Of a stretch of DNA of 64,000 nt, positions 1 to 64,000 are shown piece after piece. The DNA is from Pseudomonas fluorescens (lineage in GTDB: Bacteria; Pseudomonadota; Gammaproteobacteria; Pseudomonadales; Pseudomonadaceae): the NCBI RefSeq assembly GCF_902497775.2, contig NZ_OZ024668.1, positions 2,689,826-2,753,825 of the forward strand, read 5' to 3'. The number at the start of each line of letters is the position of its first letter. The stretch's first letter is position 1. The notes below the pieces were generated by a model. It ran no database searches and was not told the origin of the DNA. It saw only the letters and a program-made list of their open reading frames with translations. A program made the translations under genes and the position numbers.

Positions 1-3000
1 GAGCCAGACAATCGGCCCGCCACGGCTCAGGGTGAGCATCAGCAGGTTGTCGCTGTAGGTGCTGTGGATGCCCCACTTCTGGTGCGGGGTGATCCAGTTG
101 AGGACGATCTCGGTCTCACCATTGCTGCGCTTGCCTTTCACCCCGGCGATGGTGCGGGTGTTGACCGGTGGCCGGTAGCTCATCAACTGCTCGCCGAACG
201 CCTGCATCCACGGGTGATCCTGGTAGAACTGCTGGCGGCCGGTGATGGTCCGCCACGGGATGTTCTCGTGAACGTTGGTGTAGCCGGCGTTGTAGCTGAC
301 GTGATCGTCTTCGAGACCCGACCAGGTCGGGCTGGAGATGATCTTGCGCGGCTGCGCCTGGATATCGCGAAAGCGGATTGCTTCGTGAGCCTTGGGCAGC
401 GCCAGGTGGCTGTGGTCGATGCCGGTGAACTGCGACAGCGCCGCCCAGGCCTTGACCGCGACATGGCCGTTGGTTTCCGGGGCCAGCGAGAGGATCACCT
501 CGGCAGCGTCGATGGCGGTGTCGATTTTCGGCCGGCCCTGGCTGATGCCCGCCTCGACTTCGCGGTAATTCAGCTCACCGAGGAACTGCACTTCCTCATC
601 GGTGTTCCAGTTGATGCCTTTGCCGCCGTTGCCGAGTTTTTCCAGCAGCGGACCGAGCGAGGTGAACTGCTTGTAGATGTTCGGATAGTCGCGCTCGACC
701 ACCTGCAGGTTCGGCGCATTCTTGCCCGGCTGCGGCGCGACACCGGCGGTTTTCCAGTCGGTACCGCCGAATGGCTGGGCCAGCTCGCCGACGCTGTCAT
801 GCATCAGCGGCACGGTGACCAGGTCCTGCTCGATGCCCAGGTGCCCTTGGGCCATGGCCGAGAAGGCCTTGGCGATGCCCTTGTAGATCTCCCAGTCCGA
901 ACGCGATTCCCAGGCCGGATCAATGGCTGCCGACAGCGGGTGGATGAACGGGTGCATGTCCGAGGTGTTCATGTCGTCCTTCTCGTACCAGGTTGCGGTC
1001 GGCAGGACGATGTCGGAGTACACGCAGGTCGAAGACATGCGGAAATCCAGGGTGGTGACCAGGTCGAGCTTGCCGATGGCGCCCTCGTCGACCCATTCGG
1101 CCTCTTGCGGCTTGCAGTCGCCGACCTGGCCGATGTCCTCGTTCATCACGCCGTTGCGGGTACCGAGCAGGTACTTGAGCATGTACTCATGGCCCTTGCC
1201 CGAGGAGCCGAGCAGGTTGGAACGCCAGATGAACATGTTGCGCGGGAAGTTCACCGGGTTGTCCGGCTGCTCACAGGCAAAGCGCAGGCTGCCTTCGTGC
1301 AGGCCCTTGACCACGTAGTCCTTGGGCGCCATGCCGGCTGCAGCGGCGTCGCGGCAGATGTGCAGCGGGTTGGTGTTGAGCTGCGGCGCACTGGGCAGCC
1401 AGCCGGCGCGTTCGGCGCGGATGTTGTAGTCCAGGGCGTGCTCGGGGAACTCGCGCTTGTCGGCCAGCGGCGAGAGCACGTCGTGCATGCTCATCTTCTC
1501 GTGACGCCATTGCGAACTGTGGGCGTAGAAGAAGCTGGTGCCGTTCATCTGCCGTGGCGGCCGGCTCCAGTCCAGGCCAAAGGCCAACGGCAGCCAGCCG
1601 CACTGCGGACGCAGTTTTTCCTGGCCGACATAGTGGGCCCAGCCACCACCGGTCTGGCCGACGCAACCGCAGAGCATGAGCATGTTGATCAGCCCGCGGT
1701 AGTTCATGTCCATGTGGTACCAGTGGTTCATCGCCGCGCCGACGATGATCATCGAGCGGCCACGGGTCTTGTCGGCGTTGTCGGCGAACTCGCGGGCGAT
1801 CTGGATGGCTTTCTCGCGGCTGACGCCGGTGATCTGCTCCTGCCAGGCCGGGGTGCCCGGTACGTTGGCGTCATCGTAGTCGCGAGCCACGTTGGCCCCG
1901 CCCAGGCCACGGTCGATGGCAAGGTTCGCCGCCGACAGGTCGAACACCGTGGCGACCTTGACCTGGCTGCCGTCGGCCAGGGTCAGGCTGCGCACCGGCA
2001 CGCGGCGGTACTGCACGGCGTCCCCGGCGACATGCTGGAAGTGCTCGTGGCTTTCGCCAGCGAAGTACGGGAAAGCCACTTCGGCGACATCGCCACCGAT
2101 CAGGCTCAGGTTCAGGTCGATCTCGCGGCCTTCGCCGCCTTCACGGGCAAGGATGTTCCACTTGCCCTGCTCGCCCCAGCGATAACCGATCGAGCCCTGC
2201 GGCGAGACCAGCTCGCCGTCGGCGTCGATGGCAATGGTCTTCCACTCGGGGTTGTTGTCCTGGCCAAGATTGCCGGCCAGGTCCGAGGCACGCAGGAAGC
2301 GGTCCGGCTGGTAGCCGTTGCCCGGCGCGGTGCCCAGCATCGGCTTGAGCAGCACCAGCACCGGCAGGTCGGTGTAACGCTTGGCGTATTCAGTGAAGTA
2401 GGCGCTCGGCTGGTCCAGGTGAAACTCTTTGAAGATCACATGGTTGAAGGCCTGGGCCAAGGCGGCGTCGGTACCCTGCTTGGGGTTGAGCCAGAGGTCG
2501 GTGAGCTTGGCCACTTCCGAATAGTCGGGGGTGATGGCCACGGTCTTGGTGCCCTTGTAGCGCACCTCGGTGAAAAAGTGCGCATCGGGGGTGCGGGTCT
2601 GCGGAACGTTCGAGCCCCAGGCGATGATGTAGTTGGAGTTGTACCAGTCGGCCGACTCCGGCACGTCGGTCTGCTCGCCCCAGACCATCGGCGAGGCCGG
2701 CGGCAGGTCGCAGTACCAGTCGTAGAAGCTCAGGCAGGTGCCGCCCAGCAGCGACAGGTAGCGGGCGCCAGCGGCGTAGCTGACCATCGACATCGCCGGG
2801 ATCGGCGAGAAGCCCACCACCCGGTCCGGGCCGTACTGCTTGATGGTGTAGACGTTGGCGGCGGCGATGATCTCGGTGACTTCATCCCAGCTGGAACGAA
2901 TGAAGCCGCCCATGCCGCGCTTGCTCTTGTACGAATCGGCCTTGGCCTTGTTCTCGACAATGCTCGCCCAGGCTTCGACCGGCGCCATGCGCTGGCGCGC

Positions 3001-3372
3001 CTCACGCCACAGCTTGAGCAGCGGCTTGCGGATCTTCGGGTATTTCAGGCGGTTGGCGCTGTAGATGTACCAGCTGTAGCTGGCACCCCGCGGGCAGCCG
3101 CGCGGTTCGTGATTGGGCAGGTCGTTGCGGGTGCGCGGGTAGTCGGTCTGCTGGGTTTCCCAGGTGATCAGGCCGTTCTTCACGTAGATTTTCCACGAGC
3201 AGGAGCCGGTGCAGTTGACCCCGTGGGTGGAGCGCACGATCTTGTCGTACTGCCAGCGCGAACGGTAGACGTTCTCCCAGTCGCGCGACTCTTTGCGGGT
3301 TTCGCCATGACCGTCGGCAAACTCGCCTTGCTTGCGGTTGAAGAACCGCAGTTGATCCAGTAAATGACTCAT
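1..3372 (-). CDS. narG: Respiratory nitrate reductase alpha subunit NarG (3' end outside window)
   Basis: Catalytic Mo-bisMGD subunit of the membrane-bound, cytoplasm-facing nitrate reductase; it reduces nitrate to nitrite with quinol electrons passed through NarI and NarH. The frame is open from the ATG at 3372 to the window edge, 1124 codons of a family that is usually about 1250 aa, so only the C-terminus is missing. The FS0 [4Fe-4S] ligand pattern is visible near the N-terminus: His50, Cys54, Cys58 and Cys93. The N-terminus MSHLLDQLRFF is typical of pseudomonad NarG. It follows narK2 by about 70 bases in the same direction, as in narK1K2GHJI operons; narHJI would lie outside. A long open frame on the opposite strand (64-3363) is a composition artefact. 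Confidence 0.97.
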   Translation of the reverse strand, partial: MSHLLDQLRFFNRKQGEFADGHGETRKESRDWENVYRSRWQYDKIVRSTHGVNCTGSCSWKIYVKNGLITWETQQTDYPRTRNDLPNHEPRGCPRGASYSWYIYSANRLKYPKIRKPLLKLWREARQRMAPVEAWASIVENKAKADSYKSKRGMGGFIRSSWDEVTEIIAAANVYTIKQYGPDRVVGFSPIPAMSMVSYAAGARYLSLLGGTCLSFYDWYCDLPPASPMVWGEQTDVPESADWYNSNYIIAWGSNVPQTRTPDAHFFTEVRYKGTKTVAITPDYSEVAKLTDLWLNPKQGTDAALAQAFNHVIFKEFHLDQPSAYFTEYAKRYTDLPVLVLLKPMLGTAPGNGYQPDRFLRASDLAGNLGQDNNPEWKTIAIDADGELVSPQGSIGYRWGEQGKWNILAREGGEGREIDLNLSLIGGDVAEVAFPYFAGESHEHFQHVAGDAVQYRRVPVRSLTLADGSQVKVATVFDLSAANLAIDRGLGGANVARDYDDANVPGTPAWQEQITGVSREKAIQIAREFADNADKTRGRSMIIVGAAMNHWYHMDMNYRGLINMLMLCGCVGQTGGGWAHYVGQEKLRPQCGWLPLAFGLDWSRPPRQMNGTSFFYAHSSQWRHEKMSMHDVLSPLADKREFPEHALDYNIRAERAGWLPSAPQLNTNPLHICRDAAAAGMAPKDYVVKGLHEGSLRFACEQPDNPVNFPRNMFIWRSNLLGSSGKGHEYMLKYLLGTRNGVMNEDIGQVGDCKPQEAEWVDEGAIGKLDLVTTLDFRMSSTCVYSDIVLPTATWYEKDDMNTSDMHPFIHPLSAAIDPAWESRSDWEIYKGIAKAFSAMAQGHLGIEQDLVTVPLMHDSVGELAQPFGGTDWKTAGVAPQPGKNAPNLQVVERDYPNIYKQFTSLGPLLEKLGNGGKGINWNTDEEVQFLGELNYREVEAGISQGRPKIDTAIDAAEVILSLAPETNGHVAVKAWAALSQFTGIDHSHLALPKAHEAIRFRDIQAQPRKIISSPTWSGLEDDHVSYNAGYTNVHENIPWRTITGRQQFYQDHPWMQAFGEQLMSYRPPVNTRTIAGVKGKRSNGETEIVLNWITPHQKWGIHSTYSDNLLMLTLSRGGPIVWL

Positions 3373-3398
3373 GGTGCTTTCCTCTCAGGCTTGCTGCT

Positions 3399-3417
3399 GC
3401 GGGGTTCTGCGCCCCGC
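3399..3417 (-). other. Small stem-loop between narK2 and narG
   Basis: GCGGGG and CCCCGC form a perfect 6-bp stem around a 7-base loop in the narK2-narG spacer. There is no T-tract, so it is not a clear terminator. It could tune mRNA processing or narG expression; weak evidence. Confidence 0.3.
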
Positions 3418-3445
3418 CCGTGCAAGGTGTGAATTCGGGTTTCTG

Positions 3446-4843
3446 TCAGCAGGGGGTCGCGGCGCCTTTGCGCGCGTACCACCACCAGGTCACGACGATG
3501 CAGCTCAGGTAAAAGCCGACGAACATGTAGAAGGCCATCTGCGGGCTACCGGTCAGGGCCATGGACGAGCCAAAGGTCTTGGGAATGAAGAACGCGCCGA
3601 AGGCGCCCATGGCCGAACTGAAGCCGAGTACCGCGGCCGATTCCTTGCCGGCGTTTTTCAGCGCCTGTTCGCGGGCGGCGGCGCCTTTGCCGCTGGCAGC
3701 CTGTTCGTGCAGGGTGCGGAAGATCACCGGGATCATGCGGAAGGTCGAACCGTTGCCGATGCCGGTGGTGATGAACAGCAGCATGAACATGCCGAGAAAA
3801 CCGTAGAAGTTGCCGCTCTCGCCCTGGGCAGGGATGAACGCCAGCACGCCGAAGACCATGACGATCATCAGCACGAAGTTCCACAGGGTGACCCGGGCGC
3901 CGCCGAGCTTGTCCGCCAGCCAGCCACCCAGCGGGCGTACCAGGGCGCCGACCAGCGGGCCGAGGAAGGCGAAGGTCAGCGCGTTGACCTGTGGGAAGGC
4001 GGTTTTGATCAGCAGCGGAAAGGCCGCCGAGAAGCCGATGAACGAGCCGAAGGTGGCCAGGTACAGCCAGCACATCAGCCAGTTGTGCTTGCGCTTGAAA
4101 ATCACTGCCTGTTCGCTGAACGAAGCCTTGGCGCTGGACAGGTCGTTCATGCCGAACCAGGCCAGCACGGTGACCAGGATGATGAACGGCACCCAGATGA
4201 ACCCGGCGTTCTGCAGCCACAGCTGGCCACCGTCGGCGAGCACTTGCGGCTGGCCACCGAGGGCGCCGAACAGGCCGAAGGTGATCACCAGCGGCACACA
4301 GAACTGCATGACCGAAACACCGAGGTTACCCAAGCCGGCGTTCAGGCCCAGGGCGGTGCCCTGCTGCGACTTGGGGTAGAAAAAGCTGATGTTGGACATG
4401 CTCGAGGCGAAGTTGCCGCCACCAAAGCCGCACAGCAGGGCGATCATCACGAACACGCTGTAAGGGGTGTTCGGGTCTTGCACGGCAAAGCCCATCCACA
4501 GCGCTGGCGCCAGCAGCGAGGCGGTGCTCAGGGCGGTCCAGCGCCGGCCGCCGAAGATCGGCACCATGAACGAGTAGAACACCCGGAAAGTCGCCCCCGA
4601 GAGCCCCGGCAAGGCTGCCAGCCAGAACAGCTGGTCGGTAGTGAAGTTAAAGCCGATGGCATTCAGGCGCACGATTACCGTGCTCCACACCATCCACACG
4701 GCAAAGGCCAGCAGCAGTGCGGGGATCGAGATCCACAGGTTGCGGGTGGCGGTCTTCTTGCCGCTACGGCCCCAGAACGCGGGGTCTTCGGGGCGCCAGT
4801 CGTGAATCACCGGGCCTTGGTCAGGCTGTTTAAGAACCGACAT
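3446..4843 (-). CDS. narK2: Nitrate/nitrite transporter NarK2 (MFS, NNP family)
   Basis: Inner-membrane major facilitator protein, 465 aa, with about 12 hydrophobic segments. The NNP-family signature is present (GFGGGNFASSMSNISFF, then a glycine-rich GLNAGLGNLG). It would import nitrate and/or exchange it for nitrite to feed NarG. I chose the ATG at 4843 because AAGGAG lies just upstream; the open frame reaches 4882, but that stretch lies within narK1. The start overlaps the end of narK1 by 14 bases, indicating translational coupling. The order narK1-narK2-narG matches P. aeruginosa, where NarK2 is the main denitrification transporter. Confidence 0.93.
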   Translation of the reverse strand: MSVLKQPDQGPVIHDWRPEDPAFWGRSGKKTATRNLWISIPALLLAFAVWMVWSTVIVRLNAIGFNFTTDQLFWLAALPGLSGATFRVFYSFMVPIFGGRRWTALSTASLLAPALWMGFAVQDPNTPYSVFVMIALLCGFGGGNFASSMSNISFFYPKSQQGTALGLNAGLGNLGVSVMQFCVPLVITFGLFGALGGQPQVLADGGQLWLQNAGFIWVPFIILVTVLAWFGMNDLSSAKASFSEQAVIFKRKHNWLMCWLYLATFGSFIGFSAAFPLLIKTAFPQVNALTFAFLGPLVGALVRPLGGWLADKLGGARVTLWNFVLMIVMVFGVLAFIPAQGESGNFYGFLGMFMLLFITTGIGNGSTFRMIPVIFRTLHEQAASGKGAAAREQALKNAGKESAAVLGFSSAMGAFGAFFIPKTFGSSMALTGSPQMAFYMFVGFYLSCIVVTWWWYARKGAATPC

Positions 4844-6125
4844 GGTCTTCTCCTTGGGCAATGCTGGAAAACGGGGGCGCAACGGCCGCTGGCTGCTTGC
4901 CGAGCAGCGGGCGTTTGCGGATTTCGCTGAAGTACATCCAGATGAGCGACACCCAGACCACGCCGTACATCAACATGAAGCAGGAGGAACGCACGCCGGT
5001 GAGGTCGACCAGCGCACCGAACAGAATCGGCAGGATGAAGCCGCCCAGGCCGCCAGCCAGGCCGACGATGCCGGACACCGCGCCCATGTTCTGCGGGTAG
5101 TCGTTGGCGATGTACTTGAACACCGAGGCCTTGCCGAAGGCGAAGGCGATGCCCATGACGAACAGCAGCACGGTGAACAGCGCAGGATTCAGGCCGATGT
5201 GAAAGTCCAGCGGGCCATTGATGGTCTGCACGTGCAGTTGGGTTTGTGGATACGAGAGCAGGAACAGGCAGATCCAGCTGACCCAGAGCACCCACCAGGT
5301 CACGCTCTGGGCGCCCCAGCGGTCCGACATCCAGCCGCCGACGGCGCGCAGCACACCGCCCGGCAGCGAGAAGCAGGCCGCCAGCAGCGCCGCGCTTTGC
5401 AGGCTGAAGCCGTATTCCTGGACGTAGTACTTGGTCATCCACAGCGCCAGGGCCACATAGCCGCCAAAGACGATCGAGTAGTACTGGCAGTAGCGCCACA
5501 CCGCAGGCTCAGCCAGAGCCTTGAGCTGCTCGCCCAGGCTCGCCCCCGAGGCACTGCGGTGGGCCTTGTTGTCGGCACTGAGAAACCAGAACAGCAAAGC
5601 GCTGATGAACAGGATGGCGCTGAACACCTTCGGCACCAGTTGCCAGCTGCCGGCAGCAATCAGCGCCGGGGCGAGGAACTTGGTGACCGCAGCGCCGGCA
5701 TTGCCCGCGCCGAAGATGCCCATGGCCAGGCCCTGGTTGCCCTGCTCGAACCACTTGGCGACATAAGCAATGCCCACCGAGAACGAGCCGCCAGCCAGGC
5801 CGACGAACAGGCCCAGCACCAGGAACTGCCAGTACGCCGTGGCGTGGCTGATCAGGTACAGCGGCAAGACACAGGCCAGCATCAGCAGGAAGAACACACT
5901 GCGCCCGCCGAAGCGGTCAGTGAGCATGCCCAGCGGCAGGCGCACCAGCGAGCCGGTCAGCACCGGGGTGGCGGCCAGCAGGCCGAATTGGGTTTCGTTG
6001 AGCTGGAGCAAATCCTTGATCGGCACACCGAGCACGGCAAACATCATCCAGACCATGAAACAGACGGTGAAGGCCAGCGTACTCATGCCCAGTACCAGGC
6101 CTTGGCGTATTCGCGGTTGAGTCAT
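4830..6125 (-). CDS. narK1: Nitrate transporter NarK1 (MFS, NNP family)
   Basis: 431-aa MFS nitrate transporter starting at ATG 6125 with GGAG upstream. The NNP glycine-rich segments are visible (GLAGGSFSVGIAYVAKWF and, in the second half, GIVGLAGGLGGF). It is the first gene of the narK1K2G operon and is divergent from narX. NarK1-type proteins are classed as nitrate/proton symporters in the NarK1/NarK2 pair. Its 280-base upstream region carries an ANR/DNR-type box and a NarL-type inverted repeat, so low oxygen plus nitrate probably induces the operon. Confidence 0.93.
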   Translation of the reverse strand: MTQPRIRQGLVLGMSTLAFTVCFMVWMMFAVLGVPIKDLLQLNETQFGLLAATPVLTGSLVRLPLGMLTDRFGGRSVFFLLMLACVLPLYLISHATAYWQFLVLGLFVGLAGGSFSVGIAYVAKWFEQGNQGLAMGIFGAGNAGAAVTKFLAPALIAAGSWQLVPKVFSAILFISALLFWFLSADNKAHRSASGASLGEQLKALAEPAVWRYCQYYSIVFGGYVALALWMTKYYVQEYGFSLQSAALLAACFSLPGGVLRAVGGWMSDRWGAQSVTWWVLWVSWICLFLLSYPQTQLHVQTINGPLDFHIGLNPALFTVLLFVMGIAFAFGKASVFKYIANDYPQNMGAVSGIVGLAGGLGGFILPILFGALVDLTGVRSSCFMLMYGVVWVSLIWMYFSEIRKRPLLGKQPAAVAPPFSSIAQGEDHVGS

Positions 6126-6185
6126 CTTGGGTCTCCAGTCAGGTAGCCATGGCCCGCAGACTAGAGAGGCAAACCCCGATAAAAC

Positions 6186-6199
6186 TTGACCCCGATCAA
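6186..6199. promoter_or_regulatory. ANR/DNR box upstream of narK1
   Basis: TTGACCCCGATCAA fits the FNR-family palindrome TTGAT-N4-ATCAA with one change. It lies 61-74 bases before the narK1 start, a spacing compatible with an activator at about -41. The regulator (ANR or a DNR protein) is inferred. Confidence 0.75.
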
Positions 6200-6237
6200 A
6201 GAAGCCCTGGCGCTCATGGGCCTATGCTTGTACTGCC

Positions 6238-6253
6238 TACCTCCAACGAGGTA
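6238..6253. promoter_or_regulatory. NarL 7-2-7 site in the narK1-narX intergenic region
   Basis: TACCTCC-AA-CGAGGTA: two inverted heptamers close to the NarL consensus TACYYMT, separated by 2 bases. They sit inside a perfect 7-bp inverted repeat (CTACCTC/GAGGTAG, 6237-6254), about 120 bases upstream of narK1 and upstream of its ANR-type box, the position expected for a nitrate-responsive co-activator site. Confidence 0.7.
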
Positions 6254-6334
6254 GAGCCGAAAATCCTCTAAACCCTTTGTTTATCAGGGCCTTGTCAACT
6301 TTCTCAGCGCCATCGCAAGAAATCTGACAGTTGC

Positions 6335-6350
6335 AAACTCTTTAGAGGTA
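6335..6350. promoter_or_regulatory. Possible NarL 7-2-7 site upstream of narX
   Basis: AAACTCT-TT-AGAGGTA. The right heptamer (reverse complement TACCTCT) matches the NarL consensus fully and the left at 5 of 7 positions. It lies 55-70 bases before the narX start and could give autoregulation of narXL. Confidence 0.45.
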
Positions 6351-6404
6351 GAGCGCCAGGGACCGGCTGCGAAACGATCAGCTGCAACACCCTGGAGTGC
6401 TCAT

Positions 6405-8243
6405 GTGCCGTTTTCCCCTCCTCGCCCCCGGCCGCCGTCCATGATCGGCTGGCTGCGCAGCTCGTTGCCCGCGCGCGCGGGACTGGCGGTGATTCTGATT
6501 GCCGTGCTGGCCCTGGCCAGCTCGCTCAGCGCCGGCCTGATCGCCTGGTTCAGCCAGGGCGATGCGGCGGCGATCAACACCGCAGGCTCCGTGCGCATGG
6601 AGACCTACCACCTGAGCTGGAAGCTGGCCGCCAACGCCGAACCTGCCGAGCTCGAACGCATCCGCGACAGCCTGCAGCAGCGGCTCAACAGCCCGGCCCT
6701 GCAAGCGGTGCTCGAAGACGGCAAGAACCTTGAACTGCAAGCCAGTTACCAGCAGTTGCAGGACTACTGGCAAGAGACCCTGCTGCCGGCCCTGCACCAG
6801 GGCGACGCCGCCGGCTTTCAGGCCAGCACCCTGCCCTTCGTCAACCAGCTCAACCAGTTCGTCAGCCAGCTGCAACGCCAGAGCGAGCATAAGCAGGGCT
6901 GGCAGCAGGTGATCCAGGGGGCGGCGCTGTTCACCACCATGATCGTCCTGCTGTTCGGCCTGTATGAGTTGCAATACAACGTCATCACGCCGTTGAAGGA
7001 ACTGGTGGACGCCACCCAGCGCTTTCGCCGCGGCGAGTTCCAGGCGCGGGTCAACCACCAGTCCGCAGACGAACTCGGCGAGCTGGCCACCAGCTTCAAC
7101 GCCATGGCCGAAACCATCGAGCAATCCCACCGCACCCTGGAAACCCAGGTGCAGCAAAAAACCCTCAACCTGCAGCAGGCCAACGCCGCCCTCGAGCTGC
7201 TGTACCAGAGCAGCCGCAGCTTGGCCACACGGCTGGCCAACGCCGAGGGCCTGGATGAGCTGATCCGGCGCTTTCAGCAACGCCTGCCGGGGCTGCGCCT
7301 GTCGCTGTGCCTGCAAGGCCAGTTGCAGGCCCCGGCCCAGCAACTGCTGGCCCTGCATGGCGCCGACAGCCGCAAGATCTGCGCCAGCAGCGACTGCGCC
7401 AGTTGCCAACGGCACCAGCGCACCAACCGCCACACCTTCAGCATCAGCAACCAGGGCAGCACCCTCGGCGAGCTGAAGGCGCACTTTATCGACGGCCACG
7501 AGCCGCAAGCCTGGGAAACCGAGCTGATCCAGGCCCTGGCCAACCTGATCGGGACCTCGCTGTCGCTCAAGCGCCAGCGCGAACAGGACCACCGCCTGGT
7601 GCTGCTCGAAGAGCGCGCGATCATCGCCCGCGAGCTGCACGACTCCCTGGCCCAGGCGCTGTCATACATGAAGCTGCAGGTCAGCCGCATGCAAACCCTG
7701 ATGCGCCGTGGCGAGCCGGTGGCAACGCTTGAGAACGTTACCGCCGAGCTGCGCGAAGGCCTGAACAACGCCTACCGCCAGTTGCGCGAGCTGCTCACCA
7801 CCTTCCGCCTGCAGATCCACGACGCAGGCCTGGTGCAGGAGCTCAAGGACACCGCCGAGGAATTCTCCCGTCGTGGCGAATTCCAGGTGCACCTACACGT
7901 CGACAGCCTGGCCTTCGAGCTGTCGGCCAGCGAGCAGATCCACATCCTGCAGATCACCCGCGAGGCGCTGTCCAACTGCCTGCGCCACGCCCACGCGCAG
8001 AACGCCTGGCTGCAACTGCGCCAGCACGGCGAGAACGTCTGCCTGTCGATCGAGGACGATGGCCGAGGCTTTAGCGGCACCCATGACCTGCGCGAGCACC
8101 ATGGCTTGAACATCATGGACGAGCGGGCCCGCAGCCTGCGCGGCCAGTTGCAAATTGTTGGCCGGGAGCCGCAAGGCACCCGGGTACAGATGGAATTTCG
8201 CCCGGAATTTCTCGGGCACTTGAGCGAAGGTAACCCTGTATGA
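6405..8243 (+). CDS. narX: Nitrate/nitrite sensor histidine kinase NarX
   Basis: 612-aa membrane sensor kinase for NarL. An N-terminal membrane helix is followed by a periplasmic domain containing a P-box-like nitrate-binding segment (AAINTAGSVRMETYHL). Then come a second helix, a HAMP linker, a central cysteine-rich segment (CASSDCASC) typical of NarX, a HisKA_3 H-box with His412 in ARELHDSLAQ, and an ATPase domain with DDGRGF. The GTG start at 6405 has GGAG 8 bases upstream; ATG 6441 is the alternative. It overlaps narL by 4 bases (ATGA) and is divergent from narK1. Confidence 0.95.
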   Translation: MPFSPPRPRPPSMIGWLRSSLPARAGLAVILIAVLALASSLSAGLIAWFSQGDAAAINTAGSVRMETYHLSWKLAANAEPAELERIRDSLQQRLNSPALQAVLEDGKNLELQASYQQLQDYWQETLLPALHQGDAAGFQASTLPFVNQLNQFVSQLQRQSEHKQGWQQVIQGAALFTTMIVLLFGLYELQYNVITPLKELVDATQRFRRGEFQARVNHQSADELGELATSFNAMAETIEQSHRTLETQVQQKTLNLQQANAALELLYQSSRSLATRLANAEGLDELIRRFQQRLPGLRLSLCLQGQLQAPAQQLLALHGADSRKICASSDCASCQRHQRTNRHTFSISNQGSTLGELKAHFIDGHEPQAWETELIQALANLIGTSLSLKRQREQDHRLVLLEERAIIARELHDSLAQALSYMKLQVSRMQTLMRRGEPVATLENVTAELREGLNNAYRQLRELLTTFRLQIHDAGLVQELKDTAEEFSRRGEFQVHLHVDSLAFELSASEQIHILQITREALSNCLRHAHAQNAWLQLRQHGENVCLSIEDDGRGFSGTHDLREHHGLNIMDERARSLRGQLQIVGREPQGTRVQMEFRPEFLGHLSEGNPV

Positions 8244-8887
8244 ACCCCTCCCCGCGCTACCGGATACTGCTGGTCGACGACCACCCGATGATGCGCCGTG
8301 GCATTCGCCAGATGCTCGAACTGGAAGACGACTTCCAGATCGTCGGCGAGGCCAGCCACGGCGAAGAAGCCCTGGCCCTGATCGCGCCGCTGCAGCCGGA
8401 CTTGGTGCTGCTGGACAACAACATGCCGCAGATGAACGGCATCGAGACCCTGCGCCACCTGCGCAGCCAGGGCTATGCCGGCAAGGTGCTGCTGTTCACC
8501 GTGTCCGATGCCGAAGACGATATCCGCGACGCCCTGCGCCTGGATGCCGACGGCTACCTGCTCAAGGACATGGAGCCGGAGCTGTTGATCCAGTACATCC
8601 GCGACGCCATGAACGGCGCCCTGGTGATCAGCCTGGGGCTGACCCGGGTCATGGCCCAGGCTCTGCGCTCACCGCCGCGCCAGGCGGAAGTGGAGCTGAC
8701 CGAGCGCGAACGCCAGGTGCTCAGGACCATCGCCAGCGGCTACAGCAACAAGGTCATCGGCCATAAACTGGGGATCACCGAAGGCACGGTCAAGGTGCAT
8801 GTGAAGAACCTGCTGCACAAGCTTGGCCTGCGTTCGCGGGTGGAGGCGGCGGTGTGGGCCATGGAACACCTGCGCCACAGCGCCTGA
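8240..8887 (+). CDS. narL: Nitrate response regulator NarL
   Basis: 215-aa response regulator. The N-terminal receiver domain has the acidic pair near the start (LLVDDHP) and the phospho-acceptor Asp in LVLLDNNMPQMNG. The C-terminal LuxR-type HTH reads LTERERQVLRTIASGYSNKVIG. It is translationally coupled to narX. Phospho-NarL should bind the TACYYMT-type heptamers found upstream of narK1, narX, dnrE and moaB in this window. Confidence 0.95.
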   Translation: MNPSPRYRILLVDDHPMMRRGIRQMLELEDDFQIVGEASHGEEALALIAPLQPDLVLLDNNMPQMNGIETLRHLRSQGYAGKVLLFTVSDAEDDIRDALRLDADGYLLKDMEPELLIQYIRDAMNGALVISLGLTRVMAQALRSPPRQAEVELTERERQVLRTIASGYSNKVIGHKLGITEGTVKVHVKNLLHKLGLRSRVEAAVWAMEHLRHSA

Positions 8888-8903
8888 GCGCCCCTTTGCA
8901 GGC

Positions 8904-8919
8904 TGCCCCTTTGGAGGTA
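8904..8919. promoter_or_regulatory. NarL 7-2-7 site upstream of the dnrE-like gene
   Basis: TGCCCCT-TT-GGAGGTA: left heptamer 6 of 7 to TACYYMT, right heptamer (TACCTCC) 6 of 7, correct 2-base spacing. It lies 65-80 bases before the regulator's start, in the 96-base gap after narL. No FNR-type box was found in this gap, so nitrate through NarL may be the main signal. Confidence 0.6.
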
Positions 8920-8983
8920 GACCGGCAGAGGCATAGGCCGCCGGCGCCGCGGGTTTTACCATAGGCGCCAGCGGAGGTACGCC

Positions 8984-9661
8984 ATGCTGACCCACCCTTC
9001 TACCGTTCTGGTTTTACGTCGCCATCACTTGTTCAACCAACTGCCCGAGAAAGTCTTCGAAGGCGTCTGCGCCCTGGCCATGCTCCGGCGCCTGAGCTGT
9101 CATGACACGCTCATGCACCAGGGCGATCCGGCCAAGCGTTTCTTTTTGCTGGTCAGTGGCCAGATCAAGCTGTACCGGCTCAGCGCCGACGGCCAGGAGC
9201 ACCTGGTGGAGATCATTCAGCCGGGTCAGACCTTTGCCGAAGCGCTGCTGTTCAGCCAGGCGCGCAGCTACCCGGTGACGGCCACGGCGCTCAAGGATTG
9301 CGTGCTGATCAGCATCGACGGCGCCCACTACCGTAACGCCCTGGAAGACCAGCCGCAGGTGTGCCTGGCCATTCTGGCGAGCATGAGCATCCACCTGCAC
9401 CAACGCCTCAAGGACATCGACACCCTGACCTCGGCCAGCGCCAGCCGGCGGGTGATCAACTTCCTGTTGCAGGAGTGCGACCCGGACAGCGGCCGGCTCG
9501 AGCTGCAGATATCCAAGCGCCTGGTGGCCTCCAAGCTGGGCATCCAGCCGGAGACCTTTTCGCGCACCCTGCACCGCCTGGTCGAAAGCGGTCTGATCGC
9601 CATGGAGCGGCGTAACATCCATATCCTCGCCGCCGATGAGCTGGCCGACTATCAAGGCTAG
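8984..9661 (+). CDS. dnrE: CRP/FNR-family regulator, DnrE-like
   Basis: 225-aa transcription factor: N-terminal cyclic-nucleotide-binding-like beta-roll, long dimerisation helix, and a C-terminal HTH whose recognition segment IQPETFSRTLHRL is like that of DNR. It lacks the N-terminal cysteine cluster of ANR/FNR, so it is unlikely to carry an oxygen-sensing [4Fe-4S] cluster. It is clearly diverged from the dnr product at 18978. Its place directly after narXL matches dnrE of P. stutzeri, hence the symbol; the exact orthology is inferred. It starts at ATG 8984 with GGAGG 5 bases upstream. Confidence 0.82.
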   Translation: MLTHPSTVLVLRRHHLFNQLPEKVFEGVCALAMLRRLSCHDTLMHQGDPAKRFFLLVSGQIKLYRLSADGQEHLVEIIQPGQTFAEALLFSQARSYPVTATALKDCVLISIDGAHYRNALEDQPQVCLAILASMSIHLHQRLKDIDTLTSASASRRVINFLLQECDPDSGRLELQISKRLVASKLGIQPETFSRTLHRLVESGLIAMERRNIHILAADELADYQG

Positions 9662-9673
9662 CCGGCCCTGCCC

Positions 9674-10144
9674 TCAACTGGCCGCCAGGCCCTTGCCGGC
9701 ACGTTCCAGGTTGCGCCACAACCATATCGGCAACACCTCGGGGTCGAGGCTGTCGATCAGGTTTTTCAGGGTCAGGCCCAGCTCGGTGTCGCCTTCAATG
9801 ACCAGGCGGCGGCGGAAGAACAGCGTGTCCGGGTCCTCCTGACGGCTGGCCAGCAGGAGGAACTCGCGCCAGTTGCCACGAATGGTCACATCGGCCTTGG
9901 CCCGCTCGGCGATCTGCAGGCCATCGCGGTTGCGCGTCAGGTACCAGGTCAGGTCCAGGTCGGGGATGCGCAGGCACAGCCAGCGCCCGCGCAACAGGTC
10001 GAACTCGCCATCGCGCAGCGGCGCGGCCAGGCAGCGGTTGAGCGCCTGCTGCAAGGCCACACGCTGGATCACGAAGGGTACCTTGCGGATCAATGGCAGG
10101 ACCTTGTCGGCGCCCTTCAACAACCATTGCGAACGGTTCAGCAC
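9674..10144 (-). CDS. ubiT: Anaerobic ubiquinone accessory factor UbiT (SCP2 domain)
   Basis: 156-aa SCP2-like sterol-carrier-fold protein of the UbiT (YhbT) family, thought to bind ubiquinone intermediates for the oxygen-independent pathway. I use the GTG at 10144, preceded by GAGGAGG at good spacing; the longer frame to 10213 would run deep into ubiV. It overlaps the end of ubiV by 7 bases, as third gene of ubiU-ubiV-ubiT. It converges with dnrE, 12 bases between stops. Confidence 0.88.
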   Translation of the reverse strand: MLNRSQWLLKGADKVLPLIRKVPFVIQRVALQQALNRCLAAPLRDGEFDLLRGRWLCLRIPDLDLTWYLTRNRDGLQIAERAKADVTIRGNWREFLLLASRQEDPDTLFFRRRLVIEGDTELGLTLKNLIDSLDPEVLPIWLWRNLERAGKGLAAS

Positions 10145-11028
10145 AGGCCCACCTCCTCGACCCGCAGCATGCCCGCCTGGCCATGCCAGTAGCCGTTGCA
10201 GCCGTCGACGCACAACGGTGGCGCTTCGCCCTGGCGCACCCGGGCAAAGGCTTCGATCACCTCGGCCATGCCCTGGGCGCGTGGGCTCAGGCGCAGCAGG
10301 TCGGCGCCGCAGGCTTCAAGCCCAGGATAGTCGGCCAGCAGGTTGGTGACCTCGGCCGACATGGTCTGGATACCGTTCAGGGTGAACAGCGCCTGGCCTT
10401 CCTGGCTGCTCAGGGCCAGGCCATCGGGGTAGTTGATGCAGCAGAACTGGCAGTCATCCTTGGGCCGGTTTTCCGCCCGCGCGGTAAAGCAGCGCGCCGA
10501 ATAAGCCAGCGGCAGGTGGCCGTAGGCGAAGACTTCCAGCTGCGGCAGTGCCCGCCCGAGTTCGGTCACCTGCTCGAGCACCGCGCGAATCAGCGCGGCC
10601 GAGCACTCCACCGGCGGCACCCAGCGGATCATCCCGCAATCGAGCAGTTTCGCCACGGCGTGGCCGTTGTAGAGGTTCAGCGCCGGCCCGGCCACGAACG
10701 GCAGTTTGCGCTCGGCCAGGTAGTGCACCGCGCCCATGTCATTGGCCTCCACCAGCAATTCGCCGTTGTCGCACAGGCGGCGCAGGCTGGAGAGCTCGGA
10801 AGCGGCCTCGATCAAGGTCAGGCTCGACAGCACGATCTGCGCCGGGCTGCAGGCCTTGAGCTCGCGGCCCAGGCCCAGCCAGTGGTCGAGGTTCATGGCC
10901 CGGCGTTTCGAGCACACGGTTTCCCCCAGGTAAATCACATCCAGGGGCAAGGCCGACATCTCGCTGTAGAAACGCCCCAATTGTTCCTTGTCCCAGTAGT
11001 ACAAAACGGGTCCCAGGCTGAGCTTCAT
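10138..11028 (-). CDS. ubiV: O2-independent ubiquinone hydroxylase subunit UbiV (U32 family)
   Basis: 296-aa U32-peptidase-like protein. With UbiU it forms an Fe-S heterodimer that hydroxylates ubiquinone precursors without O2, probably using prephenate as oxygen donor (family knowledge). Cluster-ligand candidates are visible: the Cys in ETVCSKRR, CFTARAEN and DDCQFCC. The start at ATG 11028 (MKLSLGPVLYYW) is a typical UbiV N-terminus; upstream codons in the open frame lie in ubiU. It supplies quinone for the nitrate-respiring chain. Confidence 0.93.
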   Translation of the reverse strand: MKLSLGPVLYYWDKEQLGRFYSEMSALPLDVIYLGETVCSKRRAMNLDHWLGLGRELKACSPAQIVLSSLTLIEAASELSSLRRLCDNGELLVEANDMGAVHYLAERKLPFVAGPALNLYNGHAVAKLLDCGMIRWVPPVECSAALIRAVLEQVTELGRALPQLEVFAYGHLPLAYSARCFTARAENRPKDDCQFCCINYPDGLALSSQEGQALFTLNGIQTMSAEVTNLLADYPGLEACGADLLRLSPRAQGMAEVIEAFARVRQGEAPPLCVDGCNGYWHGQAGMLRVEEVGLC

Positions 11029-11038
11029 GTCCAGTCCC

Positions 11039-12034
11039 TCATTGCCATGATCGATGGTAAGCACCCAGGGTGGTCTGGCTGCCTTCGGACAGACCGGCCA
11101 GCACCCGGCGCCACTGGTCCTTGACTGTAAAGCGTTGTGGCGCCAGGCGATGGGCGTCGAGCGCGGCGCGCCAGACCTGGGTGACCTGCTCGACATAGGC
11201 CGGGCTGCGCTGCCGGCCCTCGATCTTCACCGCTTCGACGCCCATGGCGGCGAGCTCCGGCAACAGGTCGAGGGTGTCGAGGCTGGTGGGCTCCTCCAGG
11301 GCGTGGAAGCGCTTGCCGTCGACCAGGAAACGGCCCTTGCACAGGGTCGGGTAACCGGCTGGCTCGTCAGGCTGGTAGCGGTCGATCAGCACTTCGTTCA
11401 GGCGCGCGCTGAGGCCATCGGCGTCTTCGCTCCAGCGCACCGCCTTGGCCGGCGAGCAGACCCCACACAGGTTCGGCGATTCGCCGGTGATGTACGACGA
11501 CAGGTGGCAACGCCCCTCGGCCATGATGCACAGGCTGCCGAAGGCGAACACTTCGATGGGCACCGTGCTGCTGGCGGCGACCTGGCGCACCTGGGCCAGT
11601 GACAGCACCCGCGGCAGCACCGCGCGGCGGATGTTGTAGTGCTGGACGTAGAACGCCAGGGCACTGGCGTTGGTGGCCGAGCCTTGAACCGAGAGGTGCA
11701 GGTTGAGCTGCGGATGGCACTGAGCGGCGTAGCCGAGGACCCCCGGGTCAGCGGCGATCAAGGCATCGACGCCATGGTCGGCGGCGCGGTCCACCGCCCG
11801 CTGCCAGCGCTCCCAGCCCAGCGGCTGCGGGTAGGTGTTGACCGCGACATAGAGCTTGCGATTGTGCTGACGGATATGGGCGACGGCGGCGTCGAACTGC
11901 TTGTCGTCCATGTTCAGGCCGGCGAAATGCCGGGCGTTGGTGTCATCGCGAAAGCCGACATACACCGCATCGGCGCCTTGGCGCACCGCGGCTTTGAGCG
12001 CAGGCAGGTTGCCTGCCGGGCAGACCAGTTGCAT
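11039..12034 (-). CDS. ubiU: O2-independent ubiquinone hydroxylase subunit UbiU (U32 family)
   Basis: 331-aa U32-family protein starting MQLVCPAGNLPALKAAV. The conserved motif CHLSSYITGESPNLCGVC provides the iron-sulfur cysteines, and KIEGRQRSPAYV is the U32 signature region near the C-terminus. It is first gene of the ubiUVT operon, 10 bases before ubiV. An FNR-type box about 115 bases upstream suggests anaerobic induction by ANR or DNR. Confidence 0.94.
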   Translation of the reverse strand: MQLVCPAGNLPALKAAVRQGADAVYVGFRDDTNARHFAGLNMDDKQFDAAVAHIRQHNRKLYVAVNTYPQPLGWERWQRAVDRAADHGVDALIAADPGVLGYAAQCHPQLNLHLSVQGSATNASALAFYVQHYNIRRAVLPRVLSLAQVRQVAASSTVPIEVFAFGSLCIMAEGRCHLSSYITGESPNLCGVCSPAKAVRWSEDADGLSARLNEVLIDRYQPDEPAGYPTLCKGRFLVDGKRFHALEEPTSLDTLDLLPELAAMGVEAVKIEGRQRSPAYVEQVTQVWRAALDAHRLAPQRFTVKDQWRRVLAGLSEGSQTTLGAYHRSWQ

Positions 12035-12146
12035 GGGTTTTCCTCATCAAAGAAACCTATCTCCACTGGCCTGCACGGTAAAATTCGAACAGGCCCGGAG
12101 CACTGGGAAAAGCGCTGCCAGTCTAGCCAGCGCACCCAGTAGAGCC

Positions 12147-12160
12147 TTGACGGCAATCAA
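12147..12160. promoter_or_regulatory. ANR/DNR box upstream of ubiU
   Basis: TTGACGGCAATCAA, one change from TTGAT-N4-ATCAA. It lies 113-126 bases before ubiU and just before the end of moeA, in the 132-base gap between them. The identical 14-mer recurs at 37837 before a membrane-protein gene. Confidence 0.72.
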
Positions 12161-12166
12161 GGTCGC

Positions 12167-13402
12167 TCACTGCATCAGCTCGGCAAATGACAGGAACTGC
12201 ACAGTGTCGTGCTTGTGCACCTGCTGCTCGCACTCCACCACGGCCAGGCCATCGGCCCAGCAGGCGGCGCTGAGCATCGCCGAGCTTTGCTGCGGGTGCA
12301 GTTGCACGCTGGACTGGCCGTTGGCCTCGGGCAGCAAGCGCGCCCGCAGGTACTGGCGGCGCTTGTTGCGCTGCAGCCAGTCAAAACCCGCCGGCAACGC
12401 CACAGGCCGTGGCAGCACATCGCGCACGCCCTGGGCCCGCAGCAGGAAGGGCCGTACCACCACCAGGGCGGTGATCAGCGCCGCCGCCGGGTTGCCCGGC
12501 ATGCCGATCCACGGCCGGCCCGCCACTTCGCCAAAGGCCAGGGGCTTGCCCGGCTGGATCGCCAGGCGCCAGAAGTCGACACTGCCCAGGTCCTGGATGG
12601 CCTGCTTGAGGTGGTCTTCCTCGCCCACCGAAACGCCGCCGGACGTCAGCAGCAGGTCGCACTCGGCCGCCGCCAGGTTCAGCGCATGCTTGCTGGCCGC
12701 CAGTTCGTCGACCATCACCCCGTAGTCATGCACCTCGACGCCCCAGCCCTGCAACAGGGCTGTCAGGCAATAGCGGTTGCTGTTGTAGATCTGTCCTGGC
12801 GCCAGGGGTTGGCCGGGCTCACGCAATTCATCGCCACTGCTCAGCAGGCCGATGCGCAATGGCCGATGGACTTCGACCCAGGCCACGCCAGCAGCGGCCA
12901 GCAGGCCCAGCTCCTGGGCGCGCAGGCGCTTGCCGGCTTGCAGCAGCAGATGGCCTTCGCGCACCTCTTCGCCGGCCTTGCGCACATGCTCGCCAAGGCT
13001 CGCGGCCGGCAGCCAGACCTGCTCGCCGTCAACCCGACACAGCTCCTGGGGGGCGACCGTGTCGGCGCCCGGCGGCAACGGTGCGCCGGTGAAAATCCGT
13101 ACCACCTGCCCCGGCTGCAACGCGGTGCTGGCCTGCTGGCCGGCGGCGATACGCCCGGCCAGGATCAGGCAACCACCGGCGGCGGGCAGGTCGGCCGCCC
13201 TGAAGGCAAAACCGTCCATGGCGCTGTTGTCCCAGCCCGGCAGGCTGCGCGGGGCATGAAGATCAGTGGCCAGCACGCGGCCCAGGGCTTTCTCCAGCAG
13301 TACCATCTGCACCGCTGGCGCGGGGGGCGCCTGCTCAAGCAAATGGCGGATGGCCTGATCGACCGGAATCAACCTGCCACTGTCGCAGACCCGCCCGCTC
13401 AT
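12167..13402 (-). CDS. moeA: Molybdopterin molybdenumtransferase MoeA
   Basis: 411-aa MoeA, which inserts molybdate into adenylylated molybdopterin to make Mo-cofactor for enzymes such as NarG. Motifs seen: PGWDNSAMDGFAFR near the N-terminus, GDELREPG, IYNSNRY, LTSGGVSVGEEDH and GMPGNPAAA. I use ATG 13402, which overlaps the moaB stop by 4 bases; the upstream frame to 13552 is inside moaB. The moaB-moeA pair next to nitrate reductase genes points to a dedicated Mo-cofactor supply for anaerobic nitrate respiration. Confidence 0.94.
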   Translation of the reverse strand: MSGRVCDSGRLIPVDQAIRHLLEQAPPAPAVQMVLLEKALGRVLATDLHAPRSLPGWDNSAMDGFAFRAADLPAAGGCLILAGRIAAGQQASTALQPGQVVRIFTGAPLPPGADTVAPQELCRVDGEQVWLPAASLGEHVRKAGEEVREGHLLLQAGKRLRAQELGLLAAAGVAWVEVHRPLRIGLLSSGDELREPGQPLAPGQIYNSNRYCLTALLQGWGVEVHDYGVMVDELAASKHALNLAAAECDLLLTSGGVSVGEEDHLKQAIQDLGSVDFWRLAIQPGKPLAFGEVAGRPWIGMPGNPAAALITALVVVRPFLLRAQGVRDVLPRPVALPAGFDWLQRNKRRQYLRARLLPEANGQSSVQLHPQQSSAMLSAACWADGLAVVECEQQVHKHDTVQFLSFAELMQ

Positions 13403-13953
13403 GGCCGTGCTCCACAAGCCTCGATAGCCTGCGCGGCCTGGGCCTTGAGGTGCGGGGCGAAATTGCACGGGCCGGTGCGGCTGTCGAGCTGGCTGTTGAG
13501 GATCTGCGTCCAGGCCGTGCGACACGCGCCGGGCGAACCCGGCACGCAACACACCAGCACGCCATTGCTCATGCCGGCCAGGGCGCGGGACTGCAGGCTG
13601 GACATGCCGATTTCGGCCAGCGACACCTGGCGGAACAACTCGCCAAAACCTTCGACGTGCTTATCCAGCAACGGCAGCACGGCCTGCGGAGTGTTGTCGC
13701 GGGCGGTAAAACCGGTGCCGCCGGTGGTCAGTACCACCTGTACCGTGGGGTCGGCGATCCAGCGCGAGAGCGTGGCGCGGATCTGGTAGATATCGTCCTT
13801 GACCAGATCCCGGTCGACCAGCACATGCCCGGCGCCCTGCAGCAGGTCGATAAGGGTCTGCCCGGAGCTGTCGGTGTCGAAGGTGCGCGTATCGCTGATG
13901 GTCAGCACGGCGATGTTCAGGGGTTCAAACGTGCGTTGCGCCAGATGGGCCAT
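13399..13953 (-). CDS. moaB: Molybdenum cofactor biosynthesis protein MoaB
   Basis: 184-aa MoaB/MogA-fold protein (molybdopterin adenylylation or related step). Motifs: NIAVLTISDTRTFDTDSSGQ at the N-terminus, VVLTTGGTGFTARDNTP in the active site, and SNGVLVCCVPGSPGACRTAW. It overlaps moeA by 4 bases. A NarL-type 7-2-7 site 64-79 bases upstream suggests nitrate control of this small operon. Confidence 0.94.
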   Translation of the reverse strand: MAHLAQRTFEPLNIAVLTISDTRTFDTDSSGQTLIDLLQGAGHVLVDRDLVKDDIYQIRATLSRWIADPTVQVVLTTGGTGFTARDNTPQAVLPLLDKHVEGFGELFRQVSLAEIGMSSLQSRALAGMSNGVLVCCVPGSPGACRTAWTQILNSQLDSRTGPCNFAPHLKAQAAQAIEACGARP

Positions 13954-14016
13954 GGCCTGGGCTTCCCGTGAAATGTGGATGGACCCAAGCCTGAACCTAA
14001 AGCCTGGACGAACCTA

Positions 14017-14032
14017 TTCCTCGTTGGAGGTA
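14017..14032. promoter_or_regulatory. Possible NarL 7-2-7 site upstream of moaB
   Basis: TTCCTCG-TT-GGAGGTA: the right heptamer (TACCTCC) is 6 of 7 and the left 5 of 7 to TACYYMT, with the correct 2-base spacing. It lies in the 90-base moaB-pdxH gap and shares the GGAGGTA half with the dnrE-like site. Confidence 0.45.
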
Positions 14033-14043
14033 TGTCTTCAGGC

Positions 14044-14691
14044 TCAGGGCGCCAGGCGCTGGCGGCTCCACTGCCCGCCCTGGCGGCGGTAGTCGAGGCG
14101 GTCATGCAGGCGATCGGCACGGCCCTGCCAGAACTCCATGCGTTCTGGGGCCAGGCAATAGCCGCCCCAGTGCTCGGGACGGCGCAGAGGTTGTTCGACG
14201 AAGCGGCGGATGGTCTGCGCCAGCAAGGCTTGCAGCTCCTCGCGGTCGGCCAACGGCTGGCTTTGCGGCGAGGCCCAGGCACCCAGGCGGCTGGCTTCGG
14301 GGCGCGAATCGAAGTAGGCATCGGACAGCCGCGGATCGAGCCGGGTCACCGGCCCTTCAACGCGTACCTGGCGCTCCAGCCCTGGCCAGAAGAAGGTCAT
14401 CGCCGCATAGGGGTTGGCCGCCAGTTCTTGCCCTTTGGCACTCTGATAGTTGCCGAAGAAGGTAAAGCCCTGCTCGTCAAAGCCCTTGAGCAGCAACACC
14501 CGACAGTGCGGGCGGCCATCGCTGCCGACGGTGGCCAGGTGCATGCTGTTGGCCTCCACCGGCTCGCGCTCGGTCTCGCGGGCCTGCTGCAGCCACTGCG
14601 TAAACAGGGCTAGCGGCTCAAGCGGGGCTTGGGCTTCCTGCAGGCCGCCCACGGTGTAGTTGCGACGCATCTGGGCAAGGGACAACGGCAT
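14044..14691 (-). CDS. pdxH: Pyridoxamine 5'-phosphate oxidase PdxH
   Basis: 215-aa FMN-dependent PNP/PMP oxidase that makes pyridoxal 5'-phosphate. It has the normal family length and conserved blocks: [51 protein letters not shown], and the C-terminal [17 protein letters not shown]...RLAP. ATG 14691 has AGGAG 9 bases upstream. It is odd in a denitrification region because the classical reaction uses O2, yet a perfect ANR/DNR box precedes it. It could be a second copy used with low oxygen or an alternative acceptor; I cannot see the rest of the genome. Confidence 0.93.
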
Positions 14692-14747
14692 GGCGGTGAT
14701 CTCCTGTGTAGTTGTGCGCAGTCTGTAAGCAGCGCCACGCCCGCACC

Positions 14748-14761
14748 TTGATCACCATCAA
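14748..14761. promoter_or_regulatory. ANR/DNR box upstream of pdxH
   Basis: TTGATCACCATCAA fits TTGAT-N4-ATCAA exactly. It sits 57-70 bases before the pdxH start, in the 81-base gap after the norR stop. Confidence 0.75.
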
Positions 14762-14772
14762 CGCCAGCGGCG

Positions 14773-16293
14773 TTACTTGAGGCGCAAACGCCTGGCCAGC
14801 TTGTGCAGGTTGCTCGGATCGACCGCCAGCAAACGCGCAGCGCTGGCCCAGTTGTCGCCACTCAGGCGCAGGGCCTGGAGGATGGCCTGGCGCTGACAGG
14901 CATCGACGGCGGCGCTCAGGGAGCTAAACGCCAAGCCAGGTTGCGCCGGCGCATCCACCTGCGGCGCCAGGGCCGGTGCGCTGTCCAGATCAAGCACCTC
15001 GGGCTCCAGGCTGATGATCAGATTGCGACTGCCCTCGCGGCTCAACTGCTTGAGCGCGGCGCGGCTGATCACATGCTCAAGCTCGCGCACATTGCCCGGC
15101 CAGTGGTAAGCCAGCAGCGCCCGCTCGGCCGCCGCCGACAGGCGCAAGCCACGCAGGCCCAGGCGCGTGCGATTGAGTTCGAGAAACTGCCCGGCAATCA
15201 TCAGGACGTCGTTGCCACGCTCGCGCAGCGGTGGGATCGGCACCGGGTACACCGACAAACGATGGTACAGGTCGGCGCGAAACAGGCCGTCGCGAATGCT
15301 GTCGGGCAAGTGCCGGTTGGTGGCGGCGATGATGCGCACGTCCACATGCAGCGGCTTGTCGGCGCCCAGGCGCTGGATCTCGCCGTTCTGCAGGGTGCGC
15401 AACAGCTTGGCCTGGACGCTCAGGGGCAGCTCGCCGACTTCATCGAGAAACAGCGTGCCGCCGTTGGCCGCATCGAAGCGCCCGGCGCGGTCGCTGCTGG
15501 CGCCGGAGAACGCACCTTTGACGTGGCCGAACAGCTCGCTCTCGGCCAGGGACTCGGGCAAGGCCGCGCAGTTGACCTGGATCAGCGGCTTGTGGCTGCG
15601 TCGCGACAAGCGATGCAGACGGCGGGCGAACAGCTCTTTACCGACTCCAGTCTCGCCCAACAGCAACACCGGCAGCTCTGAATCCGCCAACACCTCCAGC
15701 TCGTTGAGCAACTGTTGCAGCACCGCGCTGTGGCCAAGAATCTCGCCCTCCTCCAGCGGACTGCGCAGGTCCTGGGGCGCGCTGCGCGACAGGCGCAGGC
15801 TGCGGCTTTCCTGCTCCAGGCGCGTGACCCGCAGGGCCGCTTCGATCTGCAGGGTGCAGCGCTTGAGCTCATCGCGGGCGTCGCTGTCGAAAGTCCCGGG
15901 CTGCAACGCATCGAGGGTGATCGCGCCCCAGACCTGGCCCTCGACATAGAGGCTGACGCCCATGCAGTCGTGCACTGCCAAAGGCTCGTGCAGCGCGGTA
16001 TCGAGCAGGCCATCGTAGGGGTCCGGCAGGCGGCTGTCGGGCTCGAACCAGGTCGGCTCGCGCGAGGCCATAATGGCGGCCAGGCGCGGATGCTGGGCGA
16101 TCACGAAGCGCCTGCCGAGGGCTTCATGGACCAGGCCGACGGTCGCCTGCGGGCGCAGGCTGTCACCCTCAAGGCGCAACAGGCCGACGGCGCCGCAGTT
16201 GAAGTATTCGCGCAGGGTTTGCACCAGGCGCTGCAAGCGCACGGCATTGGGTAACTCGACGATCAGGTCGGCGGCCAGGCTTTCACGCAACAT
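14773..16293 (-). CDS. norR: NO-responsive sigma54-dependent activator NorR
   Basis: About 506 aa. N-terminal GAF domain (non-heme iron NO sensor in the family); central AAA+ domain with Walker A GETGVGKE, the sigma54-contacting GAFSGA loop (ELFGHVKGAFSGA) and Walker B GGTLFLDEVGEL; C-terminal Fis-type HTH (NWASAARLLAVDPSNLHKLARRL). In-frame starts exist at 16305 (GTG), 16302 and 16293 (ATG). I prefer 16293 because AGAGGG is about 11 bases away, against only 2 for 16302, and it leaves the adjacent GGT-N7-ACC site just outside the coding region. It is divergent from the hemerythrin-like gene. Confidence 0.93.
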   Translation of the reverse strand: MLRESLAADLIVELPNAVRLQRLVQTLREYFNCGAVGLLRLEGDSLRPQATVGLVHEALGRRFVIAQHPRLAAIMASREPTWFEPDSRLPDPYDGLLDTALHEPLAVHDCMGVSLYVEGQVWGAITLDALQPGTFDSDARDELKRCTLQIEAALRVTRLEQESRSLRLSRSAPQDLRSPLEEGEILGHSAVLQQLLNELEVLADSELPVLLLGETGVGKELFARRLHRLSRRSHKPLIQVNCAALPESLAESELFGHVKGAFSGASSDRAGRFDAANGGTLFLDEVGELPLSVQAKLLRTLQNGEIQRLGADKPLHVDVRIIAATNRHLPDSIRDGLFRADLYHRLSVYPVPIPPLRERGNDVLMIAGQFLELNRTRLGLRGLRLSAAAERALLAYHWPGNVRELEHVISRAALKQLSREGSRNLIISLEPEVLDLDSAPALAPQVDAPAQPGLAFSSLSAAVDACQRQAILQALRLSGDNWASAARLLAVDPSNLHKLARRLRLK

Positions 16294-16350
16294 GGTAGTC
16301 ATCACCCTCTGTGGTTATCGCTACCCTGAGGTATGCGGGTAGATTTCACC
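16294..16350. promoter_or_regulatory. Cluster of three NorR-type sites (GGT-N7-ACC)
   Basis: Three 13-mers fit the published NorR consensus GGT-N7-ACC: 16294-16306, 16313-16325 and 16338-16350, with centres 19 and 25 bases apart. NorR works from tandem upstream sites. The last site ends 42 bases before the -24 GG of a sigma54-type promoter. The first abuts or overlaps the norR start, so autoregulation is possible. Confidence 0.8.
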
Positions 16351-16369
16351 ATAACCACGGCGACGGCCC

Positions 16370-16383
16370 TTGATTTCGGGCAA
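16370..16383. promoter_or_regulatory. Degenerate ANR/DNR-like box before the hemerythrin gene
   Basis: TTGATTTCGGGCAA has a perfect left half and a 3-of-5 right half of TTGAT-N4-ATCAA. It lies between the NorR sites and the sigma54-type promoter. It may be fortuitous. Confidence 0.3.
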
Positions 16384-16389
16384 GTAAAG

Positions 16390-16406
16390 CTGGCATGAGC
16401 GATGCA
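16390..16406 (+). promoter_or_regulatory. Sigma54 (-24/-12) promoter for the hemerythrin-like gene
   Basis: CTGGCATGAGCGATGCA matches YTGGCACGRNNNTTGCW at all but two fixed positions and keeps the GG-N10-GC spacing (GG 16392-16393, GC 16404-16405). With upstream NorR sites it forms a complete NO-inducible promoter. Predicted transcription begins near 16417, which rules out an ATG at 16402 and supports the start at 16447. Confidence 0.75.
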
Positions 16407-16446
16407 ATTACCCCTGGGATCCTTCGCAACCAGAGCAGGCATCCTG

Positions 16447-16896
16447 ATGAACCCGAACGAACTGATCGCCCATATCCTCTCGCGCTACCACGACCGCCAC
16501 CGCCAGCAACTGCCGGAACTGATCCGCCTGGCCCGGCGCGTGGAGCAGGTTCATGGCGGCCACGAACAGTGCCCCAACGGCCTGGCCGACCACCTGCAGG
16601 ACATGCAGCAGGAACTTGAAGGGCACATGCTCAAGGAAGAACAGGTGCTGTTCCCGATGTTGCAACGCGGCATGGGCCGCCAGGCGGGTGCGCCGATCCA
16701 GGTGATGCGCATGGAGCATGACCAGCATGGCGAGGCGCTGGCGCACCTGATGCAGCTTACCCGCGACATCTCCGCGCCGGATGGTGCGTGCAATACCTGG
16801 CGTACCCTGTACCGAGGGCTAGAGGAATTTCGCGAAGATTTGCTGCAGCACATCGAGTTGGAGAACGACGTGCTGTTCACCAACGCCTTGGCTTGA
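16447..16896 (+). CDS. Hemerythrin-like di-iron protein (NorA/DnrN/YtfE C-terminal type)
   Basis: 149-aa cytoplasmic hemerythrin-domain protein. Iron-ligand candidates: His residues in HGGHEQCP and ADHLQD, HMLKEEQVLFP (HxxxE), RMEHDQHGE and HIELENDVLF (HxxxE). NorA of Ralstonia and YtfE/DnrN are related di-iron proteins linked to NO binding and repair of nitrosative damage. Those have an additional N-terminal ScdA-type domain, absent here, so this is a short form. ATG 16447 is chosen because the sigma54 promoter places the transcript start after the upstream in-frame ATG at 16402. Divergent from norR, as expected for its target. Confidence 0.82.
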   Translation: MNPNELIAHILSRYHDRHRQQLPELIRLARRVEQVHGGHEQCPNGLADHLQDMQQELEGHMLKEEQVLFPMLQRGMGRQAGAPIQVMRMEHDQHGEALAHLMQLTRDISAPDGACNTWRTLYRGLEEFREDLLQHIELENDVLFTNALA

Positions 16897-16902
16897 TGTA
16901 CT

Positions 16903-16948
16903 GGCCTCATCGCGGGTCAAGTCGAGGCGTCGCACCGCCGCTCCCACC
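16903..16948. repeat. REP-like palindromic element
   Basis: GGCCTCATCGCGGGTCAA followed by an imperfect complement ending CCGCTCCCACC resembles Pseudomonas REP elements. It lies between the convergent hemerythrin and CopD-like genes, the usual REP location, and may serve as a bidirectional end signal. Confidence 0.5.
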
Positions 16949-16957
16949 GAGGCGTAG

Positions 16958-17395
16958 TTAATGCCAGTAGAACATCGCCTTGGCCAGGATCACGATCAGC
17001 AGCATATGCCCAAGGATGCTGCAGCGAATCCCGCGCGCCCGGCCCTCGCTCAGGTGCCCTCGCTTAAGCCAGAACGCCAGCAACAGGTAATGCCCGATGA
17101 TGCTCAGGGCCAGGACGATCTTCAGGCTCAGCAGGCTGGCAAAGCTGCTGGCCAAGGGCTGACTCAAGGCCGCGCGGTGATGCCAGGCAAGGCCCAGCCC
17201 CGCGCCATACAACAGCAGCACCACGCCATGCAGTACCTTGCGTGAACGCACCGACAGCGCCTGATCGACCCCGGGCTGCGCCGCAGCCGGCACTTGCCGG
17301 CGTGCCGCCTGCCAGATGAGCACTTCAAAAAACAGGGTGCCGATAAAGGCAATGGCCGCCAGTAGATGAACCACCAACAAATACGGATACCACAT
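16958..17395 (-). CDS. CopD-like four-helix membrane protein, copy 1
   Basis: 145-aa hydrophobic protein with about four membrane helices. Conserved histidines sit in the first helix (VVHLLAAIAFIG), third (SIIGHYLLLAF) and fourth (ILGHMLLIVILAKAMFYWH). The spacing suggests heme or metal binding, but no function is established. It is a clear paralogue of the protein at 37332-37775. It lies 17 bases after nnrS in the same direction with GGAGG before its ATG, so it is probably co-transcribed with nnrS and shares NO-responsive control. Confidence 0.75.
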   Translation of the reverse strand: MWYPYLLVVHLLAAIAFIGTLFFEVLIWQAARRQVPAAAQPGVDQALSVRSRKVLHGVVLLLYGAGLGLAWHHRAALSQPLASSFASLLSLKIVLALSIIGHYLLLAFWLKRGHLSEGRARGIRCSILGHMLLIVILAKAMFYWH

Positions 17396-17412
17396 CCTTC
17401 GCCTCCAGGCGC

Positions 17413-18603
17413 TTAACCAGGGTGCCCGTCAACCCGGGCGCGCAACAGCATCGGCGCATAGCGCCAGGCATACAAGGCAAACGCCAGCACCCAGCACACG
17501 CCCGCCAGCCACAAACCGCCCAGCGGCAGCCACAGCACCAGCAGCACCCGGCTGACCCCGGCCAGGTTGAGCAAGAAGAACGCCAGGGTCATCCCCGCCG
17601 GCGGCTGCAACGCCCGCCCGGTGTGGCCGAGGCTGACCCGGGCGATCATCGCCAGGATCAACCCGGCCATGGCGCCGATGGTCAGGCAATGCACGGCCAG
17701 GCTCGGGTTCAGCGCCACGCCGAAATGCCACAGGGCCATGCCCAGGCACGCCAGCACCAACCAGCCATAGGCCAGGTGCAGCGACCACAGCAGCGGTACC
17801 CGCCACAGCCCGTGGTCATACCAGCGCCACAGGCGCAGGGCGTGCCCGAACACCAGGGCGGCAAACAGCACGCCGATCCCGGCATGGGCCGTCAACGCCG
17901 ACCCTGCCGCATACAGCATCGCCACCAGCGCCGAGCCCGCCAGCAGTAGCCAGTCAAGCCAGGGCCAGGGCACGACCGCCGTGGTCCGCCCCAAGCCGCG
18001 CTGGGTAAAGAACGGAATCACCCGCCCACCAATCAGGCCCATCATGGCCCCGACCAGCCAGATGCCGCCGAGCACGCCCTGGCGCTGCCACCCGTCGTGG
18101 CCATGCACCACGCCATACACAGCCAGGCCATCGACTGCCGTGAGCAACAGCAAGACCATCACGATCGGGTAATTGCGCTTCTGCCGCACGCGCCACAGGG
18201 TACTGGCCATCAACACCGCCACCAGCAGCGGGAAGCCCAGCTCCAGCAGCGCCAACAATGGCCAGGGTGCATTCGCCAGCCACGCCACTCGCCCGGCCAG
18301 CCACAGCAACGCCAAACCGGCCAGCGGCTTGCCGCTCAGGCCCGGTTGCCCGGTCCAGGTCTGCACCGCTGTCAGCAGAAAGCCGGCAATGATCGCCAGG
18401 CCAAAGCCGAACACCAGTTCATGCCGATGCCAGGCCAGCCAGCCCCCGGCCGGCTGCCAGTTGCCCAGCGATCCGTTCAAGGCCGACAGCCACAAGGGAA
18501 TGGCCACCACCGCCAGGCCACAGCCGGCGAGGAACATCGGTCGGAACGCCAGGCGCAGCAGCGGCGTAATGGCCAGCGCTTTTCGGCGATCAAGAACTTG
18601 CAT
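17413..18603 (-). CDS. nnrS: NnrS family heme/copper membrane protein
   Basis: 396-aa polytopic inner-membrane protein with about 12 hydrophobic segments. NnrS hallmarks: LLRLAFRPMFLAG near the N-terminus, WHRHELVFGFGLAIIAGFLLTAVQTWTG split over the first helices, GGRVIPFFTQRGL and HCLTIGAMAGLILAMIARVSLGHTGR. NnrS proteins protect against NO stress in other bacteria. I use ATG 18603 (MQVLDRRKALAITPLLR), preceded by AAGGAGAGG; the frame is open to 18693 but lacks a site there. Divergent from dnr across a region with NorR-type sites and a minus-strand sigma54-type promoter. Confidence 0.92.
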   Translation of the reverse strand: MQVLDRRKALAITPLLRLAFRPMFLAGCGLAVVAIPLWLSALNGSLGNWQPAGGWLAWHRHELVFGFGLAIIAGFLLTAVQTWTGQPGLSGKPLAGLALLWLAGRVAWLANAPWPLLALLELGFPLLVAVLMASTLWRVRQKRNYPIVMVLLLLTAVDGLAVYGVVHGHDGWQRQGVLGGIWLVGAMMGLIGGRVIPFFTQRGLGRTTAVVPWPWLDWLLLAGSALVAMLYAAGSALTAHAGIGVLFAALVFGHALRLWRWYDHGLWRVPLLWSLHLAYGWLVLACLGMALWHFGVALNPSLAVHCLTIGAMAGLILAMIARVSLGHTGRALQPPAGMTLAFFLLNLAGVSRVLLVLWLPLGGLWLAGVCWVLAFALYAWRYAPMLLRARVDGHPG

Positions 18604-18679
18604 CAAGCCTCTCCTTACCTTGTTGCCGGAACTGCAGAAATACCCGGCGTCATCATCTGCCATCGGCAACCTGCTGCCC

Positions 18680-18693
18680 TTGTCGCACGTCAA
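18680..18693. promoter_or_regulatory. Possible ANR/DNR box upstream of nnrS
   Basis: TTGTCGCACGTCAA: two changes from TTGAT-N4-ATCAA, 77-90 bases before nnrS. It lies downstream of the start predicted from the sigma54-type promoter, so it might serve a second promoter. Confidence 0.4.
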
Positions 18694-18744
18694 GGCGCGC
18701 GACGTGTAACGGCGTAGCCTGCCAATCGCTGTTGATTACGCTAG

Positions 18745-18760
18745 TGCAAAGGTTGTGCCC
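18745..18760 (-). promoter_or_regulatory. Candidate sigma54 promoter directed at nnrS
   Basis: On the minus strand GGGCACAACCTTTGCA keeps GGCAC and TTGCA with exact GG-N10-GC spacing (GG 18759-18758, GC 18747-18746). It lies about 140 bases before nnrS, on the nnrS side of the NorR-type cluster at 18795-18851. Confidence 0.6.
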
Positions 18761-18794
18761 TGGCGTGATTGTGGGCTGAAGTCGACAGGCTCAG

Positions 18795-18851
18795 GGTAAA
18801 AATGACCCTTTCATGGTCAATGGCACCTTATAGCCCTGGGTGTTTTTCACC
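18795..18851. promoter_or_regulatory. Second cluster of three NorR-type sites (GGT-N7-ACC) between nnrS and dnr
   Basis: Three GGT-N7-ACC 13-mers: 18795-18807, 18815-18827 and 18839-18851, centres 20 and 24 bases apart, against 19 and 25 in the norR cluster. The last ends 42 bases before the -24 GG of the dnr promoter, the same distance as at the hemerythrin promoter. A TGACC-N7-GGTCA inverted repeat (18803-18819) spans the inner halves of the first two sites. Confidence 0.78.
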
Positions 18852-18890
18852 CTGACGTAGCAGCGCGCCAGAAAACACGGGGCTTGCCGC

Positions 18891-18907
18891 CTGGCCCGGC
18901 TCTTGCT
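18891..18907 (+). promoter_or_regulatory. Sigma54 (-24/-12) promoter for dnr
   Basis: CTGGCCCGGCTCTTGCT matches YTGGCACGRNNNTTGCW at every fixed position but one, with GG (18893-18894) and GC (18905-18906) 10 bases apart. Predicted start is near 18918, about 60 bases before dnr. No good FNR-type box was seen in the dnr promoter region. Confidence 0.75.
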
Positions 18908-18977
18908 CGATCAGTACATCCTGGTCCAAGCCCTTGGTCCAAGCTCTGCCCCTTTTCCCGCTTGAGGATGAATCGCC

Positions 18978-19661
18978 ATGGTGCTTCACCGCGTCCACCA
19001 CCAGATCTTGCGCACTCACCACCTGTTCGAGCCGTTGAACGACGAGCAGCTCGACGAGCTGATGGGCAGCAGCCAGTTACTCAGTGTCGACAAGGGCGAC
19101 CCACTGTTCCGCCAGGGCGAGCCGGCCGAGGCGTTCTACTTCGTGATCGCCGGCGCGGTGAAAATCTACCGCTTGACCCCGGACGGCCAGGAGAAAGTCT
19201 TCGAAGTCATCGGCCCGCGGCAGACTTTCGCCGAAGCAATGATGCTGATGGACACCCCCAACTACGTCGCCTCGGCTGAAGCGGTCGGGCAATCGCAGCT
19301 GTATCGGCTGTCGACCAGCACCTACATGCGCCTGCTACAGAGCAATGGCCGGCTGACCTTCGCCCTGCTGGGCAAGCTGTGCGTGCGCCTGCACCAGCGG
19401 GTCAACGAGATCGAGACGCTGTCGCTGAAGAACGCCACCCACCGGGTGGTGCGCTACCTGCTGACACAACTGATGCATGCGCAACCGGTGGAGCCGCAGT
19501 TCGAATTGCCGATGGCCAAGCAACTGATCGCCGGGCATTTGTCGATCCAACCGGAGACCTTCTCGCGGATCATCCGCCGCTTGATTGATGAGAAGATCAT
19601 CACCCAGGACGGCCGGCGCATCGCCATCCTCGATCGACCGCGCCTGGAGCAGTTCGAATGA
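18978..19661 (+). CDS. dnr: NO-sensing transcription regulator DNR
   Basis: 227-aa CRP/FNR-family activator, closely similar to P. aeruginosa DNR: HHLFEPL near the N-terminus, FRQGEPAEAFYFVIAG, KIYRLTPDGQEK, DTPNYVA, then IETLSLKNATHRVVRYLLT and the HTH LIAGHLSIQPETFSRI. It has no FNR-type cysteine cluster; DNR binds heme and responds to NO. It should act on TTGAT-N4-ATCAA boxes before norC, nirS and others here. GAGG precedes ATG 18978. It overlaps dnrP by 4 bases. Confidence 0.95.
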   Translation: MVLHRVHHQILRTHHLFEPLNDEQLDELMGSSQLLSVDKGDPLFRQGEPAEAFYFVIAGAVKIYRLTPDGQEKVFEVIGPRQTFAEAMMLMDTPNYVASAEAVGQSQLYRLSTSTYMRLLQSNGRLTFALLGKLCVRLHQRVNEIETLSLKNATHRVVRYLLTQLMHAQPVEPQFELPMAKQLIAGHLSIQPETFSRIIRRLIDEKIITQDGRRIAILDRPRLEQFE

Positions 19662-19849
19662 ACGCCCTGCCCGTGTGCCTGTACTGCGAACACACCAACC
19701 CGGCCAAGGCCAGCACCTGCGAGCACTGCGCCATGCCCCTGCCGGCCACCGCCGCGTTGGCCGGGGCGCGGCAGCAGTTGCGCTTTCTGTGGTTTTGCAT
19801 CGGCCTGACGCTGTTCTGCGTGGCGATGGTGTTCTGGTTGCCGCGCTAG
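19658..19849 (+). CDS. dnrP: Small zinc-ribbon membrane protein, DnrP-like
   Basis: 63 aa. The N-terminal half has two CxxC pairs (CLYC and CEHC, 12 residues between) typical of a zinc ribbon; the C-terminal half is one membrane helix (FLWFCIGLTLFCVAMVFWL). Translationally coupled to dnr through an ATGA overlap. Pseudomonad genomes name such proteins DnrP after their place; the role is unknown. Its stop overlaps the stop of the convergent norD gene. Confidence 0.78.
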   Translation: MNALPVCLYCEHTNPAKASTCEHCAMPLPATAALAGARQQLRFLWFCIGLTLFCVAMVFWLPR

Positions 19850-21684
19850 GGCTGGGTCAACTGCCGATACAGCTGCGGCAAGCGTTGCGGCAGCTGCTCA
19901 GGCTGGCGAATCAGGGCATAGCCGTTGCTGCCGAACATGTACGGCAGGTAGGCGCCGGCCTGGCTATCGATGGTGATGCAAAAGGGTATCAGGCCCACGC
20001 GCCGCGCTTCACGCAGCGCTTCGCGGGTGTCTTCGACGCCATAACGTCCTTCATACAGGTCCAGGTCGTTGGGCTTGCCATCGGTGAGCAGCAGCAACAG
20101 CTTGCGCCTGCGCTTGCAGCCGCCAAGCAATTGGCTGGCCTGGCGAATCGCGGCGCCCATGCGCGTGTAGTAACCCGGTTTGAGCCCCTGGATCTTGCCA
20201 CGGGCCAGGTCGTCGTAACGTTGCTCGAAAGCTTTCAATTGCTGCAGGCGCACCTGTTGGCGACGCAACGACGAGAAGCCGTACAGGGCAAAGTCATCCC
20301 CCAGCGCCGCCAGGGTTTCGCCGAACAACAGCAGGCTGTCGCGAATCACATCGATGACCCGCTGCTCATCGTTCAGGTGTGCGTCGGTGGACATCGAGAC
20401 GTCGGCCAGCAACAGGCAGGCAAGATCGCGATGAGTGACGCGCTGCTCCATGAACAAGCCACGCTCGGCGCATTGGCCGTGCACGCGCTCAACCTGAAAG
20501 TCCACCCAGGCCTGCAAGTCCAGCTCACTGCCCTGAGGCTGCTGGCGCAGCCAGCGGCGATCAGTGCGCAACTGCTCGAACTGTCGGCGCAGACGCCGCG
20601 CCGAGGCTTGCAAGCGCGCCGGTAACGGCTGGGCACTCCCGTCACGCGGTTCAAACATCTGCAGGTTGACGAAAGCTGGCTGCAGGCGGCCCTGGCGGTA
20701 GTCCCATTCCGGGAGCTTGATGCCCTCACCCAGGGGGATGTCGTCGATCTGCGCCGGGGGCAGATCCAGGTGCAGTTTCAGGCCACCGCCCTTGCGAATT
20801 CGGGTGCGCGACAGGGTCAACTGATCGAGGTCTTCGGCAACCCGGGCAGCCTGCGGGTCTTCGCTGTCGTCCTCCCAACGGTCGAGGTCAACGTGTTCGG
20901 TCCAGCTGAACAGGTTCTCCAGGCGCACGATCAACAGGCCGCCCTTGGCCGGGCTGTCATCGATGCGGGTGGCGCGCTTGCGACCGCCCTGCTGCTCGCC
21001 GCAGGTGTTGGGCAAATCGCTCTGCCCGTCTTCCAGATCACCCGCCTGCGGGCTGGCCAGGTGCAGCGGCGGATACAACCACAGCGGCAGCGGCCAGGCG
21101 GCCCGTTCGCTGCGCGGAAAGTCGGCGACGCTGCCGGGGTCGCGCAAGGCCTGGCGCAAGGCGCGCTCAAGCAGCGCTTCATCCGGGCTGAGCGCTGCCG
21201 GATCCGGACGCAGTTGCAGGTGCGCATCGACCAGTCGCTGGTAGCGGCACCGCAGCCCTGGAAAGCGTTGCAGTAATGCCTGGGTCCAGCGCTGGTTGTC
21301 CCGGCCCCAGTGGCGCATGGGCCCCGCCTGGGCCGCTAGCAAGACCAGCCAGCGGTACAGCTCTTCGTTCAATGCACTATCGGCGAACACCGCCAGGTGC
21401 GCTGGCAGGCGCAGATTATGCGCATCGCACCAGGCCAATGGCGCCTGTCTGCAGGTGCCGGCGATCTGCTGCAACAGGTTGCGCCGCAGCACCAGATCAC
21501 GCTCACTGGCGGCTTCAACGCCCATGCCGCCAGCTCCGCCCATGGCCCGGAACAACAAGGCCAGAGCCCGTTGCCGTGGCGCCAGTTCGACCCGCGCCGC
21601 GGGGAAATCCACACTCGCCCGACGGGTGATGAAGCGATGCCAGACGCTACCCACCCACTCTTCCAGCTCAACCGTGAAGGCCAT
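19846..21684 (-). CDS. norD: NO reductase activation protein NorD (VWA domain)
   Basis: 612-aa protein with a C-terminal von Willebrand A domain: MIDAS-type DVSMSTDA, the glycine-threonine region, and LLLLTDGKPND. NorD works with the MoxR-type ATPase NorQ/NirQ to mature or insert the metal centre of NO reductase. I use ATG 21684 with GGGAGG upstream; the open frame extends to 21750 without a better site. It is third in norC-norB-norD, 79 bases after norB. Confidence 0.93.
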   Translation of the reverse strand: MAFTVELEEWVGSVWHRFITRRASVDFPAARVELAPRQRALALLFRAMGGAGGMGVEAASERDLVLRRNLLQQIAGTCRQAPLAWCDAHNLRLPAHLAVFADSALNEELYRWLVLLAAQAGPMRHWGRDNQRWTQALLQRFPGLRCRYQRLVDAHLQLRPDPAALSPDEALLERALRQALRDPGSVADFPRSERAAWPLPLWLYPPLHLASPQAGDLEDGQSDLPNTCGEQQGGRKRATRIDDSPAKGGLLIVRLENLFSWTEHVDLDRWEDDSEDPQAARVAEDLDQLTLSRTRIRKGGGLKLHLDLPPAQIDDIPLGEGIKLPEWDYRQGRLQPAFVNLQMFEPRDGSAQPLPARLQASARRLRRQFEQLRTDRRWLRQQPQGSELDLQAWVDFQVERVHGQCAERGLFMEQRVTHRDLACLLLADVSMSTDAHLNDEQRVIDVIRDSLLLFGETLAALGDDFALYGFSSLRRQQVRLQQLKAFEQRYDDLARGKIQGLKPGYYTRMGAAIRQASQLLGGCKRRRKLLLLLTDGKPNDLDLYEGRYGVEDTREALREARRVGLIPFCITIDSQAGAYLPYMFGSNGYALIRQPEQLPQRLPQLYRQLTQP

Positions 21685-21763
21685 GGTGGCGCCTCCCTTT
21701 GCACGACGCAGAAAGCGGCCCGCTGAATCAGCCGGGCCGCACCTGTTCAACGATAAACAGCAA

Positions 21764-23194
<1,431 letters not shown>

Positions 23195-23635
23195 TCAGCC
23201 CTCCTGGTTTGGCGGCCAGCCATTGGTGTTGATGTTCGAGCTCCATTTGAGGAACTCGGCGATGTCGTCGACCTCCTGCTCGCTCAGGTTGAACTGCGGC
23301 ATGGCCCGGCGCCCGGGCACCCCCAGTGGCTGCATCTTCATCCAGGCGTGCATGAACGGCTTGAAGCCCTCCTCGCCGCCACGGCGCTTGAACACGTTGC
23401 CCAGCTCCGGCGCAAAGTAGGCGCCCTCGCCCAGCATCGTGTGGCAGCCGACGCAGTTGTTCTGCTCCCAGACGGTCTTGCCGCGCACCACGGCATCGGT
23501 CAATTGCGCTTCGTTGCTGCGTTCGGGAAAGGTTTGTTCGGTGTGGTAGGTCAAGGCCAGGAATATCAGGAAGAAGAACACGCTTCCCCCGAAATAGATG
23601 TTCCTGGCCATGCCCTTGGTGAAGGTCTCTGACAT
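23195..23635 (-). CDS. norC: Nitric oxide reductase cytochrome c subunit NorC
   Basis: 146-aa membrane-anchored c-type cytochrome that delivers electrons to NorB. One N-terminal helix (IYFGGSVFFFLIFLALTYH), then the heme motif NNCVGCHTML and a likely axial Met in RRAMPQFNLS. ATG 23635 has GAGGAAG upstream; in-frame codons to 23665 are ignored. First gene of norCBD, with a perfect DNR box before it. Confidence 0.97.
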   Translation of the reverse strand: MSETFTKGMARNIYFGGSVFFFLIFLALTYHTEQTFPERSNEAQLTDAVVRGKTVWEQNNCVGCHTMLGEGAYFAPELGNVFKRRGGEEGFKPFMHAWMKMQPLGVPGRRAMPQFNLSEQEVDDIAEFLKWSSNINTNGWPPNQEG

Positions 23636-23692
23636 GGTCGCTTCCTCATTGCTTGGCCCGGCCATGATAGAAAGCGCAAGGGCAAAACCTGC

Positions 23693-23706
23693 TTGATGGC
23701 AATCAA
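23693..23706. promoter_or_regulatory. ANR/DNR box upstream of norCBD
   Basis: TTGATGGCAATCAA, an exact TTGAT-N4-ATCAA palindrome, 58-71 bases before norC, as expected for the DNR-dependent nor promoter. Confidence 0.85.
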
Positions 23707-23732
23707 GAAACGCCGATGGTTTTACTCGGGTA

Positions 23733-23969
23733 TTAGCCGTGCAGGAAGCGGCTCAGGCCAACCAGCGCCACCAGCACCAGGGCCCAGCTCAGCAGCAGCC
23801 AGCGCCAGCGCTGCGGGCCGTGGCGCAGCTCCATGAAACCGTCGCAAATCAACCAGGCCTTGGCCACCGCCAACAGCAGAATCCCCGCCCCCTGGCCGAG
23901 CATCACTGTCCCCAGGCTAAGGCCCGCCAGGGCCAGCCAGCACAGCACCAGCACGCTTGATGTCGACAT
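23733..23969 (-). CDS. norF: NorF-like small membrane protein
   Basis: 78-aa protein of two or three hydrophobic helices resembling cytochrome c oxidase subunit IV/NorF proteins (CDGFMELRHGPQRWRWLLL between helices). Starts at ATG 23969 with GAGGA 8 bases upstream, 9 bases after the norE stop. The nirQ-norE-norF order matches other pseudomonads. NorE and NorF aid NO reductase activity by an unknown mechanism. Confidence 0.8.
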   Translation of the reverse strand: MSTSSVLVLCWLALAGLSLGTVMLGQGAGILLLAVAKAWLICDGFMELRHGPQRWRWLLLSWALVLVALVGLSRFLHG

Positions 23970-23978
23970 GTGCCGTCC

Positions 23979-24557
23979 TCAATCCAGCAGGTAAACCAGC
24001 GGAAACAGCAGCACCCAGACCAGATCGACCATGTGCCAATACAGCACCCCGGACTCGAAGCCGCTGCACGGGCCAGGGCCATCGCTATGCTGCCAGGCCC
24101 GTAGCGCCAGCCAGGCCAGAATCAACATGCCGAGCAACACATGCAGAAAATGAAAACCGGTGACAATCCAGTACAAGGTGAAGAAGGTGTTGTGCTCGAT
24201 TCCCAGCCCCGCGCCCAGCAGGTGGCGGTACTCGCCGAGTTTGAGCCACACATAGCCGCAGGCGACCAGCAAGGCCGCCAGCAACAACAGCGCGGCCGGG
24301 CGTGAGCGCGCCTGGCGTACCTGCTGCTGGGCCAGCGCCGCCAGCGCCCCGGCACTGAGCAGGCTCAGGGTCATGGCCAGGCCCGTGGAGGTATCGAGCA
24401 GTTGCCGGCTGTGGGCAAACAGCTGCGGTTTGAGCTGCTGGGTGATGGCGAACACCAGGATCAGGATGGCGAACACCGACAGCTCGGCGAGGATGAACAG
24501 CCACATCGCCAGGTCGCCCGGCAAACGCCGGGCGCGAGCTTCAAGCGAAGTGGACAT
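23979..24557 (-). CDS. norE: NorE, cytochrome c oxidase subunit III-like protein
   Basis: 192-aa, five-helix protein of the heme-copper oxidase subunit III family: GDLAMWLFILAELSVFAIL, NTFFTLYWIVTGFHFLHVLLG and YWHMVDLVWVLLFPLVYLL. It accompanies NO reductase in denitrifiers. ATG 24557 is used; ATG 24566 in frame is possible. The start overlaps the end of nirQ, so the two are translationally coupled. Confidence 0.87.
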   Translation of the reverse strand: MSTSLEARARRLPGDLAMWLFILAELSVFAILILVFAITQQLKPQLFAHSRQLLDTSTGLAMTLSLLSAGALAALAQQQVRQARSRPAALLLLAALLVACGYVWLKLGEYRHLLGAGLGIEHNTFFTLYWIVTGFHFLHVLLGMLILAWLALRAWQHSDGPGPCSGFESGVLYWHMVDLVWVLLFPLVYLLD

Positions 24558-25335
24558 CGACCACATCCATCAGCGCCGCAACCGTCGCCGGATCATCCGT
24601 CAGCGGCTCGGCCAGGCAGGCCAGGCAAGCCTCCCGAGGGCTCATGCCGGCGCCGATCATGCGTGCGGTGAAAATCAGCAGGCGAGTCGAGGCCACTTCT
24701 TCCAGATCGTGCTGGTCGAGCCGGCGCAGGGCCTGGCCAAGCTTGACCACCTGGCTGGCCAGGGCGCCATCGACCCCGGCCTCGCGGCGCACGATGCGCT
24801 CCTCTTCAACGCCCGGCGGGTAATCGAATCGCAGGGCCACAAAACGCTGGCGGGTACTGGGCTTCATGCCCTTGAGCAGGTTCTGGTAACCGGGGTTGTA
24901 CGACACCACCAGCATGAACGACGGCGGCGCCTGCAGCACTTCGCCGGTGCGTTCGAGAAACAGTTCGCGACGGCCATCGGCCAACGGGTGCAGCACCACC
25001 ACGGTGTCCTGGCGCGCCTCGACCACTTCGTCGAGGTAGCAGATGCCGCCCTCGCGCACCGCCCGGGTCAGCGGCCCGTCCTGCCACCAGGTGCCCTGGG
25101 CACCGATCAGATGGCGACCGATCAGGTCGGCGGCGCTGAGATCATCGTGGCAGGCCACGGTGTGCAGGGGCAGGTTCAGGCGGTGGGCCATGTGCTGGAC
25201 GAAGCGGGTCTTGCCGCAGCCCGTCGGGCCTTTGATCAGCACCGGCATGCCGTGCTGCCAGGCCTGTTCGAACAGCGCCAGTTCATTGCCTTGCGCTTGG
25301 TAAAAAGGTTCGCAGCGGGGTTGTGTGAGGTCCAT
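24541..25335 (-). CDS. nirQ: MoxR-type AAA+ ATPase NirQ/NorQ
   Basis: 264-aa AAA+ protein: Walker A GPTGCGKT, Walker B GICYLDEVVEA, and sensor-type SYNPGYQNLLKGMKPSTRQRF in pieces. Partner of NorD in activating NO reductase and reported to affect nitrite reductase. Divergent from nirS with a shared DNR box between them. Start ATG 25335 with CCAGG 7 bases upstream. Confidence 0.95.
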   Translation of the reverse strand: MDLTQPRCEPFYQAQGNELALFEQAWQHGMPVLIKGPTGCGKTRFVQHMAHRLNLPLHTVACHDDLSAADLIGRHLIGAQGTWWQDGPLTRAVREGGICYLDEVVEARQDTVVVLHPLADGRRELFLERTGEVLQAPPSFMLVVSYNPGYQNLLKGMKPSTRQRFVALRFDYPPGVEEERIVRREAGVDGALASQVVKLGQALRRLDQHDLEEVASTRLLIFTARMIGAGMSPREACLACLAEPLTDDPATVAALMDVVDVHFA

Positions 25336-25416
25336 GGTTTACCTGGATAAACAGCGGGTTCGACGACCACGCTAAGAGCCCCTGCGACAACCTGGCAAGC
25401 GCCATGGCCGGCAAAC

Positions 25417-25430
25417 TTGATCGCCGTCAA
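25417..25430. promoter_or_regulatory. ANR/DNR box between nirQ and nirS
   Basis: TTGATCGCCGTCAA, one change from the palindrome, in the 199-base divergent region. It is 105 bases before nirS and 82 before nirQ, and may serve both. No second box was seen. Confidence 0.78.
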
Positions 25431-25456
25431 GCGGTCGGCGGCCCGCTCCGGCATAG

Positions 25457-27223
<1,767 letters not shown>

Positions 27224-27247
27224 GCCTCATCAACGCAAGGAGCCGTC

Positions 27248-27562
27248 ATGAAAAATACCCTGCTTTCACTGTGCACCCTCGCCACTGCGTTGAGCCTGCA
27301 AACGGCGTTGGCCGATGACGGACTGGCGCTGTTCCAGAGCAAGTCCTGTGTCGCCTGCCATGCCGTCGACGCCAAGTTGGTGGGCCCGGCGCTCAAGGAG
27401 GTGGCGGCAAAGAATGCCGGCGTCAGTGGTGCTGCCCAGACGCTGGCCAGCCACATCAAGAACGGCACCCAGGGCAACTGGGGGCCGATCCCGATGCCGG
27501 CCAATGCGCTCAGTGATGATGAAGCCAAGCAATTGGCCAATTGGGTCTTGAGCCTCAAGTAA
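27248..27562 (+). CDS. nirM: Cytochrome c551 NirM
   Basis: 104-aa periplasmic c-type cytochrome that donates electrons to NirS. Signal peptide ends at TALA, the heme motif is CVACH, and the axial Met lies in [15 protein letters not shown]. Located 24 bases after nirS with AAGGAG before its ATG. Confidence 0.96.
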
Positions 27563-27581
27563 CCCATCCAGGGAGGGCGTC

Positions 27582-27905
27582 ATGAAGACTTACCGCTGTA
27601 TTGCGAGCCTGGCGACCCTCCTGCTCTGCTCCGCTGTATTCGCCGCGCCTGACGCCCAGCGCCAGGCGCAGCTCGAACACCTGCTGGCCCAGGACTGTGG
27701 CGCCTGCCATGGCCTGCACCTGACCGGCGGCCTGGGCCCGCAACTGACCCCGGCAGCCCTGGCCGGCAAACCCCGCGACAGCCTCATCGCCACCGTGCGC
27801 CTGGGCCGCCCCGGCACCGCCATGCCGGCCTGGGAGGCGCTGCTGAGCGCCGACGACATCGGCTGGCTGGTCGATCATCTTTTGCAAGGAGCACCTGCCC
27901 CATGA
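27582..27905 (+). CDS. nirC: c-type cytochrome NirC
   Basis: 107-aa periplasmic monoheme cytochrome with signal peptide (ends VFAA) and motif DCGACHG; Met in GTAMPAWEALLS. NirC accompanies heme d1 synthesis and can pass electrons to NirS. It overlaps nirF by 4 bases. Confidence 0.94.
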   Translation: MKTYRCIASLATLLLCSAVFAAPDAQRQAQLEHLLAQDCGACHGLHLTGGLGPQLTPAALAGKPRDSLIATVRLGRPGTAMPAWEALLSADDIGWLVDHLLQGAPAP

Positions 27906-29080
27906 TCCGACGCGTACTGTTACCCGCCACCTGCGCGCTGCTGTTGTCCGCCTGCTCCCAGGCCCCACTGCGGGGTACGGGCGACCTGGGCCTGGTGGTG
28001 GAGCGCGCCAGCGCCAGCGTGCAGATCATCGACAGCAGCGCCGGCAAAGCCCTGGCGCGGATCGACGGCCTGGGCGATTTGTCCCATGCCTCGGCGGTGT
28101 TCTCCCGCGATCAACGCTATGCCTATGTGTTCGGCCGCGACGGCGGCCTGAGCAAAATCGACCTGCTTGCCCAGCGCATCGACAAACGCCTGATCCAGGG
28201 CGGCAACAGCATCGGCGGCGCCATCAGCCAGGACGGCAAGCTGATTGCGGTATCCAACTACGTGCCGGGCGGGGTCAAGGTTTTCGATGCCCACAGCCTG
28301 GAACTGGTCGCGGATATCCCCGCCACCCTGCTCGCCGACGGTAAAAAACGCTCGCGGGTGGTCGGCCTGGTGGATGCGCCCGGCCAGCGCTTCGTGTTCA
28401 GCCTGTTCGACAGCGGCGAAATCTGGAGTGCCGACTTCAGCCACGGCAATACGCCGCAGATCACCCGCTTCACCGCTATCGGCGAGCAACCCTACGACGC
28501 GCTGATCACCGCCGATGGCCGCTATTACATGGCTGGGCTGTTCGGTGAAGACGGCATGGCCCAGCTCGACCTCTGGCACCCGGAGCGCGGGGTCAAGCGC
28601 GTGCTCGGCGACTACGGACGCGGCCAGGCCAAATTGCCGGTGTACAAGATGCCGCACCTGGAAGGCTGGGCGGTGGCCGACAACCAGGCTTTCGTGCCGG
28701 CGGTCGGGCACCATCAGGTATTGGTCATGGATGCGCGCACCTGGCAGCAGACCGACACCATTGCCGTCGCCGGGCAACCGGTGTTCGTCACCGCGCGGCC
28801 GGACGGGCGCCAGCTGTGGGTCAACTTCGCCTACCCGGACAACGACCGGGTGCAGGTCATCGACAGCGAATCGCACCAGGTGGTCGCCGACCTCAAGCCC
28901 GGCCCTGGCGTATTGCACATGGAGTTCACCGCCCGGGGCGACCAGCTGTGGCTGTCGGTGCGCGACCGCGACCAGGTGCAGGTCTGGGACCCGTATAGCC
29001 TCAAGCGCCTTGCCAGCCTGCCCGCTGCCGCCCCCAGCGGCATCTTCTTCAGCAGCCGCGCCCAGCAGATGGGGTATTGA
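27902..29080 (+). CDS. nirF: Heme d1 biosynthesis protein NirF (lipoprotein)
   Basis: 392-aa propeller-type protein with a lipoprotein signal (LLPATCALLLSAC), so it is probably periplasmic and lipid-anchored. NirF catalyses a late step of heme d1 formation and resembles the NirS propeller domain (SNYVPGGVKVFDAHSLELV, PVFVTARPDGRQLWVNFAYP). Coupled to nirC by ATGA and separated from nirD by one base. Confidence 0.95.
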   Translation: MIRRVLLPATCALLLSACSQAPLRGTGDLGLVVERASASVQIIDSSAGKALARIDGLGDLSHASAVFSRDQRYAYVFGRDGGLSKIDLLAQRIDKRLIQGGNSIGGAISQDGKLIAVSNYVPGGVKVFDAHSLELVADIPATLLADGKKRSRVVGLVDAPGQRFVFSLFDSGEIWSADFSHGNTPQITRFTAIGEQPYDALITADGRYYMAGLFGEDGMAQLDLWHPERGVKRVLGDYGRGQAKLPVYKMPHLEGWAVADNQAFVPAVGHHQVLVMDARTWQQTDTIAVAGQPVFVTARPDGRQLWVNFAYPDNDRVQVIDSESHQVVADLKPGPGVLHMEFTARGDQLWLSVRDRDQVQVWDPYSLKRLASLPAAAPSGIFFSSRAQQMGY

Positions 29081-29081
29081 G

Positions 29082-29540
29082 ATGCCAGTACACGCCCTGG
29101 AACAACGCCTGATCGAACACTTTCAGCATGGCATGCCGATTTGCGCCGAACCCTACCGCCAGATGGCACAGGTGCTGGACTGTAGCGAGGAGCAGGTCAT
29201 CGCCTGCCTGCAACAGATGGCCGCGCGCGGCAGCCTGTCGCGCATCGGCCCGGTGTTCGACCACCGCCATGCCGGCGCCAGCACCCTCGCCGCCCTCGCC
29301 GTGCCCGCCGAGCGCCTGCAGCAGGTGGCCGAGCGTATCAACCAGTATCCCGAGGTGAACCACAACTATGCCCGCGAGCACCACTACAACCTCTGGTTCG
29401 TGCTGACCGGGCCCGACCGCGCGCACCTGCAGTGCATCCTCGACGAGCTTGCGGCCGACACCGGGCTGACCCCGCTCGACCTGCCGATGTTGACCGCCTA
29501 CCGCATCGACCTCGGCTTCGCCCTGGGAGACGGAACATGA
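29082..29540 (+). CDS. nirD: Siroheme decarboxylase subunit NirD
   Basis: 152-aa Lrp/AsnC-like protein. NirD, NirL, NirG and NirH together decarboxylate siroheme to didecarboxysiroheme on the heme d1 pathway. N-terminal HTH-like part, then NYAREHHYNLWFVLTG with family-typical histidines and the closing LTAYRIDLGF. It starts one base after the nirF stop and overlaps nirL by 4 bases. The frame extends upstream inside nirF without being coding. Confidence 0.93.
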   Translation: MPVHALEQRLIEHFQHGMPICAEPYRQMAQVLDCSEEQVIACLQQMAARGSLSRIGPVFDHRHAGASTLAALAVPAERLQQVAERINQYPEVNHNYAREHHYNLWFVLTGPDRAHLQCILDELAADTGLTPLDLPMLTAYRIDLGFALGDGT

Positions 29541-30052
29541 ACCGGCCGCTGGCACCTGCGCAAAACCTGGCCTTGCGGCGCCTGCTCGAAGGCGGCCTGC
29601 CCCTGCTGCCCAGGCCCTATCTGGCCCTGGCCGAGCAAATCGGCGCCGATGAACAGCAGGTTATCGAACAGCTCAGCCTCTGGCAGCAGCAAGGCTTGTT
29701 CCGCCGCTTGGGCCTGGTGCTCAACCACCGTGCCCTGGGCTTTACCGCCAACGCCATGCTGGTGCTGGACGTCCCCGACGCCCTGATCGACGAAGTCGGC
29801 CAGCGCCTGGGAAGCGAGCCGCTGGTACGCCTCTGCTACCAGCGCCCACGGTGCCTGCCGCAGTGGCGCTACAACCTGTTCTGCATGGTTCATGGCCGTC
29901 AGCGCGAACGGGTCCAGGTGCAGATTGAATCCCTGCTCGCCCAGCACCTGCTCAGCGACCTGCCCTATCAGGTGCTGTTCAGCACCCAGGCGTTCAAACA
30001 GTGCGGTGGCCGCTTCGCCCCCGCCGTCAGCGTAGCCCTCGCCCATGGATGA
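29537..30052 (+). CDS. nirL: Siroheme decarboxylase subunit NirL
   Basis: 171-aa AsnC-like protein paralogous to NirD/G/H. Characteristic RLGLVLNHRALGFTANAMLV and CYQRPRCLPQWRYNLFCMVHG. ATG 29537 overlaps the nirD stop (ATGA); the frame upstream is inside nirD. Its end overlaps nirG by 8 bases. Confidence 0.93.
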   Translation: MNRPLAPAQNLALRRLLEGGLPLLPRPYLALAEQIGADEQQVIEQLSLWQQQGLFRRLGLVLNHRALGFTANAMLVLDVPDALIDEVGQRLGSEPLVRLCYQRPRCLPQWRYNLFCMVHGRQRERVQVQIESLLAQHLLSDLPYQVLFSTQAFKQCGGRFAPAVSVALAHG

Positions 30053-30488
30053 ACTCGACCGCCGCCTGATCAACCGCCTGCAGCTGGGCCTACCGCTGGT
30101 GCCCCAGCCCTGGCAGGTGCTGGCCGAGGAATTGGGCAGCAGCAGCCAGCAACTGCGTGAACGCCTGCAACGCCTGCTCGACGACGGCACCCTGACCCGC
30201 TTCGGGCCGATGTTCGACATCGAACGCCTGGGCGGCGCCTTTACTCTGGCGGCGCTGAAGGTGCCCGAAGCGCGCTTCGAGGCGGTCGCCGCCGCGCTTG
30301 AAACCATGCCCGAGGTCGCCCACAACTACCGCCGCGAACACGCCTTCAACATGTGGTTCGTCCTCGGTTGCGCCAGCCTTGAGCAGTTGAACCAGGCCCT
30401 GCAGCGCATCGAGCAACGCACCGGCCTGGCGCCGCTGAACCTGCCCAAGGAGGAGACCTACCATGTCGGCTTGTACTTCCCGCTCTGA
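30045..30488 (+). CDS. nirG: Siroheme decarboxylase subunit NirG
   Basis: 147-aa AsnC-like protein, closest in pattern to NirD: TRFGPMFDIERLGGAF, NYRREHAFNMWFVLG and EETYHVGLYFPL. Overlaps nirL (8 bases) and nirH (26 bases), so the four decarboxylase genes are tightly coupled. Confidence 0.93.
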   Translation: MDELDRRLINRLQLGLPLVPQPWQVLAEELGSSSQQLRERLQRLLDDGTLTRFGPMFDIERLGGAFTLAALKVPEARFEAVAAALETMPEVAHNYRREHAFNMWFVLGCASLEQLNQALQRIEQRTGLAPLNLPKEETYHVGLYFPL

Positions 30489-30963
30489 ACAGGCCCTGGC
30501 CCTGCGCCTGGTCGAGCTGACCCAGGCCGGCCTGCCGCTGGTCGAGGATCCCTGGGGCTGGCTGGCCGGGCAGTTGCAACTGAGCGTCGAGGCAACCCTT
30601 GAGCTGCTCAAGCGCCTGCAGGCCGACGGCGCGATTCGGCGCATTGGCGCAGTACCCAACCACTACCGCCTGGGCTATCGCTTCAACGGCATGACCGTCT
30701 GGGATGTCGAGGATGCGCAGATGCCGCGCCTGGGCCGGCTGATCGGCGCCCAGCCCTTCGTCAGCCACTGTTATCGGCGCCCGCGCAACGGCAGCTGGCG
30801 CTACAACCTGTTCGCCATGGTCCACGGCCGCAGTGCCTGCGAAATCGACAGCTACCGCGAACACCTGCGCTACCTGCTGGGTGATGCCTGCCGGGCCGAC
30901 GACATGCTGGTCAGCAGCCGCATCCTGAAAAAAACCGGTCTGCGCCTACCCACCAACCCCTGA
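30463..30963 (+). CDS. nirH: Siroheme decarboxylase subunit NirH
   Basis: 166-aa AsnC-like protein, closest in pattern to NirL: RRIGAVPNHYRLGYRFNGM and CYRRPRNGSWRYNLFAMVHG. AAGGAGGAG lies before ATG 30463 inside nirG. Completes the NirDLGH set. Confidence 0.93.
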   Translation: MSACTSRSEQALALRLVELTQAGLPLVEDPWGWLAGQLQLSVEATLELLKRLQADGAIRRIGAVPNHYRLGYRFNGMTVWDVEDAQMPRLGRLIGAQPFVSHCYRRPRNGSWRYNLFAMVHGRSACEIDSYREHLRYLLGDACRADDMLVSSRILKKTGLRLPTNP

Positions 30964-30977
30964 GCAAGGAGCGTTGC

Positions 30978-32156
30978 ATGTTGAGGATCAGCCATTACCT
31001 GCGCGCCCTGGCCGGCCAAAGCCCGGCCCCGCGCACCAGCCCACCGGGCAGCCCGCGCGCGCCGGTGGTGATCTGGAACCTGCTCAGGCGTTGCAACCTG
31101 ACCTGCAAGCACTGCTACGCCACCTCGGCCGACAGTGTGTTTCGTGACGAGCTGGACACCGAAGCGGCCCTGCAGGTGATCGATGACCTGGCCGCTGCCG
31201 GGGTCAAGGTGCTGATCCTCTCTGGCGGCGAACCGCTGCTGCGCGCCGACCTGTTCCTGCTCAGTGCCCATGCCCGCGACCAAGGCATGTTCGTCGCCCT
31301 GTCGAGCAACGGTACGCTGATCGATGAGCGCAACATCGCCCAGGTTCGCGCGGCCCGCTTCGATTACGTCGGCATCAGCATCGATGGCCTGGAGGCCACC
31401 CACGATGCCTTTCGCCAGCTCAAGGGCAGCTTTGCCAGATCGCTCAAGGCCATGCGCCTGTGCCGCGAACAGGGCATTCGCGTCGGCATGCGCACCACCC
31501 TGACCCAGGACAACCACGCCCAGTTGCCGGCGCTGCTGGCACTGATGCGCGACTGTGACGTGCACAAGTTCTACCTCTCGCACCTGAACTACAGCGGCCG
31601 CGGCAAGCGCAGCCGCAAGCTCGACGCACTGCAGCAGATGAGCCGTGAAGCGATGAACCTGCTGTTCGACCAGGCCTGGGAGGATATCCAACACGGCCGC
31701 GATAGCGACTTTGTCAGCGGCAACAACGATGCCGATGCCATCCTGTTGCTGCAGTGGACAGCGCGCCATCTGCCCGACCATTACCCGCAGCTGGAACAGA
31801 TGCTGCGCGCCTGGGGCGGCAATGCGTCGGGCTGCGCCATCGCCAATATCGACAACACGGGCGAAGTGCACCCCGACACCTACTGGTGGCAACACTCGGT
31901 GGGCAACGTGCGGCGCACGCCGTTCCGCACCCTGTGGCTGGAGCAGCCCGACCCGCTGCTGTTGCGCCTGCGCGAGCATCCCCGGGCCGTCACCGGGCGC
32001 TGCGCCGCCTGCCGCTGGCTGAGTATCTGCAACGGCAACACCCGCACCCGCGCCTGGGCCGCCGGTGACCTCTGGGGCCAGGACCCGGGCTGCCACCTGA
32101 GCGATGAAGAAATCGGCCTGCCGCCAACCGCCTGCATTCCTTGCGTCACGCATTGA
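30978..32156 (+). CDS. nirJ: Radical SAM heme d1 biosynthesis protein NirJ
   Basis: 392-aa radical SAM enzyme that removes propionate groups from the didecarboxysiroheme intermediate. Radical-SAM cluster motif CNLTCKHC (CxxxCxxC) near residue 38, SGGEPLL for SAM binding, and a C-terminal auxiliary-cluster cysteine region (CAACRWLSICNG). AAGGAG precedes ATG 30978. Confidence 0.96.
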   Translation: MLRISHYLRALAGQSPAPRTSPPGSPRAPVVIWNLLRRCNLTCKHCYATSADSVFRDELDTEAALQVIDDLAAAGVKVLILSGGEPLLRADLFLLSAHARDQGMFVALSSNGTLIDERNIAQVRAARFDYVGISIDGLEATHDAFRQLKGSFARSLKAMRLCREQGIRVGMRTTLTQDNHAQLPALLALMRDCDVHKFYLSHLNYSGRGKRSRKLDALQQMSREAMNLLFDQAWEDIQHGRDSDFVSGNNDADAILLLQWTARHLPDHYPQLEQMLRAWGGNASGCAIANIDNTGEVHPDTYWWQHSVGNVRRTPFRTLWLEQPDPLLLRLREHPRAVTGRCAACRWLSICNGNTRTRAWAAGDLWGQDPGCHLSDEEIGLPPTACIPCVTH

Positions 32157-32228
32157 CAACCTGACCGGACAAGCCGCCGACACAGGCGGCCATCCGGCGC
32201 CCCTGATGATGGAACAAGGAACGCCCTC

Positions 32229-33059
32229 ATGCATTGTGCCTCCGTTCTACCCGCCGCCCTGCACTCGCCCTTCAACCCCGGTGAAGTCGCCCTGGTCGGC
32301 GCCGGGCCCGGCGATCCGCGCCTGCTTACCCTGCGCGCCTGGAGCCTGCTGATGCAGACCGATGCCGTGGTTTATGACCGCTTGATCAGCAGCGAACTGC
32401 TGGCACTGATTCCGCCTGGCTGCAGCCGCCATTACGTGGGCAAGATCAGCGGCTACCACAGCCTGCCCCAGGCGCAGATCAATCAGCTGCTGGTCGACCT
32501 CGCGGCGCGCGGCCAGCGGGTGGTGCGGCTCAAAGGCGGCGACCCGTTCATCTTCGGTCGGGGCGCCGAAGAGCTCGACTTTCTCCTGCAGCACGGCATC
32601 GATTGCCAGGTGGTGCCGGGCATCACCGCCGCCGCCGGCTGCAGCGCCTATGCCGGGATCCCCCTGACCCACCGCGACCTGGTCAACTCCTGCCGCTTCA
32701 TCACCGGCCACCTGCAACAAGACGGCGCACTCAACCTGCCCTGGCAGAGCCTGGCCGACAGCAGCCAGACCCTGGTGTTCTACATGGGCCTGTCCAATCT
32801 GCGGCTGATCACTGAGCAGTTGATAGCCGCCGGGCTCGCCGCCGATACGCCGGCAGCCCTGATCAGCCACGGCACCTGCGCCGACCAGCAGGTGCTGCGC
32901 GGTACGCTCGCGATGTTGCCACGCCTGGCCCGGCAATGCCCCGGCGCCACGCCAACGCTGACGGTGATCGGCAAGGTGGTCGGGTTGTTCGCCGACCAGG
33001 CACTGCGCTACCCGGCGCACTTTGCCGCTGCCGCGCTGGCCGCCGAGGTCGCGCCATGA
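32229..33059 (+). CDS. nirE: Uroporphyrinogen-III C-methyltransferase NirE
   Basis: 276-aa SUMT that methylates uroporphyrinogen III to precorrin-2, the entry step to siroheme and heme d1. Motifs: [41 protein letters not shown] and [21 protein letters not shown] in pieces. Follows nirJ by 72 bases and overlaps nirN by 4. AAGGAA precedes the ATG. Confidence 0.96.
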
Positions 33060-34540
33060 AAGCCCTGGCCCTTGTCCCGCTGTTGTGGATGGCTTCGGCC
33101 CAGGGCAGCGCCGTTGTCGACCAGGCCGCCCAGGACTATCAGCAACATTGCCAGCAATGCCATGGCGCCACGCGTTTCGGCGCCAGCGGCCCAGCCCTGC
33201 TGCCGGAAAGCCTGAGCCGGATCAAGCCGGCCGAGATCCGCCAGGTGATCAGCGCGGGCCGCCCGGCCAGCCAGATGAGCGGCTTTGCCAAGGTGCTGAG
33301 CCCAACCCGGATCGACGGCCTGGTGACCTACCTGCAACAGCCGCCGGCCACACCACCGACCTGGAGCGATACCCAGATCCGCGCCAGCCACCAGCTACTG
33401 AACGCCGTCGATAGCTTGCCAGGCACGCCCCAGCACGGTGCCGACCCGCTGAACCTGTTCGTGGTGGTCGAAGCCGGCGACCACCACATCAACATCCTCG
33501 ACGGCGACCGTTTCACCGTGCTGGCGCGCTTTGCTTCGCATTTTGCCGTGCACGGCGGGCCGAAGTTCTCGCCCGATGGCCGCTTCGTCTACTTCGCCTC
33601 CCGCGATGGCTGGGTCAGCCAGTACGACCTGCACAACCTCAAACTGATCGCCGAGGTGCGCGCCGGGCTCAATACCCGCAACCTGGCAGTGAGCAAGGAC
33701 GGACGCTGGGTGCTGGTGGGCAACTACCTGCCAGGCAACCTGGTGCTGCTCGATGCCCGTGACCTGACGCCGGTGAAAACCATCGCCGCGGTTGGCCTGG
33801 ATGGCAGGCCGTCGCGGGTCAGCGCGGTGTACACGGCGCCGCCACGGGACAGCTTCATCGTCGCGCTCAAGGACGTAAAGGAGGTTTGGGAGCTGTCCAG
33901 CGCCGGCCAACCCGACTTCGTGCCACGCAGGATTGTCGCCGAGGACTTTCTCGACGACTTCTCCTTCTCGCCAGACTACCGGCAACTGCTGGCCACCTCA
34001 CGCAAGGCCAACGGCGGCCAGGTGCTCGACCTCGACAGCGGCCAGGTCGTCAGTCGCATCGCCCTGCCCGGCATGCCGCACCTGGGCTCCGGCACCTGGT
34101 GGCAACGCGACGGTGCCTGGGTGTTTGCCACGCCGAACATCAGCAAGGGCCTGATCTCGGTAATCGACCTCAAGACCTGGCGCCTGATCAAGGAGATCCC
34201 CACCCTCGGCCCGGGCTTTTTCATGCGCAGCCATGCCAAATCGGCCTATGCCTGGACCGATGTATTCTTCGGCCCCGACAACGACGCCATCCACCTGATC
34301 GACAAGCAGACCCTGGAGATCGCCCACACCCTGCGGCCGATGCCGGGCAAGACCGCCGCTCATGTCGAGTTCAGCCACAACGGCCGCTACTTGCTGCTGA
34401 GCATCTGGGCCAACGACGGCGCACTGATCGTCTACGACAGCCAAACCCTCGAAGAGATCAAGCGCCTACCCATGAACAAGCCCTCGGGCAAGTACAACGT
34501 CGGCAACAAGATCGAGTTCGCCGAAGGTACCTCGCATTAG
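33056..34540 (+). CDS. nirN: Cytochrome c/heme d1 protein NirN
   Basis: 494-aa NirS-like periplasmic protein with signal peptide ([19 protein letters not shown]), an N-terminal heme c motif CQQCH, and a propeller. NirN converts dihydro-heme d1 to heme d1 and passes it to NirS. ATG 33056 overlaps the nirE stop; the longer frame is inside nirE. Its stop overlaps that of the convergent hemN by three bases or so. Confidence 0.94.
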
Positions 34541-35922
34541 ACCGTGCGCGAAAACTGGCCTTTGCGCCCACCGCCCAGGTAGGCGTCAAAGGCCATGGCG
34601 GTGTTGCGCATCATCAAGTGGCCCTGGGGCAGCAACTGCAAGGCGTGTTGATCAAGCGCCAGCAACTGGTCATCCACCTGCTCGGCCAACTGCTCCAGGG
34701 CCTCGGCGAAGTAGTCGTTGAAGCGGATACCGTGTGTAGCCTGGAACCGGTCAAAATCGATACGGCCATGGCACATCAGCTGGTTGATCACCTCGCGGCG
34801 CAGCAGGTCGTCGGCGTTCAGGCGATAACCGCGCTGAATCGGCAACATGCCCTGATCGAGTCGCGCGTAGTACTGGGACAATAGCTTGACGCTCTGGCTG
34901 TAGCTGTCGCCGACCTTGCCGATGGCCGACACACCGAGGCCGATCAGGTCGCAGTCGGCATGGGTCGAGTAACCCTGAAAATTGCGCTGCAGGGTGCCAT
35001 TGGCGCGGGCCAGGGCCAACTCATCCTGCGGCAAGGCGAAGTGGTCCATGCCGATGTACACGTAACCGGCATCGGTCAGGCGCTCAATGGTCAGTTCCAG
35101 CAACTCCAGCTTGCGCTCCGGCGGCGGCATGTCTTCGCGGCGGATCATGCGCTGCGCGCGCACCTGCTCGGGCAGGTGGGCATAGCTGTAGGCGGCAATG
35201 CGGTCCGGGCGCAGAGCGATGATCTTTTCCAGAGTCACGTCGAAGCTCTGCACCGTTTGCAGTGGCAGGCCATAGATCAGGTCGACGCTGATCGACTTGA
35301 AGCGCGCCTGGCGTGCGGCGGCCACCAAGGCGTAGATCTGCGCTTCGCTTTGCCGGCGATTGACCGCAGCCTGCACATCGGCATCGAAATCCTGCACGCC
35401 GAAACTCAGGCGATTAAAGCCCAGGCCACGCAGCATCTGGATTTGCCCGGTACTGATGGTGCGCGGATCGACCTCGATGGAAAACTCGTGCTCGTCGCTG
35501 TCATCGAGGTTGAACGCCTGGTGCAGGCAGTCCATCAACTCGGCCAGTTGCGCGTTGCTCAGGTAGGTCGGCGTGCCGCCGCCCAGGTGCAGTTGGGTCA
35601 ACTTGCGGCTGCGCTCGAACAGCGCGCCCTGCAAGGCGATCTCGCGTTTCAGGTAGCCCAGGTACTCGGCCGCGCGGTGGGTCTTGCGGGTGATGATCTT
35701 GTTGCAGGCGCAGTAGTAGCAAAGGCTTTGGCAGAACGGGATATGGATATAGGCCGACAGCGGCTTGGGGCTAGGCGCCAGGTTGCTGGCCTGCACGGCC
35801 TGCAGGTAGTCATCGATGGCGAACGCCGGGTGAAACTGCGGCGCGGTCGGGTACGAGGTGTAGCGCGGCCCCGGACAGTCGTACTTTTTTACCAGGGCGC
35901 GGTTGAATTCAAAGGCTGGCAT
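34537..35922 (-). CDS. hemN: Oxygen-independent coproporphyrinogen III dehydrogenase HemN
   Basis: 461-aa radical SAM enzyme of anaerobic heme synthesis. The cluster motif is intact (FCQSLCYYCACNK, CxxxCxxC), with HLGGGTPTYL for SAM binding. ATG 35922 (MPAFEFNRALVKKYDCPGPR) is the usual HemN start; the open frame to 35991 is inside the upstream gene, whose end it overlaps by 14 bases. Supplies heme for cytochromes made during denitrification, and is probably driven by the FNR-type box at 37303. Confidence 0.95.
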   Translation of the reverse strand: MPAFEFNRALVKKYDCPGPRYTSYPTAPQFHPAFAIDDYLQAVQASNLAPSPKPLSAYIHIPFCQSLCYYCACNKIITRKTHRAAEYLGYLKREIALQGALFERSRKLTQLHLGGGTPTYLSNAQLAELMDCLHQAFNLDDSDEHEFSIEVDPRTISTGQIQMLRGLGFNRLSFGVQDFDADVQAAVNRRQSEAQIYALVAAARQARFKSISVDLIYGLPLQTVQSFDVTLEKIIALRPDRIAAYSYAHLPEQVRAQRMIRREDMPPPERKLELLELTIERLTDAGYVYIGMDHFALPQDELALARANGTLQRNFQGYSTHADCDLIGLGVSAIGKVGDSYSQSVKLLSQYYARLDQGMLPIQRGYRLNADDLLRREVINQLMCHGRIDFDRFQATHGIRFNDYFAEALEQLAEQVDDQLLALDQHALQLLPQGHLMMRNTAMAFDAYLGGGRKGQFSRTV

Positions 35923-37243
35923 CGTGATCGACCCATTGCTGATGGAGGGAAAGCCCCGGGCTGCTCTGGTCGAACAGCTGGCAGATGGCATCCACTTCCA
36001 CCCGGCCGGCGGGCAATATGCTGATGTAACGCGCCGACAGCTCGACCAGCCCGGCCCGACTCATGGCCTCCAGCTGGCGCCAGGCGCAAGCAAAGTATTG
36101 GCGAAAATCCACGCCGTAGCGGACCTCGATGGCCTGGATATCCAGCTCCAGGTCACAGGCCAGGCGTTCGGTTACGCGCTGGCGCAGATGATCATCCGCC
36201 TCGCAGCGCCAGCCTCGGCAGGTGGCCAATTGGTCGTTGCCCAACTGTTGCAGGTAGTGCGCCAGGGTCAGGGCATTCTGCGTGTAGAGCTCGTCGAACT
36301 GGCTGATCGCGCCCAGGCCCAGGCCGATATGGTCGCAGTAACCGTGCCGGGTAAAGCCCTGGCAATTGCGCCGCAGGCGCCCACGTTCCTGGGCGATGGC
36401 CAGGTCGTCGTCGGCGCGCACGAACTGGCCCAGGCCGATGTGCTGGTACCCCGCTGCCAGCAGCTGCGCAAAACAGCTTCGGCGCATCAGCGCCTTGTCC
36501 TGCTCGCTGCAGGGCGCTTGCGGGGCACTGTGGGCATAACGCGCCGGCGGCTGGGCATAATCGAACACCCGCAGGCGGTCGGGCTCAAGTACGATCAGGG
36601 TGGCAAGCTTGCGGGCGAAGCTATCCGGGGTTTGCCAGGCGTGGCCGTAACCCAGGTCGACACTCACCGAGCGAAAATCGAAGGTGCGCGCGGCATCGAT
36701 CAACGAATGAATCGGCGCCGGGTTCCGGCAGCGGGCGGCCGACAGCACCCCACCCTGGCCACAATCGGGCACGCCGATGCTGACATGGTTGAAACCCTGG
36801 TCGCGCAACAGGCCCATGGTCGCCCAATCGGTGTGATGCAGATCGACTTCAACACCGTAGTCACCCAGCTCGTGCTGGAGCAAGTTGAAGCGTTGGCGCA
36901 GTTGCTCCATCAACCGCCGCAGCACCTCGGGGCCTGGCGTGGCGCCGCTCAGCTGGAACTGCTCGATGCTCTGGTCGGCGCCCAGGTGGCAGCCCACCAG
37001 GGCAATCTCCCGCTGCAAGCCGCGCAGATAGGCGTCCTGCTCCTGGCCATCGAGCCCGGCCGGTAGCTCGACGCTCAAGGACAACGGCCGGTGCTGCTGA
37101 CGGCTGGCACGCAGGGCGCGCAACACATCCAGCGAACCGATGCCGGCATGGAACCTGCGGGTGTCGGCATGCCCCCCGGGCTCGCCCGGCCATTGCCCGT
37201 GCGGGGTGATCTGCTGCGGGTGGCGATGGCGTGGGTCAAGCAT
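35909..37243 (-). CDS. HemN paralogue lacking the radical-SAM cysteine motif
   Basis: 444-aa protein aligned by eye with HemN over most of its length: REIALVGCHLGADQSIEQF against REIALQGALFERSRKLTQL, QHIGLGQFVRADDDLAIA against VYIGMDHFALPQDELALA, and GLGLGAISQFDELYTQNA. The segment holding CxxxCxxC in HemN is replaced by a shorter PAGLDGQEQDAYL, and GGGTP has become SGATP. It therefore cannot bind the usual [4Fe-4S]/SAM. The frame is intact, has a good GGAG site before ATG 37243, and is coupled to hemN by a 14-base overlap. Function unknown; a heme or porphyrin carrier, or a HemN partner, is possible. Confidence 0.82.
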   Translation of the reverse strand: MLDPRHRHPQQITPHGQWPGEPGGHADTRRFHAGIGSLDVLRALRASRQQHRPLSLSVELPAGLDGQEQDAYLRGLQREIALVGCHLGADQSIEQFQLSGATPGPEVLRRLMEQLRQRFNLLQHELGDYGVEVDLHHTDWATMGLLRDQGFNHVSIGVPDCGQGGVLSAARCRNPAPIHSLIDAARTFDFRSVSVDLGYGHAWQTPDSFARKLATLIVLEPDRLRVFDYAQPPARYAHSAPQAPCSEQDKALMRRSCFAQLLAAGYQHIGLGQFVRADDDLAIAQERGRLRRNCQGFTRHGYCDHIGLGLGAISQFDELYTQNALTLAHYLQQLGNDQLATCRGWRCEADDHLRQRVTERLACDLELDIQAIEVRYGVDFRQYFACAWRQLEAMSRAGLVELSARYISILPAGRVEVDAICQLFDQSSPGLSLHQQWVDHDASL

Positions 37244-37302
37244 GGCGGGGCTCCGAGACGGGCTGCGGAGCATCAGTGTCCGCCCTGAGCGGCCCGGGGG
37301 CC

Positions 37303-37316
37303 TTGATTTGCATCAA
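37303..37316. promoter_or_regulatory. ANR/DNR box upstream of the hemN-like/hemN operon
   Basis: TTGATTTGCATCAA, an exact TTGAT-N4-ATCAA palindrome, 60-73 bases before the hemN-like start. Confidence 0.8.
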
Positions 37317-37331
37317 GCGCGGCGCGGCTGG

Positions 37332-37775
37332 CTACCAACTCAGGTAGAACATGGCCTTGGCCAGCAGCAGGATCAGCAACAGATGAACGAACACACTGTG
37401 ATGAATGAACTTCACCCGGCCAGTGCTCATCTGCCCGCTGCGAAACCACAGCATGGCCACGAGAAAATGCCCCAGCACGCTGGCGGCAAGCACGATTTTC
37501 ACCAGCAACAAGGTACCGAACGACGAGTGCAGCGGCGCCTGCAGCACCGGCACATAACGCTGCCAGACCATCCCCGCACCGGCCCCGAACAACACCAGCA
37601 GCACCCAGGGCATCAACTGCCGGGCGCGCTGGCCGATGGCTTGTTCCAGAAGCAGCATGAGCCTGGCCGGCAACTGCTTGCGGATGTGTTCCAGGAACAA
37701 CACCTCGAAGAACACCGTCCCGATGAAAATCACTGCGCCGAACAGGTGCAGGGTTAACAACAGCGGATAAAACAT
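37332..37775 (-). CDS. CopD-like four-helix membrane protein, copy 2
   Basis: 147-aa paralogue of the protein at 16958-17395. Shared blocks: HLFGAVIFIGTVFFEVL, LLVKIVLAASVLGHFLVA and LLAKAMFY, each with a conserved His in or near a helix (TLHLFG, VLGHFL, FVHLLL). Start ATG 37775 with GAGG 5 bases upstream. An ANR/DNR box lies 62-75 bases upstream. Function unknown; heme or metal binding is suggested only by the histidines. Confidence 0.75.
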   Translation of the reverse strand: MFYPLLLTLHLFGAVIFIGTVFFEVLFLEHIRKQLPARLMLLLEQAIGQRARQLMPWVLLVLFGAGAGMVWQRYVPVLQAPLHSSFGTLLLVKIVLAASVLGHFLVAMLWFRSGQMSTGRVKFIHHSVFVHLLLILLLAKAMFYLSW

Positions 37776-37836
37776 CGGGGCCTCGGCGCGAGTCTGGCAC
37801 TGGGCTCGAGACTAGCGCGGCGCTGAGGTGGGGTGG

Positions 37837-37850
37837 TTGACGGCAATCAA
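37837..37850. promoter_or_regulatory. ANR/DNR box upstream of CopD-like copy 2
   Basis: TTGACGGCAATCAA, identical in all 14 bases to the box before ubiU, 62-75 bases before the gene start. Confidence 0.72.
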
Positions 37851-37855
37851 GAAAA

Positions 37856-37879
37856 GCCGCGGGGCAAGCCCGCTCCTAC
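37856..37879. repeat. REP-like element
   Basis: GCCGCGGGGCAAGCCCGC followed by TCCTAC is the typical core of Pseudomonas REP elements. It marks the boundary between the denitrification block and the T6SS block. Confidence 0.6.
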
Positions 37880-37891
37880 TCCGGTGTACAT

Positions 37892-40800
37892 CTACGACTC
37901 TTCAGGGCGGCGTGCTTCGAGCAAGGTCCTGGGCAAGGCAAATCCTGCAAAACTGCGCTGGGTGACTGGGTTGTTGGCCTTTTGTACCCCGACGCGGTAG
38001 CGCATCAGGCCATCGGCCACGGCAAAGGTCAGGTCGACGCTGGTTTCGGTGCGGCCATTGAGCTGCGCGCGGCTGAGCAGGCGAAACAGCGACCAGGGCC
38101 CACGATAGCTGAGGCTGGCGGTGTTACCGCTGCTGTGCACCAGCGTCAGCTGGCTGGCGCTGGCACTGCCCAGATCGTTGGGCCAGACCAGCCCGGTGCG
38201 CTGCGGCGCGCCATGCCGGTAAGGAATCAACTGGCCATCGATACTCAACAGGCTACTCAGGCGAGTGCTGCTCAAGGCCAGGGGCTCGATGCTCAGCTGC
38301 ACCGCCAGGTGGCCGCGGTTGTTGAAGAACGTGTCACGGATACGCTCGGCATGGTTCAGTTGCTCCAGTACATCGTTGCGCACCAGGTAGCCGCCGAGAG
38401 CGTCGGAGTACAGTGCGTCGAGGTTGTCCTTGAGGAACACGCTCAGGTATTGGTCCTGAAACTGTTGTAAGCGCCCCTTGGGGCCGAAGAAGGTTTCGAA
38501 GTCTTCCAGCGAAGCATCCTCCCCCCCCGGCGTGAACGGGTAACGATTGGCCAGACGTTCGCGGTAGAAGCTGTAGACCTCGCTGTCCCAGCGTTTTTCC
38601 AGCTCGCCCAGGGCGGCGATCATCAGGACCTGGGCGCTTTGGTCGGCAAGCTTTCTGGCCTGCTGGTTGAGCGGCTCGGGCAGGCCGGCAGCGATACGTT
38701 GCAAGTTGGCAATCGGATCGGCGCCGCCCAGCGAAAACCGTTGCAACACGGCTTTCAATGCAGCTTTGCCCGGGTCGGGGCTGTCGTGCACGGTTTTGGT
38801 GTAGTCGTAGACCACGCTGACCGCGCGCAAGGTTTCTTCATAGTAGGACGGCCGATCCCCCTGGGCCGTGATCAGCTCGGTAAGGCCGGAAAATGCCCGG
38901 CGGATCGCCAATGCCTGTAGTGACCCATCCGCCGCTTTTTGCGCGCCGCCCGCCTGCTCCTCGGCCAGCGGCAGCGACGGATAGATCACGCTGTTATCGC
39001 GCAGGGTTTCCAGCAGGCGCCGTATCGGTGCGCTCGGCCCGGTCACCTGTTCCAGTACTGCGACGCCATGGCTCAAGTCGCGAAAATCGACGATCGCGAT
39101 CTGGTTCAGGGCCCGGCGCCAGCTGTCCACATAGTCGGCGTGATACAAGGCTCGAATGCGCTGGCTCAGCACCTCGCGGTCATGCTCGGAGAAGTCCAGC
39201 CGTTGGCGTTCACCGAGTACCCACTGATCGATCATCGCCAGCTCTATGAGGTTACCGCTGCCCGCCTCGAAGTACGCCTTGTAGCCTTTGGCCGTGAGCA
39301 GCGGAGCCAACAGCAGGCCGCTGCTTTCGCCGTCACTGGCTGGCGGTACCTGGTAGATGATGTCGAAGGCCGGGCCCACTTCACTGCGCAGGTCCAGCGC
39401 CGGTTGCAAGCGTGCCTGCGCCTGGCGCTTGAGCGAGAGATAGACCCGCTCGGCCATGGGCCGCTGGCGCAAGGTCTGTTGCACCAGGGCGATCCGTTCG
39501 TGGTGCTGCGGCAGGTCGGCGTCGGCGTACTTCAGCGCGTAGTCAAGGTGACGCATCAGGTCGACCTGTACCTGCCCCTGCCCCGGGTAGGCCCGCTGCC
39601 ATTGCCTGGCCGCCCACTGTTGGACAATGGCCGGTTGGCGGTTGGCACGATCTTCGATCATGCGGTACACGCGTAACGCCGCCAGTTGCTCATCGCTGCC
39701 AGAAGGCGCCGCATTGATGGCTTCCAGGGCGCGGCTGGCAATGGCCGGTAAGAAGCGTTTGGACAGCAGGTTGAGGTACGCTTCGTCCACCGTCGGGCCG
39801 ATTTTCTTGCCTTGGTAGAGGCCCATGTCGGACAACAGCGGCCAGGCCTGGCGATAATCGCCATACACCGAAACCGCGTCACGAATCTGATCCAGCGGCG
39901 CCAGCAGGTTGCGGCCGGTGGTGTCGACCGTGGCATCGATGTCCCGCGCACTGAACTCCTGGCTTTTGGCCAGGACACTGGCCGCCTTGTCTCGGTTGAC
40001 GGTGAAGTACAGCTGCCAGAGCCCCACCGCCAGCAAGCAGCCCAGCGAGGCAACGCCGAACCCCGCGAGCAACAGCCGGCGCTTGCTGCGGGCGACCTTG
40101 ATGTTGTCGCCGGCCAGCCCGGCCTCCGGGTAAATGACCCGTTGGAACAGTTGCTGGGCGAAATAGACGACCTTGCCGCCAGCAGGTTTGACCTCGGCCG
40201 CCGGGGGCGCCAGTTGATAGGATTTGCCGGCCTCGTTGACGAAGGCGTTGGTCAATGTGCCCTGCTGGTACACCGATGAAAAGTACACCCCACGCACCAG
40301 CGCAGGCGTAGTGAAGCGGTCGCTGCCGAGCATTTCAGCCAAAAACCCCAGCAGTGCCGGACGCAGGCCAGATAGCTGGCGCACCAGGGCCAGGAGGCGC
40401 TGGCGCTCAGTCAGCGAATGGGCCTGGGCGCAGCTGTCGAACACTTGCGCGCCAAGGCGCTCGATAAAGCGGTCGTATCGGCTGGCCAGTTCCACCTGCC
40501 AGGCATCGAAGTCATCCACCGCGTCCAGGCTAAAGGTGAACCCCAGCAGCGCTTCGCGCCCACTCGGAGAAAGCCGGGCAAAGAACTCTTCGAACCCTTC
40601 CAGCAAGTCGACCTTGCTCAACGTCACATACACCGGCAGCCGTGTCCCCAGTTGCCGGGTCAGTTCATACAGCCGGGTGCGCAGCAGGTTCGCCTGGGCC
40701 TTGCGTTGCTCGGGTTGCCGGGTCAGCAACGCCTGCAGGTCAACCACCAGCACCACGCCATTGAGTGCGCGGCGGCTGCGGGTGCGGGCCAGCCAGTCGA

Positions 40801-41491
40801 GCAGGTGCAGCCAGAGCCGCTGGTGAGTGCCCGCGGGGAGTCCCAGGTGAACGCTGCCCTCGCCCTCGGCACTGCTTTCGTGCGGCAGCGGCCATTCAGG
40901 CTGGCTGAGCAGTTCGCCTGGCGGGTCGATCAGCACCGCCTCACCCCCCATCCACCAGTCGATCGGATAGGCCAGGTCTGCATCCTGATGGGCGCTGGCG
41001 CCAGCGCGGGTGACCTGCGACAGGGCGAAGCTCTGGTTGGAGCGGGTGATCAGGCTGGTCTTGCCGGCGTTCTGCTCCCCGAGCACCAGATACCAGGGCA
41101 GTTGGTAGAGCGAACCGCGGCGCTCCATGTTGTTGAGCAGGTGATCGAGGCTGCGCGCCAGTGCCCGCTCCTGCGCCTGCACATGGGGCAGGCAGGGATC
41201 GGCCTGTCGCGCCGCTTGCTGTTGGCGCTCGACCTGAAAACGCTGGTAACGCTGGCGTACCCGCCAGGCCCAGACCAGCAGCGGCACCACCAGCACCACG
41301 ATACTGACCGCCACGCGCATCGGCGCCTGCGCCAGTGGTCGATGTGCATTCCAGGCCCACTGCGGGCCCAGCCACCAGATTGCGCCCAGCATCAGCGCCA
41401 CGCCCAGCAGCACCAGCAGCGCCAAGGCCCGATTGAACTGACGCAGCAGCGGCAGCCCCCAACGCTTGAGGTGACTCCAGACCATCCCCAT
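37892..41491 (-). CDS. tssM: T6SS inner-membrane core protein TssM (IcmF)
   Basis: 1199-aa IcmF-family protein, full length. Two N-terminal helices (LALLVLLGVALMLGAIWWL and VAVSIVVLVVPLLVWAW), a Walker A motif GEQNAGKTS in the cytoplasmic GTPase-like domain, a third helix near residue 480 (GVASLGCLLAVGLWQLYF), and a long periplasmic C-terminal part. With TssL and TssJ it forms the membrane complex. AGGAG is 8 bases before ATG 41491. Transcribed with tssA and tagO away from tssB. Confidence 0.96.
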   Translation of the reverse strand: MGMVWSHLKRWGLPLLRQFNRALALLVLLGVALMLGAIWWLGPQWAWNAHRPLAQAPMRVAVSIVVLVVPLLVWAWRVRQRYQRFQVERQQQAARQADPCLPHVQAQERALARSLDHLLNNMERRGSLYQLPWYLVLGEQNAGKTSLITRSNQSFALSQVTRAGASAHQDADLAYPIDWWMGGEAVLIDPPGELLSQPEWPLPHESSAEGEGSVHLGLPAGTHQRLWLHLLDWLARTRSRRALNGVVLVVDLQALLTRQPEQRKAQANLLRTRLYELTRQLGTRLPVYVTLSKVDLLEGFEEFFARLSPSGREALLGFTFSLDAVDDFDAWQVELASRYDRFIERLGAQVFDSCAQAHSLTERQRLLALVRQLSGLRPALLGFLAEMLGSDRFTTPALVRGVYFSSVYQQGTLTNAFVNEAGKSYQLAPPAAEVKPAGGKVVYFAQQLFQRVIYPEAGLAGDNIKVARSKRRLLLAGFGVASLGCLLAVGLWQLYFTVNRDKAASVLAKSQEFSARDIDATVDTTGRNLLAPLDQIRDAVSVYGDYRQAWPLLSDMGLYQGKKIGPTVDEAYLNLLSKRFLPAIASRALEAINAAPSGSDEQLAALRVYRMIEDRANRQPAIVQQWAARQWQRAYPGQGQVQVDLMRHLDYALKYADADLPQHHERIALVQQTLRQRPMAERVYLSLKRQAQARLQPALDLRSEVGPAFDIIYQVPPASDGESSGLLLAPLLTAKGYKAYFEAGSGNLIELAMIDQWVLGERQRLDFSEHDREVLSQRIRALYHADYVDSWRRALNQIAIVDFRDLSHGVAVLEQVTGPSAPIRRLLETLRDNSVIYPSLPLAEEQAGGAQKAADGSLQALAIRRAFSGLTELITAQGDRPSYYEETLRAVSVVYDYTKTVHDSPDPGKAALKAVLQRFSLGGADPIANLQRIAAGLPEPLNQQARKLADQSAQVLMIAALGELEKRWDSEVYSFYRERLANRYPFTPGGEDASLEDFETFFGPKGRLQQFQDQYLSVFLKDNLDALYSDALGGYLVRNDVLEQLNHAERIRDTFFNNRGHLAVQLSIEPLALSSTRLSSLLSIDGQLIPYRHGAPQRTGLVWPNDLGSASASQLTLVHSSGNTASLSYRGPWSLFRLLSRAQLNGRTETSVDLTFAVADGLMRYRVGVQKANNPVTQRSFAGFALPRTLLEARRPEES

Positions 41492-41501
41492 AAATTCGCT
41501 C

Positions 41502-42932
41502 CTACTCCTTGACTGCGATGATCAGCGGGTCGGCGCCAAGGCGCTGTGCCACCTTCTGGTACAACTGTGGCTCCCAGCCCTGTGCGCTGGTGTCGCGCAT
41601 CAAGCGGGCGACACCGGCATACAGATCGTCCGCCAGCCACGACAACCCGCGTGATGCCAGCAGGTCGGCGGCAATCACCGTGGCGTAGCTGCGCTGGCGC
41701 GGGGCATCCTGCTCAGCGTGCAATTCCTGCAAACGCAACAGCACCACCTCCACGCCTTCGCTATTGAGTTGGGCAATCAATTCGTCGCGCAGCCCGGCAA
41801 ACTCCTGCACCGGGCTGTGCGCCGGCTCGTGCTGATCGGCTCCGCTGATCCAGGCCTGGGTCTGGGCATCGGCGAACGGTGTGCCGTCGCTGAAGCACAA
41901 CCCGGTCAACCCCGGCAGCCGACAGGCAAAACGTTCACAGGCCTGGCGAATGGCGCCTGCCACTTCGTCCATGGCCAGGCGCGAGGCGACGCTGGCCGCC
42001 AGGAAGCTGCCTCGTAGCCAGTAGGGCGATGCGGCAACGCTTCTCTCGATGCGCATCAACAGGGCTGGCTCGACGTTGTTGGCAGCCAGGGCGTCCTGGT
42101 AGCTGTCGACGATATCGCGGGGCACCGCACTGAGTTCGGTACGCCGCTCACGGCTGATCGACGGCGCATTGCGCACATGCGTCCACAGGCCAAAGCGGCG
42201 TAACTGATAACCTACCGGGTCATAAGGATCCTGCTGGTTGATCTGCTCGGCCATGTTCAGCAAGGCGCGCCGCTGCTCGCGCTCATTGCCCACCGGCGCC
42301 GTGCTTGCGAAGAACGCCGGGCTCAAACCTGCGCCGCTGGCCACGGGGCGGCTTGCCTGGCTCGGGACGGCCCGCTCGCGGTACTTGCCCAGTTGCTGTT
42401 GCAGTGCTTCGATCGCCGCAGGTTCGATCCGTGTGGTCTCGACGCAACCCAGCAGCCTGGCCAGGGCCTGTTCGGCTTCGGCTTGATGGGCCTCGGCAAA
42501 GCTGCTGCGCTGCAGGCTCGGCAGTGCCTGGCCAAGCCCCTCGAGCAGGCGCAGCACCTGCTTGCGTTTGTTCAGGTAACCGGTCGGCCCTGGCACCGGG
42601 TGAGCACTGTCCCAGTAGTGCTCGAGCATGCCTGCCAGCAGCTTCACGGCATCCACCCAATGCTCCCATTCCCTCGTGCGCAGCCACACCACTTGCAAAT
42701 GGCCAAGGATGCGCAGGTGCTTGCACTGAGTGGCAAGGTACTGGCGCGAGGCTTCATCGATGTACGGCCAGTCGATTGTGTTTTCGCGCAGGCCACCCAG
42801 CTTGACCATTTCCTGGTCGATGGCCTGGAAGGTTTCATCTTCCACATCAAAGAAACCGGCGGGCTGCTCGGCCTCGATGGGCGCCAACAGCTGCTGGAGG
42901 GCGCCGGCCGGGACATCGATCACCAACGACAT
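41502..42932 (-). CDS. tssA: T6SS baseplate/sheath-assembly protein TssA
   Basis: 476-aa protein with an N-terminal ImpA domain (VEDETFQAIDQEMVKLGGL, YWDSAHPVPGPTGYLNKRKQVL in part). The C-terminal third resembles the VasJ/ImpA-related form. TssA primes and caps sheath polymerisation. AGGAG lies before ATG 42932; it overlaps the tagO end by 13 bases and tssM follows after 10. Confidence 0.9.
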   Translation of the reverse strand: MSLVIDVPAGALQQLLAPIEAEQPAGFFDVEDETFQAIDQEMVKLGGLRENTIDWPYIDEASRQYLATQCKHLRILGHLQVVWLRTREWEHWVDAVKLLAGMLEHYWDSAHPVPGPTGYLNKRKQVLRLLEGLGQALPSLQRSSFAEAHQAEAEQALARLLGCVETTRIEPAAIEALQQQLGKYRERAVPSQASRPVASGAGLSPAFFASTAPVGNEREQRRALLNMAEQINQQDPYDPVGYQLRRFGLWTHVRNAPSISRERRTELSAVPRDIVDSYQDALAANNVEPALLMRIERSVAASPYWLRGSFLAASVASRLAMDEVAGAIRQACERFACRLPGLTGLCFSDGTPFADAQTQAWISGADQHEPAHSPVQEFAGLRDELIAQLNSEGVEVVLLRLQELHAEQDAPRQRSYATVIAADLLASRGLSWLADDLYAGVARLMRDTSAQGWEPQLYQKVAQRLGADPLIIAVKE

Positions 42933-43588
42933 AGCTGGCGCTCCTGCTCGATCAGCTCACCCAGGCCTTGCGCGTCAAAGACCAGCCCGTCGAGCGGCGA
43001 GTAGTCACTTTTGACGCTCAGGCGCTGGCCACCGCCCATGCGCCGTAGTAAGGCAATGGCTTGCAGCCCGCGCCCGGCGTCGACCACCAGCCCGGCATCG
43101 TCCAGCACCTGCCACGGATAGGCATCGGCAACCGGCTGCCCGTCCTTGAACAGTTGTATGCGGATGCGGTTGGGGCCGGGCGGATCATCCAGCACCAGCT
43201 GCACCCGGGAAATACTCGATTCGCAGCTGATCGCAAGGTATGGCCGAGGTGGTGGGACGCCCAGTGCTGGCGCGGAAATGATCATCCGTTGGCGTCTGTC
43301 GTCATCGGTCTCTGGCCAGAGCGATGCGAGGAAGCGAAAGTCATCCGCTGCACGGCGCTGCTCGTTGCGCTGGACCAGGTCGACGACGGCGGGCAGCACG
43401 CCCGTCCGCGAAGCCGGAGCCAGTACCGGCGCCGGCCCAGGTGGCGTACCGGCAGCTTCATCGAAACAGGCCAGGCGCTTGAGCGGCGAAACGATTGCGG
43501 TGCAATCCTGCGCCGCCGCCATGGCACCGGCAGGCATCACTACATACCAGCACAGGCCCAGCCATCTGTATCGCCACCCCTTGCCCAT
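42920..43588 (-). CDS. tagO: T6SS-associated protein TagO/VasI
   Basis: 222-aa exported protein. N-terminal signal-like helix (WLGLCWYVVMPAGAMAAA), then the family-typical CTAIVSPLKRLACFDEAAG and, later, PYLAISCESSISRVQLVL. VasI/TagO proteins accompany the T6SS membrane complex in the envelope. ATG 43588 is chosen for GAGGAG 5 bases upstream; an in-frame GTG at 43594 would be too close to it. Confidence 0.86.
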   Translation of the reverse strand: MGKGWRYRWLGLCWYVVMPAGAMAAAQDCTAIVSPLKRLACFDEAAGTPPGPAPVLAPASRTGVLPAVVDLVQRNEQRRAADDFRFLASLWPETDDDRRQRMIISAPALGVPPPRPYLAISCESSISRVQLVLDDPPGPNRIRIQLFKDGQPVADAYPWQVLDDAGLVVDAGRGLQAIALLRRMGGGQRLSVKSDYSPLDGLVFDAQGLGELIEQERQLCRW

Positions 43589-43892
43589 AGCCACTCCTCA
43601 GCGATTACCTGCAGCACCTGCAAGTTGCCGATAGTTGATCCGTTGAATTTCAAAGCCTTTAAAGAATCACTCAGATAAAAAATGAAATGCAAGCCACAGC
43701 CGACTAAAAAACAGCAAATCAATGAATATAGGAAGTGCGTGTAAGAAACATAAACACGCTTTTTAACGAAAGTCAGAATGCAGGCGAATTACCCTACACA
43801 ATTATCGGATTAATTTAGGACGCGTCTGACATGACAAAGGGTTTTGGATCCATTCTTATATAAATGACCTACAGCCTGAAGTGGATAATCCC
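43589..43892. other. AT-rich divergent promoter region of the T6SS locus
   Basis: The 304 bases between tagO and tssB are clearly richer in A/T than their flanks and must hold promoters in both directions. A TATATAAA stretch (43858-43865) could be a -10 region for tssB. I saw no convincing sigma54 -24/-12 element and no ORF with support. Confidence 0.4.
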
Positions 43893-44408
43893 ATGTCAAA
43901 GATGCACGGTTCCGTTGCCCCGAAAGAGCGCATCAACATTAAATATGTGCCGGCTACCGGCGATCAGCAGGCTGAAGTCGAGCTTCCGCTGAAACTGCTG
44001 ATCACCGGTGATTTCCTCGGGCGCAGCGATACCTCGAGCGTTGAAGAACGCCGGCCAGTACGCATTGACAAGGACACCTTCAACGCCGTGCTGGCGGAGG
44101 CCGAAGTCGATTTGCACATGGCGGTGCCCTCGACGCTCTGCGCCGACGGCGAAAATGACCTGAACGTGCAACTTCAATTCACTTCCATCAATGACTTTGG
44201 CCCGGATGCCATCGCCCGGCAAGTGCCGGAGCTGAAAAAACTGCTGCAACTTCGCGAGGCGCTGGTCGCACTTAAAGGCCCGATGGGTAATGTACCGGCC
44301 TTTCGCAAGCACTTGCAAAACTTGCTCAGTGACGAGACCACTCGCCAGCGCCTGGCCGAGGAACTGGATCTGGTACTGGATGGCGCAAACACCTCAACAG
44401 ATACCTAA
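43893..44408 (+). CDS. tssB: T6SS sheath small subunit TssB
   Basis: 171-aa VipA/IglA-family protein that co-assembles with TssC into the contractile sheath. Family blocks: VAPKERINIKYVPATGDQQAEVELPLKLL in part, LGRSDTSSVEERRPVRIDKD and FTSINDFGPDAIARQVPELKKLL. ATG 43893 (MSKMHGSVAPK) is preferred; an in-frame GTG at 43881 would add four residues. Confidence 0.95.
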   Translation: MSKMHGSVAPKERINIKYVPATGDQQAEVELPLKLLITGDFLGRSDTSSVEERRPVRIDKDTFNAVLAEAEVDLHMAVPSTLCADGENDLNVQLQFTSINDFGPDAIARQVPELKKLLQLREALVALKGPMGNVPAFRKHLQNLLSDETTRQRLAEELDLVLDGANTSTDT

Positions 44409-44469
44409 CCATCAAGCAACTTGGCCCTATTCACCTGCCCTGCATCCAGTTATAACCGGAGAACCCACC

Positions 44470-45948
44470 ATGCCCAAGGAAAGTGCTGCCGCCCAGGTCC
44501 TGGCGACCGATGAACACGCCTCGCTGCTCGATCAACTACTGGCCAACACCACGATCCGCCCCGCCCAGGAAGGCTACGCCATCGCCCGCCAGGGCGTGGC
44601 TGCCTACATCAGCGAAATCCTGCAGAGCGGCGATCACCAGCAACCGGTGAACAAGCACCGGGTCGACCAGATGATCACCGAGATCGACCAGGCCTTGAGC
44701 GGGCAAATCGACCAGATCCTCCACCAGCCGCAGTTCCAGCAACTGGAATCGGCCTGGCGCGGTTTGAAGCTGCTGGTCGATCGCACGGACTTTCGCGAGA
44801 ACATCAAGCTCGAGGTGCTGCATGTCACCAAAGAGGAATTGCTCGAGGATTTCGACAATGCCGGCGACATCACCCGCAGCGGCTTGTACAAGCACGTCTA
44901 CAGCGCAGGTTTCGGCCAGTTTGGTGGCGAGCCGGTGGCGGCGATGATCGGCAACTACACCTTCGGCCCGTCGTCACCGGACATCAAGCTGCTCGGCTAT
45001 GTGGCAGCCGTTGGCGCCATGGCCCATGCGCCGTTCGTGATGGCCGCGGCGCCTGAGTTCTTCAACCTCAAGAGCTTTCAGGACCTGGCCGGGGTCAAGG
45101 AAGTCAGTGACATCTTTGAAGGCCCCGGCCACACCAAGTGGCGTGGCCTGCGCGAGATGGAAGACGCCAAGTACCTGGCCGCTACCTTGCCGCGCTTTCT
45201 GTTGCGCTCGCCCTGGCACAGCACCGAGAACCCGATTCGCAGCTTTTGCTACGACGAGGGCATCGACGCCAATCACGATCATTACCTGTGGGGCAACACC
45301 GCGTTCCTGATGGCTTCGCGCATCACCGAAAGCTTTGCCCGCTACCGCTGGTGCCCGAACATCATCGGCCCGCAATCGGGCGGCGCGGTGGATGATCTGC
45401 CGGTGCACCTGTTCGAAGCCATGGGCCAGTTGCAGGCCAAGATCCCCACTGAAGTGCTGATTTCCGATCGCAAGGAATTCGAGCTGTCCGAAGCCGGCTT
45501 CATCCCCCTGACCATGCGCAAAGACAGCGACAACGCGGCGTTCTTCTCGGCCAACTCGGTGCAAAAACCCAAGACCTTCCCCAAGACCCGCGAGGGCCAG
45601 GAAGCGCAGACCAACTACAAGCTGGGCACCCAGCTGCCCTACCTGTTCATCGTCAATCGCCTGGCCCATTACATCAAGGTGCTGCAACGCGAGCAGATCG
45701 GCAGTTGGAAGGAGCGCCAGGACGTCGAGCGCGAACTCACCACCTGGCTCAAGCAGTACGTTGCCGACCAGGACAACCCGTCCGCCGACGTGCGCAGCCG
45801 CCGGCCCTTGCGCGCCGCGCAGATCGAAGTGCAGGAGGTGGCCGGCAACCCGGGCTGGTACCAGGTCGCGCTGGCGGTGCGCCCGCACTTCAAATACATG
45901 GGCGCCAACTTCGAGATCTCGCTGGTTGGCCGCCTGGACACCCAGTAA
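44470..45948 (+). CDS. tssC: T6SS sheath large subunit TssC
   Basis: 492-aa VipB/IglB-family protein. Seen: ESAWRGLKLLVDRTDFRENI, NYTFGPSSPDIKLLGYV, PFVMAAAPEFFNL and the C-terminal RRPLRAAQIEVQEVAGNPGWYQ in pieces. CGGAGAA lies before ATG 44470. It abuts tssE (TAAATG). Confidence 0.97.
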   Translation: MPKESAAAQVLATDEHASLLDQLLANTTIRPAQEGYAIARQGVAAYISEILQSGDHQQPVNKHRVDQMITEIDQALSGQIDQILHQPQFQQLESAWRGLKLLVDRTDFRENIKLEVLHVTKEELLEDFDNAGDITRSGLYKHVYSAGFGQFGGEPVAAMIGNYTFGPSSPDIKLLGYVAAVGAMAHAPFVMAAAPEFFNLKSFQDLAGVKEVSDIFEGPGHTKWRGLREMEDAKYLAATLPRFLLRSPWHSTENPIRSFCYDEGIDANHDHYLWGNTAFLMASRITESFARYRWCPNIIGPQSGGAVDDLPVHLFEAMGQLQAKIPTEVLISDRKEFELSEAGFIPLTMRKDSDNAAFFSANSVQKPKTFPKTREGQEAQTNYKLGTQLPYLFIVNRLAHYIKVLQREQIGSWKERQDVERELTTWLKQYVADQDNPSADVRSRRPLRAAQIEVQEVAGNPGWYQVALAVRPHFKYMGANFEISLVGRLDTQ

Positions 45949-46365
45949 ATGAGCCTGACCAGCCTGTTCGAACGCCTCGAGCCCGAGGCCCCGCGCTATC
46001 GCCCGGGCACGGCGCAGAGCCAGGCCCAGCAGGCGATCGAAGCGATCAAGCGTCACCTCGAACAGGTGCTCAACGCCCGCCAGGGCTGCTCGCAAAGCAG
46101 CCCTGAACTGGGCCTGCGCGACTTCAACGGGGCTACCCAGGGCAGCAATGACCTGCTGATCGCTATCAGCGCCGACATTCGCCGCTCGGTCGAAGCGTTC
46201 GAACCGCGAATCAAGGTCACCGGCGTGCGCTACCAGCCCGACCCGGACCTGCCGCTGGAGCTGAGCTTTCGTCTCGACTGCCAGCTCCGGCTCGACCACA
46301 GGGAAGAACAGGTGCAGTTGGAAGTGGCCATGCATGGTCGCGACGGCTACACCCGGGTGAAATGA
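45949..46365 (+). CDS. tssE: T6SS baseplate protein TssE (gp25-like)
   Basis: 138-aa gp25/lysozyme-like baseplate wedge protein; the conserved core is VEAFEPRIKVTGVRYQPD with the Glu-Pro-Arg motif of the family. Starts at the base after the tssC stop. Confidence 0.93.
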   Translation: MSLTSLFERLEPEAPRYRPGTAQSQAQQAIEAIKRHLEQVLNARQGCSQSSPELGLRDFNGATQGSNDLLIAISADIRRSVEAFEPRIKVTGVRYQPDPDLPLELSFRLDCQLRLDHREEQVQLEVAMHGRDGYTRVK

Positions 46366-46372
46366 GAAGACC

Positions 46373-48139
46373 ATGAGCTTGAAGCAACGCTTTGCCGAAG
46401 AACTGCGTTACCTGCGTGAACTGGGCCGCGAGTTCGCCGAAGACAATCCGCAACTGGCGCAGTTTCTCGGCGACCAGGCCGGGGACCCGGACGTCGAGCG
46501 GCTGCTGGAAGGCTTCGCCTTTCTCACTGCCAAACTGGGCATGAAGATCGATGACGACCTGCCCGAGCTGACCCAGCCCTTGCTGCAGTTGCTCTGGCCG
46601 AACTACCTGCGACCGCTGCCCAGCGCGACCATCGTGCGCTTCGACCCGCTGCCTGATGCAATCAGCCAGCGCCAGCTGCTGCCCAAGGGCACACGGCTGT
46701 TCGCCAAGCCTGTGGATGGCGTGTCCTGCGAGTTTCGCACCTGTACCGAGGTCAATCTGTATCCCCTGGCCCTGCAGCAGGTCAGCGACGCCCACAGCCG
46801 TGAGGCGTCGCTGATGCGCATCGATCTGCGGGTGCTCACCCAACAGTCACTCGACAGCCTGGGCTGCGATCAGCTGGATTTTCACCTCAGTGGCGACGAC
46901 GTTACCGCCCAGACCCTGTACCTGTGGATTGCCCACTACCTGCAACGCCTCACCTTGCACATCGATGGCCAGGTCTACGGGCTGTCTGTCCAGGACATCG
47001 TCTTTCCCGGCTTCAGCGCCGAAGAAGCCCTGCTGCCCTACCCGCGCAATGTCTTTGATGGCTACCGGATCCTGCAGGAGTACTTTGTCTTCCCCCAGCG
47101 TTTTCACTTCTTCAGCCTGACCCGCCTGGCCCGGGCATGGCCCGCGCTGAGCAGCGGGCAAATTCGCTTCGAGTTCGAATTCTCCCGACCCATGCCTAGC
47201 AATACTCACCTGCACACCCGCGACCTGCAGTTGTACTGCGCGCCGGCAGTCAACCTGTTCAGCCACGATGCCGAGCCCATTGCCCTGGACGGACGCAGCC
47301 TGGAGCGGCGTATCCGGCCCACCGGCGCGCAACCTGAAGCCTATGAAGTTTTCAGTGTCGACCGGGTCTCGGGTTGGGATGCGACCGACAAGGAGCGCAA
47401 GGGCGATCCGCTACGCACCTTTACGCCCTTTGAGTCGTTCCAACACGAGATTGAGCACGCCCGGGGGCGAACGGCGCTGTACTTTCGCACCCACATCGAA
47501 GAGTCCCATGGCCGCGAAGGCCTGCTCCATCGCATTGCCTTTGTCCGTGGTGATGAAAGCGCCTACATCGGCGAGCGTGAAACCGCCTCCATCGAACTGA
47601 CCTGCAGCAATGGCGACCTGCCCCAGGCGTTGGGAATCGGCGACCTGTCGTGGTCTACCGAGACGACGCCTTCGTTTGCCACCTATACCAACCTGATCGC
47701 CCCGACCCGGGCCTACCGGCCGGTGCTCGACAGCAGCCTGCACTGGACGCTGATCTCCAACCTGTCGTTGAACTACCTGTCGCTGCTGTCGGCCGAGCCA
47801 CTCAAGGCGGTGATTCGCGCTTATGACTTTGCCGCCCTGCACGACCTGCAACAGGCCCGCGCCACGCGCAAACGCCTCGACGGCATCGGCCAGGCGCAGA
47901 CCACACCGCTCGACTGGCTGATGAAAGGCTTGCCGGTTCGCGGCCTGCAAACCCGTCTGCAACTGGACCAGAACGCCTTCCTGTGCGAGGGCGACCTGTA
48001 CTTGTTTGCCAGCGTGTTGTCGCAGTTCTTTGCCCTCTACGCGAGCATCAACGCCTTCCATCGCCTGGAAGTGATCAACACCACCAATAACGAGCACTAT
48101 GAATGGCCACTGTTGACCGGCAGACAACCCCTGATCTAG
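46373..48139 (+). CDS. tssF: T6SS baseplate protein TssF
   Basis: 588-aa VasA/ImpG protein. Diagnostic N-terminus FAEELRYLRELGREFAEDNP and PELTQPLLQLLWPNYLRPLPS in pieces. Forms the baseplate wedge with TssG and TssE. Overlaps tssG by 37 bases. Confidence 0.96.
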   Translation: MSLKQRFAEELRYLRELGREFAEDNPQLAQFLGDQAGDPDVERLLEGFAFLTAKLGMKIDDDLPELTQPLLQLLWPNYLRPLPSATIVRFDPLPDAISQRQLLPKGTRLFAKPVDGVSCEFRTCTEVNLYPLALQQVSDAHSREASLMRIDLRVLTQQSLDSLGCDQLDFHLSGDDVTAQTLYLWIAHYLQRLTLHIDGQVYGLSVQDIVFPGFSAEEALLPYPRNVFDGYRILQEYFVFPQRFHFFSLTRLARAWPALSSGQIRFEFEFSRPMPSNTHLHTRDLQLYCAPAVNLFSHDAEPIALDGRSLERRIRPTGAQPEAYEVFSVDRVSGWDATDKERKGDPLRTFTPFESFQHEIEHARGRTALYFRTHIEESHGREGLLHRIAFVRGDESAYIGERETASIELTCSNGDLPQALGIGDLSWSTETTPSFATYTNLIAPTRAYRPVLDSSLHWTLISNLSLNYLSLLSAEPLKAVIRAYDFAALHDLQQARATRKRLDGIGQAQTTPLDWLMKGLPVRGLQTRLQLDQNAFLCEGDLYLFASVLSQFFALYASINAFHRLEVINTTNNEHYEWPLLTGRQPLI

Positions 48140-49128
48140 CCGAAACGCTGCTGGCCGACGCGCGGAACTATTCGTTCCACCGTTTGCTGGAGCAGTTGCA
48201 CGCTCTGCATGGCGATGACCTCGAGGCGCTGCCTGCAAGCCCGGCCACACGCCGCCGGATCCGCCTGCAGAGCCAGGCCAGCCTGGGCTTTCCGGCATCC
48301 GATGTGGCCCAAGCGGGTTACCTGGCCGACGACGGCAGCGGCAATCGGCGTTATCGGGTGCAGACCACGTTCTTCGGCCTGCAGGGCAGCGACTCGCCCC
48401 TGCCCGCCTATTACCTCGACCGCCTGGCCTACGAACAAGCCCAGGAGAGCGGCATTCGCCCGGCGTTCCTGGATTTTTTCAATCATCGCCTACTAACCCT
48501 GTTGCACCAGAGCTGGCGCAAGTACCGCTACTACATCCGCTTCCAGCCCCAGGCCAGCGACCGCTTTTCGCGCTACGTGTTTTCGCTGATCGGGCTGAAC
48601 GACAACAACCTGCGCGGTGCCACGCCGTTGCCCTGGGGCCGCTTGCTCAGCTTTGCCGGGCTGATCGCCAGCCGCAGTCGCCCGCCGTCGATGGTGTCCG
48701 GCATCGTCGAGCATTGCTTCGATGTACAGGGTGTCTACATACGTGAGTTCGAACGGCGCACCGTGCCCGTGCCACCGCGTCAGCGCCTGGTACTGGGCAA
48801 GGCCAACGGCCGGCTGGGCAGCAGCTTCGTGGTCGGCGAGCGCACCCGGACCCGCGCCAGCAAGTTCACCCTGGTGATCCCCAACCTGTCCCAGGCGCGC
48901 TTTCGCGAGTTTCTACCCAGTGGCGCGCAGTTCGCACGCCTGCGCCAGCTGCTGGAGTTTCTGCTGCGTGACGTGACTGCCTACGATCTGGAGCTGCGCC
49001 TGTGCGAAGAGGACGTACCGCCGTTCAACCTGCAACGCCAGGGCGGTACGCACCTGGGCTGGACCAGCTTCATCGAGAGCCAGCAACAGCACCCCCCCGC
49101 CGTGGTACGGATCAGGGGGCGCGCATGA
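48103..49128 (+). CDS. tssG: T6SS baseplate protein TssG
   Basis: 341-aa VasB/ImpH protein. Recognised by SFHRLLEQLHAL, the QASLGFPASDV strand, and FFGLQGSDSPLPAYYLD. The early start lies inside tssF; overlaps the next gene by 4 bases. Confidence 0.95.
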   Translation: MATVDRQTTPDLAETLLADARNYSFHRLLEQLHALHGDDLEALPASPATRRRIRLQSQASLGFPASDVAQAGYLADDGSGNRRYRVQTTFFGLQGSDSPLPAYYLDRLAYEQAQESGIRPAFLDFFNHRLLTLLHQSWRKYRYYIRFQPQASDRFSRYVFSLIGLNDNNLRGATPLPWGRLLSFAGLIASRSRPPSMVSGIVEHCFDVQGVYIREFERRTVPVPPRQRLVLGKANGRLGSSFVVGERTRTRASKFTLVIPNLSQARFREFLPSGAQFARLRQLLEFLLRDVTAYDLELRLCEEDVPPFNLQRQGGTHLGWTSFIESQQQHPPAVVRIRGRA

Positions 49129-50534
49129 ACCTGACCCTGGTGATCGGCAATCCGGCGCAACTGCTGCATGGCTGCCTGCCCAGCCGGCGCATGGATTACA
49201 GCGGTGGCCTGATCGGCAGCTACGGCTGCGACTGGCTGCTGCGTGACCGCTCTGGCCGCGTGCGCCCACAGCACTGCCGGATTCACTGGCATGAAGGCCG
49301 CTTCTGCGTCACCGACCTGTGCGACGGCACCTACCTCAATGGCCATGACCTACCCCTGGGCCGCGGCGCTACGGTTCGCCTGAACGAAGGCGACGTTCTG
49401 CAGGTCGGTGCCTACCGGATCGTCGTGCACCTGCAAGCCGATGCCTGCGCGGATGATGACCCACGCCACCTCAGCCAGCGCTCGCTCGCCGAGTTGCTCA
49501 GCGGACACGAGGATGGCCTGGAGGACTGGTGCGCCAATACCCGGACGATGGAGACGGCGCCAGTGCCAGCCCCGGCCTTGTGCGCCGAATTCGAGCGTCT
49601 GTGTCGGCCGCTGGATCCGCGCGAACAACACGACCCGTTGCTGGCATTGGCGACGCTACCGTCAATGCCGTCGACGGCTGCCCATGGGCAACTTGCACAA
49701 AACCATCACCGCCCGCTGGTTGCACGTCGCAGCAAAAAATCGCTACAGGCCGGTACCCTGCGCCTGTGCCTGTTGCTGCTGGCGGCCCTGGCCCTCGGCG
49801 GCTGCACACTGCTGGGCAAGCTCGGCCAGGTGATCATCGACCCTTCGACGCCGGTGGGCGGGCCCGATGATCAACCCAGCCGCTACTCCCTGAGCCTGCA
49901 CGCCAGCGATGACGTCAACCGGCGCCTGGTCACTCCGGGAACCGCGCTCATGGCTGGCGAGCAGCCCGCGCTGGCGCCCTACAGCCTCGACATCAAGGCC
50001 AGCAGCCCCCAGGCCCTGGCAGACAAGCTGCAAGCGGTGCTTGAGCATCTGTACGAAAACGCCCCGGGGCAATCGCCCGTCAGTGACGCACTTGCGCCAG
50101 AGCCGCAGGTGTCGTGGATCGACGAATCGCCGCTGGGGGATTACCAGGCTGCCGGCGTCCACCTTGCCACCGCGGCGCAGCACACCGCCCCGCAACAGAT
50201 AGCCACGCCGGTGGCCTTCAGGGTCCTGCAACTGAGCGACGACTCATTGCTGATGACCGCCAGCGCCGAGGCCCTGGCACTCGACCTGAAAACAGCCCTG
50301 GGCAGCACTTACCTGCGCGTCGATGACTACTTGTTGCGGCCCGGCCAGTTCAAGTTCGTCGACCTGCAGCCTGTCGATGAACGAGCCCGTTTCATCGCGG
50401 TGATCGCCGACTACCACAACGAAGACGTCAGCCAGTGGAAGCAGCTGCTGCGTGTTGAACCCAAAGGCCGACGCTATGCGTTGCTGGTCGAGCTTGGCCA
50501 GGCCCAGGTCGCCCTCAAAGGTGAAACCCGATGA
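49125..50534 (+). CDS. FHA domain-TssJ lipoprotein fusion
   Basis: 469-aa single open frame. Residues 1 to about 105 form an FHA domain (GGLIGSYGCDWLLRD, RPQHCRIHW, DGTYLNG, LNEGDVLQVGAYRIVV). A linker of about 100 residues follows, then a basic stretch (RRSKK), a hydrophobic helix and a lipobox LALGGC with Cys227. The rest looks like TssJ (YSLSLHASDDVNRRLVTPGTAL, VDDYLLRPGQFKFVDL, RFIAVIADYHN). FHA is cytoplasmic and TssJ is an outer-membrane lipoprotein, so cleavage at Cys227 or internal initiation (ATG 49665) may separate them. ATG 49125 overlaps the tssG stop. Confidence 0.85.
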   Translation: MNLTLVIGNPAQLLHGCLPSRRMDYSGGLIGSYGCDWLLRDRSGRVRPQHCRIHWHEGRFCVTDLCDGTYLNGHDLPLGRGATVRLNEGDVLQVGAYRIVVHLQADACADDDPRHLSQRSLAELLSGHEDGLEDWCANTRTMETAPVPAPALCAEFERLCRPLDPREQHDPLLALATLPSMPSTAAHGQLAQNHHRPLVARRSKKSLQAGTLRLCLLLLAALALGGCTLLGKLGQVIIDPSTPVGGPDDQPSRYSLSLHASDDVNRRLVTPGTALMAGEQPALAPYSLDIKASSPQALADKLQAVLEHLYENAPGQSPVSDALAPEPQVSWIDESPLGDYQAAGVHLATAAQHTAPQQIATPVAFRVLQLSDDSLLMTASAEALALDLKTALGSTYLRVDDYLLRPGQFKFVDLQPVDERARFIAVIADYHNEDVSQWKQLLRVEPKGRRYALLVELGQAQVALKGETR

Positions 50535-50571
50535 CGCTGCCTTGCGCCCCAGACATCCAGAGATCCCCACA

Positions 50572-51918
50572 ATGAGCTCACGCAACCCGGTCATTTGGCA
50601 CGAGGGTTTGTTCGTCAAACCCCAACACTTCCAGCAACAGGCACGCGCCGCCGAGGCCGCTGTGCAACAGCGCTTTGAAAGCCTCAACCCGGCGCTGTAC
50701 GGCTTCAGTGAGCTGGAGCTGAACAGCGCGTTCCTGAGCTTCGGCAAAGTGGCGATCAACAAGGCGCGGGGCATCCTGCCCGACGGCAGCATATTCGACA
50801 TCCCCGGCGACCTGGCGCCGCCTGCGCCGCTGGAAATCGCCGACAGCAGCCTGGTCAACCAGGTGGTGTACCTGACGCTGCCGCTCCAATCCGCTGGCGC
50901 CCTTGAGGTGCGCTGGCCCGAGCAGTACGCCAACAGCCGCTACGCCCTGCAGCGCAAGCTAGTACACGACACCCAGAGCGAGGACGGCGACCAGGTGGAC
51001 ATGGCGCTGGCGGTGCCCAACCTGCAATTGATGCTTGAGCGCGATGACCGCAGCGCCTTCACCAGCATTGCCGTCGGCAGGATCCACGACAAGCGCCCGG
51101 ACGGCAGCCTGGTGATGGATGAGCAGTTCTATCCCACCAGCCTGTCACTCCAGGCGGTGCCGGCGCTGCACCGCTACCTGGGCGAAGTCACCGGGCTGAT
51201 GCGCGAGCGGGCCCGCAACCTGGCCGAGCGCATCGGCTCGCCAGGGCAGTCCGGGGTGGCCGATGTCACCGACTTCAACCTGCTGCAAACCCTCAATCGC
51301 TGGTTCCCGCTGTTCCAGCACCTGGCCCGTCAGCGCCATGTTCACCCCGAACGCCTGTACATCGCCTTTGCCCAGGCCTGCGGCGAGCTGGTGACCTTCA
51401 CCGATGAGAGCCACCTGCCCGAGGAATGCCCGGCCTACCAGCACGACAACCTGCACCAGTGCTTCAAGCCCCTGGAACTGACCCTGCGCCGGGCCCTGGG
51501 CACGGTGCTGCAACCGCGGGCGGTGTCGCTGCCGATCGAAACCCTGGAATACGGCGTGATGAGCGCCGCGCTGGGCGACAAACGCCTGCTGGACAACGCC
51601 GAGTTCATTCTGGCGGTGCGCGCCAACCTGCCCCTGGACACCTTGCGCCAACAGTTGCCCCGGCAAATCAAGATCAGCGCCAGCGAGACCCTGGGCCAAC
51701 TGATCAGCCTGCAACTGCCTGGCATTCCCTTGATCCCCTTGCCGGTGGCGCCACGCCACCTGCCCTTCCACGCCGGCTTCAGTTACTTCGAACTCGACCG
51801 CCACGACCCGGCCTGGCAAAGCCTGCGCAGCGCCAGTGGCTTTGGCTTCCACATCGCTGGCGATTTCCCTGAGCTTGAGCTGCAGCTGTGGGCCATCAGG
51901 AGTGAAAAAGATGCGTGA
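50572..51918 (+). CDS. tssK: T6SS baseplate-membrane complex adaptor TssK
   Basis: 448-aa VasE/ImpJ protein: NPVIWHEGLFVKPQHFQQQ at the N-terminus, YGFSELELN, and the C-terminal FHAGFSYFELDRHDPAW. Connects baseplate to TssM/TssL. ATG 50572 follows the fusion gene by 37 bases; the open frame upstream lies within that gene. Confidence 0.96.
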   Translation: MSSRNPVIWHEGLFVKPQHFQQQARAAEAAVQQRFESLNPALYGFSELELNSAFLSFGKVAINKARGILPDGSIFDIPGDLAPPAPLEIADSSLVNQVVYLTLPLQSAGALEVRWPEQYANSRYALQRKLVHDTQSEDGDQVDMALAVPNLQLMLERDDRSAFTSIAVGRIHDKRPDGSLVMDEQFYPTSLSLQAVPALHRYLGEVTGLMRERARNLAERIGSPGQSGVADVTDFNLLQTLNRWFPLFQHLARQRHVHPERLYIAFAQACGELVTFTDESHLPEECPAYQHDNLHQCFKPLELTLRRALGTVLQPRAVSLPIETLEYGVMSAALGDKRLLDNAEFILAVRANLPLDTLRQQLPRQIKISASETLGQLISLQLPGIPLIPLPVAPRHLPFHAGFSYFELDRHDPAWQSLRSASGFGFHIAGDFPELELQLWAIRSEKDA

Positions 51919-52702
51919 GACCGACCAGGCGTCAGCCCTAGACAGCTTTCTCTCCCCATCCAAAGCCTCGGAAACCGAGGCACCACCCCTGCGCTGCGAC
52001 CCGCAGTTCGAGCTGCGCGGGCTGTCGTGGAACCCGCTGTGCGATGCCGCCATGCCGCTGATCGGGCTGGTCCTGCGCCTGCATAGCCTGGACGCGCACG
52101 ATGATGCGCTGGCCTTGCGCCAGAGCATTCACAACCAGATCGTCACGGTGATGGAAGAAGTCGCCCAACTCGACTACGAACCCAGCACCCTCAAGGCCTA
52201 CTCCTACAGCCTGTGCCTGCTGGTGGATGAAGTGGTCATGGCCAGCGCCTGGGGCTTTCACGGCGAGTGGCGACAGCAGTCGTTGCTCAGTGCCTTGCAC
52301 CACGAATCCTGGGGCGGCGAAAAGTTCTTCACCCTGCTGGCACGCATGTCCAGCGAAGCGGCCAAGTACCAGCACGTCCTGGAGTTCATGTACCTGTGCC
52401 TGTGCGTGGGCCTCAAGGGCAAATACGGCAACCAGGCCAACGGCGAAGCCGAGGTGCAGAAGATCATCAGTCAGCTGCACGGCGTGCTGCGCCCGCTCAG
52501 GGGGGAAACGCCCCGGCAGCTGACCGAGCCGCTGCGCAACATCGCCCCACGCAATTACCGGATCAAACGCAGCTTGGCGCTGTGGACACCCTGGGCCCTG
52601 GCCGGCGTGGTCCTGGTGGGCGCCTACAGCGCCTACGCCCTGCACCTTAACAGCATCAGCGAACAGGTGCTGGTGTCCCTGGAACGGATTCTCAGCCTTT
52701 GA
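51911..52702 (+). CDS. tssL: T6SS membrane protein TssL (DotU family, short form)
   Basis: 263-aa DotU/IcmH protein: cytoplasmic helical domain (YSYSLCLLVDEVVMAS, LEFMYLCLCVGLKGKY) and one C-terminal membrane helix (WALAGVVLVGAYSAYAL). There is no C-terminal OmpA-like peptidoglycan-binding domain, so anchoring must come from elsewhere. Start overlaps tssK by 8 bases. Confidence 0.94.
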   Translation: MRETDQASALDSFLSPSKASETEAPPLRCDPQFELRGLSWNPLCDAAMPLIGLVLRLHSLDAHDDALALRQSIHNQIVTVMEEVAQLDYEPSTLKAYSYSLCLLVDEVVMASAWGFHGEWRQQSLLSALHHESWGGEKFFTLLARMSSEAAKYQHVLEFMYLCLCVGLKGKYGNQANGEAEVQKIISQLHGVLRPLRGETPRQLTEPLRNIAPRNYRIKRSLALWTPWALAGVVLVGAYSAYALHLNSISEQVLVSLERILSL

Positions 52703-52822
52703 ACGATTTTCAGCGCGCCCCCGGGCGCCTGCAAAGCCTGGCCCATCGGGCCAACACTCTCACCGTCATGGCGACGGTGGCGACCTGCGGGTCGTTCAAT
52801 CGAACGCGACACGGAGCTTGTC

Positions 52823-53335
52823 ATGCCAACACCTGCGTACATCAGCATCCACGGCCAGAACCAGGGCCACATCACCAAGGGTGCCTTCACCGCCGACTCG
52901 GTCGGCAACGTCTATGTCGAAGGCCATGAAGACGAGATCCTCGCCCAGGAAATCGATCACCAGATCACCACCCCGACCGACCCGCAGAGCGGCCAGCCGT
53001 CCGGCCAACGGGTGCACAAACCGCTGATCTTCACCAGCGCCCTGAGCAAGGCCTCGCCCATGCTCTACCAGGCCCTGGCCACTGGCGAAATGCTGCCGAC
53101 CGTCGAGGTGAAATGGTTTCGGACCTCGGTAGACGGCAAGCAGGAGCACTTCTTCACCACCAAGCTGGAGGACGCCACCGTGGTCGACATCCACACCGTG
53201 CTGCCCCATGCCCAGGACAGCAACAACGCCAACTACACCCAGCTGATCAAAACCAGCCTGGCCTACCGCAAGGTCAGTTGGAGCCACGAAGTGGCCGGCA
53301 CCGAGGCCTCTGACGACTGGCGCAAACCGGCGTAA
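52823..53335 (+). CDS. hcp: T6SS tube protein Hcp (TssD)
   Basis: 170-aa Hcp: MPTPAYISIHGQNQGHITKG, DEILAQEIDHQITTP, and the C-terminal AYRKVSWSHEVAGTEASDDW in part. Forms the inner tube that carries effectors. Preceded by a 120-base gap that may hold its own promoter, and followed by a strong stem-loop. Confidence 0.96.
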   Translation: MPTPAYISIHGQNQGHITKGAFTADSVGNVYVEGHEDEILAQEIDHQITTPTDPQSGQPSGQRVHKPLIFTSALSKASPMLYQALATGEMLPTVEVKWFRTSVDGKQEHFFTTKLEDATVVDIHTVLPHAQDSNNANYTQLIKTSLAYRKVSWSHEVAGTEASDDWRKPA

Positions 53336-53353
53336 CCGCTACGCCCGTACCGT

Positions 53354-53378
53354 TGCGCCACGGCCCGCCTGTGGCGCA
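53354..53378 (+). other. Stem-loop downstream of hcp
   Basis: TGCGCCAC and GTGGCGCA form a perfect 8-bp stem around a 9-base loop, 18 bases after the hcp stop. There is no T-run. It may stabilise hcp mRNA or attenuate read-through to PAAR and vgrG, giving more Hcp than spike protein. Confidence 0.5.
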
Positions 53379-53410
53379 TCCCTTACCTGCTGCAACTATC
53401 AGGAGGCGAT

Positions 53411-53668
53411 ATGCCCGCCATCGTACTGCTTGGCCACAGCCATCACTGCCCAACCTGCGGCCCGACCACGGTCGACAGTGGCGCCGACAGCTTCACCGTC
53501 AACGGCCGCGCCATCGCCCGGCTCGGCGACACCCTCGGCTGCGGCGCCACCATCACCAGCGGCTCGCCGTCGATGACCATCGGCGGCCACCCGGTTGCCC
53601 GGGTCGGCGACTCCACCGACCACGGTGGCACCCTGGAAAACGGCGACGCCAGCTGGCTGGTCGACTAA
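53411..53668 (+). CDS. PAAR-domain spike-tip protein
   Basis: 85-aa PAAR protein that caps VgrG. Seen: RAIARLGDTLGCG, MTIGGHPVARVGDSTDHGG and His/Cys zinc-ligand candidates (HHCPTCGP, CGATI, DHGG). AGGAGG lies before ATG 53411. No toxin extension. Confidence 0.93.
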   Translation: MPAIVLLGHSHHCPTCGPTTVDSGADSFTVNGRAIARLGDTLGCGATITSGSPSMTIGGHPVARVGDSTDHGGTLENGDASWLVD

Positions 53669-53692
53669 CCCCGCCCGCACAAGGAGCCTCCC

Positions 53693-55705
53693 ATGCCCCG
53701 CCAAAGCGACCTGCGCTTCACCTTCGAGCCCCTGCAGGGCGATGCCTTCGAGGTGGTCGAGTTCCGCCTCGAAGAAGGCCTGTCCCAGCCCTTTCACTTG
53801 AGCCTGGAGCTGGCCAGCCACGACCCGGCCATCGACTTCAACCGCGTGCTCGACCTTGCCGCGCTGTTCACTATCTGGCGGGGCGACACCCCGGTGCGCT
53901 ACGTGCACGGCCTGGTCAGCCTGTTCAGCCAGGGCGACACCGGCTTTCGCCGCACCCGCTACCGCGCCGTGGTCGAGCCTAGCCTGGCCCGCGCCGGCCT
54001 GCGTTCGAACTGGCGGATGTTCCAGGGCCAGAGCGTGCCCGAGATCATCCTCGCGGTGCTCAAGGCCCAGCGCTTGAGCGAGGTCAAGACCTACCTGTGC
54101 TTCGACCACCCGCCGCGCGAGTACTGCGTCCAGGCCGGCGAAAGCGACCTCGACTTCATCGCCCGCCTGGCCGCCGAAGAAGGCCTGCTGTACAGCTTTG
54201 AGCACCGTGCCGACGGCCATACCTTGTGGCTCACCGACCGCGTCGGCGGCCTGGGCACCATCGGCACCCATGAGCACTGCCCGGTGCACTACCAGCCGCT
54301 CGCCGGCGGCGACAGCGCCGAGCCCGCCCTGCACCGCTTTCACTACACCGAACAGGTGCGCAGCGCGCGCCAGGTGCAGCGCGACTACACCTTCACCCAC
54401 CCCTACTACAACCTGCAGCACAACGCCGTCGGCGCCAGTGACCTCGACCACCAGCACACTGACTACGAACGCTACGACTACCCCGGCCGCTACAAGCGCG
54501 ACGCCAGCGGCAAGCCCTTCACCAAGACCCGCCTGACCGCCCTGCGCAGCGACGCCCGCCTGGCCCACATGGAAGGCGACGACGCGCGCCTGCAACCGGG
54601 CCTGGCCTTCGACCTCAACGACCATCCGCGCGAGGACTTCAACGACCGCTGGCGCACCCTCGCCATCGAGCACCACGGCACGCAGCACAGCAGCCTGCTC
54701 GAAGAAGCCTTTGGCAGCGACAGCGGCACCGCCTACCGGCTCAGTGCCAGCGCCATCCGCTGGGACGCCGACTGGAAAGCGCCGCTACGGGCCAAACCGT
54801 GCATCGACGGCCCGCAGATCGCCACCGTGGTCGGCCCGCCCGGCGAAGAGATCTACTGCGACGAATGGGGCCGGGTCAAAGTCAGCTTCCCCTGGGACCG
54901 CGACAGCAACCAGGACGACCACAGCTCCTGCTGGATCCGCGTCGCCCAAGGCTGGGCCGGCGCCACCTGGGGCGCCATGGCCATCCCGCGGGTCGGCCAG
55001 GAATTGATCATCAGCTACCTGGACGGCGACCCCGACCAACCCATCGCCACCGGCCGCGCCTACCGCGAAACCAACCTGCCGCCGTATCAACTGCCCAAGC
55101 ACAAGACACGCATGACAATCAAAAGCCGCAGCCACAAGGGCCAGGGCTTCAACGAACTGCGCTTTGAGGATGAGCTGGGGCAGGAAGAGGTGTTCATCCA
55201 TGCCCAGAAGGACAAGAACGTTCATATCAAGCACAACAATGGGGTGTTTGTTGGCAATGATCGCAGTGAACGCGTCAACCACAACGAGACCATCTCCATC
55301 GGTGATAACCGCAACGAAGATGTCGGCAACAACGAAACCATCAGCATTGGCGCCAACCGCAGCGTCACCATCGGTGCCAACAAAACCGAGACCATCACCC
55401 TCGCCAAGGCGGAAACCATCGGGCTGGCCAAAGCGTTGACCATTGGTGCGGGCTACCAGACCAGCGTCGGCGCGGCGATGAACACCAGTGTGGGCCTAAG
55501 CCAGAGCGAACAGGTCGGCCTCCACAAATCGGTAATGGTCAGCAGGCGCTTCAACATTACGGCAGGCGAGGAATTCACCGTCACCGTGGGCAAATCCACC
55601 CTGGTGATGAAGTCCGACGGCACGGTGCTGATCAACGGCAGAACCTTCGACTTCAGTGCGACCGGCGCTGTGCAAATCAACGGCAAGGACGTCGACATCA
55701 ACTGA
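53693..55705 (+). CDS. vgrG: T6SS spike protein VgrG (TssI)
   Basis: 670-aa VgrG: gp27-like N-terminus (residues 1 to about 380), gp5-like OB fold with VVGPPGEEIYCDEWGRVKVSFPWD in pieces, and a C-terminal beta-helix with repeats such as NNETISIGDNRNEDVG and NNETISIGANRSVTIGAN. It ends soon after the helix, without an extra effector domain. AAGGAG precedes ATG 53693. Genes downstream are probably its cargo. Confidence 0.96.
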   Translation: MPRQSDLRFTFEPLQGDAFEVVEFRLEEGLSQPFHLSLELASHDPAIDFNRVLDLAALFTIWRGDTPVRYVHGLVSLFSQGDTGFRRTRYRAVVEPSLARAGLRSNWRMFQGQSVPEIILAVLKAQRLSEVKTYLCFDHPPREYCVQAGESDLDFIARLAAEEGLLYSFEHRADGHTLWLTDRVGGLGTIGTHEHCPVHYQPLAGGDSAEPALHRFHYTEQVRSARQVQRDYTFTHPYYNLQHNAVGASDLDHQHTDYERYDYPGRYKRDASGKPFTKTRLTALRSDARLAHMEGDDARLQPGLAFDLNDHPREDFNDRWRTLAIEHHGTQHSSLLEEAFGSDSGTAYRLSASAIRWDADWKAPLRAKPCIDGPQIATVVGPPGEEIYCDEWGRVKVSFPWDRDSNQDDHSSCWIRVAQGWAGATWGAMAIPRVGQELIISYLDGDPDQPIATGRAYRETNLPPYQLPKHKTRMTIKSRSHKGQGFNELRFEDELGQEEVFIHAQKDKNVHIKHNNGVFVGNDRSERVNHNETISIGDNRNEDVGNNETISIGANRSVTIGANKTETITLAKAETIGLAKALTIGAGYQTSVGAAMNTSVGLSQSEQVGLHKSVMVSRRFNITAGEEFTVTVGKSTLVMKSDGTVLINGRTFDFSATGAVQINGKDVDIN

Positions 55706-55715
55706 AGGACCCAAC

Positions 55716-57080
55716 ATGGAATTTCGCAACCTCACGCCATTTGCCGCGTTGTGCTTCAGTGCACTCGATACGCAGGACAAAGAGCACCCTGTCATCGTCA
55801 TGAAGGTCGGCTATCACCTGCACCCCATCGCCGGCCAACCCGGGCATTGCAGTGCCGAGGTCATGGATGACGAAGCGGTAGCCTTATGTACTGCTGATCG
55901 TTACTTCGCTGAGGAGGGTCAGAGCAGCGTCCGCGAAGAAAGTGACCTGGCGCCGTTCAAACCTCGTTGCGATGTAATCATCAACGGCCATGCCCACGCC
56001 CCTGACGGCGTGCCGGCAACCTCCTGGACGGCAGGTATCCAACTGAGCGTGCCAGCGACGCCGCCCAGGATTCACGTCGAGCTGCCAGCACCCTGGCAGT
56101 CCGGCGCACCGCTGACCGAACAACAACTCTACGAGTGGCGGGATGCACGCCTGGACGCCGAACACCGTCGGGCATCGGCCCCCACTCGCGACGTTCTGCT
56201 GGAAAAGCACTTGCGCTTCAGCGGCCCCCGACATTTCCAGCACGGCTTGTTCAGCGGCTGGCGCCTGTTTGATGCCGAACCGGCAACCCGTGTGCCGCTG
56301 CGCTGGGAATACGCTTTTGGCGGCAGCAGCGTACTGCTTGATCCCGCCTATCCCGACAGTACAGCGCAGCCCTACCTGCTCAATCATGCCTGCTACTGCA
56401 ATCCATTAGGCCGAGGCTGGATTGAGAAACGCCATGAAAAGCTCGCCTGGGCAATGAATGCAGCCATCCAGCAACTGCCCGCACCACAGATTGAAGCACT
56501 GGATAGACCCGTCACTCACCTGCATGTCACCGACCATCCGGACGGCGACATCAGCGCAGCAGACATGGCTCAGTTGTCGGCTACCTACGGCTACCGACCT
56601 GCAGGATTTGGTGTACTCGGCCGTGCATGGGCCCCGCGCCTGGCGCTTGCCGGCACTTACGATGAATCCTGGCAGGCGACACGCTGGCCGGGACTGCCCG
56701 AAGACTTCAACTTTGCCTATTGGAACGGTGCGCCTGCCGATCAACAAATCGACTTCGCACCACCGAACCTTCGCCTCGAGCTGTTCAACCTCACCCCACC
56801 AGAACTTAGTCACAACGGTCACCTGCGCATTGAACTGCCGGGCCATCGCCCCTTTGTGCTGATGCGCATGCACAACGGCGTGATCCTGCCACTGCCGATG
56901 CTCACCGACACCCTGTGCATCGATACCGATGCCATGACCTTGTCGTTGACCCACCGTGTCAGCTTGCCCAACCCGGATGACATTCGCGTACTGGAAGCGC
57001 GTTTCGAAATTGACCCAAACGCGCCGCTTATCACGTGTGTATCGCCTAGGCAACTCCACACGGAACAGGAGACGCCCTGA
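55716..57080 (+). CDS. DUF2169-family T6SS effector adaptor
   Basis: 454-aa DUF2169 protein. Recognised by MEFRNLTPFAAL, VMKVGYHLHP, VPLRWEYAFGG, NPLGRGW and the C-terminal LTHRVSLPN. DUF2169 proteins accompany PAAR-like DUF4150 proteins and help load T6SS toxins, as in the Agrobacterium Tde2 locus. AAGGA lies before ATG 55716; the open frame from 55656 is inside vgrG. One base separates it from the next gene. Confidence 0.88.
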   Translation: MEFRNLTPFAALCFSALDTQDKEHPVIVMKVGYHLHPIAGQPGHCSAEVMDDEAVALCTADRYFAEEGQSSVREESDLAPFKPRCDVIINGHAHAPDGVPATSWTAGIQLSVPATPPRIHVELPAPWQSGAPLTEQQLYEWRDARLDAEHRRASAPTRDVLLEKHLRFSGPRHFQHGLFSGWRLFDAEPATRVPLRWEYAFGGSSVLLDPAYPDSTAQPYLLNHACYCNPLGRGWIEKRHEKLAWAMNAAIQQLPAPQIEALDRPVTHLHVTDHPDGDISAADMAQLSATYGYRPAGFGVLGRAWAPRLALAGTYDESWQATRWPGLPEDFNFAYWNGAPADQQIDFAPPNLRLELFNLTPPELSHNGHLRIELPGHRPFVLMRMHNGVILPLPMLTDTLCIDTDAMTLSLTHRVSLPNPDDIRVLEARFEIDPNAPLITCVSPRQLHTEQETP

Positions 57081-57081
57081 C

Positions 57082-57438
57082 ATGGCCGACAATGTCATCG
57101 CCCGCAAGCAGGACCGGTGGAAGGTCGTCAGCATCGTGCCGGATGTTTGCAAGACGCCAATGGGCGGCGCTGTCCCGCCGGTGCCCTACCCGGTCACCGC
57201 CGAGCTCAAATCTGCCACCGGCGTGGCCGGCTCTGTACGCGTCAATGGCAAACCGGTGGTGGTGTTCGACAAAAGCCTGGTGCCCAAGACCAACGGCGAT
57301 CAGGCGGGCGCTGCCAAAGGCATCAAGAGCAACACGGTAGCCGGCAAGTGCTACCCCAAAGAAAAAAGCAGCACGGTAAGGGCTGAGAAGAAGCGAGTTG
57401 TGCGCCACAACGATCTGTTCTGGATGAACGGGCGGTGA
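57082..57438 (+). CDS. DUF4150 PAAR-like protein
   Basis: 118-aa PAAR-like protein: VVSIVPDVCKTPMGGAVPPVPYPV, cut here only by its Cys and Pro landmarks, then GSVRVNGKPVVVFDKS and a C-terminal RHNDLFWMNGR. Likely links the toxin that follows to the VgrG tip. ATG 57082 follows the DUF2169 stop by one base. Six bases separate it from the toxin gene. Confidence 0.85.
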   Translation: MADNVIARKQDRWKVVSIVPDVCKTPMGGAVPPVPYPVTAELKSATGVAGSVRVNGKPVVVFDKSLVPKTNGDQAGAAKGIKSNTVAGKCYPKEKSSTVRAEKKRVVRHNDLFWMNGR

Positions 57439-57444
57439 TGGACG

Positions 57445-58569
57445 ATGAGTGAGTCCATTACCGAACTGGCCCGCACCGAAGTACGAGCGATCAGCGTGCC
57501 GATGCGTCCGCATCCGAACCAGTTGCTCAAACTCGACGAGATGCTGCTGCAGGCCAACGGCGACGGTACGGTGCAAGTGGATCTCTTCGGTACCGATGCA
57601 CAGGGTAAGCCCTACCACGAATCACGCGCCCTGGATGAAGAGCGCTATGAGCAACTTCGAACGACCTTGTTAGAACTAGAAGTTGCCGCAATGCCGCCGT
57701 TCGGTTCGTTCAGGTCGGGGAATACGTTGGGGCGGGTTGTGGGGGAGACAGCACCTTCGAAAGTTTCAGCATGGCAAGCGAATCCATCTATCGAAGTTGA
57801 AGCAGAACTGGAAAAAAATTGGTGGACTCATATCAGCCCATGGGCTCATGGAAGTTTGGATTTAATGGGGTTCACCCCCGGAATTGGCGCCATACCCGAT
57901 ATGATTAATGCGGGCATCTACGCAGTAGAAGGCGACACTGCAAACGCTACTTTATCCGCAACGGCAGCAATACCCTTCGTAGGAGATACAATAAAAGGAA
58001 GCGTATTGATTGGGAAAAGCATTAGTAAAACAGGAAAAAAATCTACCAAAAATCAAGCCAAGAAAAACAATAGCGGCGGAAGAATCTTAGGTAACGAAAA
58101 ATGCCGGTTACGACCATATAAGCCCGACACGTGTAAAGCCCAGGGTTTGACGGGGCATCATGTGGTGCCTGATCGTGTTTTTCGCCAAGGACCACGAACG
58201 GGGAAGAACAGAAATCAAATTTCTGGTGGGTTGAGCGAATCAGATGGTTTGGTTATTTGTGTCAAAGGCAAAGGACTAACCGACCAACACGGAAAAATAC
58301 ACAAAATTTATGACCCACTGGAGACGGTATTAGGTTTAAAAAATCACCCTCCTGGCACGGCGCGTCTATTCGACCTTGAAGTTATAGGTGCGTTGGCCGT
58401 GGCAAACGTCACCGGCTGTAACCCTGCACTGCTTGAAGCCCAGCTGAGAACTTATCACGAAATAAAAGGTTTACCGGGAAACCTAAAGGTTCGGGCGGAC
58501 AAGTCTGGAAAGCTCATTAAATCAGTACCACCACACTCGCTCGGAAAAATGGGAGCCGGCGACTTTTAA
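57445..58569 (+). CDS. Probable T6SS toxin with HNH/Endo VII-type (GHH) nuclease domain
   Basis: 374 aa. Residues 1-130 form a GC-rich N-terminal region with no recognised domain. Residues about 130-190 hold a hydrophobic pre-toxin segment (SLDLMGFTPGIGAIPDMINA, AIPFVGDTIKGSVL). The C-terminal third carries CKAQGLTGHHVVPDRVF, with GHH at 237-239, and later HGKIH, a pattern of HNH/endonuclease VII toxins. DNase activity is inferred. Base composition falls sharply from about 57,750, typical of an exchanged toxin tip. Place after DUF2169-DUF4150 and before a likely immunity gene supports a T6SS effector. Confidence 0.78.
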   Translation: MSESITELARTEVRAISVPMRPHPNQLLKLDEMLLQANGDGTVQVDLFGTDAQGKPYHESRALDEERYEQLRTTLLELEVAAMPPFGSFRSGNTLGRVVGETAPSKVSAWQANPSIEVEAELEKNWWTHISPWAHGSLDLMGFTPGIGAIPDMINAGIYAVEGDTANATLSATAAIPFVGDTIKGSVLIGKSISKTGKKSTKNQAKKNNSGGRILGNEKCRLRPYKPDTCKAQGLTGHHVVPDRVFRQGPRTGKNRNQISGGLSESDGLVICVKGKGLTDQHGKIHKIYDPLETVLGLKNHPPGTARLFDLEVIGALAVANVTGCNPALLEAQLRTYHEIKGLPGNLKVRADKSGKLIKSVPPHSLGKMGAGDF

Positions 58570-58581
58570 GGAGAAAAATAT

Positions 58582-59565
58582 ATGCCTGCAAATCAAAGCA
58601 ACACTATAACAATGAATACCGGCTCAGCCATCGACAAAGACATGTACTATATGTCCTGTTCCTTTACCAACTCTTCTTTTGACCTACCGTACTCGAGAAT
58701 GTTTTTCTACCAACATAAAAACAGTGACAAATGGTTTTACCATGATTTACCAAACTGGCATGTCGTCTCAACGTGCTTTCCACCACCGGTGCCCGGTGAG
58801 GTGCGAAAAGTTTATGCGCTCAGTGAAGAGGGTGATATTGAGTGCTTTAGCCGCCAAGAAACAACCCTCGAAAAAATAGAAGATGCCGGTTTATTACCCA
58901 CCAGCAAACTATATGGCTACGTCAATAAGCTTAGCTATATCAACGGCATGCTTTACGCGTGCGGGCGAAGAGGACAAATTTACAGGAGAAACCACTCAAA
59001 CTGGGAACAGTTTGACGATGGCATATTGCAAACAGCAAGCACACACCTCGATCCCGAAGACCCAAGATACAGAGAAACAATCGACACTATAATTAAACAA
59101 ACAGTCGACTTGTTCGATATCGCCGGCTTGAAAAACAATATATACACTGTCGGCTCTCGTGGCTTTATTGCTCATCATGACGGAACACACTGGAACACCT
59201 TAAAGCAACTAACAGCAGCGGACCTGCACGCGCTACTGTTATACCCTGACCTCACCACCGTACTGATAGTAGGCGCACAAGGCACCATTCTTAAAGGAAA
59301 CGCCAAGAGCGGATTCAATGTCATTGCACGAAAAAACACCACCATAGACTTCTACTCTGCAACCGAGTACCAAGGAGTAACGTACATCGGGGGCAGTGAT
59401 GGAATTTACAGCTTGCAAGATGGAGCAATTAAAAAACTGCGCGTTACCGCGCATGAAGTATCCAGCATTGAATCAAAGGACGGAGTCATGTGGGCCCTAG
59501 CATCCGACAAGCTGATGCGTTTCGACGGCAGACAATGGGAGTTCTTCAAACATGTCGATAACTGA
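58582..59565 (+). CDS. Probable immunity protein, beta-propeller-like
   Basis: 327-aa cytoplasmic-looking protein, no signal peptide. About five repeats share a pattern (IYTVGSRGFIAHHDGTHWN, VLIVGAQGTILKGN, VTYIGGSDGIYSLQDGAI, MWALASDKLMRFDGRQWEFF), suggesting a propeller. It starts 12 bases after the toxin with GGAGAAA upstream and has the same low GC. Position and shared composition make it the likely antidote; no family function is recognised. Confidence 0.65.
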   Translation: MPANQSNTITMNTGSAIDKDMYYMSCSFTNSSFDLPYSRMFFYQHKNSDKWFYHDLPNWHVVSTCFPPPVPGEVRKVYALSEEGDIECFSRQETTLEKIEDAGLLPTSKLYGYVNKLSYINGMLYACGRRGQIYRRNHSNWEQFDDGILQTASTHLDPEDPRYRETIDTIIKQTVDLFDIAGLKNNIYTVGSRGFIAHHDGTHWNTLKQLTAADLHALLLYPDLTTVLIVGAQGTILKGNAKSGFNVIARKNTTIDFYSATEYQGVTYIGGSDGIYSLQDGAIKKLRVTAHEVSSIESKDGVMWALASDKLMRFDGRQWEFFKHVDN

Positions 59566-59838
59566 TTGCTCAGGGACAACTGATCGACTGCGGCAACGTT
59601 ATCAATTGGGTCCGGCTCCCCCGGCCTTTTAGCCTGCATCTGCTCGGCCAGACCCCAACTGCCGCTTGAAATGAAGCCCTCGTCCGCACGCTTTTTCGTT
59701 TCTGCGCCGCTTTTACGATTCTGTGCGACACATCCCACTTCAGGTACTCCCGTACCAGCCCCTCTAAGTGGTAGCTTGGAAATGTTTTGTTGCACCCATC
59801 CTTTCTCATCATTTGCCCGCAAAGGAATGCCCCCCGCA
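59566..59838. other. Non-coding stretch after the toxin-immunity pair
   Basis: 273 bases with no convincing gene. The peptidase frame is open through part of it (from 59671), but the translation there is unlike a secreted-protein N-terminus. No IS end or tRNA seen. Probably the junction where the low-GC cargo returns to core DNA, and the promoter region of the peptidase. Confidence 0.4.
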
Positions 59839-61578
59839 ATGAATTTCGCCCTGAAAAAACTGGCTGCGGCCACTCTGATGCTCGCTGGCCTGGCATCGAT
59901 CACCTCGCCTGCCTATGCCAACCTCACCCCGCAGCAGAGCGCGGCCATTCTCAAGCGCTTCAGCGACGCTTCGGTCAAGGATTTTCGCCAGTTCCTGGCC
60001 AGTGTGGAGAAAAGCGAACTCGGCAAGGCCGACAAGCTCGACCAGAGCATCGCCGCCTTCCTCACCAACAAGCAGCTGACAGCTGAACAACAGAACGAAA
60101 TCCATCGCCTGCTGGGCATCTATGCGCGGGTCAAGTACGGCGATGCGGCCACCCAGACCTTGCGTGAACTGGTGGCCATACCGACCTTTCGCGTCGACGG
60201 CGTCAATCAGCACGACAACCCCGAGTTCATCAAGATCGCCGAGAAGATCAAGAGCCTGGCCCAGGCCTTCAACCTGAACTTTCGCAACATCGACAACCGT
60301 GTCTACGAAATTTCCCTCGAAGGCCAAGGCGATGAAGTGGTCGGCATTCATGCCCACGCCGACGTAGTGCCGGTAACCCCGGAGAACTGGGTACTCAAGG
60401 ATGGAACCCGACTCGACCCGTTCAAGGTCACCCTGGTTGGCGATCGCATGTACGGTCGCGGCACCGAAGACGACAAGAACGGCATCGTCGTGGCGATGTA
60501 CGCCATGAAAATCATCAAAGAAGAGAGGCTGCCGCTGGCACGCAACTTCAAGCTGCTGGTCGACACCACCGAAGAGACCACCGGCGACGCCATTCCCTAC
60601 TACTTCGAGCGCAACCCGACACCCAACTACAACCTGGCACTGGACGGTGGCTACCCGGTAGTGATTGCCGAGAAAGGCTACGGCACGGTCATGGCCAGCT
60701 TTGCCCGGCGCGCAGGCGATGGCAAAGGCGCGGAAATCACCACGCTGACCGGCGGCCTGGCCACCAACCAGATCCCTTCGACCTCGGTAGCTACCCTGGT
60801 AACCGACAAGCCCGACGCGCTGGCCGCGACCCTGCAAAAAGCCGGCGCCGAGTATGCCAAGGCCAATGGCGGCAACTTCGAGGTCAGCGCCAAGGTCGAT
60901 GGCAAGGACGTCAAACTGACCGTCACCGGCGTCTCGGCGCACTCTTCTGAACCGGAGTCCGGGGTCAACCCGGTGGCGCGGATGCTCGACTTCATCAACG
61001 GCCTCGACGCCAAGGTCGCGCTCAAGCACAACCACGTCACCGATGCCGCCCGCTACGCTGCCGACAACTGGGGCCTGGACTACCTGGGCGGCAAGCTGGG
61101 GGTCGGTTTCTCGGACAGCTTCATGGGCCCGCTGACCACCTCGCTGACCTACGTCGGCCTGGATGACAAAGCCTTGAAACTGGCGGTCAACCTGCGGGTG
61201 CCAAAGGGCAAAAGCCCAGAAACCCTGAAGAGCGAAATCGCCAGCAAGCTGGACGCGTGGAGCAAGCAGAGCCACATCACGCCGACCTTCGACTACTCGA
61301 TCGCCGAGCCGATGTACCGCAACCCCGAGGGTGAATGGGTCAAGGCGCTGCTGGCCGTCGCCAGCGAGAACCTGGGCATGAAGCACGAGTTCGGCACCTC
61401 CGCTGGCGCTACCTCCGTGCATGAACTGCCCAACGGCGTGCAGTTCGGCTTGGCCATGCCCGACGTCAAGTACACCGGGCATAACGACAACGAGTTCAAG
61501 ACGGTGGAGCAGTTCCTTCTGGACCTGCAGGTGGTGACGGAAATGATGGGACGTGTAGGACAACTTCCCAAGCTCTGA
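59839..61578 (+). CDS. Secreted M20-family dipeptidase
   Basis: 579-aa exported metallopeptidase. Signal peptide MNFALKKLAAATLMLAGLAS then a cut near AYA. M20/PepV-like zinc motifs: GIHAHADVVP (HxD), RGTEDDKNG, DTTEETTGD (Glu pair) and C-terminal KYTGHNDNE. ATG 59839 is chosen because it begins the signal peptide; AAAGGA lies about 12 bases upstream. ATG 59827 is possible. Substrate unknown; probably small peptides in the periplasm. No link to the T6SS is evident. Confidence 0.88.
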   Translation: MNFALKKLAAATLMLAGLASITSPAYANLTPQQSAAILKRFSDASVKDFRQFLASVEKSELGKADKLDQSIAAFLTNKQLTAEQQNEIHRLLGIYARVKYGDAATQTLRELVAIPTFRVDGVNQHDNPEFIKIAEKIKSLAQAFNLNFRNIDNRVYEISLEGQGDEVVGIHAHADVVPVTPENWVLKDGTRLDPFKVTLVGDRMYGRGTEDDKNGIVVAMYAMKIIKEERLPLARNFKLLVDTTEETTGDAIPYYFERNPTPNYNLALDGGYPVVIAEKGYGTVMASFARRAGDGKGAEITTLTGGLATNQIPSTSVATLVTDKPDALAATLQKAGAEYAKANGGNFEVSAKVDGKDVKLTVTGVSAHSSEPESGVNPVARMLDFINGLDAKVALKHNHVTDAARYAADNWGLDYLGGKLGVGFSDSFMGPLTTSLTYVGLDDKALKLAVNLRVPKGKSPETLKSEIASKLDAWSKQSHITPTFDYSIAEPMYRNPEGEWVKALLAVASENLGMKHEFGTSAGATSVHELPNGVQFGLAMPDVKYTGHNDNEFKTVEQFLLDLQVVTEMMGRVGQLPKL

Positions 61579-61586
61579 CGCGTGTG

Positions 61587-61613
61587 GCAGGCCCGCTGTT
61601 GTGGCGGGCCTGC
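61587..61613 (+). terminator. Stem-loop terminator after the M20 peptidase
   Basis: GCAGGCCCGC and GCGGGCCTGC form a perfect 10-bp stem with a 7-base loop, 9 bases after the stop. The T-tract is poor (ATTGCGCAGTTTGTT), so efficiency is uncertain. Confidence 0.7.
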
Positions 61614-61692
61614 ATTGCGCAGTTTGTTAAACGCTATCGCACCACTTACAGGTTATGATCCACCAACGCCCCCTCCATGGAATGGATAAAAC

Positions 61693-62343
61693 ATGCACAA
61701 GCCCCCAGCCAGGCCAGGATTGCTCAGGGCCGCATTGTCTGCGCTGGCCATCGCCAGCATCAGTGGCTGCCTGACCAGCAAGCTGTACGAGCCGCGGGCC
61801 AGCGACGAAGTCTATACAGAGCAGGTGAGCCAGCTGTATGTGACGGCGGACCAGAAGAGCTTTGTGGTGCTGGGCAAAAAGTACCACTACTTCATCCTGG
61901 TCGAACCCAAACTGTTGCAGGCGATCCGCTCAGGGTTGCATGCCAAGATGCAGGCCAAGTTTCTACCGGTCCACGTCAGCATGTACGAAACCCTGGACGG
62001 CGAATTCGAACTCAAGATTCCCGGGCTTGAGCAACTTCAAGCACACGAGGTCAACGAGGCCAAAACGCTGGGCTTCGTGGCGTCAGCGCAAGAGGACGCC
62101 CTGCTGCATCGCTACAAGATAAAAGGCAGCCGCTTTAAATCCAGCAAGGACATCAGCGCCCTTGAGGGCAGCGCACTCAACAGCAGCTATACCCTTCAGG
62201 TTTCGGCCTACAGAGAAAAGAGCAAGGTCACCCAAGTGCTGCTGACACCGGTCACTGTCACCGCTGATGGCGTGTTGATGATCCTCGCCGCGCCGCTGCT
62301 GCCGGTGGCATTCATGGCGGCGCAACCGTTTCGGGTCAAATAG
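61693..62343 (+). CDS. Putative lipoprotein of unknown function
   Basis: 216 aa with a lipoprotein signal: basic N-terminus, ALSALAIASISGC lipobox with Cys26. The remainder is soluble until a hydrophobic C-terminal stretch (GVLMILAAPLLPVAFMAA). The core (YVTADQKSFVVLGKKYHYFI, a possible beta-strand) gives no recognised family. Flanked by a terminator upstream and an autotransporter-like gene downstream; no operon evidence. Confidence 0.7.
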   Translation: MHKPPARPGLLRAALSALAIASISGCLTSKLYEPRASDEVYTEQVSQLYVTADQKSFVVLGKKYHYFILVEPKLLQAIRSGLHAKMQAKFLPVHVSMYETLDGEFELKIPGLEQLQAHEVNEAKTLGFVASAQEDALLHRYKIKGSRFKSSKDISALEGSALNSSYTLQVSAYREKSKVTQVLLTPVTVTADGVLMILAAPLLPVAFMAAQPFRVK

Positions 62344-62369
62344 CGGTTGTACAGGCAAGTGATATCATT

Positions 62370-62379
62370 TTGACGTCAA
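62370..62379. promoter_or_regulatory. TTGACGTCAA palindrome upstream of the autotransporter-like gene
   Basis: Perfect 10-base palindrome in the 144-base gap, about 110 bases before the gene. It may be an operator, but no regulator is assigned; it is not an FNR-type box because the N4 spacer is absent. Confidence 0.25.
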
Positions 62380-62487
62380 CTAATTTACCATCGCCGCGCT
62401 CTTCTGCGTGGCCCACCTTTTTTTGTCGCTGCAAGGTCCAGCCCGCACGGAAGCGAAGCACTCAAAACGCCGCTAAAGGAATGAACC

Positions 62488-64000
62488 GTGACCCCCGTGA
62501 TGTTCCGCAAAACCCTGCTCGCCCTGGCCGTAACCGCCACTGCCCTGCCCGCCCTCGCTGAAACTGTCCAACTGACCAACGCCGGCTTTAAAAGCGAGCA
62601 CCAGCGCTACAGCGGTAATCTCGAGATCAACGGCGCCTACACCGGCGGCAGCGACGAAGATGCTATCGAGCTCAATGGCTCGAGCATCGAGAAAGACCTG
62701 ATTCTCAACGCCACCATCAACAGCACCGGTGACTTCGCCGGCGGCGTCGACATGGATGTCTGGGAAGGCACGCAGCCGTGGGTCGCCAACAGCGTTGGCG
62801 GCGACGTGATCAACAAGGGCAGCATTTCCGCCATCGGCGGTGGCGCCAACGCGCTGATGATCGACCCGGCGAAGATCGGCGGCAGCGTCATCAACGAAGG
62901 CCTGCTCTACGCAGAAGGCGCACCGCTGAACGACGACGGCGGCCGCGATGTCGCCCGCGCGGTGGATTTCTCCGGCTCCTCGGTAATCAAGGGTGACCTG
63001 CTCAACGCCGCCAGCGGCAAGATCATCGCCAAGGGCGAAGACGCCAAAGGCATCAACCTTGAAGGCGGCGAGATCGTCGGCAAGGTCATCAACCGCGGCC
63101 TGATCGAAGTCACCGGCGAAGGCGCCACCGGCATCGACGCCACCACCAGCGGCTCGGGCGTTTACACCGACATGGTCGACCTGGCCGGCATCGAGAACCA
63201 CGGCACCATCATTGCCAACGGCAACGACGCCGAGGGCATCCGCATCGACGGTGCCAGCTTCACCGGCATGAACAACCACCTGGTCAACACCGGCACCATC
63301 CGCGCCGAAGACGCCGCCATCGCCATTGGCTTCAGCGACTTCGACAGCCCGGGCGCCCAGCCCTGGTACAAAGAAGAAGGCGATTTCAACATCTTCAACA
63401 GCGGTTCGATCATTTCTGCCGACGAGGCCATCGACGCCTCGCAAAGCAACCGCCCGGTCGAGCTGATCCTGCGCAAAGGCAGCGTCATCGTCGGTAACCT
63501 GATCGACCTGAGCAACATCGAGATCGAAGGCGACACCTCGTTCACCGGTACCGACAGCCGCGCTGACGGCGCCAACATTCGCCTCAAAGACGGCGGCTGG
63601 ATCGATGTCGGCAGCGTCAGCGACAACCTGAAAACCACCCTGACCTTCGAGGCCCCGCACAGCAGCATCGACGGCAACCTGTACGTCGCCGGCAATTCGG
63701 CCCTGGGCCTGAACCTGAGCAGCGCCACCGACGCCAACACAGCCGTGCTGAAGGTCAGCGGCACCACCCAGTTCGGCCAGGGCGCCCAGTTGCAACTGGC
63801 GGCCAAAGGCGAAGACTTCAACGCCAACGGCAGCACCTACAAACTGCTCGAAGCCGGCCAGATCGAGCTGCTGGGCGCCGACGGCGAAAGCGTCGACCCG
63901 AACGGCAAACTCAACCTGGTCAGCAGCTCGGCGCTGCTCAAGGTCGACAGCTTCACCGTCGACAACAACCAGGTGGTGGCGGTAGTCACCGGCAAGGGCA
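62488..64000 (+). CDS. Autotransporter-type exported beta-helix protein (5' part)
   Basis: Open for 504 codons to the window edge. Signal peptide FRKTLLALAVTATALPALA, then a repetitive passenger with recurring patterns such as GDVINKGSISAIGGGANAL, VINRGLIEVTGEGATGID and IENHGTIIANGNDAEGIRID. These N-G-x-I repeats indicate a beta-helix typical of autotransporter passengers. A C-terminal beta-barrel is expected beyond the window but not seen. The GTG at 62488 is chosen because AAAGGA is 7 bases away; ATG 62500 is 19 bases away. Confidence 0.75.
   Translation, partial: MTPVMFRKTLLALAVTATALPALAETVQLTNAGFKSEHQRYSGNLEINGAYTGGSDEDAIELNGSSIEKDLILNATINSTGDFAGGVDMDVWEGTQPWVANSVGGDVINKGSISAIGGGANALMIDPAKIGGSVINEGLLYAEGAPLNDDGGRDVARAVDFSGSSVIKGDLLNAASGKIIAKGEDAKGINLEGGEIVGKVINRGLIEVTGEGATGIDATTSGSGVYTDMVDLAGIENHGTIIANGNDAEGIRIDGASFTGMNNHLVNTGTIRAEDAAIAIGFSDFDSPGAQPWYKEEGDFNIFNSGSIISADEAIDASQSNRPVELILRKGSVIVGNLIDLSNIEIEGDTSFTGTDSRADGANIRLKDGGWIDVGSVSDNLKTTLTFEAPHSSIDGNLYVAGNSALGLNLSSATDANTAVLKVSGTTQFGQGAQLQLAAKGEDFNANGSTYKLLEAGQIELLGADGESVDPNGKLNLVSSSALLKVDSFTVDNNQVVAVVTGKG

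Follow-up and report, generated by a model that had tools for sequence, protein, structure and literature searches.

A predicted NorR/sigma54 control module shared by dnr and nnrS in Pseudomonas fluorescens and many of its relatives

The denitrification regulator gene dnr and the neighbouring NO-protection gene nnrS appear, judging from sequence, to share one NO-triggered control site in many soil and plant pseudomonads. In the usual model DNR stands below the oxygen sensor ANR, and low oxygen turns dnr on. In the window analysed here (64,000 nucleotides of the Pseudomonas fluorescens contig NZ_OZ024668.1, positions 2,689,826 to 2,753,825), positions 18745-18907 quite probably constitute a bidirectional NorR/sigma54 module, through which NorR1, the product of the norR gene of the locus, together with NO would drive dnr and nnrS; DNR would then activate norCBD. 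The sequence, geometry, conservation and NorR1 association of the module were computed, and co-induction of the genes in P. donghuensis is published; NorR1 binding, NO as the effector in this strain and the DNR-to-nor step are what we infer.

NorR1 is encoded on the reverse strand (14773..16305). It contains GAF and sigma54-activation domains (Pfam) and scores 686.7 bits against the NCBIfam NorR equivalog model (cut-off 476); the GAF, AAA+ and DNA-binding parts of a NorR are thus all encoded in the genome, as judged by NCBIfam and Pfam. The stretch LPDPYDGL, which we take to hold the iron ligand D99 of E. coli NorR, is identical between the two proteins. Their sigma54-contact motifs read GAFSGA (NorR1) and GAFTGA (E. 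coli), and GAFSGA is found in 143 of the 144 norR loci inspected, a tally that treats the named and unnamed copies from one species as separate entries. On the forward strand, ytfE (16402..16896) encodes a YtfE/DnrN-like di-iron repair protein (Pfam hemerythrin, E = 2.2e-26; NCBIfam YtfE, 239.7 bits, under the cut-off of 254), whose true start is probably further in, since the listed start of the open reading frame overlaps the promoter. The NO-tolerance membrane protein gene nnrS (17413..18603, reverse strand; Pfam NnrS, E = 5.5e-104) is divergent from dnr (18978..19661, forward strand). DNR is a Crp/Fnr-family regulator that aligns over its full length (residues 3-227 of 227) with 3dkw, the solved P. 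aeruginosa DNR (E = 1.7e-92), of which it is the orthologue. A 63-residue open reading frame (19658-19849) overlaps the dnr stop and is seen in the same place in many relatives; its match to a double zinc ribbon is weak (E = 0.0045) and below cut-off.

Three GGT-N7-ACC sites, all exact, precede dnr (18795-18807, 18815-18827 and 18839-18851; spacing 20 and 24) and form a predicted NorR enhancer array about 2.5 kb from the NorR1 gene. Downstream of the array lies a predicted sigma54 promoter facing dnr, TGGCCCGGCTCTTGCT (18892..18907, forward strand), with one mismatch to TGGCACG-N4-TTGCW and with the GG-N10-GC pattern (-24 GG at 18893, GC at 18905). The -24 GG falls 42 positions past the last base of site 3, leaving 41 bases between them. 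A second predicted array, with sites at 16294, 16313 and 16338 (spacing 19 and 25), stands before ytfE together with a sigma54-like site at 16391-16406 (two mismatches; whole element 16294..16406, forward strand), the GG of which is likewise 42 from the last NorR site. The first-pass annotation had reported the three sites before dnr, a near-consensus sigma54 promoter behind them and a geometry nearly copying that of the norR/hemerythrin region, all of which is borne out. Its coordinates and distances for the locus hold, but it overlooked the divergent nnrS and the sigma54-like site facing that gene, GGGCACAACCTTTGCA (18760-18745, reverse strand, two mismatches). Since dnr faces nnrS and this second site points to nnrS, one array probably serves both genes. 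Because site 1 of the ytfE array (16294-16306) covers the listed norR start (16305), NorR1 may repress its own gene.

Single GGT-N7-ACC sites are common in the window (31 against 12.4 expected), and sigma54 matches allowing two mismatches do not exceed chance (14 against 19.6 expected), so that neither element is evidence by itself. The window contains two triplets of GGT-N7-ACC sites spaced 17-27 bases apart, and 1000 dinucleotide shuffles produced none. Throughout the 5.97 Mb genome, these two are the only perfect triplets at exact 20/24 or 19/25 spacing, and both adjoin norR. The E. coli norVW promoter served as positive control for this reading of arrays.

A dnr gene was identified in 88 of 398 genomes of the genus (E <= 1e-60), and all 88 loci were examined. 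Conservation in relatives had been put forward as a check on the dnr array, and the array is indeed kept in 70 of the 88 (63 with zero mismatches in the 18 specified bases, five with one, two with two). These counts come from a mismatch-tolerant scan; a strict scan misses arrays with a single change (G205, G114, L041 and L047). A sigma54 site lies 41-44 bases past site 3 in 68 of the 88 genomes, and in G169 and G006, where the array is present, an intact TGGCCCGGGTCTTGCT is found farther away. By layout, the array is present in 63 of 73 loci with divergent nnrS and dnr, 7 of 8 with dnrS upstream (dnrS-..-dnr), none of three with ytfE-dnr and none of four with other arrangements. In the 35 loci that share the 20/24/41 geometry exactly, the majority base accounts on average for a fraction of 0.995 in half-sites, 0.979 in specified promoter bases, 0.771 in the promoter N4, 0.737 in the N7 cores and 0.629 in the spacers.

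Named loci (the best 80 of 157) overlap the unnamed genus set, and the two counts are not summed. The array is present in 68 of these 80, with the promoter in place in 65; P. donghuensis, P. wadenswilerensis, P. chlororaphis PCL1601, P. brassicacearum and P. frederiksbergensis are among them. The other 12 of the 80 best matches include the P. marginalis, P. veronii, P. cedrina, P. lactucae and P. rhodesiae types, and full-length norR is absent from the locus stretch in all 12. Outside the genus, a strict scan of 80 of 87 dnr hits found no array between dnr and the next known upstream gene, and the two arrays that it did find (L223 and L224) precede ytfE, not dnr. In the family genus g15, presumably Stutzerimonas, an array stands before ytfE in 48 of 48 loci with ytfE upstream (43 with a sigma54 score over threshold), and dnr lies downstream on the same strand. 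NorR and dnr are neighbours more widely, and dnr's own array was seen only in the genus of the window.

A conserved membrane-type leader open reading frame of 29 residues (like MKKVIQPLAWFVVLTSVLALASGVSLGLV) lies between the sigma54 site and dnr in relatives, for example L136 and L020. It is exactly 29 amino acids long in 62 of 73 nnrS-dnr loci, with differences by codon position of 13606/5838/21128, and other loci encode longer proteins with a similar start. Pfam returned nothing for the 29-residue leader or for a 172-residue relative, and no such frame was found at the corresponding place in the window (18908-18977).

Occurrence of the array follows that of NorR1, for which a full-length copy was defined by at least 77% identity and at least 450 residues. 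Such copies are present in 64 of the 80 dnr-positive genomes searched and in five more that were scored from the locus; these five belong to the eight of 88 genomes outside the NorR search, the remaining three of which, all array-bearing, were left without a NorR1 score. At E <= 1e-190, NorR1 is found in 67 of 80 dnr-positive genomes versus 2 of 80 dnr-negative ones, the latter sampled from 310. Within the nnrS-dnr layout the array occurs in 60 of 60 loci with full NorR1 (58 with the promoter in place) and in none of ten without NorR1; the corresponding figures for the dnrS-dnr layout, in which nnrS is not adjacent, are 7 of 7 and 0 of 1. In two genomes of ytfE-dnr layout, G258 and G240, NorR1 is present although dnr is not directly preceded by an array; G258 has one before ytfE. 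The NorR of four genomes with other arrangements is more distant (62-67% identity), and these lack an array. Fisher's p for array against NorR1, with kinship ignored, is 1.7e-10, which overstates the test because losses of the array and of NorR1 fall on few branches; on the dnr tree the array label needs four changes. Joint loss looks separate at least twice, in a fluorescens subclade and in G069, which is placed beside G187 (support 100/98). Within a subclade lacking the dnr array, three loci (L141, L133 and L151, in G304, G101 and G004) have beside ytfE a norR that matches only residues 171/177-510 and is without the NO-sensing GAF part, a natural sensorless NorR.

Published RNA-seq data for P. 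donghuensis P482 exposed to tomato exudate (PMC10256816) give log2 changes of +6.36 for ytfE, +6.13 for hmp, +4.99 for nnrS, +4.44 for norC, +4.19 for norD, +4.18 for norB and +3.23 for dnr. The trigger in that experiment was the exudate, external NO having been inferred by the authors, who state that nir genes were not induced. In the available parts of the paper norR and dnr are placed in this cluster, without NorR control of dnr being proposed. The change for norR was -1.67 (log2) while its neighbours rose, an observation that touches the suggested self-repression of norR. P482 is outside our genome set; the array and promoter are present in P. donghuensis HYS (L036), of the same species.

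Before norC, the window has a perfect FNR/DNR box, TTGATGGCAATCAA (23693..23706, no mismatch), and a scan for NorR triplets at this place found none, a combination that fits a route from NO through NorR and dnr to nor. Sequence does not account for the lack of nir induction, as nirS too has a box, TTGATCGCCGTCAA (25417..25430), with one mismatch. The amplifier originally envisaged, running from NO through NorR, sigma54 and dnr to nir and nor, therefore stands in part: norCBD rose with dnr in P482, but nir was not induced (PMC10256816). Its upper portion, in which NO acts on dnr via NorR and sigma54, gains support from the conservation of array, spacing and promoter, from the NorR1 association and from the reported P. 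donghuensis co-induction. In P. aeruginosa biofilm given an NO donor, dnr is reported to change by -1.64 fold, with nir, nor and nos up (PMC13024080). In a family genome (G511) whose DNR is, by eye, about 98% identical to the P. aeruginosa DNR chain, the array is missing and a TTGCC-N4-ATCAA box stands at -75. The different dnr responses of P482 and P. aeruginosa fit this promoter difference, growth conditions also differing between the two.

We consider it unlikely that dnr owes its activation chiefly to the oxygen sensor ANR, or to DNR itself, in the manner described for P. aeruginosa, with the NorR module a minor input. In its favour, dnr is reported among ANR-modulated genes in P. aeruginosa (PMC13024080), and array-less relatives of nnrS-dnr layout keep a TTGTC-N4-ATCAA-type box between nnrS and dnr. 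The window scan, however, found no FNR box with up to two mismatches between the two genes, such as an ANR-controlled dnr promoter of the P. aeruginosa type would have, in keeping with the earlier remark that dnr has no good FNR-type box. The best match between them, TTGTCGCACGTCAA (18680..18693), is degenerate, with three mismatches; it is 76 bp away from the start of nnrS and is part of an element that relatives retain on their nnrS side. The box of the array-less relatives is this same nnrS-side element, present with or without the array, and these relatives consequently look like deletions of the NorR module. A regulatory swap, in which a new FNR box replaced the array, was considered for them and rejected on finding the same box on the nnrS side of array-bearing genomes. 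An FNR-like box is found at 30-130 bp from nnrS in all 73 loci (up to three mismatches, a loose threshold without chance control), and for this reason DNR or ANR may also act on nnrS. FNR-like matches with up to two mismatches occur within 160 bp before dnr in 10 of 63 array loci, and the window has none at that place. The very strong conservation of array and promoter is also hard to explain for a minor input. Given that no FNR box is found at dnr here, it is plausible that control of this gene would be separate from oxygen sensing.

An array serving nnrS alone, with the dnr-facing sigma54 sequence incidental, we regard as very unlikely. It is true that nnrS is described as a NorR-type target elsewhere (Rodionov 2005, PMC1274295), that its reported rise in P482 exceeds that of dnr (PMC10256816), and that a sigma54 site facing it occurs somewhere between the two genes in 62 of 63 array loci of nnrS-dnr layout. 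Yet the dnr-facing site is fixed at 41-44 bases from site 3 in 61 of the 63, whereas the distance of the best nnrS-facing site from the array varies (within 120 bp). In loci where dnr has another neighbour than nnrS, it is still preceded by array and sigma54 site (7 of 8), and among the 20 of 80 dnr-negative genomes with nnrS, G032 alone has a perfect array, plus an 84% identical NorR1. That the dnr array is worked by a second NorR paralogue rather than by NorR1 is likewise very unlikely. The paralogue (about 52% identical to NorR1) is encoded in the same genome, at G000:347822-349336, and could bind the array, and hmp, perhaps its target, is reported to rise in the P482 experiment (PMC10256816). 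However, all 12 genomes scored as without full NorR1 still have a match at E <= 1e-140, and none of them has the array, the occurrence of which goes with NorR1 and not with the paralogue. Distant nnrS copies (50-54% identical; L276-L281), in genomes without NorR1, carry upstream a different type of triplet, AGTC-N5-GACT-like with 21/25-26 spacing, which resembles the E. coli sites and is perhaps that of the second paralogue, of other specificity.

In the preferred reading, a bidirectional module worked by NorR1, the protein would bind the three sites of the 18795-18851 array and, on sensing NO, drive transcription by sigma54 polymerase in both directions from that one array, towards dnr and towards nnrS. 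DNR, described as NO-responsive itself (Rodionov 2005, PMC1274295), would then activate norCBD via the perfect box at 23693, so that NO alone could raise DNR and NO reductase. The nir genes would require a further input, and in P. donghuensis the NO-producing arm would seem to need one, as nir was not induced there. A wider reading, on which our judgement is evenly balanced, makes NorR1 a denitrifier-specific NorR that puts DNR under NO control, one array firing two divergent sigma54 promoters. On this reading NorR1 and DNR, each responsive to NO, would together make up an NO-only feed-forward cascade. The cascade would recruit the respiratory NO reductase for detoxification, even in air and without NO production by nir, and would replace the oxygen-first ANR-dnr cascade across much of the genus. 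If NorR and sigma54 control dnr in the fluorescens, putida and chlororaphis groups, these bacteria could ready their denitrification regulator in response to NO from plants or neighbours, without any anoxia and through two NO sensors acting in series, which bears on NO and N2O release by root-associated bacteria. Relatives that have lost both NorR1 and the array provide a natural control for such a circuit.

The regulators, sites and promoters involved are known; the wiring itself was not found described. Openly accessible literature yielded no paper proposing NorR control of dnr, and an earlier prediction in subscription papers or regulon databases is possible. The module resembles E. coli norR-norVW, which likewise has three tandem GT-N7-AC sites (spacing 21/24) and a sigma54 promoter adjoining norR. 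However, the E. coli target is an NO reductase and not a regulator, there is one promoter and not two, and site 3 lies 55 bases from the -24 GG as against 41 at dnr in the window. The Stutzerimonas-like g15 loci (ytfE-..-dnr) likewise have a NorR array in front of ytfE, and dnr follows farther down that strand, but no array directly precedes dnr. Many of them show an FNR-type box about 90-100 bp before it. NorR targets listed in Rodionov 2005 (PMC1274295) comprise norVW, norB, hmp, hcp, nnrS and dnrN. Those in pseudomonads (nnrS, hmp and dnrN) have the same type of regulator, sites and sigma54 promoters, and nnrS and dnrN are in the present locus, whereas the available parts of that study do not list dnr among the NorR targets. 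The P. aeruginosa ANR-to-DNR cascade is alike in placing dnr above the nir, nor and nos genes. There, however, dnr is reported to be ANR-modulated and not raised by an NO donor (PMC13024080), while dnr in the window is preceded by a predicted NorR/sigma54 module in place of an FNR box.
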